Positions 1-46,823 of a DNA stretch of 46,823 nt are shown one piece after another. A program made the position numbers and the translations under genes. Source of the DNA: an uncultured Collinsella sp. (GTDB taxonomy: Bacteria > Actinomycetota > Coriobacteriia > Coriobacteriales > Coriobacteriaceae). The first letter of the stretch is position 1, and each line of letters opens with the position of its first letter. The notes beneath the pieces were generated by a model. The model saw only the letters and a program-made list of their open reading frames with translations, did no database searches and was not told the origin of the DNA. The DNA is taken from NCBI GenBank assembly GCA_944321445.1, contig CALULJ010000015.1, positions 1-46,823 of the forward strand, given 5' to 3'.

Positions 1-64
1 AAGCCGGCCAGCGCCGATGGTACTGCGGGGGAAGCCCGTGGGAGAGCAGGGCGCCGCTGACCGG
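1..64 (+). rRNA. rrf: 5S rRNA, 3' portion (5' end outside window)
   Basis: The first bases align by eye with the 3' half of bacterial 5S rRNA: the AGCGCCGATGGTACTG block is followed by a G-rich arm, the GGGAGAGCAGGG segment and the closing strand of helix I. The 5' half lies before the window, so only about 60 nt are present. The exact 3' end (about 62-65) is estimated from alignment with the E. coli molecule from memory. A strong terminator follows within 20 nt, so this is probably the end of an rrn operon. Confidence 0.85.
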
Positions 65-79
65 TGGACGGCGTTTCGT

Positions 80-122
80 ACGAAAGCCCGAAAGGTTACG
101 GCCTTTCGGGCTTTCGTCGTTT
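80..122 (+). terminator. Intrinsic terminator of the rRNA operon
   Basis: A perfect 16-bp stem (80-95 with 102-117) has a six-base loop and is followed by a short T-containing tail. It lies directly after the 5S rRNA end and before coaE, so it should end rRNA transcription. Confidence 0.8.
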
Positions 123-124
123 AT

Positions 125-162
125 GAGCCTCTATGCGCTTGCGCGGAGGCTCTTCTTGTTCT
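125..162 (+). terminator. Second tandem terminator hairpin
   Basis: A GAGCCTC/GAGGCTC stem (125-131 with 145-151) with an inner GCGC pair is followed by a T-rich run (TCTTCTTGTTCTTT). It sits only 8 bases after the first hairpin, a tandem arrangement common behind highly transcribed rRNA operons. Confidence 0.6.
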
Positions 163-222
163 TTCCCTGTCGACTGCCCTTTTGCCTTCATTGTCGGAGT
201 GGGTCGGGTAACAATACTCTCT

Positions 223-858
223 ATGTTTACGGTATTTATCATTGGCAACATCGCATCCGGTAAGTCGGCTGCGTCTCGATATCTTGAATCTGCGGGCGGC
301 CTGCGCATCGACCTCGATGAGCTTGCCAAGTCTCTCTACGTTCCTGGCTCAGATGTGGTACATGACATTGCCGCCACGTTCGGATGGGATGTCCTCGATG
401 CTCAGGGCGGCATTCGCCGTGATGTGCTGGCTCAGCGCGCCTTCGATACGCCTGATTCTTCCGAGCGGCTCAATCGTATCGTTTACCCGGCGCTCCTTCA
501 GCAGCTTTCCTATCGGCTCATTCCATCGGAATGTTGCTCGGTCATGGTCCCTAAGCATCCGTTTGCGGTCGTCGAGATCTCTGTTGCTCAATCCTTCCAG
601 GAGGCCTTTGATCTTGCCGATGAGGTCATTGCGATCACGGCTCCGTTGGAGATTCGGCGCCTACGTGCCATCGAGCGCGGCATGACGGGTGACGATTTCG
701 ATGCTCGCTCGGCGTGTCAGCCTTCTGAGGAAGAGCTCTGCGCCCTTGCGACCACCGTCATAGACAACTCTGATGGTAGCGATGCGTTGTTTGCCGCCTT
801 GGACGCCTGGCTCTCACGTCACGGTTTTTCGCAGGGCGGTGATGTCTCCCATGGGTAG
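223..858 (+). CDS. coaE: Dephospho-CoA kinase
   Basis: Phosphorylates the 3'-hydroxyl of dephospho-CoA with ATP, the last step of coenzyme A synthesis, in the cytosol. The 211-residue product opens with a P-loop (GNIASGKS, residues 8-15), followed by the LRIDLDELAK segment whose aspartates bind substrate and metal in this family. The length is close to the usual ~200. An in-frame ATG exists 90 bases upstream at 133, but those 30 residues lie inside the terminator hairpin region and precede the conserved N-terminus, so 223 is preferred; the Shine-Dalgarno sequence there is weak. The next gene overlaps its 3' end, and uvrB follows; coaE next to uvrB is a common actinobacterial arrangement. Confidence 0.88.
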   Translation: MFTVFIIGNIASGKSAASRYLESAGGLRIDLDELAKSLYVPGSDVVHDIAATFGWDVLDAQGGIRRDVLAQRAFDTPDSSERLNRIVYPALLQQLSYRLIPSECCSVMVPKHPFAVVEISVAQSFQEAFDLADEVIAITAPLEIRRLRAIERGMTGDDFDARSACQPSEEELCALATTVIDNSDGSDALFAALDAWLSRHGFSQGGDVSHG

Positions 859-1435
859 GCGCGTTCGCTTTTTAACATGGTTCCGTGTCATTCCAATGAT
901 CATCGTTGCCCTGTTCGGTGTGATTTCCTGGGGCTATGCGTTTGCTCCCGCCCCGCTGGTGAGGCTTGTGTATCCGCTTCGGTACGAGGAGTACATTCTT
1001 TCTTCGGCAACGAATCATGGTGTCGATCCCTATCTGGTCGCTGCGGTTATCGAGACGGAATCCGGTTGGGACCCTTCTGCACGCTCCCAACGAGGTGCCG
1101 TGGGCCTCATGCAGCTTCTCCCCGATACGGCGGACGACATGGTTCATAAGGGTATCGTCGACGGTGCGGTTGTGGATTCTTCGAACCTCACCGATCCGGC
1201 GACAAATATCGAGCTTGGCTGTTCGTACCTGTCGTATCTTATTTCCTACTTCAACGGCTCCACGGATCATGCGATTGCCGCGTACAATGCTGGTATGGGC
1301 AACGTGAATGATTGGTCCGAGACCGGCGAAGAGCTTGAGGATTCCATTGCGTTTCCCGAGACGCAGGCTTATCTTTCGCGCGTCACGACGGCACTCGCCC
1401 GATATCGGGAGTTGTATCCTGACGCATTCGCTTAG
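842..1435 (+). CDS. Membrane-anchored lytic transglycosylase (SLT domain)
   Basis: Predicted to cleave the MurNAc-GlcNAc bond of peptidoglycan outside the membrane, forming 1,6-anhydroMurNAc ends. One N-terminal hydrophobic segment (about residues 15-33) acts as anchor or signal. The goose-type lysozyme/SLT core follows: the ES motif in [14 protein letters not shown] contains the likely catalytic Glu (residue 73), then GAVGLMQL and the [12 protein letters not shown] motif. At 197 residues it is a minimal SLT protein. The start overlaps the end of coaE by 17 bases; a second ATG at 851, better spaced from AGGGCGG (833-839), is equally possible. It is translationally linked to coaE and lies 17 bases before uvrB. 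Confidence 0.82.
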
Positions 1436-1452
1436 CACTTAGGAGGACGTCC

Positions 1453-3696
1453 ATGGCCGAATTCGAAGTCGAACGTGTTGGCGGCGAGCTTAAGCGATTC
1501 GGTCGGGCGGGGGAGGACGCCTCGTTTTCGGTTGTTTCACCCTATGAACCCTCGGGCGATCAACCTCAGGCAATCGCTTCGTTGGTCAAAGGTGTACAGG
1601 AGGGCGACCGCTATCAGGTGCTACTGGGCGTGACCGGTTCTGGCAAAACCTTTACCATGGCGAAAACCATTGAGGCGCTGGGCAAGCCCACGCTCGTCAT
1701 GGCGCCGAACAAGACCCTTGCCGCACAGCTGGCAAGCGAGCTCAAGGAGTTCTTCCCCCATAACGCCGTCGTTTATTTCGTTTCGTATTACGACTACTAT
1801 CAGCCCGAGGCATACGTTCCTGCCAGCGATACCTATATCGAGAAGGATTCTTCCATCAACGAAGAGGTGGAGATGCTGCGCCATCAGGCGACGGCATCGC
1901 TGCTGTCCCGCCGCGACGTCATCGTGGTCGCGTCCGTCTCGTGCATCTACGGCATCGGCAGCCCCGAGGACTATGCGGGGTTGGCACCGAACGTGGACAA
2001 GAAGGTCCCGCTTGAGCGTGACGACTTCATTCATGCGCTCATCGACATCCAGTACGACCGCAACGATTATGACCTGGCGCGCGGGACGTTTCGCGTGCGC
2101 GGCGACGTGGTCGATGTGTTCCCGCCCTATGCCGAGCACCCGCTGCGCTTCGAGTTCTTTGGTGATGAGGTCGAACTCATCGCCGAGATCGACGAGGTCA
2201 CCGGAGAGCTGCTGCGCGAGTATGACGCCATTCCCGTATGGCCCGCCTCGCACTACGTGACCGAGAAGCCTAAGGTGACGCACGCTCTCAAGACCATCGA
2301 GGAGGAGTGCGAGCAGCGTGTGGCCGAGCTCAAGGCGCAGGATAAACTGCTGGAGGCGCAGCGCTTGCAGCAACGCACCGACTACGATCTTGAGATGCTC
2401 GAGACCATGGGTTTCTGTACGGGCATCGAGAACTATTCGCGTCATCTGGACGGCCGCAAGCCGGGCGAGCCGCCGTTCACCCTCATCGACTACTTCCCCA
2501 AGGACATGCTCTGCATCATCGACGAGAGCCATGTGACGGTGCCGCAGATTCGCGGCATGCATGAAGGCGATCGCTCGCGCAAGGTGACGCTCGTGGAGCA
2601 CGGCTTTCGCTTGCCCTCGGCGCTCGACAACCGCCCCTTGCGTTTCGATGAGTTCGAGGCGCGCATTCCGCAGTTCATCTACGTGAGCGCCACGCCGGGC
2701 GACTACGAGCTGCGCGTGAGCCAGAACAATGTGGAGCAGATCATTCGTCCCACCGGCCTGCTCGATCCCAAGATCGATGTTCGCCCCGTGCGCGGCCAGA
2801 TCGATGACTTGCTCGATGAGATTCGCATGCGCACGGCACGGAAAGAGCGCGTCCTCGTGACGACGCTCACCAAGCGCATGGCAGAGGATCTGACCGATCA
2901 CCTGCTGGATGCAGGCATCAAGGTCAACTATATGCACTCGGATACCGCGACGCTCGATCGTGTCGAGATTCTGCGCGATCTTCGTCAGGGAAAGATCGAC
3001 GTGCTCGTGGGCATCAACCTGCTGCGTGAGGGCCTGGACCTGCCCGAGGTCTCGCTTGTCGCCATCCTGGATGCTGACAAGGAGGGTTTCCTGCGCAACC
3101 GGCGCTCACTCATCCAGACCATTGGCCGTGCGGCGCGTAACGCCGATGGCGAGGTCATCATGTACGCGGACACGATCACCGATTCCATGCGCGAGGCGAT
3201 TGACGAGACGAATCGCCGTCGCGGCATCCAGATGGCGTTCAACGAGGAGCATGGGATCGAGCCCAAGACGGTGCGCAAGGCCATCAATGACATCTCGAGC
3301 TTCATTGCCGAAGCGACGGAGACTGTGGGTAAAAAAGATCGCAACCGCGGTGATTCCCTGGGACACGGCGCCTTCTTCACGCCCGCGGGCAGCGAGTCTG
3401 CAGACGTTTCCGATATGGACGAGACGACGGGTGTCCGGCTTGCCGACGAGCTCGCAAACCTGCCGGCCGACGAGCTCGCGCGCATCATTGCGACCATGGA
3501 GGAGGATATGCGCAGCGCTTCGGAGGCGATGGACTTCGAGGAGGCCGCGCGCCTGCGCGATGCGCTCGTGCACCTGAAGGCTGTCGTCGAGGGCGGCAGC
3601 GAGGAGGAGGTCATCGAGCGCCTGCGGAAAAACGCGCGTAAGGGCAGTGCGTTCGGCGGCGGACGCAAGCGTCAAGGGACGCGGTTCAAGCATTAG
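1453..3696 (+). CDS. uvrB: Excinuclease ABC subunit B
   Basis: Damage-verifying helicase-like subunit of nucleotide excision repair; it is loaded by UvrA and recruits UvrC. The 747-residue protein shows the Walker A motif GVTGSGKT (59-66), the aromatic beta-hairpin region with [12 protein letters not shown], helicase motifs DESH and SATPGDYE, the [14 protein letters not shown] motif VI, and a C-terminal UVR domain ([23 protein letters not shown]) for contact with UvrC. AGGAGG at 1441-1446 sits six bases before the ATG. It is the third gene of the coaE-slt-uvrB run. uvrA and uvrC are both in the same window, so all three subunits lie within 31 kb. Confidence 0.97.
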
Positions 3697-3752
3697 GCGG
3701 CTGCCTGCTCGAGGCTGTTGGGCTGCTGCAAGCAAAGGCGGCATGGGTGCGC

Positions 3753-3758
3753 TATACT
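3753..3758 (+). promoter_or_regulatory. Possible -10 box (TATACT) for the membrane protein gene
   Basis: TATACT lies 28 bases before the start codon at 3787 in the 90-bp gap after uvrB. No good -35 box is seen at the usual spacing, so this is a weak call. Confidence 0.3.
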
Positions 3759-3786
3759 CTCAACAGGTATTATTGGAGGGGAGCCT

Positions 3787-4386
3787 ATGAGACACCAGAC
3801 TGTCGCCTTGCTTGAGCGCACCAAGCAGCATCTGCTGGGCGCAAAGTGGAATCTGATCGTGATGGCCGCGTGCTGCTTCGCGCTTGCCGTCTATAACTTC
3901 GTCGTGCCTGCCACGGGCGTGCTGGGTATCGCGACCAGCGGCCTTGCGGGTGTTGTCGCCGCGCTGCCGTGGTTCGGTATCTTCGGCGGTGCGTTGGCGA
4001 TCGTGGGCTCGTTCGTCTCACGCAGCGTTTGGGTGCTGTCGTGGACCGAGGTTGTGCTCGATCTCATCATGTTCGTACTCGGCTTTTGGTACCTGTTCTT
4101 CCCGAGCGCTTTGGGCGACTATGCGACCGTCCTGACGTGCGTGGGCTTGTTCATTGCGTTCTATCTGGTGTGTGTCTCCATGGAGCAGGACCGCACGGGC
4201 GCTGGCCTGTGGCCCGTGTGCCTGGTTGTGGCTGCCGTGGTGGGCATCTTGGCGTTCGCCCTCATCATGAACTTCGCCGGTGCGGCTGGGGCACAGGGCG
4301 TCGTGTCGCTCATGCTCTTCATCGCCGGCTGGGGTTTTGTGTATGGTGCGGTGGCGCTGCAGAATGTGCGTGTTGGCATCGCGTAA
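3787..4386 (+). CDS. Six-pass integral membrane protein, HdeD/DUF308-like
   Basis: The 199-residue protein is almost entirely hydrophobic, with about six transmembrane helices arranged as three pairs, for example ALAVYNFVVPATGVLGI and FVLGFWYLFFPSALGDY. The repeated pattern of a helix ending in P and G, then a short turn, resembles the DUF308/HdeD family, but no function-specific residues are visible. GGAGGGG at 3775-3781 fixes the ATG at 3787. It stands alone between uvrB and a terminator. Its role is unknown; the family assignment is tentative. Confidence 0.7.
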   Translation: MRHQTVALLERTKQHLLGAKWNLIVMAACCFALAVYNFVVPATGVLGIATSGLAGVVAALPWFGIFGGALAIVGSFVSRSVWVLSWTEVVLDLIMFVLGFWYLFFPSALGDYATVLTCVGLFIAFYLVCVSMEQDRTGAGLWPVCLVVAAVVGILAFALIMNFAGAAGAQGVVSLMLFIAGWGFVYGAVALQNVRVGIA

Positions 4387-4418
4387 GTAAACTCTGGGAT
4401 TTGACATATGAAATGAGG

Positions 4419-4455
4419 CGAAGGCGGGATGCATGTCCCGCCTTCGTTTTGTTTT
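4419..4455 (+). terminator. Intrinsic terminator
   Basis: An 11-bp perfect stem (4419-4429 with 4436-4446) is followed by TTTTGTTTT. It ends the plus-strand membrane protein gene just before the convergent flavoprotein gene. Confidence 0.85.
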
Positions 4456-4481
4456 GGATGTTGAAAGCTTCCGGGGTGCTT

Positions 4482-6137
4482 TTACCTGAGGTCATCGATG
4501 AGGGATTGGGCGCAGCGGATACCGTCTGCGGCGGCGCTCATGATGCCGCCCGCATAGCCGGCGCCCTCGCCACAGGGGTAGAGGCCCTGTGCCCCCAGGG
4601 CATGGCAGGTGCGGTCGCGCACGACGGTCACAGGGGAGCTGGAGCGCGATTCTACACCCGTTAACACAGCTTCCGGGTCATCGTAGCCGCGGAGCTTCTT
4701 TCCGAGTGCGGGAATGCCCGCACGGAGCGTCTCGATAACGTGCGGGGGAAGCACGGAATCGAGCTTCGTCCAGGCAACGCCGAGCGGATAGGTAGGTTCG
4801 ATGCGCCCGGATCCCGTGCTGGGGCGGTTGTCCAGGAAGTCGCCGACGAGTTGCGCCGGTGCGCGGTAATCACCGCCTGCGAGCTCGAAAGCCGCTTTCT
4901 CGCAGCTTCGCTGCAGCTCAACGCCAGTGAGCGGGTCGTTGCCAGGAAGATCGGCGGGGGTGATGTTGACGAGCAGCGCCGCGTTGGCGTTGCGTCCGGC
5001 GCGCGCGTGCAGGCTCGCGCCGTTGACGACGACCCCGCCCTCTTCGGAGGCGGCGGCAACCACCTCTCCGCCTGGGCACATGCAGAAGGTGAAGAGGTTG
5101 CGTCCGTTGGGAAGGTGGGCAACCAGCTTGTAAGGCGCAGCGCCCAATGCGGGATGGCCTGCCGCCTCACCGTATTGGGCGCGGTCGATATCGCGCTGAA
5201 GGTGCTCGATGCGCACGCCCATCGCAAACGTCTTGCGTTCAAGGGCGAAGTTTCGGCGCTGCAACAGCGCAAAGACGTCGCGCGCGGAGTGGCCGCAGGC
5301 AAGGACAAGGTGAGTGACGGGAAGCCGCTCTTCTTCGACGGCGTTCGCGCCTTCGCGCGCTAGCGTCACGGCGCTCACGGCGCCCGTCGTATCGCGCTCG
5401 ATATCGGTGAGCCGGCAGCGGAAGCGCACCTCGCCGCCGAGTTCGACGATGCGCTCCACGATGTGGGTCACCACGTCCGGCAGGATATCGGACCCGATGT
5501 GGGGCTTGGCGTCCCACAGGATCTCGCGCGGGGCGCCCGCGTCGACAAGCGTCTGCAGAATCAGACGATGCGAGAGGCTCTTCGTGCCCGTGTTGAGCTT
5601 GCCGTCCGAGTACGTTCCGGCACCGCCCAGACCGAACTGTATGTTGCTCTGCGTGTCGAGCTGCCGCGTGCGGTGGAAGCGATCGATGGCGTGCTTGCGG
5701 CGTGCGGCGTCGTCTCCGCGCTCGATGAGCAGAGGAGCAAGTCCCGCCTCGGCGAGCGTGAGCGCAGCGAACAGGCCGGCGCATCCCGCGCCCACAACGA
5801 CCGGGCGCCGCTTGGGCAGACAGGCTGCAGGAAGGGGGCTCGGGAAGCAGACGGGCTCTTCTTCTACCAACTGGACGCGCGCGGTGTCTCGCTTGGACAG
5901 GCGGGTGAGAACGCTGCGTTCGAGGCCGGGCGTGCGCAGCGCTATGCGCGCGCTGGCGACGACGTGCACATTGCGCTTCTTGCGTGCATCCACCGACGTT
6001 TTGTGGAGTTGGACGCTCGTGATATCGCTCGCCTTGCACCGCAAGGTCCTCTGTGCCGCTTCGCGGCACGCATCCAGAAGCGATTGCTCGGTTATCGCGT
6101 CGTCCAGGGCGATGGGAATTTGGGAAATCTCGAGCAT
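4482..6137 (-). CDS. NAD(P)/FAD-dependent dehydrogenase of the COG2509 type
   Basis: A 551-residue flavoprotein. After an N-terminal ~100-residue domain, a dinucleotide-binding GAGCAGLFAALTLAEAG fold begins near residue 110, followed by the family pattern NIQFGLGGAGTYSDGKLNTG and a C-terminal GEGAGYAGGIMSAAADG motif that closes the FAD site. These match the uncharacterised FAD-dependent dehydrogenases of COG2509; the substrate is unknown. The start is set at 6137 because GGAAAGG lies just upstream and the sequence MLEISQIPIALDD is the natural N-terminus; the open frame extends further without family similarity. It is last in a minus-strand run mrp - HI0933-type flavoprotein - this gene, with 32 bases to the preceding one. 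Confidence 0.82.
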   Translation of the reverse strand: MLEISQIPIALDDAITEQSLLDACREAAQRTLRCKASDITSVQLHKTSVDARKKRNVHVVASARIALRTPGLERSVLTRLSKRDTARVQLVEEEPVCFPSPLPAACLPKRRPVVVGAGCAGLFAALTLAEAGLAPLLIERGDDAARRKHAIDRFHRTRQLDTQSNIQFGLGGAGTYSDGKLNTGTKSLSHRLILQTLVDAGAPREILWDAKPHIGSDILPDVVTHIVERIVELGGEVRFRCRLTDIERDTTGAVSAVTLAREGANAVEEERLPVTHLVLACGHSARDVFALLQRRNFALERKTFAMGVRIEHLQRDIDRAQYGEAAGHPALGAAPYKLVAHLPNGRNLFTFCMCPGGEVVAAASEEGGVVVNGASLHARAGRNANAALLVNITPADLPGNDPLTGVELQRSCEKAAFELAGGDYRAPAQLVGDFLDNRPSTGSGRIEPTYPLGVAWTKLDSVLPPHVIETLRAGIPALGKKLRGYDDPEAVLTGVESRSSSPVTVVRDRTCHALGAQGLYPCGEGAGYAGGIMSAAADGIRCAQSLIDDLR

Positions 6138-6169
6138 AGCGGGCCTTTCCGTATGGTGTTGGGGCGTGG

Positions 6170-7474
6170 CTAGCGAGCGGGCGATGCGCTCGCCGCGCGA
6201 ATGCCCGAGATCCATGCCCAGGCAAGGTTGTATCCGCCGCAATCGGCGTCCATGTCGAGCGCCTCTCCGCACGCGGAAAGCGCGGGCGCGATATCGGGCT
6301 CGACGCTCATGCTGGGTATATCGATGGCGTCGAAGGGGATGCCGCCGCGGCGCACCTGGGCGCTCGCGTGCTCGGTCGTTCCAAGGACCTCGAAGGGGAG
6401 ATGCTTGCAGGCGCGGGCGTACGATGCGCACGTGTGGCCGCCCGTGCGTTCGGCGATGTTAGCGATGTGGGCGCTGAGGTCGCCGTCAAACAGGCCGGTG
6501 AACCAGGCTGCAGCCATGTTTTCGGGGTCGCCGAAGGATTCGGCGCGGCGTGCGAACAGGGCGGCGAGCTCGTGCTCGCTATAGTTGGGGAACAGATCGA
6601 TTTCGACGGTGTCACCGGGTATGCAGCGACGGGAGAGGTCGAAGGCGACGATGCCCGAGAGTCCATATGCCCTGAAGAGGACCTCGCCGTCTTCCGTCCA
6701 GGTGCTCGCTCCGTTGCGCACGAGCGAGAGACGGCAGTCGACGCGCAGACCGTCGAGCCACCGAAGAACGGAGTCGCGCAGGCCTTCAGGGCAGCCGCCT
6801 TGTGCGGGGAGGCATGCGACCGGGCACAGCACGGGCTCCTCGGGAATGTGGGGAAGACCGAACAGCTCAGCCAGGTGTTCCGATGATCCTCCGCAGGCGA
6901 TGATGACGCGCCGAGCGAAAAGCGTCTCGCGCGCGCGTTCAGCGCGGCGAAGCTCTTTGCGCTGCGCGCGGATGAGCGCTTTGAATTCAAGGGGCTTTTT
7001 CGGCAGGGGCAGGGGCTTGGCGGGTCTCGAGACCTCGAGATTCCATATACCCTTGCTTTCATCGTAAGCGGCGCGTTCGACTTCGGTGCAGGTAAGTGCC
7101 TTGGTACCAGGGCGGAGCGCTGCCATGAGCAGTGCCTCGCGCACGGAGTCGGCGCGCTTGCTGTAGGGGTACAGACGGCCGTCAACCTCGCAGGTCATAA
7201 GGCCAAGCGAGTCGAAAAACGCCGCGAGCTCGGCTTCTGGCTGCTCACCCATGACCGTGCGGGCGATGTCGGGGTGCCGATAGCGCACGGGATCGAGATC
7301 TATGTTGGACAGGTTGCAGCGCCCGTTGCCGGTTGCCAGGATGGGGAGACCCATCTCGACATCGCGCTCGACGATGGCAACGCGCTGCCCCGCTCGCGCA
7401 GCAGAAACAGCGGCGGCGAGGCCTGAGGCACCGCCGCCGATGATTGCCACGTCGTATGTGGACTGTCCGGGCAC
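6170..7474 (-). CDS. HI0933/YhiN-type FAD-binding oxidoreductase
   Basis: A 434-residue flavoprotein with the Rossmann motif GGGASG (residues 13-18), then the family hallmark ATGNGRCNLSN near residues 48-58 and a C-terminal GGYNLAWAWISG segment, where HI0933-like proteins close the FAD site. The family includes YhiN and BaiN-like proteins, and some members are annotated as aminoacetone oxidases; the physiological substrate is not established. It starts with GTG immediately after the stop of mrp, with AGAGGA about 10 bases upstream inside mrp, so the two genes should be translationally coupled. Confidence 0.82.
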   Translation of the reverse strand: MPGQSTYDVAIIGGGASGLAAAVSAARAGQRVAIVERDVEMGLPILATGNGRCNLSNIDLDPVRYRHPDIARTVMGEQPEAELAAFFDSLGLMTCEVDGRLYPYSKRADSVREALLMAALRPGTKALTCTEVERAAYDESKGIWNLEVSRPAKPLPLPKKPLEFKALIRAQRKELRRAERARETLFARRVIIACGGSSEHLAELFGLPHIPEEPVLCPVACLPAQGGCPEGLRDSVLRWLDGLRVDCRLSLVRNGASTWTEDGEVLFRAYGLSGIVAFDLSRRCIPGDTVEIDLFPNYSEHELAALFARRAESFGDPENMAAAWFTGLFDGDLSAHIANIAERTGGHTCASYARACKHLPFEVLGTTEHASAQVRRGGIPFDAIDIPSMSVEPDIAPALSACGEALDMDADCGGYNLAWAWISGIRAASASPAR

Positions 7475-8323
7475 CTAGGCCTGGTCCTCTGCGGAAGCTT
7501 CGCCCTCATGAGGCTCGACGGCACGGCACGCGGCGAGCGCCAAGGGCAGGGTGCCCGCCTGGAGCTCGGTTTCGATGGTACCCGCGTCACAGGCGGCGGC
7601 GAGGGCGGGATCGATGGGCAGGCGATCGAGCACCGGCAGGTTGTAGGTTTCGGCGACCTGGTCGAGCTTGCTCGCACCGAAGATCTCGATGGCGCGGCCG
7701 CAATCGGGGCATTGCACGTAGCTCATGTTTTCCACGATGCCGAGCACCGGGACGTGCATCTTATCGGCCATGTTGACGGCCTTGGCGACGATCATGGAAA
7801 CCAGGTCCTGCGGGCTCGTGACGACGACGATGCCGTCGACCGGCAGCGACTGGAAGACGGTGAGCGCGACGTCACCGGTTCCCGGAGGCATATCGACCAG
7901 CAGGTAGTCGAGCGGGCCCCATGAGGTGTCGCTCCAGAACTGCTTGATGGCGCCAGCGATGACCGGACCGCGCCACAGTACGGGATCGGTTTCGTTTTGC
8001 AGCAGCAGATTGGACGACATCACCTTGATGCCGGTCGCGGAGATCTCGGGGAGCAGCAGCTTGCCCAGACCGTGGGCGCGTCGATCGCCCATGCCGAACA
8101 TGCGGGGGATGGAGGGGCCGGTGATATCGGCGTCCAGGATGCCGACCTTAGCACCGCCGCGGGCGAGCTCGACGGCGAGGGAGCCGGTGACGAGCGACTT
8201 GCCGACGCCCCCCTTGCCGGAAAGCACGGCAATGACGCGCTTGACCTCGGAAAGTTTGTTCTCTTCAAACTGCATCGGGGCGGTCTGGCCGCCGGCGGCC
8301 TGTGCGTGTTCACAAGAGGCCAT
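7475..8323 (-). CDS. mrp: Mrp/NBP35-type P-loop ATPase, Fe-S cluster carrier
   Basis: Predicted scaffold or carrier that delivers iron-sulfur clusters to apoproteins. The 282-residue protein has the deviant Walker A motif SGKGGVGKS (35-43), the DADITGPS Switch I region, DMPPGTGDV and the C-terminal cluster-binding CPDC pair (Cys205 and Cys208) used at the dimer interface. The start at 8323 is preceded by GAAAGGA; a longer frame upstream lacks family sequence. The N-terminus has only one extra Cys (residue 4), not the four-Cys domain of eukaryotic Nbp35. It is first in a minus-strand run with two flavoproteins, and the neighbouring locus encodes an Fe-S/siroheme enzyme that would need such clusters. 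Confidence 0.88.
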   Translation of the reverse strand: MASCEHAQAAGGQTAPMQFEENKLSEVKRVIAVLSGKGGVGKSLVTGSLAVELARGGAKVGILDADITGPSIPRMFGMGDRRAHGLGKLLLPEISATGIKVMSSNLLLQNETDPVLWRGPVIAGAIKQFWSDTSWGPLDYLLVDMPPGTGDVALTVFQSLPVDGIVVVTSPQDLVSMIVAKAVNMADKMHVPVLGIVENMSYVQCPDCGRAIEIFGASKLDQVAETYNLPVLDRLPIDPALAAACDAGTIETELQAGTLPLALAACRAVEPHEGEASAEDQA

Positions 8324-8429
8324 GGGAAGTCCTTTCACGTTGAGCCCGCTGCGCGAAGTGTGCGGCACCGGGCGTCGATGGTTGACATGGCTCCATTGTA
8401 CCCGTCCCGAGCGATACGCTTGTCGCATC

Positions 8430-8458
8430 TTGCAGAAAGAAAGCCTCTGCCTTATGGT
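8430..8458 (+). promoter_or_regulatory. Promoter of the toxin-antitoxin operon
   Basis: TTGCAG (8430-8435), a 17-base spacer and TATGGT (8453-8458) form a sigma-A-like promoter 30 bases before the antitoxin start. A perfect 14-bp palindrome follows immediately, as expected for autoregulation. Confidence 0.55.
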
Positions 8459-8472
8459 GTATACATGTATAC
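8459..8472. promoter_or_regulatory. Palindromic operator of the toxin-antitoxin operon
   Basis: GTATACATGTATAC is a perfect palindrome between the -10 box and the Shine-Dalgarno sequence (AAGGAGG, 8476-8482). Its place next to the promoter of an antitoxin with a predicted ribbon-helix-helix N-terminus suggests it is the site where the antitoxin, alone or with the toxin, represses its own operon. Confidence 0.5.
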
Positions 8473-8487
8473 GATAAGGAGGGAACC

Positions 8488-8769
8488 ATGGCTACCGCAG
8501 TTATCTCTGGCAGGGTCGATGCGCGACTGAAAGAGCGCGCCGACGCCTATCTTCGTGCAGCGGGAGTGACAGCAGGCGATGTGATCCGTGCGGTGTGGGA
8601 GCGCATCGCGCGCACAGGTGAGATTCCCGAAGAGTGGACCTCTGAGGTCACAGATGATGACGCGTTCGAGGGCTTCATGCGTTTTCGTTCGGAGCTACCT
8701 GCGGCAACATGGCTCTCGACGCTGTCGGAGGAGCAGATGCGGGACATGATTGCGAGCCGTTATGTATAG
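8488..8769 (+). CDS. RelB/DinJ-like antitoxin
   Basis: A 93-residue protein. The N-terminal MATAVISGRVDARLKERAD followed by AGVTAGDVIRAVWERIA fits the beta strand-helix-helix DNA-binding region of RelB/DinJ antitoxins. The acidic C-terminal half would wrap the toxin. It has a strong AAGGAGG ribosome site, its own promoter and palindrome, and overlaps the PIN gene by 8 bases. RelB/DinJ types usually pair with RelE/YafQ toxins, so pairing with a PIN ribonuclease is less usual. It is probably autoregulatory and neutralises the downstream toxin. Confidence 0.72.
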   Translation: MATAVISGRVDARLKERADAYLRAAGVTAGDVIRAVWERIARTGEIPEEWTSEVTDDDAFEGFMRFRSELPAATWLSTLSEEQMRDMIASRYV

Positions 8770-9193
8770 GCGCAGCGCGCATCGGGTTTTGTTCGACACG
8801 AATATCTTGCTGGACGCCGTATGCCGCGAGCGCCCGGAATCGGAAGAGGCCTGTCGCGTGCTGCGGAGGTGCAACGGTGAGGGAGACTTGGGCATGACCG
8901 CTGCCTCTTCGCTCAAAGACGCGTATTACGTTCTTGGCCGACAGTATGGCGAGCGGAATGCTCGTAAAGCGCTTGAATGGCTTATGGGCTTGCTTGTTAT
9001 CGCGCCGATGGGGGCGGAGGAATGCGAGCTGTCGATCCATTCGAACGAACCGGATTTCGAAGATGGGCTCATTCGCGCGTGTGCCGAGCTGAACGATGTC
9101 GATTTCATTCTTACGCGCGATGCCGCCGCATTTCGCGCCTCCACGGTCCGTGCCGTGTCCTGTGCGGAATACCTGGATATCTGTGGCGGATAA
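8762..9193 (+). CDS. PIN-domain ribonuclease toxin
   Basis: A 143-residue PIN-fold protein predicted to cleave RNA in a metal-dependent way. The first acidic residue lies in LFDTNILLD (Asp12), and the last conserved block is DFILTRDAAAF (Asp120), with further acidic residues in FEDGLIRACAE between. The ATG at 8762 overlaps the antitoxin stop by 8 bases, which couples translation. A TTG twelve bases upstream is a less likely start. A terminator follows within 32 bases, so the pair forms a closed two-gene unit. Confidence 0.82.
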   Translation: MYRRSAHRVLFDTNILLDAVCRERPESEEACRVLRRCNGEGDLGMTAASSLKDAYYVLGRQYGERNARKALEWLMGLLVIAPMGAEECELSIHSNEPDFEDGLIRACAELNDVDFILTRDAAAFRASTVRAVSCAEYLDICGG

Positions 9194-9224
9194 GGTTCAT
9201 ATGCAGGGGCGTTATGTTATGCAG

Positions 9225-9260
9225 AGAGGCCGAGCCACGTTCTGCGGCTCGGCCTCTTGT
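9225..9260. terminator. Terminator between convergent genes
   Basis: A 12-bp perfect stem (9225-9236 with 9246-9257) with a nine-base loop and short T run TTG TTG lies between the PIN gene and the convergent sulfite reductase fusion. It may stop transcription from both sides. Confidence 0.7.
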
Positions 9261-9280
9261 TGCGTAGAGCTCGATGGTAC

Positions 9281-11857
9281 CTAGCAGGTGGCGCCGCCGA
9301 CAACGTTCTTGTTGAGGATAGCCTCCTTATCGACGGGGGCGGAGAGCAGCTTCTCCTGTACGTAGTCGAAGCCCAAGCGCGCCACGGTGTCGGCGAAGCG
9401 CTCGCCCGAGATGCCCTCGTCGCGGAAGAACAGGATGGCGCGCTCCACGACATCCATGACTTCGTCTTCAGTGGTGAAGATCTTGTCCAGCGCCTGGCCG
9501 TGGGCGGTCTTTTTGCCCCAGCGCCCGCCGATGTAGACCTTGTAGCCCACGAGGCTTTCGCTCACCGCGTCGAACGGGCAGGTGCCGATGCAGCGGCCGC
9601 AGTGGTTGCACAGGCTCTCGTCGATGGTGATCTTGCCGTCCGGACCCACCTGCGCATCGCACATGGGGCAGGCCTTCACTACCTGGCACACCTTGCAGGC
9701 GCGGCACTTGTCGAGGTCGATCTGCGGCACGCGCTGGCCCACGATGCCCAGGTCGTTGAGGTCGGGTTTCACGCACATGTTGGGGCAGCCGCCGACGGCG
9801 ATTTTGAACTTGTGCGGCAGCTCGACGCCATGGTAGCCCACATAGAAGCGCCGGTGCAGCTTCTCGGAAAGGTCGAACGTGTCGATGAGGCCATACTGGC
9901 ACGTGGTGCCCTTGCAGCTCACCACGGGGCGCACCTTGGAGCCGGTGCCGCCGGCGTCCAGGCCCGCATCCTGCAGGAAAGCGATGCAGGCGTCGATGTT
10001 GTCGTAGTTCACGCCCTGGATCTCGAGCGTGAGGCGCGTGGTCATGGTGACCTCGCCGGAGCCGAACTTCTCGGCGGCGTCGGCCACGGTTTTCTGCTCG
10101 GCGCTCGTCAGCTTGCCGTTGCGGGTAATCACGCGGATGTTGAACACGTCGTCGTAGCGCTTGTCCTGCAGGCACCCCAGGCCCTTGAGGCGCTTGATCT
10201 CTGCCGCGGGGAGCTTCTTGCCGGCCGGGCGCGGCACCTTGACCTCGTTGAAGGTCATGCCGCCTTCGAGCACGCGCGTGTTGGTGTAGCCGGCAGCCTT
10301 CAGGCGGTTCTGCAGGAAGTAGCCGCGCTTGCCCTTGGCGCACACGAGCAGGAGCTTCTCGTCCTTGGTGTGCCCTTCGATGCCGTCTACGACCTTCGCG
10401 AGGTCGACCCATTCGGCGCCCGGGATGGTGGGGGCGGGGAGCACGTCGATGACGGCATAGTCCTTCGCTTCGCCTGCGGCGTACTGGGCAGGGCTGAACG
10501 TCTCGAAGGCGCCCGTGAGCTTGTTTTCGAGGATGTATCCCGCCGTCACGAGCGGATGGATGGCAGTGGAGAACGGGGGCGCGTAGGCGAAGTCCATGAG
10601 GTCGAGGTCTTCGACGGCGAGCTTTTGGTAGAGCGCCTCGACCACGATGTCGACGACCTTGTCGACGGCTCCCGCGCCGAGGACCTGGACACCCAGCAGA
10701 CGATGGTCGGTGCGATTGGCGATGAGCTTGATGAAGAAGCTCGAGGAGCCGGGGTAGTAGTGCGCCTTGTCGTCGAGCACGGCGACGATCGATTCGGGAT
10801 CGAAGCCCGCCTCGCGCGCGGCGGCTTCGGTGAGGCCGGTGCGGCCGGCATTGAGCGCGGGCAGCAGTTTGACCACGCCGGTGCCGAGCACGCCCGGATA
10901 CGCGGTGGGCGTACCGGTGAGGGTGCGGGCGAGCGCACGGCCGGCGATGTTGGCAGTGGAGCCCATGGGGCTCCAAGCGGGCTTGCCGGTGATGGCGTTT
11001 CGGACCAGGGCGCAGTCGCCGACAGCATAGATATCCGCTAGATTCGTAGCACAGAACTCGTCGGTTTCAATCGTCCCCTTGGTGAGCGCGATGCCCGATC
11101 CCTCGAGCCATGCGGTGTTGGGGCGGATGCCGATGGCGACCACGACGATATCGGCGGGGATGGTGCCGGTTGCCGTCTGCACGCCCTCGGCGCGCTCGGT
11201 GCCCGAGATACCGGTGAGCGCTGTGCCGGTGAGCACGCGAACGCCGGCGGCCTTGAGCTGACGGCGGGCGAAGTCGGCCATCTCGGGGTCGAAGACGCCC
11301 GGCAAAATCTGGGGCATGGCGTCGATGACGGTGACGGACAGGCCTTGGGCGAGCAGGTTCTCGGCCACCTCGAGGCCGATGAAGCCGGCGCCGCAGACCA
11401 CGGCGCGACGGCAGCCGTTCTGTTCGATGTACGAGCGGGTGCCCGTTGCGTCATCGGGTGTGCGCAGGCAGAACACGCCGGGAAGGTCGACACCTGCGAT
11501 CGGTGGAACGAACGGTGCGGCGCCTGTTGCGATGACGAGCTTGTCGTAGGGCTCCGCGTATGCGCTGCCATCTTCGGCACGCACGGTCACCGTTTTGGCG
11601 GTGGCGTCGAGTGCGGTCGCCTCTTGGCCGGTGCGGACCGTGACGCCGGTGAGCCCGGCATAGGATTCCGGCGTGTTGACGATGAGCGCCTCACGGGTCT
11701 GGATGCTGCCTCCCACGTAGTAGGGCAGTCCGCAGCCGGCATATGAGATATCGCGGTCTTTCGTGATCACCAGCACGTCGGCTGAGCGATCGCAGCGCTT
11801 GATTTTCGCTGCCGTCTTCGTGCCGGCGGCGACGCCTCCGACGATAAGGTACTTCAT
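9281..11857 (-). CDS. CoA-disulfide reductase / rhodanese / siroheme sulfite reductase fusion
   Basis: An 858-residue three-part redox enzyme. Residues 1 to ~445 form a pyridine nucleotide-disulfide oxidoreductase of the CoA-disulfide reductase type, with GGVAAGTK at the N-terminus and the single active-site Cys42 in SYAGCGLPYY. Residues ~450-550 form a rhodanese domain with Cys506 in LLVCAKGKRG. Residues ~560-858 resemble the siroheme and 4Fe-4S half of nitrite/sulfite reductases: Cys648-X4-Cys653 and Cys691-X3-Cys695 would hold the coupled cluster, and two ferredoxin motifs follow (CRACKVCQVVKACPMC and CNHCGRCIGTCP). The order suggests NAD(P)H to FAD to persulfide to Fe-S/siroheme electron flow, reducing sulfite, polysulfide or a related sulfur compound in the cytosol; the substrate is an inference. 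ATG 11857 is eight bases from GAGAGGGG; ATG 11863 is possible. The siroheme synthase gene lies 860 bp away. Confidence 0.85.
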   Translation of the reverse strand: MKYLIVGGVAAGTKTAAKIKRCDRSADVLVITKDRDISYAGCGLPYYVGGSIQTREALIVNTPESYAGLTGVTVRTGQEATALDATAKTVTVRAEDGSAYAEPYDKLVIATGAAPFVPPIAGVDLPGVFCLRTPDDATGTRSYIEQNGCRRAVVCGAGFIGLEVAENLLAQGLSVTVIDAMPQILPGVFDPEMADFARRQLKAAGVRVLTGTALTGISGTERAEGVQTATGTIPADIVVVAIGIRPNTAWLEGSGIALTKGTIETDEFCATNLADIYAVGDCALVRNAITGKPAWSPMGSTANIAGRALARTLTGTPTAYPGVLGTGVVKLLPALNAGRTGLTEAAAREAGFDPESIVAVLDDKAHYYPGSSSFFIKLIANRTDHRLLGVQVLGAGAVDKVVDIVVEALYQKLAVEDLDLMDFAYAPPFSTAIHPLVTAGYILENKLTGAFETFSPAQYAAGEAKDYAVIDVLPAPTIPGAEWVDLAKVVDGIEGHTKDEKLLLVCAKGKRGYFLQNRLKAAGYTNTRVLEGGMTFNEVKVPRPAGKKLPAAEIKRLKGLGCLQDKRYDDVFNIRVITRNGKLTSAEQKTVADAAEKFGSGEVTMTTRLTLEIQGVNYDNIDACIAFLQDAGLDAGGTGSKVRPVVSCKGTTCQYGLIDTFDLSEKLHRRFYVGYHGVELPHKFKIAVGGCPNMCVKPDLNDLGIVGQRVPQIDLDKCRACKVCQVVKACPMCDAQVGPDGKITIDESLCNHCGRCIGTCPFDAVSESLVGYKVYIGGRWGKKTAHGQALDKIFTTEDEVMDVVERAILFFRDEGISGERFADTVARLGFDYVQEKLLSAPVDKEAILNKNVVGGATC

Positions 11858-11879
11858 GCGCATATCCCCTCTCTTGCAT

Positions 11880-11897
11880 GGGACGCGCGTGCGTCCC
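11880..11897 (-). other. Leader hairpin upstream of the sulfite reductase fusion
   Basis: GGGACGC/GCGTCCC with a GCGT loop lies 17-40 bases upstream of the start codon on the minus strand. It may shape the 5' leader, but there is no sign of a known riboswitch. Confidence 0.35.
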
Positions 11898-11984
11898 TGC
11901 GGGCGTATGCATTCATGATAGGCCTTTTGGAGTGTGTGCCCCTGCCACGGGATGGGGAGCGCGCCGTCAGGGCTCGCGGGCGGG

Positions 11985-12557
11985 TTATACCACCTTTTCC
12001 ATGATGTAATCGTCCATGATGAAGCCGCTGCCGATATCGGTCTCGACGGCGTCGATGGTCTCAAATCCCTTTGCCGTGTACGTCCGTATGCCGAGCTCGT
12101 TGTGCTTGTTGACGGTGAGGTACAGGGCGCGTAGCCCGCGTGTGCGGCAGAGGTTCTCGTAAAACGCAATCACGGCGCTGGCGAAATGCTTACCGCGCTC
12201 GGATGCCAACAGGTAGATTTTGCTCACGAAGAAGCGGTTCGTTTCGGGTTCCACGTGGCCGCCCGTATAGCCCACGATGCGCTCGTCATCCGCGGCGCGT
12301 ACGAACCAGTACTCGTAGGCGTGTTCCGCTATGTCGCGCTCGATAGCGGCTAGGCTTTGGAAATGCTCGATCATGTACTCGGTTTGCGCGGCACCGATCG
12401 TGGCGGGCCAGTATTCGCGCCAGATGGTGCCCGCTAGGCGCGCGAGCTCTTCGGTCTGCTGCGGGGTGACGACCGGCTCGAAGACGGCGTTTCCAAAACG
12501 GGGCGTGTTCTCGAGGCTCATGATGGCTCTTTTCATCGATGTGTCGGCATTGGTCAC
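11985..12557 (-). CDS. GNAT-family N-acetyltransferase
   Basis: A 190-residue protein with the GNAT core: a beta strand and VGYTGGHVEPETNRFFVSKIYLL, then the acetyl-CoA loop (SERGKHFASAVIAFYENLCRT, a variant of R/Q-x-x-G-x-G/A) and the LYLTVNKHNELGIRTYTAKGF motif in which Asn and the terminal GF end the fold. Ribosomal-protein or small-molecule acetylation are both possible; the substrate is unknown. The GTG at 12557 has AAAAGGG six bases upstream; ATG codons at 12536 and 12521 are alternatives. It lies between the sulfite reductase fusion and the divergent siroheme gene, with no evident functional link. Confidence 0.75.
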   Translation of the reverse strand: MTNADTSMKRAIMSLENTPRFGNAVFEPVVTPQQTEELARLAGTIWREYWPATIGAAQTEYMIEHFQSLAAIERDIAEHAYEYWFVRAADDERIVGYTGGHVEPETNRFFVSKIYLLASERGKHFASAVIAFYENLCRTRGLRALYLTVNKHNELGIRTYTAKGFETIDAVETDIGSGFIMDDYIMEKVV

Positions 12558-12572
12558 ATCTTACCCTTTTCG

Positions 12573-12662
12573 CTTCCAGAATCTATATTCTGGAAGGGCT
12601 AGCACGCGTTTAGCCTGATAAACCGTTTATCGCCCTTCGAGAATATGCAGATTCTCGAAGGG
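12573..12662. promoter_or_regulatory. Cluster of three dyads between divergent genes
   Basis: Three inverted repeats fill the gap before the siroheme gene: CTTCCAGAAT with its mirror around CTAT (12573-12596), GATAAA-CCG-TTTATC (about 12618-12632), and CCCTTCGAGAAT with its mirror around ATGCAG (12633-12662, 12-bp stem). The first and third share the AGAAT/ATTCT core. They may be operators for the divergent promoters or terminator-like hairpins; no T-tract follows. Confidence 0.45.
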
Positions 12663-12719
12663 GTCTTCGTGCCACAATGGTTGCGACAGTAGATACGGAT
12701 TGGATAGGGGGCGAAGTCC

Positions 12720-14045
12720 GTGCGACATGCCAAACGAGGTCTTCTGGTCGCGAGCTACGGGGCGTCGCGTCCCGAGGCGCGCACGCGCTGCGTCAAACCT
12801 CTCGCAGAGGAGCTTGAGCAGGCATTTTGTTCAGATTGCACGGAAGACGAACCTGTCGTTCGCGAGGCATATACGAGCGCCAAGGTCCGTGCGAAGCTCG
12901 CCGGCTGCGGGGAGCGCATCCTTGCCATCGACGAGGCGCTCGAAGAGCTGTGGTCTGCGGGCGTTCGCGACGTGTGCGTGGCAGTGTCGCATCTTGTGGA
13001 CGGAGCTGCCTACGGCGCGCTGCGCCAGGCGGTCGAGACGCACGCGTCCCTGTTCGATGCGACTCGGCTTGCCCGCCCGTTGCTTTCTTCGGCAGAGGAC
13101 TGTAAGCGTGTCGCAGAGATTCTCGATGGAGAGGTGCCGCGACATGCAGATGGCGCGATCGTTCTGGTGGGGCATGGCGGGCCGCATGCCGCTCAGCTTG
13201 CATATCTTGCATTGGGCTATGCGCTGCGCGAACGCGGGCGCAGCGACATGTATGTGGGCATGTTGGACGATAAAGGTTCCTGTGACGCGGTGGCGCGCGC
13301 CATCGAGTGCGCGGGAAGCCGGGAGCGTCGCGTGCTTCTTGCACCCTTGTTGATTTCGAGTTCCGCCCATGCCCAGCGCGACATCTTTTCGACATCCGGA
13401 TGGCGGGGCATCTTGGAGCGGGCAGGCTATGCCGTCGAGGTGCTTGACCGAGGGTTGGGCGAGCTGGCGGAGATTCGCCGACTGGCGGTGGACCATATGC
13501 GCCGCGCGCCTGAAGTGGAGGTGGGCGCGCAGCGCCTTTCGTCTCCGGGCGATAGCGCCGCGGTGCCATCGCGGTTCCCGCTGTTCATCGATTTGCAAGG
13601 CAGGCGGTGTTTGGTCGTTGGAGCGGGAACGGTGGGCATGCGCCGTGTGCGCACCCTGCGGCGATTTGGAGCGACGGTCGTGGTTGTCGATCCGAATGCT
13701 GCCATGTCGATGTCCGCGGATGCCGATGAGGTGCGGCACCGTCCATACGCGCCGGGAGACGAGCAAGGGTTTGGCCTGGTGATAGCGGCGACTGACGACC
13801 GTGCGGTGAACCATATGATCGGCGAGCGCTGCCGCCGGCTTGGCATACCCGTCTCGGTCGCAGATGCGCCTGATGAGTGCACGTTCTTTTTCCCGGCGCT
13901 TTGCGAAGGCGACAATCTCGTTGCAGGCGTCGTTTCCCGGTCGGCCGACCACTCCGACCATGCACTTGTTGCCCGGGCGGCTGCGGATATGCGCGTTGCG
14001 CTAGCGCGGGCGGAGGCCAATGCGGCTTGTCGGGAGGGCCGATAG
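12720..14045 (+). CDS. Bifunctional siroheme synthase: CbiK-type chelatase + precorrin-2 dehydrogenase
   Basis: A 441-residue fusion. Residues 1 to ~265 match the anaerobic cobaltochelatase CbiK family: ASYGASRPEAR at the start, His152 in LVGHGGPHA and His217 in SSAHAQRDIF are the likely metal ligands. Residues ~285-441 match the Met8/CysG-type precorrin-2 dehydrogenase, with the NAD-binding GAGTVGMRRV near 300 and AATDDRAVNHMI. The protein would oxidise precorrin-2 to sirohydrochlorin and insert iron (or cobalt). Next to a siroheme-dependent reductase, siroheme is the more likely product. The start is a GTG with a GGGGGCG ribosome site. The uroporphyrinogen methyltransferase that makes precorrin-2 is not in the window. 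Confidence 0.87.
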   Translation: MRHAKRGLLVASYGASRPEARTRCVKPLAEELEQAFCSDCTEDEPVVREAYTSAKVRAKLAGCGERILAIDEALEELWSAGVRDVCVAVSHLVDGAAYGALRQAVETHASLFDATRLARPLLSSAEDCKRVAEILDGEVPRHADGAIVLVGHGGPHAAQLAYLALGYALRERGRSDMYVGMLDDKGSCDAVARAIECAGSRERRVLLAPLLISSSAHAQRDIFSTSGWRGILERAGYAVEVLDRGLGELAEIRRLAVDHMRRAPEVEVGAQRLSSPGDSAAVPSRFPLFIDLQGRRCLVVGAGTVGMRRVRTLRRFGATVVVVDPNAAMSMSADADEVRHRPYAPGDEQGFGLVIAATDDRAVNHMIGERCRRLGIPVSVADAPDECTFFFPALCEGDNLVAGVVSRSADHSDHALVARAAADMRVALARAEANAACREGR

Positions 14046-14047
14046 AC

Positions 14048-14211
14048 AAATTCTTGAGTTTTGGTCACGTGCATACGCATGCGCGGTCGAAGCGCCCGAT
14101 TGCGATGTATAGAGAATCGTTTCGAATAGGCCTTTTGCTCATGGAAAATGTATCAAACGGGTGCCAGAATATGATACTGAGCTGATAGTAATAGCCAAAA
14201 CTCAAGAAATT
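14048..14211. repeat. 164-bp element with imperfect terminal inverted repeats
   Basis: The arms AAATTCTTGAGTTTTGG (14048-14064) and CCAAAACTCAAGAAATT (14195-14211) are inverted copies with 14 matching bases in a row. The interior is more AT-rich than the flanking genes, has no convincing gene and carries a small GTATCA/TGATAC dyad (14150-14177). It could be a miniature inverted-repeat element or a pair of regulatory sites. No target-site duplication is visible. The gap 14046-14369 otherwise holds only the terminator below. Confidence 0.5.
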
Positions 14212-14290
14212 GGTTACGGGTAGGCGGGCAATGCGGCGCCTGTCGCAAAGGCCATACAGTTTTGAGCGCAAAAGAGCCGATTTTATACAT

Positions 14291-14345
14291 CGAGGCCGGG
14301 CGGAAGGATGCGAGCCAGCAGGTCGTATCCTTCCGCCCGGCCTCG
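14291..14345 (-). terminator. Long hairpin terminator after the LTA-synthase-like gene
   Basis: A perfect 19-bp GC-rich stem (14291-14309 with 14327-14345) stands 25 bases beyond the stop of the minus-strand gene. On the minus strand it is followed by an AT-rich tail (ATGTATAAAAT). It may also block read-through from the convergent siroheme gene. Confidence 0.7.
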
Positions 14346-14369
14346 AGGACGTCTCTCCATGGGATGGGA

Positions 14370-16538
14370 CTAGTTGATCTTGCGCGCGAAGTTCAGGTAC
14401 TGGATGGCCTGAAGGTCGTCTTCGAGTGTGCGATAGGGGCTGTCGCTTTCCAGTGCGTAAACCTGCCCATCGACGCCGCGGTATCCGACACCGCTCATCG
14501 AGACGATGCCGGTGCGGCTTGCCAGCGTTGCCTTCTGATAGTCCGTGAGCGGCGCGCCCGCCAGGTTGAGCAGCTGTGCCGCGAGTGCGTTGGCCCCCAG
14601 CTCGGAGACGGCGTTCGTCTGCGTGTTTCCGGCCACGTCGTAGTTTGCCCAGATGAAGTAGTTCGTCTCGTAGATGCGCCAGTTGTGCGCGGTAGGGTCC
14701 TCGTTGGGGTACAGCGCGTCGTTGATCTGTGCGGTGATGCCCGGCTGGTGGTCACCGAAGAACAGCAGGATAACGGGACGGTCGAGCTGGCGCAGCTGGT
14801 CGATGAAGTAGTTCAGGTCGCGATCGGACGCCTCGATGCAGCCAAGGTACACCGCGAGCTGGTCGAGCGTCGCCTGGTCGGTCACGCCGGCGGGGGAGTA
14901 GTGCACGATGTCCTCCGCGGGCATGTTGGTGGGGTCGTATCCGCCGTGGTTCTGGATCGTGACATCGAAGATGAACTGAGGCTCATCGTTTTCGCGCAGC
15001 AGCTCGAGGATCTTGTCGTATGTGCTGCGATCGCTTGCGCCGGAGTGGTAGGTCTCGCTGTCCTCGAATTCCTCGCCTGCGAAGAATTCCTCGAAGCCCA
15101 TTTGGCGGTACACGGTCGAGCGGTTCCAGTTGGCGGCAAGCTGCGGGTGGATGGCATAGGAAGTGTATCCGAGCTCCGCCAGCTGCTTGGGAAGGCTGTC
15201 GACCGAGGACAGGTCGTAGAGCTGGTAGGGCGTCTTGCCATAGCCCACGAACGAGATGGAGTTGCCGGTGAGGAACTCGAACTCCGTGTTCGCGGTGCCT
15301 CCGCCGTACACCGAGGACACCAGTGTGCCGCGCTCCAGGGTGTCGGTGAGCGAGTTGTAGAACTGCGGTCCGTTGTAGCCTGCTGCCTTGAGGCCCTCGT
15401 AGAGCGATAGGTCTGAGAAGCTCTCGTTCATGACGGCGATGATGGCCGGTTTCACCTGCTCGAACTGCTGCTCGGCTGCGACGCGGTCGGGTGAGGACCC
15501 CGTGCTTGCGTCATAGCTTGCGACAAGCTCGGCCTGCGCCTGCTCGGCGCTCTCGTCGGTGTAGTTCTCAGGCTCGGGGATGGGCAGGTCCTGCGTGACG
15601 GCGATGAACCCGGGGATGAAGCCATAGGTGCGATAGCTGTTGATAGGCATCCAGTGGTCATAGGTGAAGCCGAGGAGCTGTTCGACCTTGACCGAGGAGA
15701 AGACGTTCGATATGAGCACGAAAATCAGCGCGCCCGCGCAGAGGTTCGCTGCCGTATGGATGGCGAGCTCGCGGCGACCGTTCGTTTTGATGGGGTGGAT
15801 GAGCGAAAGCGCGAAGAACGCCACGCCTGCGGCACCGAGCGCCTCGACGATGTCGAGCGAGATCTCGTAGGTGTAGCCGCCGCTCACCGCTGCGGCGGTG
15901 CCGATGGCAAGCACGTCGCTGGGCAGGATGGCGGCGTTTTTGAAGGCGAGCACGAAGTGCTGGGCCAGGCCCATGCCCGTGCACGCGACGACGACAACGA
16001 TGGGCAGTGCAAAGCGGCGCTGACCGATGAAGTAGAGCGCGAGCATGACGAAGAACACGAGTGCGAACGAGATGGCGGTCGCATAGATCGAGACGTCCAC
16101 CATGTTCTGGTTCCACGCGCGTTCGAGTGACCACACCGAAGCCGCAGCGGCGACCGCAAGGGCGCCGATGTCGCGCACGATATGGAGGGGACGCACGGTG
16201 CGGCCCGTGTCCTCGGCGCGCCGCGACCAATACATGTAGGCAATCGACGCAGCGCCCAGGACCTCGAGCAGCAGCGCATAACGGACCATGTCCCAGCAGC
16301 CGCCTATGGTGCACATGCCCAGGGCGCACAGAACGCCTACCAGCAGCAACAGAATCGCGATGGGCAATACGCGCAGGGTTTCGATGGGCGAGAGCGGCCG
16401 GTCGGTGATGCGCGAGCGTATGACGGCGGCAGCCGCGAGCGCCGCGAGGACAAGCGCTGCCACAAAGGGGAATACGGCATATGTCTGGGGGGTGTGTTCG
16501 ATCATCTCGTTCGATTCTTTACTATGCGCGGGGCGCAT
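14370..16538 (-). CDS. LTA synthase family membrane phosphotransferase (sulfatase fold)
   Basis: A 722-residue protein. The first ~320 residues hold around eight transmembrane helices. The extracellular domain follows, with the metal and nucleophile motifs of the LtaS/alkaline phosphatase superfamily: Glu in AVMNESFSD, the likely nucleophile Thr in GGGTANTEFEFLTG, and metal ligands in IQNHGGYD and FFGDHQPG. Relatives transfer glycerol phosphate or similar groups from lipids to cell-surface polymers; the substrate here is not known. ATG 16538 and ATG 16505 are both possible, each with a weak ribosome site. It is a single minus-strand gene, divergent from uvrA across 248 bp; a poor TTGACG/GATTCT promoter pair can be read on the minus strand near 16567-16595. 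Confidence 0.83.
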   Translation of the reverse strand: MRPAHSKESNEMIEHTPQTYAVFPFVAALVLAALAAAAVIRSRITDRPLSPIETLRVLPIAILLLLVGVLCALGMCTIGGCWDMVRYALLLEVLGAASIAYMYWSRRAEDTGRTVRPLHIVRDIGALAVAAAASVWSLERAWNQNMVDVSIYATAISFALVFFVMLALYFIGQRRFALPIVVVVACTGMGLAQHFVLAFKNAAILPSDVLAIGTAAAVSGGYTYEISLDIVEALGAAGVAFFALSLIHPIKTNGRRELAIHTAANLCAGALIFVLISNVFSSVKVEQLLGFTYDHWMPINSYRTYGFIPGFIAVTQDLPIPEPENYTDESAEQAQAELVASYDASTGSSPDRVAAEQQFEQVKPAIIAVMNESFSDLSLYEGLKAAGYNGPQFYNSLTDTLERGTLVSSVYGGGTANTEFEFLTGNSISFVGYGKTPYQLYDLSSVDSLPKQLAELGYTSYAIHPQLAANWNRSTVYRQMGFEEFFAGEEFEDSETYHSGASDRSTYDKILELLRENDEPQFIFDVTIQNHGGYDPTNMPAEDIVHYSPAGVTDQATLDQLAVYLGCIEASDRDLNYFIDQLRQLDRPVILLFFGDHQPGITAQINDALYPNEDPTAHNWRIYETNYFIWANYDVAGNTQTNAVSELGANALAAQLLNLAGAPLTDYQKATLASRTGIVSMSGVGYRGVDGQVYALESDSPYRTLEDDLQAIQYLNFARKIN

Positions 16539-16714
16539 GCTTTACCGTGAGCTTACAAATATGATAAGAATCCCACGGTAACGGTCGGGCGTCAAACCGC
16601 GTTCGCTTGGATATCGGCGAATCGCCACACATATGTAAGGCAGAGGAATGTCGTCGCTGAGATTGTGGCGGGCGTATCGAACAAGGTTTGCGCATCCCGT
16701 GTCGGCTGCGCATA

Positions 16715-16728
16715 CGAACACATGTCCG
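16715..16728. promoter_or_regulatory. LexA (SOS) box upstream of uvrA
   Basis: CGAACACATGTCCG matches the Gram-positive LexA consensus CGAAC-N4-GTTCG at nine of ten fixed positions. It lies 59 bases before the uvrA start and overlaps where the -35 box of a TAGACT -10 (16742-16747) would be, so bound LexA should block transcription. No such box was seen before uvrB or uvrC. Confidence 0.6.
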
Positions 16729-16786
16729 GGAAGATTCGCGCTAGACTGGAACCTCGCATGATCCATGGCTGTCCGAAAGGGTTTCC

Positions 16787-19663
<2,877 letters not shown>

Positions 19664-19675
19664 CGCGCATGTGGG

Positions 19676-19716
19676 GGGCGGGGCCGTCCGGTCCCGCCCT
19701 TTTGTATCTTTTCGGC
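19676..19716 (+). terminator. Intrinsic terminator of uvrA
   Basis: A 10-bp GC-rich stem (19676-19685 with 19690-19699, one G-U pair) is followed by TTTTGTATCTTTT. Confidence 0.85.
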
Positions 19717-19755
19717 TTCCTGCGCATCGCGTCACGCCGCATGAAGGTTGCGGGC

Positions 19756-19761
19756 TACAAT
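19756..19761 (+). promoter_or_regulatory. Likely -10 box (TACAAT) of the first NlpC/P60 gene
   Basis: TACAAT lies 45 bases before the start codon and just after the uvrA terminator, in an AT-rich patch. A matching -35 box is not clear. Confidence 0.4.
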
Positions 19762-19805
19762 ATTCATTTGAACTTGCATCCGAACATTGCGGAGGATGTC
19801 GCATT

Positions 19806-21038
19806 ATGCGTATTGCTTTTTTGGGCTCGTCTCGCGCGCGCCGCGCGGTGACGGCGGGCCTTCTTGTTGCCCTCGCGGGCGCTGCTTTGCCGGTGACGGC
19901 TCTTGCCACGCCCGAGTCGGAGCTCGCCGCCGCGCGTTCCCAGCTCGAGCAGATCGGCACGGAGTACCAGCAGCTCTCGAGCGATCTCGACACGCTGCGC
20001 GCCGAGCTTGAGACCACGGTCAAGCAGGTGGAGGAGACCTCCATCGAGCTCAAAGCCTCTCAGGCCGATTTGGCGCAGGTCGTGTCGAGCGGCTACAAGG
20101 ACGGCGGCCTCACGGTCGTCAAGCTCCTGTTCGGCTCCACGAACCTAAACGACATCGTTTCGGGCGTGTACTACCTGGGCAAGGTGTCCGACGCCAAGGC
20201 GGCTGCCATCGAGGAGGTCAAGGACCTGCAGGCGAGCCTCGAGGCTAAACAGGCCGAGCAGACTGCGGCGATGGACGACGCCGAACAGCGCCTGAATGAG
20301 CAGGCCGACAACCAGCAGCGCGCCATCGACCTCGTCAACTCCCTGGACGCCCAGGTGCGCGCCCAGCTGGAAACCGAGGCGCAGCAAAACGAAGCCATCG
20401 CGTCGGGCATCCAGTCGGCCGAAGACGGCGAGGCGGCGATGAGCGAGGTTGAGACGCAGCCTTCGACCACGCCCTCTACCGATCCCGCCCCCTCGTCAGG
20501 TGGCGAGACGACCGAGGAGTCCGCCGAGGAGCCCAGTGCCCCGTCCGAGCCTGACTCCCAGCCGAGCACGCCCTCTCGGCCCGAAACTCCCTCCGCTCCC
20601 ATCGAGGAGCCTGAAGAGGAGGAGCCCGCCGAGGAGCCCGACCAGACCCCGTCGGGCGGCGGTTCTACGACCGGCTCCAGCAGCGTGGGCGGCGCGGCCG
20701 TCTCCATCGCGCTGCAGTTTCAGGGCTATCCCTACACCTGGGGCGGCGCCTCGCCGGAAGAGGGCTTCGACTGCTCCGGCCTCGTTATGTATGCGTACGC
20801 ACAGCTGGGCTACAGCCTGCCGCACTCGTCGAGCATGCAGTTGTCCTACATCCAGAGTCACGGCCGCTTCACCACGGATAAGTCGCAGCTCCAGTACGGC
20901 GACCTCGTCTTCTTCCCGGGCCATGTGGCCTTCTACGTGGGCAACGGCAACGTCTATGGCGCGCGTCGTCCCGGCGTGGGCGCCAGCACCTGCTCGATGA
21001 GCTACTTCGGTACGTTCTTGGGCGGCGGCAACCTCTAA
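19806..21038 (+). CDS. Secreted coiled-coil NlpC/P60 peptidoglycan endopeptidase
   Basis: A 410-residue exported wall hydrolase. It has a signal peptide (arginine-rich start, hydrophobic core, ALATPE cleavage region near residue 33), a coiled-coil region (~35-205) like that of RipA/CwlO-type proteins, a Pro/Glu/Ser/Thr-rich linker (~216-296), and a C-terminal NlpC/P60 domain with catalytic Cys323 in FDCSGLVMYAY and His373 in FFPGHVAFYVG. Such enzymes cut stem peptides (often gamma-D-Glu to diamino acid bonds) and are gated by the coiled coil. GGAGGA (19791-19796) sets the start at 19806. It has its own terminators on both sides. It shares architecture, though not linker, with the gene at 23651. 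Confidence 0.86.
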   Translation: MRIAFLGSSRARRAVTAGLLVALAGAALPVTALATPESELAAARSQLEQIGTEYQQLSSDLDTLRAELETTVKQVEETSIELKASQADLAQVVSSGYKDGGLTVVKLLFGSTNLNDIVSGVYYLGKVSDAKAAAIEEVKDLQASLEAKQAEQTAAMDDAEQRLNEQADNQQRAIDLVNSLDAQVRAQLETEAQQNEAIASGIQSAEDGEAAMSEVETQPSTTPSTDPAPSSGGETTEESAEEPSAPSEPDSQPSTPSRPETPSAPIEEPEEEEPAEEPDQTPSGGGSTTGSSSVGGAAVSIALQFQGYPYTWGGASPEEGFDCSGLVMYAYAQLGYSLPHSSSMQLSYIQSHGRFTTDKSQLQYGDLVFFPGHVAFYVGNGNVYGARRPGVGASTCSMSYFGTFLGGGNL

Positions 21039-21062
21039 GAGGCCGCTTGATGGGAAATGCGC

Positions 21063-21096
21063 AGGGCGCGAGGGCATGCCTTCGCGCCCTTTTCTG
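21063..21096 (+). terminator. Intrinsic terminator
   Basis: AGGGCGCGAGG and CCTTCGCGCCCT pair around a short CATG-containing loop with a one-base bulge, followed by TTTTCTG. It ends the NlpC/P60 gene. Confidence 0.75.
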
Positions 21097-21130
21097 TGCG
21101 GACTCCCCATATGGAGTGCCGGTGAATCGG

Positions 21131-21159
21131 TTGGGGGCGCTTTGCGGTGGCGATAAAAT
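21131..21159 (+). promoter_or_regulatory. Promoter for ybaK-murJ
   Basis: TTGGGG (21131-21136), exactly 17 bases, and TAAAAT (21154-21159) lie 39 bases before the ybaK start. Likely the promoter of the two-gene unit. Confidence 0.55.
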
Positions 21160-21197
21160 GACCGAATGCACGTACTCGCCGCTACCGAGAAAGGACG

Positions 21198-21698
21198 ATG
21201 AGTCCGATTTCCGCCCCTCGCATCCAAAAGACGAACGCCATGCGCGAGCTCGATCGTGCCGGTGTGTCCTACACCGCGCGCACCTATGAGGTCGACGAAT
21301 CGGATTTGTCTGGCATCCACGTTGTCGAGCAGCTGGGGGAGGATCCGGATCGCGTCTTCAAGACGCTCGTCACGGTGGCGCCAACCGGCGGTCACGCCGT
21401 GTTCTGCATCCCGGTTAAGGAGAAACTCGACCTCAAGCGCGCCGCACGGGCGGTGGGGGAGAAGTCCCTTGCCATGCTCCATGTGCGCGATCTGGTCGAG
21501 ACGACGGGGTACCAGCGCGGTGGTTGTTCACCGATCGGCATGCGCAAGCGCTTTGCGACCGTGATCGACGAGACGTGCATCCTATTCGACACGATTATGG
21601 TTTCTGGCGGCAGACGTGGCCTGCAGCTGGAGGTTGCCGTTGACGACCTTTTAGCTGTGTGCGATGCGAAGGTCGCCGATATCTGCGAGAGGGCTTGA
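21198..21698 (+). CDS. ybaK: YbaK/EbsC-type Cys-tRNA(Pro) deacylase
   Basis: A 166-residue editing protein predicted to hydrolyse Cys-tRNA(Pro) produced in error by prolyl-tRNA synthetase. The family pattern is visible: an N-terminal helix, DPDRVFKTLVT with the conserved Lys, FCIPVKEKLDLKRAA, the catalytic-pocket region TGYQRGGCSPIG and a C-terminal GGRRGLQLEV strand. AAGGA is three bases before the ATG. It ends 3 bases before murJ, so the two should be co-transcribed, though no functional link is known. Confidence 0.9.
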   Translation: MSPISAPRIQKTNAMRELDRAGVSYTARTYEVDESDLSGIHVVEQLGEDPDRVFKTLVTVAPTGGHAVFCIPVKEKLDLKRAARAVGEKSLAMLHVRDLVETTGYQRGGCSPIGMRKRFATVIDETCILFDTIMVSGGRRGLQLEVAVDDLLAVCDAKVADICERA

Positions 21699-21701
21699 TC
21701 G

Positions 21702-23438
21702 ATGACAGACAGCTCGAAGAACACCGGGCGGCATTTCGCCGAACCCGCGCCGCGTACCCGAACGGGCAGTCAGGCGCCTGTGGTTCATGGCGACGCGCAC
21801 GCGGAGGAGGAGACCGCGCTCAAAGACACGCGCGCGACCGAGGCGCGAGCCGAGAAGTCGTCCAACATGGTGAGCGCGCTCATCATCGTGAGCCGCATCA
21901 CCGGTTTCATGCGCACGTTCATGCAGGCGTGGGCCATCGGCGCGACCATGCTCGCGAGCTGCTACACCATTGCCGACCAGCTGCCGAACGTCCTGTACGA
22001 GCTCGTCATGGGCGGCATGCTCATCACGTCGTTCCTCCCGGTCTATATCAAAGTGAAAGGCGAGCGGGGCTCCCAGGCGGCGAGCGACTACGCGTCCAAC
22101 CTGCTCTCGTTCGTCATGTTCGCCATGATCATTCTGGCTATTTTGGGCTTTGTCTTCGCGGCGCCTGTCGTGTGGACGCAGTCGGCGGGAGCTACCGAAA
22201 GCTTCGACTTCGACCTCACCGTCTGGCTGTTCCGCTGCTTCTCGGTCGAGATCGTGCTCTACGCGCTGTCGTCGATCTTCTCGGGTGTCCTTAACGCCGA
22301 ACGCGACTACCTGTGGAGCAACATCGCGCCCATCCTCAACAACTTCGTGATCATCACTGCGTTTTTGCTGTTCGGGCTTGCCACGCAAAACGGCATCCTC
22401 GACACGCGCCAGGCGATCATCATCCTCGCTATCGGCAACCCGCTCGGCGTTGCCATGCAGGTGCTCGTGCAGGTTCCCGCGCTGCGCCGTCACGGCATCC
22501 GCCTGCGTCCGCGCATCAACTTCCACGACCCCTACCTGCGCAATACACTGTCCATCGGCCTGCCCACGCTCGTGGTCACGCTGGTTGCCTATCCCACCAA
22601 TGCGGTCATGTCGAGCTGCAACCTCTCGGTGACCGAGATTGGCCCGGCCGTCGCCTACTACGCGCGCGTGTGGTATGTGCTGCCGTTCTCCGTCTTCGCG
22701 ATTCCGCTGTCTACCACGATGTTCACGGAGCTTTCGTCTTATGTGACGCAGGGAAAGATGAAGGCGTTCGTGACGAGCTTCACATCGGGCATGCGCAAGA
22801 TCCTCTTCACGCTCATTCCCTTCGTGCTGTTCTTCGCGGTGTTCTCGCCGTGCCTCATCGCCGTGATCGCAAGCGGCAGCTTCACGACCGAATCCATCAG
22901 CCTCACGGCGGGCTACCTGGCGGTGCTCGCGCTCACGCTACCTTGGTACGGCCTGTCGAGCTACCTGCAAAAGGCGTGCTCCTCACTTCTGAGCATGAAG
23001 TTCTACATGGTGGCGACCTGTTTCGCCGCGGTCGTGCAGATCGTGGTGTGTCTGGTGTTCACCCCGCTGTACGGCATCTACGTGGTGCCCTTCAGCTCGA
23101 TGCTCTATTACGGCGTCATCGACATCGGCGTGCTCATTCAGCTACGCGGCCGTTTGGGACGGCTGGGTCTCAAGTCCGTTGCGGCGTCCGTGCTGCGCGC
23201 GCTCGCCTTCGGTGCCGCCGGCTCGCTTGCGGGCTGGCTCATCGTGCAGGGCGTCACGGCGGCGTTCGGCCCGTGCGTCGGCCTGGTGCGCGGCCTGCTG
23301 TACGCCATGGCGGGCGGTTTCCCTGCGCTGGCGGTGACCTTCGGCGGAGCCACGCTGCTGGGCATGTCCGATGCCCCATTCTTCGATTCCATCTTCCGCC
23401 GGCTCATCCCCGCGCGCCTGCTGCGTGCCCGCCGGTAA
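21702..23438 (+). CDS. murJ: MurJ-family lipid II flippase
   Basis: A 578-residue polytopic protein of the MOP/MVF superfamily, predicted to flip lipid II across the membrane for peptidoglycan assembly. After a ~50-residue polar N-terminal tail rich in charged residues, about 14 transmembrane helices follow; characteristic segments are NMVSALIIVSRITGFMRT, IADQLPNVLYELVMGG, FSGVLNAERDY and LSIGLPTLVVTLVAYPTN. The extended charged N-terminus is longer than in E. coli MurJ. GAGAGGG in the end of ybaK provides the ribosome site. It lies in a cell-wall neighbourhood with hydrolases and a ligase. Confidence 0.88.
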   Translation: MTDSSKNTGRHFAEPAPRTRTGSQAPVVHGDAHAEEETALKDTRATEARAEKSSNMVSALIIVSRITGFMRTFMQAWAIGATMLASCYTIADQLPNVLYELVMGGMLITSFLPVYIKVKGERGSQAASDYASNLLSFVMFAMIILAILGFVFAAPVVWTQSAGATESFDFDLTVWLFRCFSVEIVLYALSSIFSGVLNAERDYLWSNIAPILNNFVIITAFLLFGLATQNGILDTRQAIIILAIGNPLGVAMQVLVQVPALRRHGIRLRPRINFHDPYLRNTLSIGLPTLVVTLVAYPTNAVMSSCNLSVTEIGPAVAYYARVWYVLPFSVFAIPLSTTMFTELSSYVTQGKMKAFVTSFTSGMRKILFTLIPFVLFFAVFSPCLIAVIASGSFTTESISLTAGYLAVLALTLPWYGLSSYLQKACSSLLSMKFYMVATCFAAVVQIVVCLVFTPLYGIYVVPFSSMLYYGVIDIGVLIQLRGRLGRLGLKSVAASVLRALAFGAAGSLAGWLIVQGVTAAFGPCVGLVRGLLYAMAGGFPALAVTFGGATLLGMSDAPFFDSIFRRLIPARLLRARR

Positions 23439-23604
23439 CGCCGGCTCCGTTCGCCCTCTACAACCGACAGTCTTCGCGGCGTTCCGCTCTCTGAGAGGGC
23501 GGGGCGCCGTTCGGTTTGAGCGGTTACTGCGTGAACGGATTCGTCGCAACGAGACGTCCACATTGATGTGCGGGTTGTGCAAGTCGGGCCGAGCGGGCTG
23601 CATC

Positions 23605-23613
23605 TGCTAGAAT
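23605..23613 (+). promoter_or_regulatory. Extended -10 promoter of the second NlpC/P60 gene
   Basis: TGCTAGAAT is an extended -10 element (TGn + TAGAAT) 38 bases before the start codon; the -35 region is poor, as is usual for this promoter type. A second possible -10, TATACT, lies at 23625-23630. The rest of the 212-bp gap after murJ holds only a loose GCCCTCT/AGAGGGC dyad. Confidence 0.45.
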
Positions 23614-23650
23614 TGGCAGAACCGTATACTCTTATGGAGTAGGAGACGAC

Positions 23651-25033
23651 ATGCAGCTTAAACGTAGGATCTCTTGGAAAGCGGTCCCGTGTGCGCTTCT
23701 CGTGGGCGCACTGTCTTTTTCGCCCGCCGTTCCCGCTGTCGCGTTCGCCGAGACGGGGGATACCGCCGCGATCCAGTCTGAGCTCGATGCCGCGCGTACG
23801 CGCCTGAAGGAACTCACGAAGCAGCTCGAGATTGCCCAGGCGACGGTCTTTGAGACCTCCGATCAGCTCGACGAGACGAAGGCCGAGATCGAGCAGCTGA
23901 AGGCCGATATCGCCGCCAAGGAAGCCGAGCTCTCCCAGGCTCAGGCCGAGCTTTCGGATAACGTGGTTTCCAGCTACAAGAAGGGCAACGCCTCCATCGT
24001 CGAGATGCTGCTTTCCTCGCAGACCTTCAGCGAGCTCACCTCGCGCGTGTTCTATGCGAACAAGGTCTCTGCGATCTATAACGATCAGATCGAAAGCGTT
24101 AACAACCTCATCGGCAGCCTGAACGAGCAGAAGGCGTCGCTCAGCGAGAACGAGCAGCAGCTCGAGACGCTGCTGGGCGAGCAGAAGACCGCACAGGCGA
24201 GCCTCTCTTCGTCCACGGCCGAGACCCAGTCCTATGTCGACGGCCTGTCCGATGACCTCAAGGCTGCTCTTGAGGCCGAGCGCGCCGCCGAGGCGGAGCG
24301 CCAGCGCCAGGAGGCCGAGGCCCTTGCTGCCCAGCAGCAGGCCGAGTACGAAAGCCAGCAGCAGTCCGGCGGCTCGCAGCAGGGCGGCCAGGATGCCAGC
24401 AACGATGATGACGGCGCTGCTGACAATGGCTCTGGCAACACGGGCGGCTCGTCTTCCTCGAATGGCGCCTCCACCTCTAACGGCGGTTCGAGCAGCTCTG
24501 GCGGATCGTCCAGCGGCGGTTCCAGCTCTTCGGACGGCTCCCATTCCTCGGGCGGCTCCAGCTCGGGCGGTAGCTCTTCTGGCGGTTCGTCCTCCTCAGG
24601 TGGCTCCAGCTCCTCGGGCGGTAGTTCCTCCTCTTCGGGCAGCAGCAGCCTGAGCTTCTCCACGCGCCAAGCCATCGTGAGCGCCGCGCGCACCCAGCTG
24701 GGTGTCTCCTACATCTTGGGCGCCTGCAACCCGGGTGTCGCCATGGACTGCTCCGGCCTCACGAGCTATGCCTACGGTTGCGTGGGCATCAGCATCCCGC
24801 ATCAGTCCGGCAGGCAGTACAACATGGTCAAGGCCGCAGGCAACCTCAAGCTCAACCCGAGTTCCTATGAGGTCGGCGACCTGGTGTTCTACGCTTCCGG
24901 TGGCAGGATCTACCACGTCGCGCTCTACATCGGCGGCGGCAACGTCATCCACGCGAATGGATACGGCTCCGGCGTCGTCATCACGAGCGTCTACCTCGAC
25001 GGCACGCCCGTCGGCGGCGGCGCTCCGGTGTAA
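23651..25033 (+). CDS. Secreted coiled-coil NlpC/P60 hydrolase with Ser/Gly linker
   Basis: A 460-residue exported enzyme. It has a signal peptide with AVAFAETG near residues 29-36, a long coiled coil (~38-230) rich in Ala, Glu and Gln, then a ~95-residue linker made almost only of Ser and Gly (~238-334), and a C-terminal NlpC/P60 domain with Cys367 in AMDCSGLTSYAYG and His422 in IYHVALYIG. The coiled coil and hydrolase plan matches PcsB/RipA-like cell-separation enzymes. The Ser/Gly tract is encoded by repetitive codons and may vary in length by slippage. AGGAGA precedes the ATG. The next gene encodes a wall-bridge ligase. Confidence 0.86.
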   Translation: MQLKRRISWKAVPCALLVGALSFSPAVPAVAFAETGDTAAIQSELDAARTRLKELTKQLEIAQATVFETSDQLDETKAEIEQLKADIAAKEAELSQAQAELSDNVVSSYKKGNASIVEMLLSSQTFSELTSRVFYANKVSAIYNDQIESVNNLIGSLNEQKASLSENEQQLETLLGEQKTAQASLSSSTAETQSYVDGLSDDLKAALEAERAAEAERQRQEAEALAAQQQAEYESQQQSGGSQQGGQDASNDDDGAADNGSGNTGGSSSSNGASTSNGGSSSSGGSSSGGSSSSDGSHSSGGSSSGGSSSGGSSSSGGSSSSGGSSSSSGSSSLSFSTRQAIVSAARTQLGVSYILGACNPGVAMDCSGLTSYAYGCVGISIPHQSGRQYNMVKAAGNLKLNPSSYEVGDLVFYASGGRIYHVALYIGGGNVIHANGYGSGVVITSVYLDGTPVGGGAPV

Positions 25034-25094
25034 GCGCCAAGAAGAAATAGCGCGCCTGCTTCCTGCGGGCGCATAACCGCGTGCTCGGTTTCGC

Positions 25095-25119
25095 CATGGG
25101 CGGGCCGGGCGCGCCCATG
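25095..25119 (+). other. Hairpin directly upstream of the ATP-grasp ribosome site
   Basis: CATGGGCG/CGCCCATG form an 8-bp stem around a nine-base GC loop, ending two bases before the GAAGGG ribosome site at 25121-25126. It has no T-tract, so it may be a leader structure rather than a terminator. Confidence 0.4.
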
Positions 25120-25130
25120 TGAAGGGATGT

Positions 25131-26408
25131 ATGGGTATGGACATGGTGCTGAAGGACGAGCGCGAGGTCGCCGAACGTCTTGTTCCGGTGATCCTGGGCG
25201 CCGACATCCTGGGCTATTCCTATGTTCGCTGCTTCCATGAGACCTATGGGATCAACTCCATCGTGTTGGCCTCCATGAACGTCAAGGCGACCTCGAGCAG
25301 CCGGTTTTGCGATTATCGCATCGTCGAAGGCGTGGACGATGACGAGCGCCTCATGGCGTATCTGGAGAAGCTCGGCCGCGAGCTTGTCCAGCAGAACAAG
25401 GTCGGCTTGCTCGTGGGGTCGGGCGACTGGTATGCGCGCATCCTGTCCCGCAACAAGGAGCATCTGAGCCAGTGGTTCGTCGTGCCCTACATCGATTTCG
25501 ATCTGCTCGATCGCCTGACGCAGAAGGAGTACTTCTACAGCCTGTGCGAGAAGCTGGATATTCCCTATCCCCGCACGTGGACCTTTGACTGTGCGGATTC
25601 GAACGAGACCATCGACGTCAACGCGTTCACCTATCCGCTCATCGCCAAGCCGTCGAACTCGGCGCGCTACCACTACGCCGAGTTCCCGGGCAAGAAGAAA
25701 ATCTTCGAGATCTACGAGCCCGCAGAGCTGCAGCGCGTCTTCGATGAACTCAAGAAGTCGTGCTACGACCGCGAGCTTATCGTCCAGGAGTTCATTCCCG
25801 GCCCGGACGACGGCCTGCGCAGCATCACGGTGTTCATGGACGAGCACAGCGAGCCGGTTATGACCTGCTCGGGTCGCGTGGTGCTCCAGGATCACGCTCC
25901 CACCGCCATCGGCAATCCGGTATGCATCATGTCCGACCGCATCGATGGGGCTATCGAGGACGCCTGTCGCATGCTCAAGCACGAGGGATACCGCGGCTTC
26001 GCCAACTTCGATGTCAAGTACGATTCGCGCGACGGCGTCTACAAGTTCTTTGAGGTCAACACGCGTCCGGGTCGCAACACGTTTTATGTGAACCTTGCCG
26101 GCTCGAACTTTGTTCGCCTGCTGGTGGAGGATTTCGTGATGCATCGCAAGCTCGAGCGCCAGGACGCGACCGGTCGCTTCCTGTACGCATGCGTTCCCGC
26201 GTATGTGGTCAAGCGCTCGGTGGAGGACCCTGCGCTGCGCGCCGAGGTGCTCAAGATGTATAAGGAGGGCCTGGCGTCGTTCCCGCTGTTCTACAAAGCC
26301 GACAGCCTGGCGCATCGCTTCTGGGCGACGCTCACGTATTACAATCAGATCCCCAAGTTCAAGCGCTACTACTGGGATACGGGCGGCAAACAGGTCGATA
26401 CCCTGTAG
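25131..26408 (+). CDS. ATP-grasp ligase resembling D-aspartate ligase
   Basis: A 425-residue cytosolic ATP-grasp enzyme. The N-terminal LVPVILGADILGYSYVRCFHETYG and the block FVVPYIDFDLLDRLTQKEYFYSLCEKLDIPYPRT recall the Enterococcus faecium D-aspartate ligase Asl(fm). The ATP-grasp core has PLIAKPSN, a VQEFIPGPDD lid and the metal site FFEVNTRPGRN. It would activate the beta-carboxyl of D-Asp and attach it to the diamino acid of the peptidoglycan precursor, giving D-Asp cross-bridges, which fits the D-Asp-containing walls reported in Coriobacteriia (from memory). The acceptor and D-amino acid are inferences. ATG 25131 follows GAAGGG by four bases; ATG 25137 is a close alternative. Confidence 0.75.
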   Translation: MGMDMVLKDEREVAERLVPVILGADILGYSYVRCFHETYGINSIVLASMNVKATSSSRFCDYRIVEGVDDDERLMAYLEKLGRELVQQNKVGLLVGSGDWYARILSRNKEHLSQWFVVPYIDFDLLDRLTQKEYFYSLCEKLDIPYPRTWTFDCADSNETIDVNAFTYPLIAKPSNSARYHYAEFPGKKKIFEIYEPAELQRVFDELKKSCYDRELIVQEFIPGPDDGLRSITVFMDEHSEPVMTCSGRVVLQDHAPTAIGNPVCIMSDRIDGAIEDACRMLKHEGYRGFANFDVKYDSRDGVYKFFEVNTRPGRNTFYVNLAGSNFVRLLVEDFVMHRKLERQDATGRFLYACVPAYVVKRSVEDPALRAEVLKMYKEGLASFPLFYKADSLAHRFWATLTYYNQIPKFKRYYWDTGGKQVDTL

Positions 26409-26435
26409 GCGTTTCCGATACTGAACGTGCTCTCA

Positions 26436-26474
26436 ATCGGCCCGCGCGGCGCTTCTACCGCTGCGTGGGCCGAT
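26436..26474 (+). terminator. Terminator-like hairpin after the ATP-grasp gene
   Basis: A 12-bp stem (26436-26447 with 26463-26474, one G-U pair) lies 28 bases after the stop. No T-tract directly follows, so it may be a weak terminator. Confidence 0.5.
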
Positions 26475-26517
26475 GTGTCCGTAGAGGGGGTTTCTTTTCC
26501 GATTGATGCGCCCGCTG

Positions 26518-26526
26518 TGCTACATT
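26518..26526 (+). promoter_or_regulatory. Extended -10 promoter of the GH25 gene
   Basis: TGCTACATT (TGn + TACATT) stands 37 bases before the chosen start codon. It closely resembles the extended -10 before the gene at 23651. Confidence 0.45.
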
Positions 26527-26562
26527 GGCAACGATGTGCGTCGATTATGAGGAGGGATGCCC

Positions 26563-29500
26563 ATGGTGAGATTGCGCGCTGCAGCGACCGTGATGCTGTC
26601 CGCCTTGCTGACGGTTGCGCCGGTGTGTGCGCCAGCAGCATTTGCGGAAGATGTCGCTGCAGGTCAGGAGCAACTTGTCGACGCGTTGAGCGTTGAGGTT
26701 ACCGACGAGCCTGTTGTGGAAGGTGTCGAGGCCGAACCCGTTGAGGACGATGCGGTCCTCGAGGAGCATGATGCGCTCGCGGTAGAAGATGACGTTATCG
26801 AGGAAGACGAGGGGTCTGCACCTACCGATCCTGTCACTGGCGACGAGGCTGTCGATGCGTCCGAGGTGGAAGCCCCGGCGGAAGAAACCGAAGAGGACGC
26901 TGCCGAATTCGTGGCAGTGAACTCTTGGCGCTATGCGGACGGCGTGCTCGTGGAGGACGCCGCCGGTGCCAAGACCGTCTTTTCGGTCGATGCGCTCGCC
27001 CTTCCCGAGGGTGCGACGGCTCGCGGCATCGATGTGAGCGAGGCGAACGGCGAGATCGATTGGGACGCCGTCGCTGAGGCGGGCGTCGATTTCGCGATTA
27101 TCCGCATGGGTTCTATGCAGGACGGCGTGTGGGTCGCGGACGCCCAGTGGGAGCGCAACGTCGCCGAGTGCGAACGTGTGGGCATCGCCTGGGGCGCGTA
27201 CGTGTACGGTCTTGCCCGGGATGCCGAGCAGGCAACCGTTGAGGCCGAGCAAGCCATTTCTGCTCTCGGAGGGTATAGCCCTGACCTCCCTGTCTTCTAC
27301 GATCTAGAGGACGAAACGCTTCCCGAAGGCGTGCTCGACGAGCTCGCGCAAGCCTTCTGCAGCGCAGTGGACGAGGCGGGTTACCAGGCGGGCGTGTACG
27401 CCCCGGCCGATTGGTGGGGGAGCCGTCTGACCGACGAGGTCGCGCAGACCTGGTGCGCTTGGGTCGCCGATTACACGGGCGCCGAGCGCGCTTCCGAGGC
27501 CGTGCGCGCGCAGCAGTTCACTGCTGCCGGCGAGGTTCCCGGCGTGACCGGGCAGGTCGGTTTGTCCTTCTGGTACGGTGACCCGTTCGAGGCCATCGAA
27601 CTTGCGGCGACCGCCGATGTCGATGAGCTTGCGCAAACGTATGCCGATGAGATTCCCGACGGCGTGTACGCCATCGTGGGCAACGATGCCGGTCGCAAGG
27701 TGCTCGATGTCGCGGCGGGATCTTCCGCCAACGGCGCCAATGTTCAGATTTACGCATCGAACGCGACGAACGCCCAGCGCTGGCGCGTCAGCCATGACGA
27801 AAACGGGTTCCTTACCATCACGTGCGTGGGTTCGGGCAAGGTGCTCGACGTCAACGCCGGCAAGGCCAAGGCGGGCACGAACGTCCAGCAATACCAGAGC
27901 AATGGTACGCGCGCCCAGAAATGGGTCGCTGTTCCCGTGGGCGATACGTACAAGCTCATGTCCGCTCTGGGCGAGTCGCTGGTGCTCGATGTTTCCGCCG
28001 GTTCGACCGCCAACGGGGCAAACATTCAAATCTATACCGACAACGGCACCGCGGCGCAGCGTTTCCGCTTCGTATCCGCCGAACCCACTGTTGAGGCGAG
28101 CGGTGACAGCATGCCCGCCGGCTGGTTCGTGCTCGAGCCCGCATCGGCTGCCGGTTTTGCGGTCGATGTTGCCTCCGCGTCCAACAACAACGGCGCCAAC
28201 GTGCAGCTGTACAAGGCGAACGGCACGATGGCCCAGATGTACACCTTCGAGAGCGTGGACGGGTTCTACCAGATTCGCGCAGCCCATTCGGGCAAGGTGC
28301 TCGATGTCGATTCCGGCGATGTGGTGCCGGGCGCCAACGTGCAGCAGTGGGACAGCAACGCCACGAACCGCAACGCGCAGTTCGCGGCCATCGACAACGG
28401 TGACGGCACCTGGAGTTTCGTGAACCGTGCGAACGGTCTCGCCTTGACGGCCATGGGGTCGTCCAACTGCGCAAACGTTGCCGTGACGACCTACGGCCCC
28501 ACGGCGGCGCAGCGCTTTACCCTGAAAGCGGTCGACCACTTGATCGCCGAGGGCATCTACAACCTGTCCATGGCTTCGTCTACCAAGTACGTCATCGACG
28601 TCGCGTCCGCCTCGTGCGCCGACAGCGCCCAGATTCAGCTTTACGAGTCGAACGGCACGTTCGCCCAGCGCTGGCGCATCGACGAGGTCGATGGCAAGGA
28701 CAACACCTATACCATCGAGTCGCTCAACTCCGGTAAGCGCTTGGCCGCCACGGGCGCGAGCTCCATCGGCCAGCGCGACCCGTCGAACGACATCTCCCAG
28801 CAGTGGGTGCCCACGATTTCCAAGGGAGCCGTTGTTTTCGAGAGCGCCGCGTACGAGGACCGCGTCATCGCTGCGGCCGCCATCGGCAACAGCCAGAAGC
28901 TCGGCCTTGTGGCGTCCAACGCCTCCGGCCTCTGCTCGTTCAAGCTCACAAGCTCGAACGACACCATTCCCAACGGTTCGTACTTCATCCGCATGGCGTC
29001 TGCTCCCGGCACCGTGCTCGATGTCGCCTCCGGTTCCACCGCTAACGGCGCGAACGTCCAGGTGTACGCCAAGAACAATTCGCTGGCGCAGAAGTGGGAC
29101 ATCACGCGCAACTCGGACGGCACCTACACGATCCTGAGCGCGGTGAGTGGCAAGGCGCTCGACGTCCAGGGCGGCTCCGCCTCCTCGGGTACGAACGTCC
29201 AGCAGTACACCAAGAACGGCTCGGCTGCGCAGAAGTGGCGCATCACCTACAGCGGCGGCGGCTTCAAGATCACCTCGGCGCTCTCCTCCAAGTTGGTCCT
29301 GGACGTCAACGGCGGCTCGTCGGCCAACTTCTCGAACGTTCAAATCTACACGGACAACGGCAGCCGCGGCGGTCAGCGCTTCACGTTCGAGAAGACCTCG
29401 TATACGCCGGTGTATCGCGGCTGGCAGAACCCCAAGCAGTACTACCAGGTCTCCAACGTGTCTGTGACCATCCCGCATCAGGGACAGGGCATCTTCGGCT

Positions 29501-29937
29501 ATCGCACCACCTCGCGCATCTCCATCGACGCGACCAAGCAGGACTGCATCAACGCCATGATCACGCGCGCTTACGACTACATCGGCACGCCCTACATTTG
29601 GGATTACTCTTGCGCCCCCGGCGTGGGCGTGGATTGCGCGGGCCTCGTTATGCAGTGCCTCTACGCGTGCGGCATGGACCTTTCGCCCATGAACCCGTGG
29701 GATCATTACTATACGCCCGGGCACGATCAGTACGCTAACTACATGTGGACGAGCGGTCGCTTCCAGAAGCTCTCGTTCTCGCAGCGCAAAGTGGGCGACC
29801 TGGTGTGCTACCCCGGTCATATCGCCATCTACATCGGTAACGACCGTATCATCGAGGCGTGGCCCGGCGCGGGCGTGCGCACCGCGAACGTCTACCACAT
29901 GAGCGGCATCCGCGGCGTGCTCCGTCCGTTCGTGTAG
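26563..29937 (+). CDS. Giant secreted GH25 lysozyme - RICIN repeats - NlpC/P60 protein
   Basis: A 1124-residue exported wall enzyme with two hydrolases. It begins with a signal peptide (PAAFAED), then an acidic Glu/Val-rich stretch to ~residue 140. A GH25 muramidase domain follows (~150-340), with GIDVSEANG at its start and the acidic catalytic-site motif FYDLEDETL. Residues ~366-945 hold twelve ricin-type beta-trefoil subrepeats, each ending in an AQRW-like QxW/QxF signature and carrying KVLDV-GS-NGANVQ, enough for four RICIN domains that should bind sugars. A C-terminal NlpC/P60 domain (~985-1124) has Cys1025 in VDCAGLVMQC and His1086 in CYPGHIAIYIG. It could cut both glycan and peptide. 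The ATG 26563 is 6 bases after GGAGGG; ATG 26557 abuts it and is unlikely. Confidence 0.88.
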   Translation: MVRLRAAATVMLSALLTVAPVCAPAAFAEDVAAGQEQLVDALSVEVTDEPVVEGVEAEPVEDDAVLEEHDALAVEDDVIEEDEGSAPTDPVTGDEAVDASEVEAPAEETEEDAAEFVAVNSWRYADGVLVEDAAGAKTVFSVDALALPEGATARGIDVSEANGEIDWDAVAEAGVDFAIIRMGSMQDGVWVADAQWERNVAECERVGIAWGAYVYGLARDAEQATVEAEQAISALGGYSPDLPVFYDLEDETLPEGVLDELAQAFCSAVDEAGYQAGVYAPADWWGSRLTDEVAQTWCAWVADYTGAERASEAVRAQQFTAAGEVPGVTGQVGLSFWYGDPFEAIELAATADVDELAQTYADEIPDGVYAIVGNDAGRKVLDVAAGSSANGANVQIYASNATNAQRWRVSHDENGFLTITCVGSGKVLDVNAGKAKAGTNVQQYQSNGTRAQKWVAVPVGDTYKLMSALGESLVLDVSAGSTANGANIQIYTDNGTAAQRFRFVSAEPTVEASGDSMPAGWFVLEPASAAGFAVDVASASNNNGANVQLYKANGTMAQMYTFESVDGFYQIRAAHSGKVLDVDSGDVVPGANVQQWDSNATNRNAQFAAIDNGDGTWSFVNRANGLALTAMGSSNCANVAVTTYGPTAAQRFTLKAVDHLIAEGIYNLSMASSTKYVIDVASASCADSAQIQLYESNGTFAQRWRIDEVDGKDNTYTIESLNSGKRLAATGASSIGQRDPSNDISQQWVPTISKGAVVFESAAYEDRVIAAAAIGNSQKLGLVASNASGLCSFKLTSSNDTIPNGSYFIRMASAPGTVLDVASGSTANGANVQVYAKNNSLAQKWDITRNSDGTYTILSAVSGKALDVQGGSASSGTNVQQYTKNGSAAQKWRITYSGGGFKITSALSSKLVLDVNGGSSANFSNVQIYTDNGSRGGQRFTFEKTSYTPVYRGWQNPKQYYQVSNVSVTIPHQGQGIFGYRTTSRISIDATKQDCINAMITRAYDYIGTPYIWDYSCAPGVGVDCAGLVMQCLYACGMDLSPMNPWDHYYTPGHDQYANYMWTSGRFQKLSFSQRKVGDLVCYPGHIAIYIGNDRIIEAWPGAGVRTANVYHMSGIRGVLRPFV

Positions 29938-29991
29938 CGGCTGCGGGGTAAGAGCGCCTAAAGCTCAAGGACTTCTGGTTCCGTTACAATG

Positions 29992-30025
29992 CTGCCCGTA
30001 CGGCCCTTGCCGTGCGGGCAGTTTT
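29992..30025 (+). terminator. Intrinsic terminator of the GH25 gene
   Basis: A 12-bp stem (29992-30003 with 30010-30021, one G-U pair) is followed by TTTT. A TACAAT just before it (29985-29990) could be a -10 box, in which case the hairpin would act as an attenuator for uvrC; the simple terminator reading is preferred. Confidence 0.7.
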
Positions 30026-30107
30026 CGTTCCGTGCGGCAGCATGCCCGCCCGCGATGGGCGTGCGGTGCCGCGACATCGCTTGTTCGCAATGAGACCCGG
30101 GTGTGCC

Positions 30108-32081
30108 ATGGCGCAAGACGCTTCCTCTATACGCCCCTCCCGTGGGGACCAGTCCTTTTCCGAGCACCTGGCGGAACTATCCGCCCAGGTGTCCCAGGTG
30201 CCTACCTGTCCGGGTTGCTACCTGTGGAAGGATGCGGACGGCGAAGTCATCTACGTGGGCAAGGCGAAGAACCTGCGTGCCCGCATGAAGCAATACGTTA
30301 CGCTGTCCGACGAGCGCGAGAAAATTCCGCTCATGATGCAGATCGTCGCGAGCTTCGATTACATCGTGGTCGACACCGAGCACGAGGCGCTCGTGCTCGA
30401 GCGCAACCTCATCGGGCAGTACCACCCGTACTTCAATGTCGACTACAAGGACGATAAAAGCTATCCCTACATCGCGGTGACGCACGCCGATCTGTTCCCC
30501 GCCATTAAATACACACGCGAGAAGCACAAACCGGGCACGCGCTACTTCGGGCCCTACACGGACGCCCGCGCGGCGCGCGAGACCATCGATACGCTGCGTA
30601 AGGTCACGCCCATCTGCTCGGCCACGTGCGCGGAGTGGAAGCGCGTGCGCCGCCTGCTGGAAAAGCATCCCGACGATGCCGACATCATCGGCCTCATCTG
30701 CGCCCAGAAGGGGCGCCCGTGTTTCGACTACCACGTGGGGCGCGGCCCGGGCGTGTGCGCCGGCATGATCGACCCTGCCGACTACGCCAAAAACGTGCGT
30801 CGTGTGGAGCGATTTTTGTCCGGCCAGCGGCGCGAGCTGGTGGGGGAGCTTAAAGGCGAGATGGCAGAAGCGGCGGCTGACCTGGATTTCGAGCGCGCCG
30901 GGCGCATCAAGCGTCGCCTGGAGGTCATCGACGGGCTCGACGACCGCCAACAGGTCGTGTTCCCCACGAGCGTGGACATCGACCTCATCGGCTTCTATCG
31001 CGAAGAGACGATCGCGGGCGTATGCGTTTTCGCGGTGCGCGAGGGTCGCACGGTCCGCAGCTGCGAGTTCATTTTGGATAAGGGCCTCGACGTCTCCGAA
31101 GAGGAGCTCGTGGGCGGCTTCGTCAAGCGCTACTACGACGAGACGGCCGATATTCCCGCCGAGGTCGATATCGCCGTCGAGCTCGAGGACGCCGAGGTCG
31201 TCGGCGCCTGGCTCACGGGCAAGCGCGGACGCAAGTGCACGGTGCACCGTCCTCAGCGCGGCGAGAAGCGCCATTTGCTGGAGACGTGCGAGCGCAATGC
31301 GCGCCATGCCCTCATGCGCTACATGATGCGCACGGGATACGCGGATGACCGCACGAACCAGGCTCTGCTGCAGCTTGAGAGCGCCCTTGCCCTCGATGCG
31401 CCGCCGATGCGCATCGAGTGCTTCGATATTTCGACCATCCACGGCCGCTTCACGGTGGCCTCGATGGTGGTGTTCACCAACGGCAAGCCAGATAAAAGCC
31501 AGTACCGCCGTTTCAAGATTCGCACCGAGCTCACCGAGGCGAACGACTTCGTGTCGATGTCCGAGGTGCTGGGGCGCCGCTACGCGCCGGAGCGCATGGC
31601 CGACGAGCGCTTTGGGTCCCGGCCCGACCTGCTGGTGGTCGACGGCGGCAAGCCGCAGCTCACGGCTGCCATGCGCCAGCTCGAGCAGCTGGGCCTCGAC
31701 ATCCCGGTGTGCGGCCTTGCCAAGGCAGATGAGGAGGTGTTCGTCCCGTGGGACGAGACGCCGGTGGTGCTGCCCAATGGCTCGGCGTCGCTCTATCTCA
31801 TCAAGCAGGTGCGCGACGAGTCGCACCGCTTTGCCATCACGTTTCACCGCGAGCTGCGCGACAAGGCCATGACGGTATCGGTGCTCGACGAGGTCGAGGG
31901 CGTGGGCCCCACGCGCAAGCGGGCGATCATGAAGCACTTCGGCTCGATGAAGCGGCTGCGCGCCGCGAGCGCGGAGGAGATCGCCGAGGTCAAGGGCGTG
32001 CCCGAGCAGGTGGCGCAGGCGGTTTACGACACGCTGCGCGCCTGGGAGGCCGAGCGGCAGAACCCCGTGTCGGAAGAGTAG
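30108..32081 (+). CDS. uvrC: Excinuclease ABC subunit C
   Basis: Makes the 3' and 5' incisions around UvrB-bound DNA damage. The 657-residue protein has an N-terminal GIY-YIG nuclease (GCYLWKDADGEVIYVGKAKNLRAR), a central UVR domain for UvrB (~residue 250, DLDFERAGRIKRRLEVIDG), an RNase H-like nuclease core with IECFDISTIHG and LLVVDGGKPQL, and C-terminal helix-hairpin-helix motifs (VEGVGPTRKRAIMKHF). The start 30108 gives a normal length and a nearby GGGTG; ATG codons upstream at 30090 and 30012 would add sequence that overlaps the terminator. In many Actinobacteria rapZ follows uvrC; here ~9 kb of other genes separate them. Confidence 0.95.
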   Translation: MAQDASSIRPSRGDQSFSEHLAELSAQVSQVPTCPGCYLWKDADGEVIYVGKAKNLRARMKQYVTLSDEREKIPLMMQIVASFDYIVVDTEHEALVLERNLIGQYHPYFNVDYKDDKSYPYIAVTHADLFPAIKYTREKHKPGTRYFGPYTDARAARETIDTLRKVTPICSATCAEWKRVRRLLEKHPDDADIIGLICAQKGRPCFDYHVGRGPGVCAGMIDPADYAKNVRRVERFLSGQRRELVGELKGEMAEAAADLDFERAGRIKRRLEVIDGLDDRQQVVFPTSVDIDLIGFYREETIAGVCVFAVREGRTVRSCEFILDKGLDVSEEELVGGFVKRYYDETADIPAEVDIAVELEDAEVVGAWLTGKRGRKCTVHRPQRGEKRHLLETCERNARHALMRYMMRTGYADDRTNQALLQLESALALDAPPMRIECFDISTIHGRFTVASMVVFTNGKPDKSQYRRFKIRTELTEANDFVSMSEVLGRRYAPERMADERFGSRPDLLVVDGGKPQLTAAMRQLEQLGLDIPVCGLAKADEEVFVPWDETPVVLPNGSASLYLIKQVRDESHRFAITFHRELRDKAMTVSVLDEVEGVGPTRKRAIMKHFGSMKRLRAASAEEIAEVKGVPEQVAQAVYDTLRAWEAERQNPVSEE

Positions 32082-32120
32082 GGTCGCTTCAGACCGAAGC
32101 GGTATCTCAAGCGAACAGAA

Positions 32121-32152
32121 GAAGCGGCGGGCCATGTTCGACCCGCCGCTTC
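32121..32152 (+). terminator. Hairpin after uvrC
   Basis: An 11-bp perfect GC-rich stem (32121-32131 with 32142-32152) stands 39 bases after the stop. It lacks a T-run, so termination efficiency is uncertain. Confidence 0.55.
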
Positions 32153-32287
32153 ATGTCGCGCAGATTTCCATATCATAAAAAGGACGAAACGGACAAGCGA
32201 ATCCATTTTGCCCATACGCCACATGGCTACCATGGGTTCATGGCGAGCGGTTTCGCGCCTTCTGAATGAGGGGGTGGATTGTTGGGA

Positions 32288-32299
32288 TGGTATAGACCA
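32288..32299. promoter_or_regulatory. Candidate GntR-family operator 1
   Basis: TGGTATAGACCA contains GTATAGAC, an exact fit to the GntR core consensus GTMTAKAC, and resembles sites of amino-sugar regulators such as DasR/NagR. It lies in the 453-bp gap before the transporter genes. The gap 32153-32287 shows nothing else clear. Confidence 0.5.
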
Positions 32300-32343
32300 C
32301 AGGGCGAAACGGCGCAGCGTAGACAGTGTGGTCCTAACTGGTA

Positions 32344-32358
32344 TGGTGGTTACCACCA
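32344..32358. promoter_or_regulatory. Candidate operator 2 (15-bp palindrome)
   Basis: TGGTGGTTACCACCA has two perfect seven-base arms around one T. It repeats the TGGT...ACCA outline of operator 1, 45 bases downstream, with another TGGTCC/TGGTATGG stretch between. Confidence 0.5.
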
Positions 32359-32444
32359 AATTAAGCAAAGGTCAAGAAAAACGTAAACGGTCGAAAATAC
32401 CGGCTGCGCGTCGCTTTGGCCGTTCGCCGCCGCGTGGATGTTGC

Positions 32445-32455
32445 GAAACGGTTTC
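32445..32455. promoter_or_regulatory. GAAAC-G-GTTTC dyad upstream of the transporter promoter
   Basis: A perfect five-base dyad within TTGCGAAACGGTTTCCA lies about 25-30 bases before the -10-like TAGTATAAG (32477-32485). It could be a site for a LacI-type or catabolite regulator; this is a guess from shape and position. Confidence 0.35.
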
Positions 32456-32476
32456 CACGTTATCGTGAAATGCGTC

Positions 32477-32485
32477 TAGTATAAG
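32477..32485 (+). promoter_or_regulatory. Likely -10 region of the transporter operon
   Basis: TAGTATAAG offers overlapping TAGTAT and TATAAG boxes about 50 bases before the lipoprotein start. No consensus -35 is present at 17 bases, consistent with an activator- or repressor-controlled promoter. Confidence 0.4.
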
Positions 32486-32534
32486 CGCGCTGCTGTCGCG
32501 AGACGGTAGCGCGGGCACAATGATTGGAGTGCTC

Positions 32535-34151
32535 ATGGATATCAAGAACAAGAGCCTGTCGCGCCGCGCGTTCCTGGGAGTCACCGGGGCTACCGCGACG
32601 GTCGCCGGCCTCGGTCTGGCTGGCTGCGGCGGTGGCGGCGACGACACCGCGGGCGGTTCGGGCGCTGCTTCTGGTGGCACCGCCGGTGGCGGCACCATCA
32701 CGGCCGGCTCCGCGTACGCTCCCTCCGAGTACAATCCGACCAAGACCTCCTCGGCGTTCTGCCTGGGCTCCAACTGGCACGTGCTCGAGGGCCTCTATGG
32801 CACCGATCCGCACGACTACAGCACCTTCCCCGAGCTCGCCACCGGCGATCCCGAGCAGGTTGACGACACCACGTTCACCATCACCATCCGCGAGGGCGCT
32901 GCTTTCTCCGATGGCAACCCGGTGACCACCGCCGACATCGTCGAGTCCTTCGACCGCACCAAGGCCGACGCGACCTACTCCGCGTTCCTGTCGCCCATCG
33001 ATTCGCTCGAGGCCACCGACGACACCACCATCACCGTCAAGACCGCTATCGCCAACTTCTCGCTCCTGAAGGAGCGCCTGGCGCTCGTCCGTGTCTTCCC
33101 GGCTGGCACCTCCGACGACGATCTGAGCTCCAAGCCCATCGGCTCCGGTCCGTGGATGTACGACGAGATCACCGACAACACCGTCGACCTGCTCCCCAAC
33201 CCCGAGTACAACGGCGATCACGCCGCCAAGGACGAGGGCCTGCACTACGACATTCTCGTTGACGCCACTGCCCGCATGACCGCCCAGCAGCAGGGCACCA
33301 CGCTCGTCATGGAGTCCGTCACCGCTGACGCCATCGACCTCATCAAGGACGCTGGCTGCAAGGTCGATACGGTCCAGGGCTTCGGCACCCGCTTCATCAT
33401 GTTCAACACCAAGAAGGCTCCGTGGGACAACAAGACCGCCCGTCAGGCCGTCATGTATGCCATCAACACCGAGCAGATGATCGAGAACATCTTCAACGGT
33501 CTCGCCGCCACCGCGTCCTCCTACATCCCGCAGGACTTCCCCAACTACCAGGAGGCCGCTACGGTCTACACCTATGACCAGGAGAAGGCCAAGTCCCTGC
33601 TCAGCGAGGCCGGCGTGACCCCGGGTGCCCTGAAGATTCGCTGCACCGACAACACCCAGGCTTCCGGCATGGCCACCCAGGCCAAGCAGGACCTCGACGC
33701 CCTCGGCTTCACCTGCGAGATCGCCGAAGAGACCTCCGCGGCCACCTATGCGGCCATCGACGGCGGCTCCGACGACTTCGACATCCTGATCGCCCCTGGC
33801 GATCCGTCCTGCTGGGGCGCCGACCCCGACCTGCTCCTCAACTGGTGGTACGGCGACAACGTCTGGCAGCAGACCCGTACCGGTTGGGGCGGCTCCGCTG
33901 AGTTCGCTCAGATTCGCGAGCTCATGACCACCGCTCTGGGCCAGTCCGGCGACGAGCAGCAGGCCACCTGGAAGCAGGTCTACGACATCATCGCCGACAA
34001 CGCGGTCCTGTATCCGCTGATCCATGTCCAGACCGTGACCGCCTCTTGGGACGACGCTTCCAAGAGCCCCTCTGGCACCGCCATCGAGGGCTTCGCGGGC
34101 ATCGGCACCACGGGCATGAGCTTCATCGACTGCAACACGGTCAGCGCGTAG
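32535..34151 (+). CDS. Family 5 solute-binding lipoprotein, probable sialic acid ABC importer
   Basis: A 538-residue extracellular lipoprotein that captures substrate for the permeases downstream. A twin-arginine signal (SRRAFLG, residues 9-15) and lipobox LAGC with Cys31 are followed by a short Gly/Ser linker and the SBP_bac_5 fold used for peptides, nickel and some sugars (GLYGTDPHDYSTFPELA, GAAFSDGNPVTTADIVESF). Although the family is named for peptides, the nanA, nanK and nanE genes downstream make sialic acid the best guess; family 5 systems for sialic acid are known (SatABCD of Haemophilus ducreyi). GGAG precedes ATG 32535. Codon use is strongly C-ending, like gap and pgk, suggesting high expression. 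Confidence 0.85.
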   Translation: MDIKNKSLSRRAFLGVTGATATVAGLGLAGCGGGGDDTAGGSGAASGGTAGGGTITAGSAYAPSEYNPTKTSSAFCLGSNWHVLEGLYGTDPHDYSTFPELATGDPEQVDDTTFTITIREGAAFSDGNPVTTADIVESFDRTKADATYSAFLSPIDSLEATDDTTITVKTAIANFSLLKERLALVRVFPAGTSDDDLSSKPIGSGPWMYDEITDNTVDLLPNPEYNGDHAAKDEGLHYDILVDATARMTAQQQGTTLVMESVTADAIDLIKDAGCKVDTVQGFGTRFIMFNTKKAPWDNKTARQAVMYAINTEQMIENIFNGLAATASSYIPQDFPNYQEAATVYTYDQEKAKSLLSEAGVTPGALKIRCTDNTQASGMATQAKQDLDALGFTCEIAEETSAATYAAIDGGSDDFDILIAPGDPSCWGADPDLLLNWWYGDNVWQQTRTGWGGSAEFAQIRELMTTALGQSGDEQQATWKQVYDIIADNAVLYPLIHVQTVTASWDDASKSPSGTAIEGFAGIGTTGMSFIDCNTVSA

Positions 34152-34206
34152 CCTCTGTCGACGGCTGAGTCTCCGTGTATGACGGCGGAGACGCATACGG
34201 ACGTCT

Positions 34207-34245
34207 GAGGGGCCCGGGCACAGGTAGGCTCGGGCCCCTCTTTAT
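34207..34245 (+). terminator. Intercistronic hairpin after the binding-protein gene
   Basis: A 13-bp stem (34207-34219 with 34228-34240, one G-U pair) is followed by TTTAT, 55 bases after the lipoprotein gene. In ABC operons such hairpins protect the binding-protein mRNA or partly terminate, so more binding protein than permease is made. Confidence 0.75.
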
Positions 34246-34272
34246 CGATACGGCATAGAGAGAGGAGAGGGT

Positions 34273-35238
34273 ATGAACAACCTTCTGCGCCTTGTCGGAC
34301 GGCGTATCATCGCGCTGCCGATTATGGCCTTGGGCGTCACCCTGCTCGTTTTCTTCCTCATGTCCTTCACCGACCCCTCCATTCCCGCGCGCACCGTCCT
34401 CGGTGAGGGCGCGTCCCCGGAGGCCGTCGAGGAGTACATGGACGAGCATGGCATGAATGACCCGTGGCCTGTCCGTTACGTCGACTACATCGGCGGTCTT
34501 GTCCAGGGTGACCTGGGCACCTACGGCAGCCGCCAGACCCCGGTGGCCGATGCCATCGCGTCGGCGCTGCCCATCACGATGCAGCTCACGTTCTTCGGCC
34601 TTTTGCTCGCCGCGATCTTCTCGTTCACGCTCGGTGTCATCTCGGCACTCTATCGAGACAAGTGGCCAGATCAGATCATACGTGTGATATCCATCGCGGG
34701 TATCGCCACGCCGTCGTTCTGGCTGGCGGTCCTGCTCATTCTGTGTGTCTCAGTTGGACACCTCACGCGCGTCTTCCCGTCTTCCGGCGCGCTTCCCGAC
34801 CTGTTCACCAACCCCGCCGGCTATTTCGGTCGCATGATCATGCCCGCCATCGCCCTGGCCTTCCCGGTCATCGGTCAGATGACGCGTATCGTGCGTACCG
34901 CTATGGTCGAGGAGCTTGATAAGGACTACGTTCAGACGGCGCGCGGCAGCGGCATTCCCGAGAAGGTCGTCATCGCTAAGAACGTTCTGCGCAACGCCCT
35001 CATCACCCCCGTCACCACGCTCGGTCTGAAGATCGGTTACCTCATGGGCGGCGCGGTCGTCATCGAGGTCATCTTCGCCCTCCCCGGCATGGGCACGCTC
35101 ATCCAGCAGGGCATCACCGGTGGCGAGATCACGCTCGTTCAGGGCGTCGTCGTGGTCGTGGCCTTGGCCTTCGTCATCATCAACATCGTGGTTGATATGC
35201 TCTACCTGCTCATCAACCCGCGCATTAGGACGGTGTAG
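34273..35238 (+). CDS. ABC importer permease (OppB/DppB type)
   Basis: A 321-residue inner-membrane permease with six transmembrane segments. The N-terminal RRIIALPIMALGVTLLVFFLM, the GDLGTYGSRQTPVADAI loop and the EAA-like motif ARGSGIPEKVVIAKNVLRNALITPV are typical of OppB/DppB proteins. It forms the channel with the permease domain of the next gene. GAGAGGAGAGGG gives a strong ribosome site. Five bases separate it from the following gene. Confidence 0.93.
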   Translation: MNNLLRLVGRRIIALPIMALGVTLLVFFLMSFTDPSIPARTVLGEGASPEAVEEYMDEHGMNDPWPVRYVDYIGGLVQGDLGTYGSRQTPVADAIASALPITMQLTFFGLLLAAIFSFTLGVISALYRDKWPDQIIRVISIAGIATPSFWLAVLLILCVSVGHLTRVFPSSGALPDLFTNPAGYFGRMIMPAIALAFPVIGQMTRIVRTAMVEELDKDYVQTARGSGIPEKVVIAKNVLRNALITPVTTLGLKIGYLMGGAVVIEVIFALPGMGTLIQQGITGGEITLVQGVVVVVALAFVIINIVVDMLYLLINPRIRTV

Positions 35239-35243
35239 GCCCC

Positions 35244-37256
35244 ATGACTAAGAATAAGACCGCCCAGCTCGAGAAGGCTGCGTCCAAGGGTTTGAAGTTC
35301 AGCGGCATCAAGCAGATGAGCCTGCCGAGCAAGATCTCACTCGTCCTGCTCGTCCTGGTCGCGCTGTCCGCCATCCTGGCGCCCCTCATCGCTCCGCACG
35401 ATCCGCTCGAGATCACCAAGGCGTATCAGCCGCCCAACGGCGACTATCTCTTCGGTACCGATAACGCGGGTCGCGACATTCTTTCGCGCATGCTCTACGG
35501 TGGCCGTTACTCGCTCGTGATCGGCTTCGGCGCGACCCTGTTCGCGCTCGTCCTCGGCTCCATCATCGGTGCCATCGCGGCCGTTTCGCGCAAGGCCATC
35601 TCCGAGGTCATCATGCGCATCCTCGACGTGATCATGTCCATCCCGGGCATCGCCCTCGCGGCCATCCTGGTTCTCATCTTGGGCAACTCCGTTCCGGCCA
35701 TCATCTTCTCCATCGGCTTCATGTACACCCCGCAGATCGCGCGCATCGTCCGCGCCAACGTGGTGTCCGAGTACGGCGAGGACTACGTCCGTGCCGTCAT
35801 CGTGTCCGGTGCCCAGGCGCCCTGGATTCTCATGAAGCACGTTCTGCGCAACTGCATCGCGCCGATCATGGTCTTCACGGTCACGCTTGTCGCTGACGCC
35901 ATCATCTTCGAGGCCTCCCTGACCTTCATCGGCGCCGGTATCGCCGAGCCCACCCCCACGTGGGGCAACATCCTGTCCTCCGCACGCGACGGCGTTCTGC
36001 TCGGTCGCTGGTGGCAGGCGCTGTTCCCGGGTATCGCGATCATGATCACCTGCCTTGCGCTGAACATCCTCTCCGAGGGCCTCACCGACGCCATGGCCGC
36101 CGCTCCGTCTGCTCCCGTCTCCAACGAGAACGCCGAGAGCCGTCGCGAGGCCGACCTGCTCGTCGCCGACCCCGTCCGTGCCTACAAGGAGCAGGCTGAC
36201 TCCCTGGCCCGTCGCCTCGGCGCCCTGCGCGAAGTCGAACTTGCGCGTACCGATCGTCGCGTGCCCGACTACAACGTCAAGCCGATCCTTCAGGTTAAGA
36301 ACCTCTCCATCGGCTTCCCGCGCCACGGTGATGTCCACGTGGTCGACAACGTCTCCTTCGACGTCCGTCCCGGTCAGTGCATGGCGCTCGTGGGCGAGTC
36401 CGGCTGCGGCAAGTCCATCACCACCAAGACCATCATGAACCTCCTGCCCGATTCCGCTCGCATCCAGGGCGAGATTCTCTACAAGGGCCAGGACCTCCTG
36501 AAGCTTTCGAAGGAAGAGCACCGCAAGCTGCTCGGCCACGAGCTCGCGATGGTCTACCAGGACTCCCTGTCCTCGCTCAACCCCTCGATGCTCATCTCTG
36601 CGCAGATGAAGCAGCTCACGAGCCGCGGCGGCACCCGCAGCGCCGAGGAGCTCCTCGAGCTCGTCGGCCTCGACCCCAAGCGCACGCTCGAGAGCTATCC
36701 GCACGAGCTGTCCGGCGGCCAGTGCCAGCGCGTCATCATCGCCATGGCGCTCACGCGCGACCCGTCGCTCGTGATCTGCGACGAGCCCACCACCGCACTC
36801 GACGTGACGGTGCAAAAGCAGGTCATCAAGCTTCTGAACAACCTGCAGAAGCAGCTCGGCTTCGCCATGATCTTCGTATCGCACGACCTGGCACTCGTTG
36901 CCGAGGTCGCCTCCGAGATCACCGTCATGTATGCCGGCCAGGTCGTTGAGTCCGCCCCCACCAAGGAGCTGCTCACCAACCCGATCCACGAGTACACCCA
37001 GGGCCTGCTCGGCGCCGTCCTCTCCATCGAGGCCCACGACGGCACCCGCCTGCACCAGGTTCCCGGCTCCGTTCCGAGCCCGGCGGACTTCCCCGCGGGT
37101 GACCGCTTCGCGCCGCGTTCGAGCCATCCCACGGTCGGCCTCGACGTGCACCCCATCCTGAAGCCCGTTCCCGGTGCCGATCATCACCTGGTCTCCGAGA
37201 TTCCGGATGCGGAGCTTGCCAAGAATGGTCTCGTTTCCCGACTGGAGGTGAGGTAG
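35244..37256 (+). CDS. ABC importer permease-ATPase fusion (OppC-OppD type)
   Basis: A 670-residue fusion of two subunits normally encoded separately. Residues 1 to ~285 are an OppC/DppC-like permease (FGTDNAGRDILSRMLYGGRYSL, six helices, the EAA-like SGAQAPWILMKHVLRNCIAPI). A ~60-residue polar linker leads to an OppD/DppD-type ATPase from ~residue 345, with Walker A GESGCGKS near 384, signature LSGGQCQRV and Walker B LVICDEPTTALD. Both halves look intact, so this is a true fusion and not a frameshift. It would pair with the permease upstream and the ATPase downstream in a SBP-permease-fusion-ATPase importer, an organisation I recall from some sialic acid systems. Confidence 0.92.
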   Translation: MTKNKTAQLEKAASKGLKFSGIKQMSLPSKISLVLLVLVALSAILAPLIAPHDPLEITKAYQPPNGDYLFGTDNAGRDILSRMLYGGRYSLVIGFGATLFALVLGSIIGAIAAVSRKAISEVIMRILDVIMSIPGIALAAILVLILGNSVPAIIFSIGFMYTPQIARIVRANVVSEYGEDYVRAVIVSGAQAPWILMKHVLRNCIAPIMVFTVTLVADAIIFEASLTFIGAGIAEPTPTWGNILSSARDGVLLGRWWQALFPGIAIMITCLALNILSEGLTDAMAAAPSAPVSNENAESRREADLLVADPVRAYKEQADSLARRLGALREVELARTDRRVPDYNVKPILQVKNLSIGFPRHGDVHVVDNVSFDVRPGQCMALVGESGCGKSITTKTIMNLLPDSARIQGEILYKGQDLLKLSKEEHRKLLGHELAMVYQDSLSSLNPSMLISAQMKQLTSRGGTRSAEELLELVGLDPKRTLESYPHELSGGQCQRVIIAMALTRDPSLVICDEPTTALDVTVQKQVIKLLNNLQKQLGFAMIFVSHDLALVAEVASEITVMYAGQVVESAPTKELLTNPIHEYTQGLLGAVLSIEAHDGTRLHQVPGSVPSPADFPAGDRFAPRSSHPTVGLDVHPILKPVPGADHHLVSEIPDAELAKNGLVSRLEVR

Positions 37257-38069
37257 ATGGCCGAGCAGACACCCATCATCTTCCTGGACAACATCTCGGT
37301 GACGTTCAAGTCGCGCACGGGCTCGCTGTTCCATCCCAACCTCGTGCATGCCGTGAACGGCCTGACGCTCAAGCTCATGCCCGGCGAGACCATCGGTATC
37401 GTGGGCGAGTCCGGCTGCGGTAAGTCCACGACCGCCAACGTCATGTGCGGCCTGCAGTCCCCGACGTCCGGCCATGTGTACTTCAAGGGCGACGACGTGA
37501 CCAAGCGCACCGCAGACCTTCGCAAGAAGATCGGCCGCGTCGTCTCCGTGGTGTTCCAGAACCCGGCGACCGCGCTGAACCCGCGCATGTCCGTTCATGA
37601 TCAGCTGCTCGATCCCTTGATCGTGCACAAGGTCGGTTCGGAGGATGAGCGCGAGGAGCGCATCCGCGAGCTTCTGGGCACCGTTGGCCTGCCGTCCTCG
37701 GCGATGTACGCGCTTCCCGGCCAGCTCTCCGGCGGCCAGCGCCAGCGCGTCGCTATCGCCCGTGCCCTGTCGCTGAAGCCCGACGTCATCATCGCCGACG
37801 AGCCCACCTCGGCGCTCGACGTCTCCGTTCGCGCGCAGATCCTGAACCTGCTCACGGACCTCAAGAAGGACCTGGGCCTGGCCATGGTCTTCATCAGCCA
37901 CGACATCCAGACGGAGCGCTACATCTCCGATCGCATCGTGGTCATGAATCACGGCCAGATTATGGAGCAGGGTCCGGCTAGGCAGGTCTTCGAGGACCCG
38001 CAGGATGCCTACACCAAGATGCTCCTGGCGGCGGCGCCGTCGCTGCTCCACCCGAAGCTCGGGCAGTAG
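37257..38069 (+). CDS. ABC importer ATPase (OppF/DppF type)
   Basis: A 270-residue ATPase with Walker A GESGCGKST near residue 49, signature LSGGQRQRV and Walker B VIIADEPTSALD, followed by the switch His in FISHDIQTERYI. It is the second nucleotide-binding subunit of the importer. Its ATG directly follows the stop of the fusion gene, with GGAGGTGAGG inside that gene's end, so translation should be coupled. A strong terminator follows and separates the transport genes from nanA. Confidence 0.93.
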   Translation: MAEQTPIIFLDNISVTFKSRTGSLFHPNLVHAVNGLTLKLMPGETIGIVGESGCGKSTTANVMCGLQSPTSGHVYFKGDDVTKRTADLRKKIGRVVSVVFQNPATALNPRMSVHDQLLDPLIVHKVGSEDEREERIRELLGTVGLPSSAMYALPGQLSGGQRQRVAIARALSLKPDVIIADEPTSALDVSVRAQILNLLTDLKKDLGLAMVFISHDIQTERYISDRIVVMNHGQIMEQGPARQVFEDPQDAYTKMLLAAAPSLLHPKLGQ

Positions 38070-38084
38070 CATCACAGGTACTCA

Positions 38085-38116
38085 GTCGCGCCCGGTTCGT
38101 TCCGGGCGCGACTTTT
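38085..38116 (+). terminator. Intrinsic terminator of the transporter operon
   Basis: A perfect 11-bp GC stem (38085-38095 with 38102-38112) with a TTCGTT loop is followed by TTTT. The following leader of nanA (38117-38286) shows no clear promoter; TTGACA at 38228 lacks a matching -10. Confidence 0.85.
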
Positions 38117-38286
38117 GACCGGCGCGTATGAGTGACCCCCGCCGTGTATGGCGTATCTGTCGCAAATGCGCGCGAGCGTGTCCGAGGCGGCCGCGCGCGC
38201 TACCATGTGTGCGCCCGCAGGGCATGATTGACAACAGGGGAGCGCGCCTGCGCTTCCCGCACCCACGAACTAAGGAGTTTGTTCAA

Positions 38287-39213
38287 GTGGCTGACAAGAA
38301 GTTTACCGGTGTCATCCCGCCCGTCGTCGTTCCGCTGAAGCAGGACCGCACGCTTGACGTCGTGTCGATGGAGCGCAGCATCAACCGTATGATCGACGCC
38401 GGTGTCGACGGCCTGTTCATCCTCGGCTCCTCGAGCGAGGTCGTGTTCTCCACCGACGCGCGCCGCGCCGCCGTCATCGAGAACACCGTCAAGTTCGTCG
38501 ATGGCCGCGTGCCCGTGCTTGCTGGCATCATCGATACCGAGACCGAGCGCATGATCGAGCACGGCAAGCGTGCCGAGCAGATGGGCGTCGATGCCCTCGT
38601 CGCCACCTGCCCGTTCTACGCGCTGCAGGGCATCGACGAGATCGAGTGGAGCTTCCGCTGCCTGCACGATGCACTCGACCTGCCGCTGTTCGCCTACGAC
38701 ATTCCGGTGTGCGTGCACAACAAGCTCAACACCGACATGCTCGTTCGCCTGGGCAAGGACGGCGTGCTCGCCGGCGTGAAGGACTCCTCCGGCGACGACA
38801 TCTCGTTCCGCTACCTCGTGCTCAAGAACGAGGACGCCGGCCATCCCATGTCCATCCTCACCGGCCATGAGGTCGTCGTCGACGGCGCGTACCTGTCCGG
38901 TGCCGACGGTTCCGTCCCCGGCCTGGCCAACGTTGAGCCCTGGGGCTACGTGCGCCAGTGGAAGGCCGCGCAGAAGGGCGACTGGGTGACCGTCAAGTCC
39001 GAGCAGGATCGTTTGGCCCGCATCATGGAGATCACCGCGGTGACCACGGGCGTTCAGGGCTTCGGTGCCGGCGTCGGCGCGTTCAAGACCGCCCTGCAGC
39101 TGCTCGGCGTGTTCGAGACCAACCAGATGCCGCGCCCGGTCCATTGCCTGAAGGGCGATAATGTCGAGGCCATTCGCAGGGTCCTCGTCGACAACGGCCT
39201 GCTGGACGCATAA
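38287..39213 (+). CDS. nanA: N-acetylneuraminate lyase (DapA/NAL family)
   Basis: Predicted to split N-acetylneuraminate into ManNAc and pyruvate. The 308-residue TIM-barrel protein has the Schiff-base Lys165 in VKDSSGD and the Tyr137 in FAYDIP, at the same numbers as Lys165 and Tyr137 of E. coli NanA (from memory). The substrate-carboxylate motif, normally GSTGE, reads GSSSE (47-51), an unusual variant. The start is a GTG at 38287 with AAGGAG nine bases before it; longer frames upstream lack family sequence. Placement before a ROK kinase and nanE supports the lyase role over dihydrodipicolinate synthase. Strong C-ending codon bias suggests high expression. Confidence 0.85.
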   Translation: MADKKFTGVIPPVVVPLKQDRTLDVVSMERSINRMIDAGVDGLFILGSSSEVVFSTDARRAAVIENTVKFVDGRVPVLAGIIDTETERMIEHGKRAEQMGVDALVATCPFYALQGIDEIEWSFRCLHDALDLPLFAYDIPVCVHNKLNTDMLVRLGKDGVLAGVKDSSGDDISFRYLVLKNEDAGHPMSILTGHEVVVDGAYLSGADGSVPGLANVEPWGYVRQWKAAQKGDWVTVKSEQDRLARIMEITAVTTGVQGFGAGVGAFKTALQLLGVFETNQMPRPVHCLKGDNVEAIRRVLVDNGLLDA

Positions 39214-39243
39214 GAGTTTTCCCTACGAATAAAGGAGTCTGCC

Positions 39244-40203
39244 ATGGAGCGTACGACCATCGTTGCCGTCGATATCGGAGGAACCAAGATTGCCTGCGGA
39301 ATCGTGACTTTGAGCGATGACGCTCCTCGTGCGGACAAGGTTGAGAAGATGCCCACCGAGGCCGCACAGGGTGGAGAGCACGTGCTCGCGCGCGTCATCT
39401 CCGCGGTGCGTGCCGCCATCGAGCGCGCCGACGAGCCGCCGGTGGGCGTGGGTATCTCCTCGGCCGGCGTGGTCGACCCGCGCACGGGCGACATCACGTT
39501 TGCGAATGAGCTCATGCCCGGTTGGGGCGGCACGCGCCTGGCAGCCGAGGTGACGGCTGCGGTCGGCCTGCCGTGCCACGTTCTGAACGACGTGCACGCC
39601 CATGCCCTGGGTGAAGCGCGCTGGGGCGGCGGGCGCGATGCGTCCAGCTGCCTGGTGGTCGCCGTGGGCACCGGCATTGGTGGCGCCTTCGTCGAGCACG
39701 GGCACATCATGCTCGGTGCTCACGACGAGGCGGGCCACATCGGACACGTGTGCTGCCCGGCAGCCGTGGGAGTTCCCTGCTCGTGCGGGGCTACGGCGCA
39801 TCTGGAACCTATCGGCGCAGGTCCCGGTATCATCCGCGAGTACATTCGCCGCGGGGGAGACGAGACCTACGACGGCGGCAAGCCCATGGACGGCGCCGAG
39901 ATTGATCGCCGCGCTGCTGCGGGCGACGAGGCCGCCAAGGGTGCCGAGGAGCGCGCCGGATGCGCGCTCGGCGAGGTCATGGGCAGCATGTGCAACATGC
40001 TCGACCCCGCCTGTGTGATCCTGTCCGGTTCGGTGGCCCAGTGCGGCCCCGATTGGTCGGATGCCGTGGCTGCGGCCTTTGCCGAGCAGGCGATGCCTCC
40101 CGTGGCGAAGACCCCGATCATCGGAGGCGAGCTGGGCGGCGACGCACCGCTCATCGGCGCGGCGGAGAACTTTGTCCGTTCGGCCTATGTAGAGGTTAAC
40201 TAG
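39244..40203 (+). CDS. ROK-family kinase, probable N-acetylmannosamine kinase
   Basis: Predicted to phosphorylate ManNAc to ManNAc-6-P with ATP. The 319-residue protein shows the phosphate-binding DIGGTKIACG (10-19), GVGISSAGVVDP, the catalytic-site Asp in LNDVHAHALGEARWGGG, and VVAVGTGIGGAFVE. The ROK zinc motif, usually CxCGxxGCxE, reads CSCGATAHLE (179-188): the third Cys is His186 and the Gly before it is Ala. E. coli NanK also departs from the canonical motif, so activity is not excluded. AAAGGAG lies upstream. Just 30 bases separate it from nanA. A glucokinase role is possible but context favours ManNAc. Confidence 0.82.
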   Translation: MERTTIVAVDIGGTKIACGIVTLSDDAPRADKVEKMPTEAAQGGEHVLARVISAVRAAIERADEPPVGVGISSAGVVDPRTGDITFANELMPGWGGTRLAAEVTAAVGLPCHVLNDVHAHALGEARWGGGRDASSCLVVAVGTGIGGAFVEHGHIMLGAHDEAGHIGHVCCPAAVGVPCSCGATAHLEPIGAGPGIIREYIRRGGDETYDGGKPMDGAEIDRRAAAGDEAAKGAEERAGCALGEVMGSMCNMLDPACVILSGSVAQCGPDWSDAVAAAFAEQAMPPVAKTPIIGGELGGDAPLIGAAENFVRSAYVEVN

Positions 40204-40214
40204 AGGTTAACTGA
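40193..40214 (+). repeat. Tandem 11-bp duplication at the end of the kinase gene
   Basis: TAGAGGTTAAC occurs twice in a row across the kinase stop codon. It may be a small slippage duplication next to the structured repeat pair. Confidence 0.5.
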
Positions 40215-40331
40215 TCCCCGCGGCTTCATGAGGCACCCGACCTCGGGGTTCAATCGTCGGGCATGGCCCTAAGGCCTATGCCCTCCTCTTTCACCCCGAT
40301 CTCGGGCACCTCAGAAAGCCGTCTCCGTTGT
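40212..40331 (-). ncRNA. Structured RNA/repeat unit 1 of a tandem pair
   Basis: A ~120-base unit that folds as one long imperfect hairpin. The outer arms are 40221-40233 and 40309-40321; then come CCCGA/TCGGG, a seven-base helix (TCGGGGT/ACCCCGA) and a terminal GGGCAT/ATGCCC hairpin. The loops TTCAATCGTC and TCCTCTTTC are identical to those in unit 2. On the plus strand the arms contain tandem C-A mismatches; on the minus strand these become U-G pairs, so the minus strand is the better RNA. It lies in the 320-bp gap between the kinase and nanE. Function unknown: standalone RNA, antisense leader RNA or interspersed palindromic repeat. Confidence 0.55.
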
Positions 40332-40339
40332 AGGTTTAG

Positions 40340-40460
40340 TGATCCCATCGGCTTTCCCAGGCACCCGACCTTCACCTTCAATCGTCGGGCGCCGCGCGCT
40401 AGGCGTGAGCCCTCCTCTTTCAGGCGAATCTCGGGCACCTGGGAAAGCCGTCTCCGTTGT
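40340..40460 (-). ncRNA. Structured RNA/repeat unit 2 of a tandem pair
   Basis: The second copy, eight bases after unit 1. Its outer 13-bp helix is perfect (40349-40361 with 40438-40450, CGGCTTTCCCAGG and its complement). Where unit 1 has TGAGG/CCTCA it has CCAGG/CCTGG, and where unit 1 has TCGGGGT/ACCCCGA it has TTCACCT/AGGCGAA, so base pairs are kept while sequence changes. The flanks TGATCCC and GTCTCCGTTGT and both internal loops are conserved. It ends 51 bases before the nanE ribosome site. The one A-C pair in the seven-base helix becomes a G-U pair on the minus strand. Confidence 0.55.
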
Positions 40461-40523
40461 TGAGGGAATTCCGTCGAATCTGCTGTTGTTGCATCATGAA
40501 TGCTTGATTGCAAGGAGGACGAT

Positions 40524-41210
40524 ATGGCTATCGATCCGTTGATTCAGTCGCTTAAGGGCAAGCTCATCGTGAGCGTGCAGGCGTATCCTGGCGAGCCGCT
40601 GCGCCATCCCGAGACGATGGCCCAGATGTCTCGCGCCTGCGAGCTCGGTGGCGCCGCCGCCATCCGTTGCCAGGGTCTCTCCGACATCGCCGCCATCAAG
40701 GGGCGCTGCGAGATTCCCGTTATCGGCCTGTGGAAGGACGGCCACGAGGGCGTCTACATCACTCCGACGCTTCGCCATGCGCGTGCCTGCGTGTCTGCCG
40801 GCGCCGACATCGTTGCCATCGACGCCACCGACCGTCCGCGCCCCGATGGCAAGACGGTTGCCGATACGCTTGAGCCGCTGAAGGCGGAGGGCGTGCTCAC
40901 CATGGCAGACTGCATGACCATCGACGACATCCGCCGTGCGGTCGACCTTGGCTTCGACATCGTCTCCACGACGCTTTCCCACGGCGTGGCCGCCATCGAC
41001 TGCACGATGGCCGATGGTCCCGACCTGCCGCTGCTGCGTCAGGCAGCCGAGGAGTTCCCCGGCTTCCCCGTGGTGTGCGAGGGTCGCGTGCACACGCCCG
41101 CCGAGGCGCGCGCCGCTATCGACGCCGGCGCCTGGGCTGTGGTCGTGGGTACCGCTATCACGCATCCCACGAGCCTCACGAGCTGGTTCAAAGCGGAAGT
41201 CGAGCGCTAA
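40524..41210 (+). CDS. nanE: N-acylmannosamine-6-phosphate 2-epimerase
   Basis: Converts ManNAc-6-P to GlcNAc-6-P, linking sialic acid breakdown to amino-sugar metabolism. The 228-residue TIM-barrel protein has the family blocks LKGKLIVSVQAYPGEPLRHP, GAAAIRCQG, PVIGLWKDGHEGVYITPT (with the catalytic-region Lys), GADIVAIDATDRPRPDG and VVCEGRVHTPAEARAAIDAGAWAVVVGTAITHP. The length is typical. AAGGAGG at 40512-40518 fixes the start. It is third of nanA - ROK kinase - nanE but is set apart by the tandem structured units, so it may be separately controlled. Confidence 0.93.
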   Translation: MAIDPLIQSLKGKLIVSVQAYPGEPLRHPETMAQMSRACELGGAAAIRCQGLSDIAAIKGRCEIPVIGLWKDGHEGVYITPTLRHARACVSAGADIVAIDATDRPRPDGKTVADTLEPLKAEGVLTMADCMTIDDIRRAVDLGFDIVSTTLSHGVAAIDCTMADGPDLPLLRQAAEEFPGFPVVCEGRVHTPAEARAAIDAGAWAVVVGTAITHPTSLTSWFKAEVER

Positions 41211-41217
41211 AACCTCT

Positions 41218-41247
41218 GACGCACTTCTCCCTGGGGAGAAGTGCGTC
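41218..41247 (+). terminator. Hairpin after nanE
   Basis: A perfect 13-14 bp stem (41218-41231 with 41234-41247) lies 7 bases after the nanE stop, followed by ATTCTC. It is probably the end of the nan transcript, although the T-tract is weak. Confidence 0.6.
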
Positions 41248-41251
41248 ATTC

Positions 41252-41321
41252 TCGCCAATTGGGGGCAGGTCGCTTTTGGCCGACACGTGTCGGCCAAAAG
41301 CGACCTGCCCCCAATTGGCGA
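41252..41321. repeat. Perfect 70-bp palindrome
   Basis: Two 35-base arms, exact reverse complements, meet with no spacer at CAC|GTG (41286/41287). The left arm starts TCGCCAATTGGGGGCAGG and the right arm ends CCTGCCCCCAATTGGCGA. As DNA it could form a cruciform, as RNA a very long hairpin. It follows the nanE terminator and stops 15 bases before the likely rapZ -10 box. It is probably a mobile or repetitive palindromic element or a strong two-way transcription barrier. Confidence 0.85.
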
Positions 41322-41335
41322 GTTGCAGAGGCGGG

Positions 41336-41341
41336 TATACT
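41336..41341 (+). promoter_or_regulatory. Likely -10 box (TATACT) for rapZ
   Basis: TATACT lies 40 bases before the rapZ start. TTGGCG (41315-41320), in the end of the palindrome, is a possible -35 but only 15 bases away. Confidence 0.4.
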
Positions 41342-41380
41342 GGTAGCCGTATGAGCTTGTTATCGGAAAGGGGAGCCCTC

Positions 41381-42322
41381 ATGTCCGAGCACGATACCGA
41401 TTCCATCACCGCTGCCGAGCTTGCCGACCGCGTGCCCGACGTCGTCGTCATCACGGGCATGAGCGGCTCGGGCCGCACCCAGGCCATGCACGTCTTCGAG
41501 GACATGGGCTATTTTTGCATCGACAATCTCCCTCCGCGCCTCATCCTGCAGCTTGCCGAGCTCGTGGGTATCAATGCGGGCGTGGGCAGGCATCTGGCGG
41601 TCACCTGTGACCTGCGCAGCCAGGGGCTGTTCGACGAGCTGCTCGACGCTATCCAAACGCTGCGCGACCACGAGATGAGCTGCAAGATTGTCTTTTTGGA
41701 GGCATCTGACGAGGTTCTTATCCGCCGCTACAACGAAAACCGCCGCCGTCATCCGCTCGCTATGCCCGGCGAGACCACGGCTGACGCTATTCAGCGCGAA
41801 CGCGTGCAGCTCGCGAGCATTCGCGGCTGCGCAGATATGATCATCGACACGAGCCGTCTTGCCACGACCGCCCTGCGCAGCAAGCTGCGCCTCGCGTTTT
41901 CCGAGCTCACCGACCAGCAGCTCATGGAGGTGCAGGTCTTCTCGTTCGGGTTCAAGCACGGTATGCCCGTGGAGGCGGACCTCATGATCGACGTGCGCTT
42001 CCTGCCCAATCCTTTCTATGACCCCGAGATGCGCACCATGACGGGCCTGGACGAGAAGGTGTCGTCCTTCGTGCTCGACAATCCCAAAACCAAAGAGTTC
42101 CTGGACGCCTGGTATCGCCTGCTGGACGCCGTGATGCCTGGCTATGTTGCGGAAGGAAAACCGCTGCTCTCCATCGCCATCGGGTGCACGGGCGGTCAGC
42201 ACCGCAGCGTTGCCATCGCGGAGGCGACGGCGCGCTATCTGGAGCGCCAACACTACCATGTGGCCATTTCGCACCGCGACCTTCCGCGCGCCAACAGGAC
42301 GGCGACGGGGGAGCCGCATTAA
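41381..42322 (+). CDS. rapZ: RapZ/YvcJ-family nucleotide-binding protein
   Basis: A 313-residue P-loop protein. In E. coli RapZ guides decay of the GlmZ small RNA and so controls glucosamine-6-P synthase; its job in Actinobacteria is less clear. The P-loop is GMSGSGRT (26-33), with Arg in place of the usual Lys, a variant I recall from actinobacterial members. The YFCIDNLPP motif, DLRS and the C-terminal GCTGGQHRSVAIAE block confirm the family. ATG 41381 has AAAGGGGAG upstream; an ATG at 41351 is less likely. It precedes whiA with no yvcK between. It lies just after the amino-sugar genes, which may be coincidental. Confidence 0.92.
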   Translation: MSEHDTDSITAAELADRVPDVVVITGMSGSGRTQAMHVFEDMGYFCIDNLPPRLILQLAELVGINAGVGRHLAVTCDLRSQGLFDELLDAIQTLRDHEMSCKIVFLEASDEVLIRRYNENRRRHPLAMPGETTADAIQRERVQLASIRGCADMIIDTSRLATTALRSKLRLAFSELTDQQLMEVQVFSFGFKHGMPVEADLMIDVRFLPNPFYDPEMRTMTGLDEKVSSFVLDNPKTKEFLDAWYRLLDAVMPGYVAEGKPLLSIAIGCTGGQHRSVAIAEATARYLERQHYHVAISHRDLPRANRTATGEPH

Positions 42323-42378
42323 GCGCTATTCCAGCGTTTGACGGTAGCTAAGGTTCCGAAACCTGTTGGGAGGTGCCC

Positions 42379-43332
42379 ATGTCGTTTACGGCGGAGGTCC
42401 GTGATGAGCTCGCGCGTTGCGCGCCGGCGTGCGAGTACTGCAATATCGCCACGCTCGCGGCGCTTACGCGCGTGTGCGGCACGCTGAGCGTCGCCGGACG
42501 CGGGCGCTATCGACTGCAGGTTGCTACCGAGACGGGTGCCGTCGCGCGCACGATGATCGGCCTCACGCACCAGATCCTGAAGCTCAAAACGGAGTTCACG
42601 GTGCGCAAAAGCGTGCTGCACCGTGTGCGCAACTACCTCATCGCCCTGCCCGACCAGCCTGACCTCGAGAAGGCTCTCGTGCTGCTGGGCATCCTCGACC
42701 GCAGCGGCGCGCTTGTGCGCGACATCCCGCGCCACGTGGTCGCCAGGAAATGCTGCCGGCTTGCCTACATCCGCGGTGCGCTCATCGCCGGCGGTTTCGT
42801 TGCCGACCCGCGCGGTGACTTCCATCTCGAGATCTCGGTGCAGGGGGAGGAGTTCGCCCGCGCGCTCGCCGACCTCATTGGCCAGCTCGGGATCCCCGCC
42901 CGCGTGAACCGCCGCCGCGCGTCGTACGCCGTCTACATCAAGAGCGCCGAGGATATCGTGCGTCTGCTGCGCGAGGTGGGCGCCCAGCGCTCGGTGGCCG
43001 AAATCGAGGAAGCCCGCGCGGTGAAGTCGGTCAAAAACGAGGTGAACCGACGGGTGAACGCCGAGCTCGCCAACCAGGGGAGGAGCGCGAGCGCCGCCCA
43101 ACACCAGCTCGAGCTCATTGAAGAGCTCGGCCTACGCGGCCTGCGCCGCGGCCTTCCCGATGCGCTCGAGGCGTTTTGCCGCCTGCGCGAGACCTATCCC
43201 GACCTGTCGCTGCGCGACCTTGGCGAGATGGCTGACCCCCCGCTTTCAAAGTCCGCGCTGTACCACCGCGTGCTTCGCCTCGAGAAGATGCTCGAAGCTG
43301 CACGTAGCGATGGTAATGAAGCGATTCAATAG
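42379..43332 (+). CDS. whiA: WhiA-family DNA-binding protein
   Basis: A 317-residue regulator. The N-terminal domain is a degenerate LAGLIDADG homing-endonuclease fold (FTAEVRDELARCAPACEYC at the start, AYIRGALIAGGFVADPRGDFHLEI in the middle), and the C-terminal part is a helix-turn-helix (DLSLRDLGEMADPPLSKSALYHRVLRLEKM). WhiA controls sporulation division genes in Streptomyces and affects division in Bacillus; the target here is not known. GGGAGG sits five bases before ATG 42379. It follows rapZ after 56 bases and lies before the glycolytic genes, as in other Actinobacteria. Confidence 0.93.
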   Translation: MSFTAEVRDELARCAPACEYCNIATLAALTRVCGTLSVAGRGRYRLQVATETGAVARTMIGLTHQILKLKTEFTVRKSVLHRVRNYLIALPDQPDLEKALVLLGILDRSGALVRDIPRHVVARKCCRLAYIRGALIAGGFVADPRGDFHLEISVQGEEFARALADLIGQLGIPARVNRRRASYAVYIKSAEDIVRLLREVGAQRSVAEIEEARAVKSVKNEVNRRVNAELANQGRSASAAQHQLELIEELGLRGLRRGLPDALEAFCRLRETYPDLSLRDLGEMADPPLSKSALYHRVLRLEKMLEAARSDGNEAIQ

Positions 43333-43420
43333 CCTCTACGCTGGGCTTTTGAAGCGAATCAAGGGAATGAAAATTCTCAATTCGCCCCCCATTGTCGTGA
43401 AACTCCAGCGGAAAAAACGG

Positions 43421-43426
43421 TATATT
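43421..43426 (+). promoter_or_regulatory. Likely -10 box (TATATT) of the gap operon
   Basis: TATATT in an A-rich stretch lies 72 bases before the gap start, leaving a leader of about 65 nt. The -35 is unclear (TTGTCG at 43392 is 23 bases away). High codon bias of gap-pgk-tpiA implies strong transcription. Confidence 0.4.
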
Positions 43427-43497
43427 CTAAGAGGTTTGTTTGTAGGCCTCAGCGGCAGGCAAGGGAACCTGCGGGGGCCTCGCGAAAGGAGACAAGC

Positions 43498-44523
43498 ATG
43501 GCAGTAAAGGTTGCGATTAACGGCTTTGGCCGCATCGGTCGTCTCGCGTTCCGCCAGATGTTCGGCCACGAGGGCTCCGAGATCGTCGCTATCAACGACC
43601 TCACCTCCCCGGATATGCTCGCGTACCTCCTGAAGTACGACTCCACGCAGGGCAACTACAGCCGCGACCACAAGGTCGAATCCGGCGACGACTGCATCAT
43701 CGTCGACGGCAAGAAGATCACCATCTACAAGGAGGCCGACGCCAACAACCTCCCGTGGGGCGAGCTCGGTGTCGACGTCGTGCTCGAGTGCACCGGCTTC
43801 TACACCTCCAAGGCTAAGGCCCAGGCCCACATCAACGCTGGCGCCAAGAAGGTCGTCATCTCCGCTCCGGCTGGCAACGACCTGCCCACCATCGTTTACA
43901 ACGTCAACCACGAGCAGCTGACCGCAGAGGATGACATCATCTCCGCCGCCTCCTGCACCACCAACTGCCTCGCCCCGATGGCCAAGGGTCTGAACGACTT
44001 CGCTCCCATCGTGTCCGGCATCATGACCACCATCCATGCCTGGACCGGCGACCAGATGCCGCTCGACGGTCCGCAGCGCAAGGGCAACAAGCGTCGCTCC
44101 CGCGCCTGCGCCGTCAACATCGTCCCGAACTCCACCGGCGCTGCCAAGGCCATCGGCCTGGTCCTGCCCGAGCTCAACGGCAAGCTCATCGGTGCCGCCC
44201 AGCGCGTCCCGACCCCGACCGGCTCGCTGACCAACCTCTACGCCGTCGTCGACAAGACCGTCACCGCTGACGAGGTCAACGCCGCTATGAAGGCCTACGC
44301 CGAGACCATCCCCGAGACCTTCGGCTACAACGAGGACGACATCGTCTCCACCGACATCATCGGCGAGACCCACGGCTCCATCTTCGACGCCACCCAGACC
44401 ATGTGCTCCGATCTGGGCAACGGCCAGACCCTGGTGCAGGTTGTTTCTTGGTACGACAACGAGAACTCCTACACCTCTCAGATGGTCCGCACCATCAAGT
44501 ACTTCGAGAAGTTCGTCGGCTAA
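43498..44523 (+). CDS. gap: Glyceraldehyde-3-phosphate dehydrogenase
   Basis: Oxidises glyceraldehyde-3-P to 1,3-bisphosphoglycerate in glycolysis. The 341-residue protein has the NAD-binding INGFGRIGR at the start, the catalytic Cys in [12 protein letters not shown] with the following [10 protein letters not shown] His, and the C-terminal [13 protein letters not shown] motif. AAAGGAG is 6 bases before the ATG. Codons almost always end in C or G, the pattern of the most highly expressed genes. A strong terminator separates it from pgk, so gap is probably made in excess. Confidence 0.97.
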
Positions 44524-44560
44524 GTTTTGCAGCCTAAGAGCTTTTAGCGTCTTGAGTTGA

Positions 44561-44610
44561 GAGGGCGCGGCCTTGAAGGCGATAGCCCCAAGGTCGCGTC
44601 CTCTTTTTTA
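44561..44610 (+). terminator. Intrinsic terminator between gap and pgk
   Basis: A 15-bp stem (44561-44575 with 44589-44603, two G-U pairs) is followed by TTTTTTA. It should end most gap transcripts. Confidence 0.88.
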
Positions 44611-44661
44611 CTTTCGCGCCGCGCGGGTAGTGCGGCGCGAGCAAGAGAAAGGTAGATGCAC

Positions 44662-45844
<1,183 letters not shown>

Positions 45845-45855
<11 letters not shown>

Positions 45856-46609
45856 CCGCGTGCGCCTGATCGCAGGCAACTGGAAGATGAATAACGATGT
45901 CCCGGCCGCCAAGGAGCTGGCCGAGGGCCTCGTCGAGAAGGTTCCCGCCAATGGCGTCGAGGTCGTCGTCTGCCCGCCGACCATCGATCTGGCGTGCACC
46001 TCGCACAAGCTTGAGGGCTCTTCCATCAAGCTGGGCGGTCAGAACGTGTACTGGGAGGAGAAGGGCGCCTATACCGGCGAGACCTCCTGCGCCATGCTGA
46101 AGTCCGTGAACGCCGAGTACTGCATCATCGGTCACTCCGAGCGCCGCGACTACTTCCACGAGACCGACGAGGACATCAACAAGAAGGCCAAAGCGCTCAT
46201 GGCTGCGGGCATCGTGCCCATCAGCTGCTGCGGCGAGTCGCTTGAGGTCCGCGAGGCCGGCAAGCACGTCGAGTTCGTCGTCGACCAGATCAAGAAGGAC
46301 ACCGAGGGCCTCGAGATTACCGATCCGTCCAAGTACGTGATCGCTTACGAGCCCATCTGGGCCATCGGCACTGGGAAGACCGCCACGGCCGATGACGCCC
46401 AGGAGGTCTGCGGCGCTATCCGCGCCACGCTCGTCGAGATCTTCGGCGAACAGACCGCTGCTGGCATCCGTGTCCTGTACGGCGGCTCCGCCAAGCCCGA
46501 GAACATCGCCGGCTTCCTCGAGAAGGAGGACGTGGACGGTGCCCTCGTGGGCGGCGCTTCGCTCGTGGCCGAGAGCTTCGCGGCCATGGTCGAGAAGGCG
46601 GGGGAGTAG
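45845..46609 (+). CDS. tpiA: Triosephosphate isomerase
   Basis: Interconverts dihydroxyacetone phosphate and glyceraldehyde-3-P. The 254-residue TIM barrel has the catalytic Lys in AGNWKMN, the His in IIGHSERR, and the Glu in YEPIWAIGTGKTAT. The start overlaps the last 11 bases of pgk, with GGAGTGGAGG upstream, so translation is coupled. gpmI follows 3 bases after the stop. Confidence 0.97.
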
Positions 46610-46612
46610 ACA

Positions 46613-46823
46613 GTGACCAAGCATCTTCCTGCACTCCTGGTCATCATGGACGGCTGCGGCCTGGCGCCCGAGGGTGCCGACAATGCCGTGGCTGCCGCCA
46701 ACACGCCGTTCCTCGATAGCCTGTACGAGCAGTATCCCCACACCACGCTGGGCGCTTCCGGCGAGGACGTGGGCCTGCCCGCCGGCCAGATGGGCAACTC
46801 CGAGGTGGGCCACCTGAACATCG
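46613..46823 (+). CDS. gpmI: 2,3-bisphosphoglycerate-independent phosphoglycerate mutase, 5' part
   Basis: The first 70 codons of the mutase that converts 3- to 2-phosphoglycerate. It starts with GTG after GGGGGAG; the protein begins [19 protein letters not shown], with the metal-binding Asp, and reaches the catalytic Ser in [11 protein letters not shown] just before the window ends. The gene continues beyond 46823. It is the fourth gene of the glycolytic run. Confidence 0.95.

Follow-up and report, generated by a model that had tools for sequence, protein, structure and literature searches.

Two adjacent structured units of about 115 nt, lying between nanK and nanE in the genome of an uncultured Collinsella sp., are members of a dispersed noncoding DNA repeat family of the Coriobacteriia. 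Both fold on the minus strand, which runs antisense to the upstream gene. The repeat family is real and apparently undescribed. Rfam returned nothing at the gathering threshold on the window (the whole stretch of 46,823 nt analyzed here) and nothing up to an E value of 0.5 on the element at ten other loci, among them copies from other bacterial families. No description of the repeat was found in the papers searched; the HMP2 RNA catalogue (PMC8040213) may list it among palindromic candidates. The family may well act as a folded single-stranded DNA hairpin that is recognized by its structure, has a REP-like habit and an attC-like strand geometry, and is mobilized or maintained by a putative enzyme.

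The tandem pair and its fold

The two units start 128 to 129 nt apart. The features of the locus, in window coordinates, are as follows.
39244..40203, plus strand: nanK (ROK-type sugar kinase), the upstream gene, with the element after its stop codon (ORF list; name from sequence and gene order)
40214..40328, minus strand (folding strand): element copy 1 (covariance model R1 in its own genome, 116.8 bits, E value 1.2e-23)
40222..40240: copy 1, outer helix (P1+P2), 5′ arm, pairing with 40302-40320 (fold and pair counts; limits from the alignment)
40250..40292: copy 1, conserved core, made up of loop TCAATCGTC, inner hairpin P4, and loop CTCCTCTTTC (exact core pattern)
40302..40320: copy 1, outer helix (P1+P2), 3′ arm, with the conserved tandem U-G/G-U of the minus strand (fold and pair counts)
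40342..40457, minus strand: element copy 2, in tandem and oriented as copy 1 (covariance model R1, 121.1 bits, E value 1.2e-24)
40350..40368: copy 2, outer helix, 5′ arm, pairing with 40431-40449 (fold and pair counts)
40378..40421: copy 2, conserved core (exact core pattern)
40431..40449: copy 2, outer helix, 3′ arm (fold and pair counts)
40524..41210, plus strand: nanE, the downstream gene, with a probable ATG start at 40524 behind AGGAGG (ORF list)

Positions 40204-40262 are 78% identical to 40332-40390, and 40272-40331 are 85% identical to 40401-40460. Each unit forms a long hairpin of the same shape that is far more stable than dinucleotide shuffles. The minus-strand folds have energies of −74.9 and −71.7 kcal/mol (z scores of −7.8 and −8.0), versus −61.5 and −58.8 kcal/mol on the plus strand (z scores of −6.7 and −5.3), and no shuffle equaled any of the four values. 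The original prediction, made from this DNA alone, had described two adjacent units of similar fold with the minus strand as the better folder, and these energies agree on both counts. The details that it quoted are present in the sequence: helices that differ between units (TGAGG/CCTCA versus CCAGG/CCTGG and TCGGGGT/ACCCCGA versus TTCACCT/AGGCGAA), internal loops and flanks that are identical in both, and, in both units, tandem C-A mismatches on the plus strand that become U-G/G-U on the minus strand.

Along the folding strand, the element consists of an outer helix with the conserved tandem U-G/G-U, a 2×2 purine loop, a 7-bp helix, an internal loop, and the inner hairpin. The purine-rich internal loop has the form GAAAGAGGAG/GACGAUUGA in Collinsella. 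Many copies sit in a wider frame made up of a stop codon, companion hairpin A, the linker CTCGACGCTGCG, the long hairpin, and CTCGCTGAC. Hairpin A has a stem of 9 to 15 bp, with CGTC about 5 to 6 nt away. Deletion derivatives retain the outer stem only or the frame only. Outer-stem-only derivatives lie at locus L044 (contig C69 of the Collinsella sp. genome) and at L281 (contig C87 of G049, a Collinsella tanakaei An791-like genome), and the trpS site of G049 (L287) holds the frame without the long hairpin. An intrinsic terminator was considered and rejected: the 3′ flank is GTCTCCGTTGTTGAG, with no U run after the G+C-rich hairpin, and copies occur inside operons. Downstream of nanE lie two further inverted repeats, namely an almost perfect palindrome, about 66 nt long (CCAATTGGGGGCAGGTCGCTTTTGGCC..., positions 41258-41323) and a shorter repeat, GACGCACTTCTCCC/GGGAGAAGTGCGTC (positions 41218-41249), which recurs near other copies of the element.

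Copies, sites, and covariation

The Collinsella sp. genome (2.36 Mb in 84 contigs) contains about 28 convincing places by DNA search and 34 to 35 convincing copies by covariance model R1, which describes the minus strand with 35 pairs. The core pattern, TCAATCGTC-hairpin-CTCCTCTTTC, occurs exactly 20 times in this genome, and the reversed control pattern does not occur. Tandem units are common (contigs C15, C53, C1, C31, and C46). A 40-genome sample included 24 further Collinsella genomes; of these, two have no copies, several have 3 to 6, and many have about 20 to 38. The covariance search of related genomes that the original prediction had proposed was run with a second model, R2, using the best 15 candidates per genome; matches were found in 86 of 248 Coriobacteriia genomes and 27 of 110 genera. 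They fall in the Collinsella family and two other well-sampled families of the order, which we take to be the Eggerthellaceae and Atopobiaceae, with single weak cases elsewhere. Copies from these two families, read individually, have the same architecture as those in Collinsella. A phage origin was rejected, as 18 core-pattern matches in viral contigs fail the model and there is no phage record; a plasmid origin was also rejected, as the only "plasmid" match, a 0.9-Mb record from Collinsella aerofaciens, contains cysS and appears chromosomal.

The host genes are unrelated housekeeping genes, named by eye from sequence, and include a zinc transporter gene, ftsY, pheS, cysS, aspS, trpS, purH, carB, and others. 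Gene calls were made with a simple codon-usage caller. All 23 codirectional copies in the Collinsella sp. genome begin within 40 nt of a stop codon, and 22 of 22 copies have the stop codon closer to them than the following gene. The stop codon of ftsY is provided by the element, and four relatives have an empty ftsY-ffh site. The cysS and purH sites are likewise empty in the relatives read, and in G049 the nanK stop codon lies within the element. In genome G124, one copy (L342, 1501-1617) falls within a murE-like reading frame, at its 3′ end, and not behind its stop. Several Collinsella genomes, C. aerofaciens among them, have the element at the 3′ end of cysS (L035, L076, L315, L070, and L072-L074), and in four of these genomes it is reversed, marking a recurrent insertion site. 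Genes for tRNA synthetases (cysS, pheS, aspS, and trpS) make up four of about 26 host sites, which is above chance expectation, with the limit that long conserved genes may be overrepresented.

These sites decide between the two readings that the original prediction had offered. Its palindromic repeat family is borne out by dozens of copies behind unrelated genes. The suggested link to nanE fails, and a nanE riboregulator is rejected: nanE is not a consistent neighbor, and orthologous nanK-nanE gaps are empty in many relatives. Dozens of scattered copies in both orientations, with no consistent neighbor, had been named as the mark of a repeat element; the copies are scattered and lack a consistent neighbor, as described, but their orientation is strikingly consistent.

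Covariation, which the original prediction had also proposed to check, supports its claim of selection on the folded strand. With 20 copies, 29 of the 35 pairs change on both sides; in the set of 89 distinct copies, 35 of 35 do so, 94.3% of cells are paired, and the covariation score is 0.57, versus 0.19 in shuffles. None of 500 shuffles reached the observed covariation values. The 28 copies from other families show two-sided change at 31 of 35 pairs with 92% of cells paired, whereas their shuffles do not exceed 28 pairs and 68%. The exchange of whole hairpin interiors accounts for part of this covariation. In G049, whose NanK is 96% identical, the orthologous nanK-nanE gap contains both tandem units with helices swapped in a compensatory manner. 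At the pheS site, the interior of the hairpin matches that of the neighboring tandem copy. The number of independent events is therefore lower than the cell counts, although pairing with fixed loops is maintained throughout.

Folding strand and replication direction

Wobble pairs distinguish the two strands. G-U cells outnumber A-C cells on the minus strand by 186 to 40 in the 89-copy set and by 74 to 15 in the other families, and a model-free count gives 181 to 49, or 93 to 49 without the tandem columns; this excess is uneven across columns, two of which lean the opposite way. In the inner hairpin, tandem G-A/A-G replaces G-C/C-G (GA in 24 and AG in 22 of 89 copies), and, among the 28 copies from other families, 18 have GA/GA as the 2×2 loop. 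With DNA energy parameters, the folding strand beats its complement in 75 of 80 copies.

The tips of hairpin A bear on the nature of the folded molecule. On the folding strand, 21 of 22 tetraloops are GNNA, usually with a pyrimidine as third base rather than the purine of GNRA, and triloops are mostly GNA. In DNA, tips of the form C(GNA)G and C(GNNA)G are exceptionally stable; the tip favored in RNA is GNRA. The tip loops thus point moderately strongly to single-stranded DNA; GNNA loops are also possible in RNA.

In three complete genomes, the orientation of the element flips once per replichore. The folding strand lies on the leading-strand template for 19 of 19, 13 of 13, and 16 of 18 copies (48 of 50 in total, omitting one copy that matches both strands and with origins placed by sampled GC skew). 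In two Collinsella genomes, 10 of 10 copies among the matches listed follow the same polarity. In the three complete genomes, 66 to 72% of genes lie on the leading strand, which sets the expectation from gene orientation; this orientation in turn correlates with replication. One copy in genome G138 (position 1,833,431) is antisense to both neighboring genes and still follows the replication rule, and gene orientation is therefore probably secondary to replication direction.

Three features, namely the tip loops, placement antisense to the upstream gene, and polarity relative to replication, favor folded single-stranded DNA over RNA. Of the structured RNA that the original prediction had put forward, the fold under selection stands, and the RNA is disfavored on these same grounds. 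Covariation is usually taken to prove functional RNA. The textbook covariation seen here probably reflects selection acting on DNA that folds, and pipelines for RNA discovery should take it as a caution.

Possible mechanisms and comparison with known systems

If the element acts as folded DNA, the folded strand would be a substrate recognized by shape, rather than by sequence, by a putative host recombinase or transposase, and copies may arise or be exchanged upon this recognition. With the fold itself as the substrate, selection would maintain stem pairing and unchanged loops. Where the folding strand falls on the exposed lagging-strand template, that orientation would be lost or never inserted, owing to folding, cutting, or excision; alternatively, hairpin processing may remove copies exposed in this way. 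We infer both the mobility and the biochemistry of the element. Counting against this proposal, placement behind stop codons also fits a role at mRNA 3′ ends. A narrower and more tentative version is that the copies are free-standing, attC-like single-stranded DNA hairpin sites, spread across the order and inserted or swapped behind stop codons by a putative structure-specific recombinase, with the leading-strand-template orientation protecting them from folding, and that they belong to neither a RAYT/REP system nor an integron. If a putative enzyme does move the hairpins, this would be a new recombination system that works on single strands, with sites across the chromosome. In a long-standing model, folding on the lagging-strand template is selected against; should the polarity have that cause, the hundreds of natural copies in gut bacteria would allow a direct test of it. 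The copies offer a natural set for the study of hairpins at replication forks.

Among the other explanations, a 3′-untranslated-region RNA element, in which an mRNA hairpin just past the stop codon would halt 3′ exonucleases or adjust the following operon gene, a role already suggested for REP/BIME hairpins, would account for copies that always lie close behind stops, are usually codirectional with the upstream gene, and occur inside operons such as nanK-nanE and pheS-pheT. It is unlikely in that the mRNA strand folds worse (with C-A and U-C mismatches and pyrimidine loops), certain copies run antisense to the genes on both sides, and the polarity exceeds what gene orientation predicts. Another explanation is a polar chromosomal signal, with a host protein binding the folded strand or the duplex and reading replication direction for replication restart, segregation, or hairpin processing, and with copies retained to that end. 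The near-perfect replichore polarity in five genomes and the conserved loops with free stems are as such a signal would have them, but close relatives range from 0 to 38 copies, some good genomes have none, and copies decay and are deleted at sites that are not conserved, leaving this explanation slightly less likely still.

Transcription of the minus strand as an antisense or trans-acting structured RNA family is improbable. The tandem U-G/G-U and sheared G-A of that strand are typical RNA features, set against the lack of a consistent downstream gene, of a promoter-like element before the folding strand (by eye), and of GNRA tips, the GNNA tips having a pyrimidine as third base; such transcripts would also enter housekeeping genes antisense. 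Least probable by some distance is a classical REP/REPIN family moved by a RAYT (Y1 tyrosine transposase). RAYT-like genes are present in most Collinsella genomes, and the element is palindromic, intergenic, and multicopy; yet its unit is about 115 nt, not 20 to 40 nt, and has no GTAG tag among its conserved positions. Other repeats flank the RAYT genes of the Collinsella sp. genome, only two R1 matches occur in 20 stretches surrounding RAYT genes (at distances of about 6 and 9 kb), and Y1 genes are absent from the repeat-rich genomes G124, G120, G105, G090, G103, G214, and G242 (5 to 18 copies each among the matches listed). Simple RAYT mobilization is rejected, with no Y1 gene flanking copies and Y1 missing from several repeat-rich genomes.

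The folded single-stranded DNA hairpin that we prefer has a close parallel in attC sites, which are imperfect hairpins of 57 to 141 bp recognized by fold rather than by sequence (PMC5371416). In sedentary chromosomal integrons, the folding bottom strand of attC is antisense behind the ORF and on the leading-strand template (PMC11023631). The element is similarly an imperfect hairpin, of about 115 nt, with a conserved structure and free sequence, as shown by covariation, and its folding strand is likewise antisense behind an ORF and on the leading-strand template; loss of lagging-strand-template orientations would follow the same logic as that documented for sedentary-integron attC. It differs in that the R-box pair RYYYAAC...GTTRRRY is not among its conserved columns (flanks by inspection) and in that it occurs as single copies or short tandems behind housekeeping genes, not as cassette arrays.

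With REP, BIME, and REPIN sequences, the element shares a dispersed, extragenic location between codirectional or convergent genes, hairpin formation, and variable copy number. It is three to five times longer, its internal loops are conserved while its stems covary freely, and it lacks the GTAG tag and a flanking RAYT, Y1 being absent from several carriers. ERIC, YPAL, bcr, and similar repeats are stem-loop repeats of about 100 to 170 bp, often near gene ends, with some compensatory changes. They belong to other lineages, and the likeness noted here is one of form; we know of no replication-locked polarity in them. CGTC-tagged REPs (PMC3733652) are, like the element, palindromic without a dedicated transposase, and CGTC is found beside hairpin A here. 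In those REPs, CGTC abuts a stem of 8 to 9 bp with a loop of 4 to 5 nt and a CCA tail, whereas here it lies about 5 to 6 nt from a stem of 9 to 15 bp, with the main hairpin on the other side; that report makes no mention of Eggerthella, Collinsella, or Gordonibacter (PMC3733652). The original prediction had also raised the Collinsella-1 RNA (RF01700), which shares only its name and host genus with the element; cmscan of the sequence gave no match to it even at a permissive threshold of E ≤5.

The Collinsella sp. genome contains two RAYT-like Y1 genes, at L096 (2276-3810, contig C5) and L097 (2578-3863, contig C2). Both are flanked by their own inverted repeats (GGGAAAATAGGGACAG... and GGGGACA...TGTCCCC), which are a REPIN-like system separate from the family of about 115 bases.
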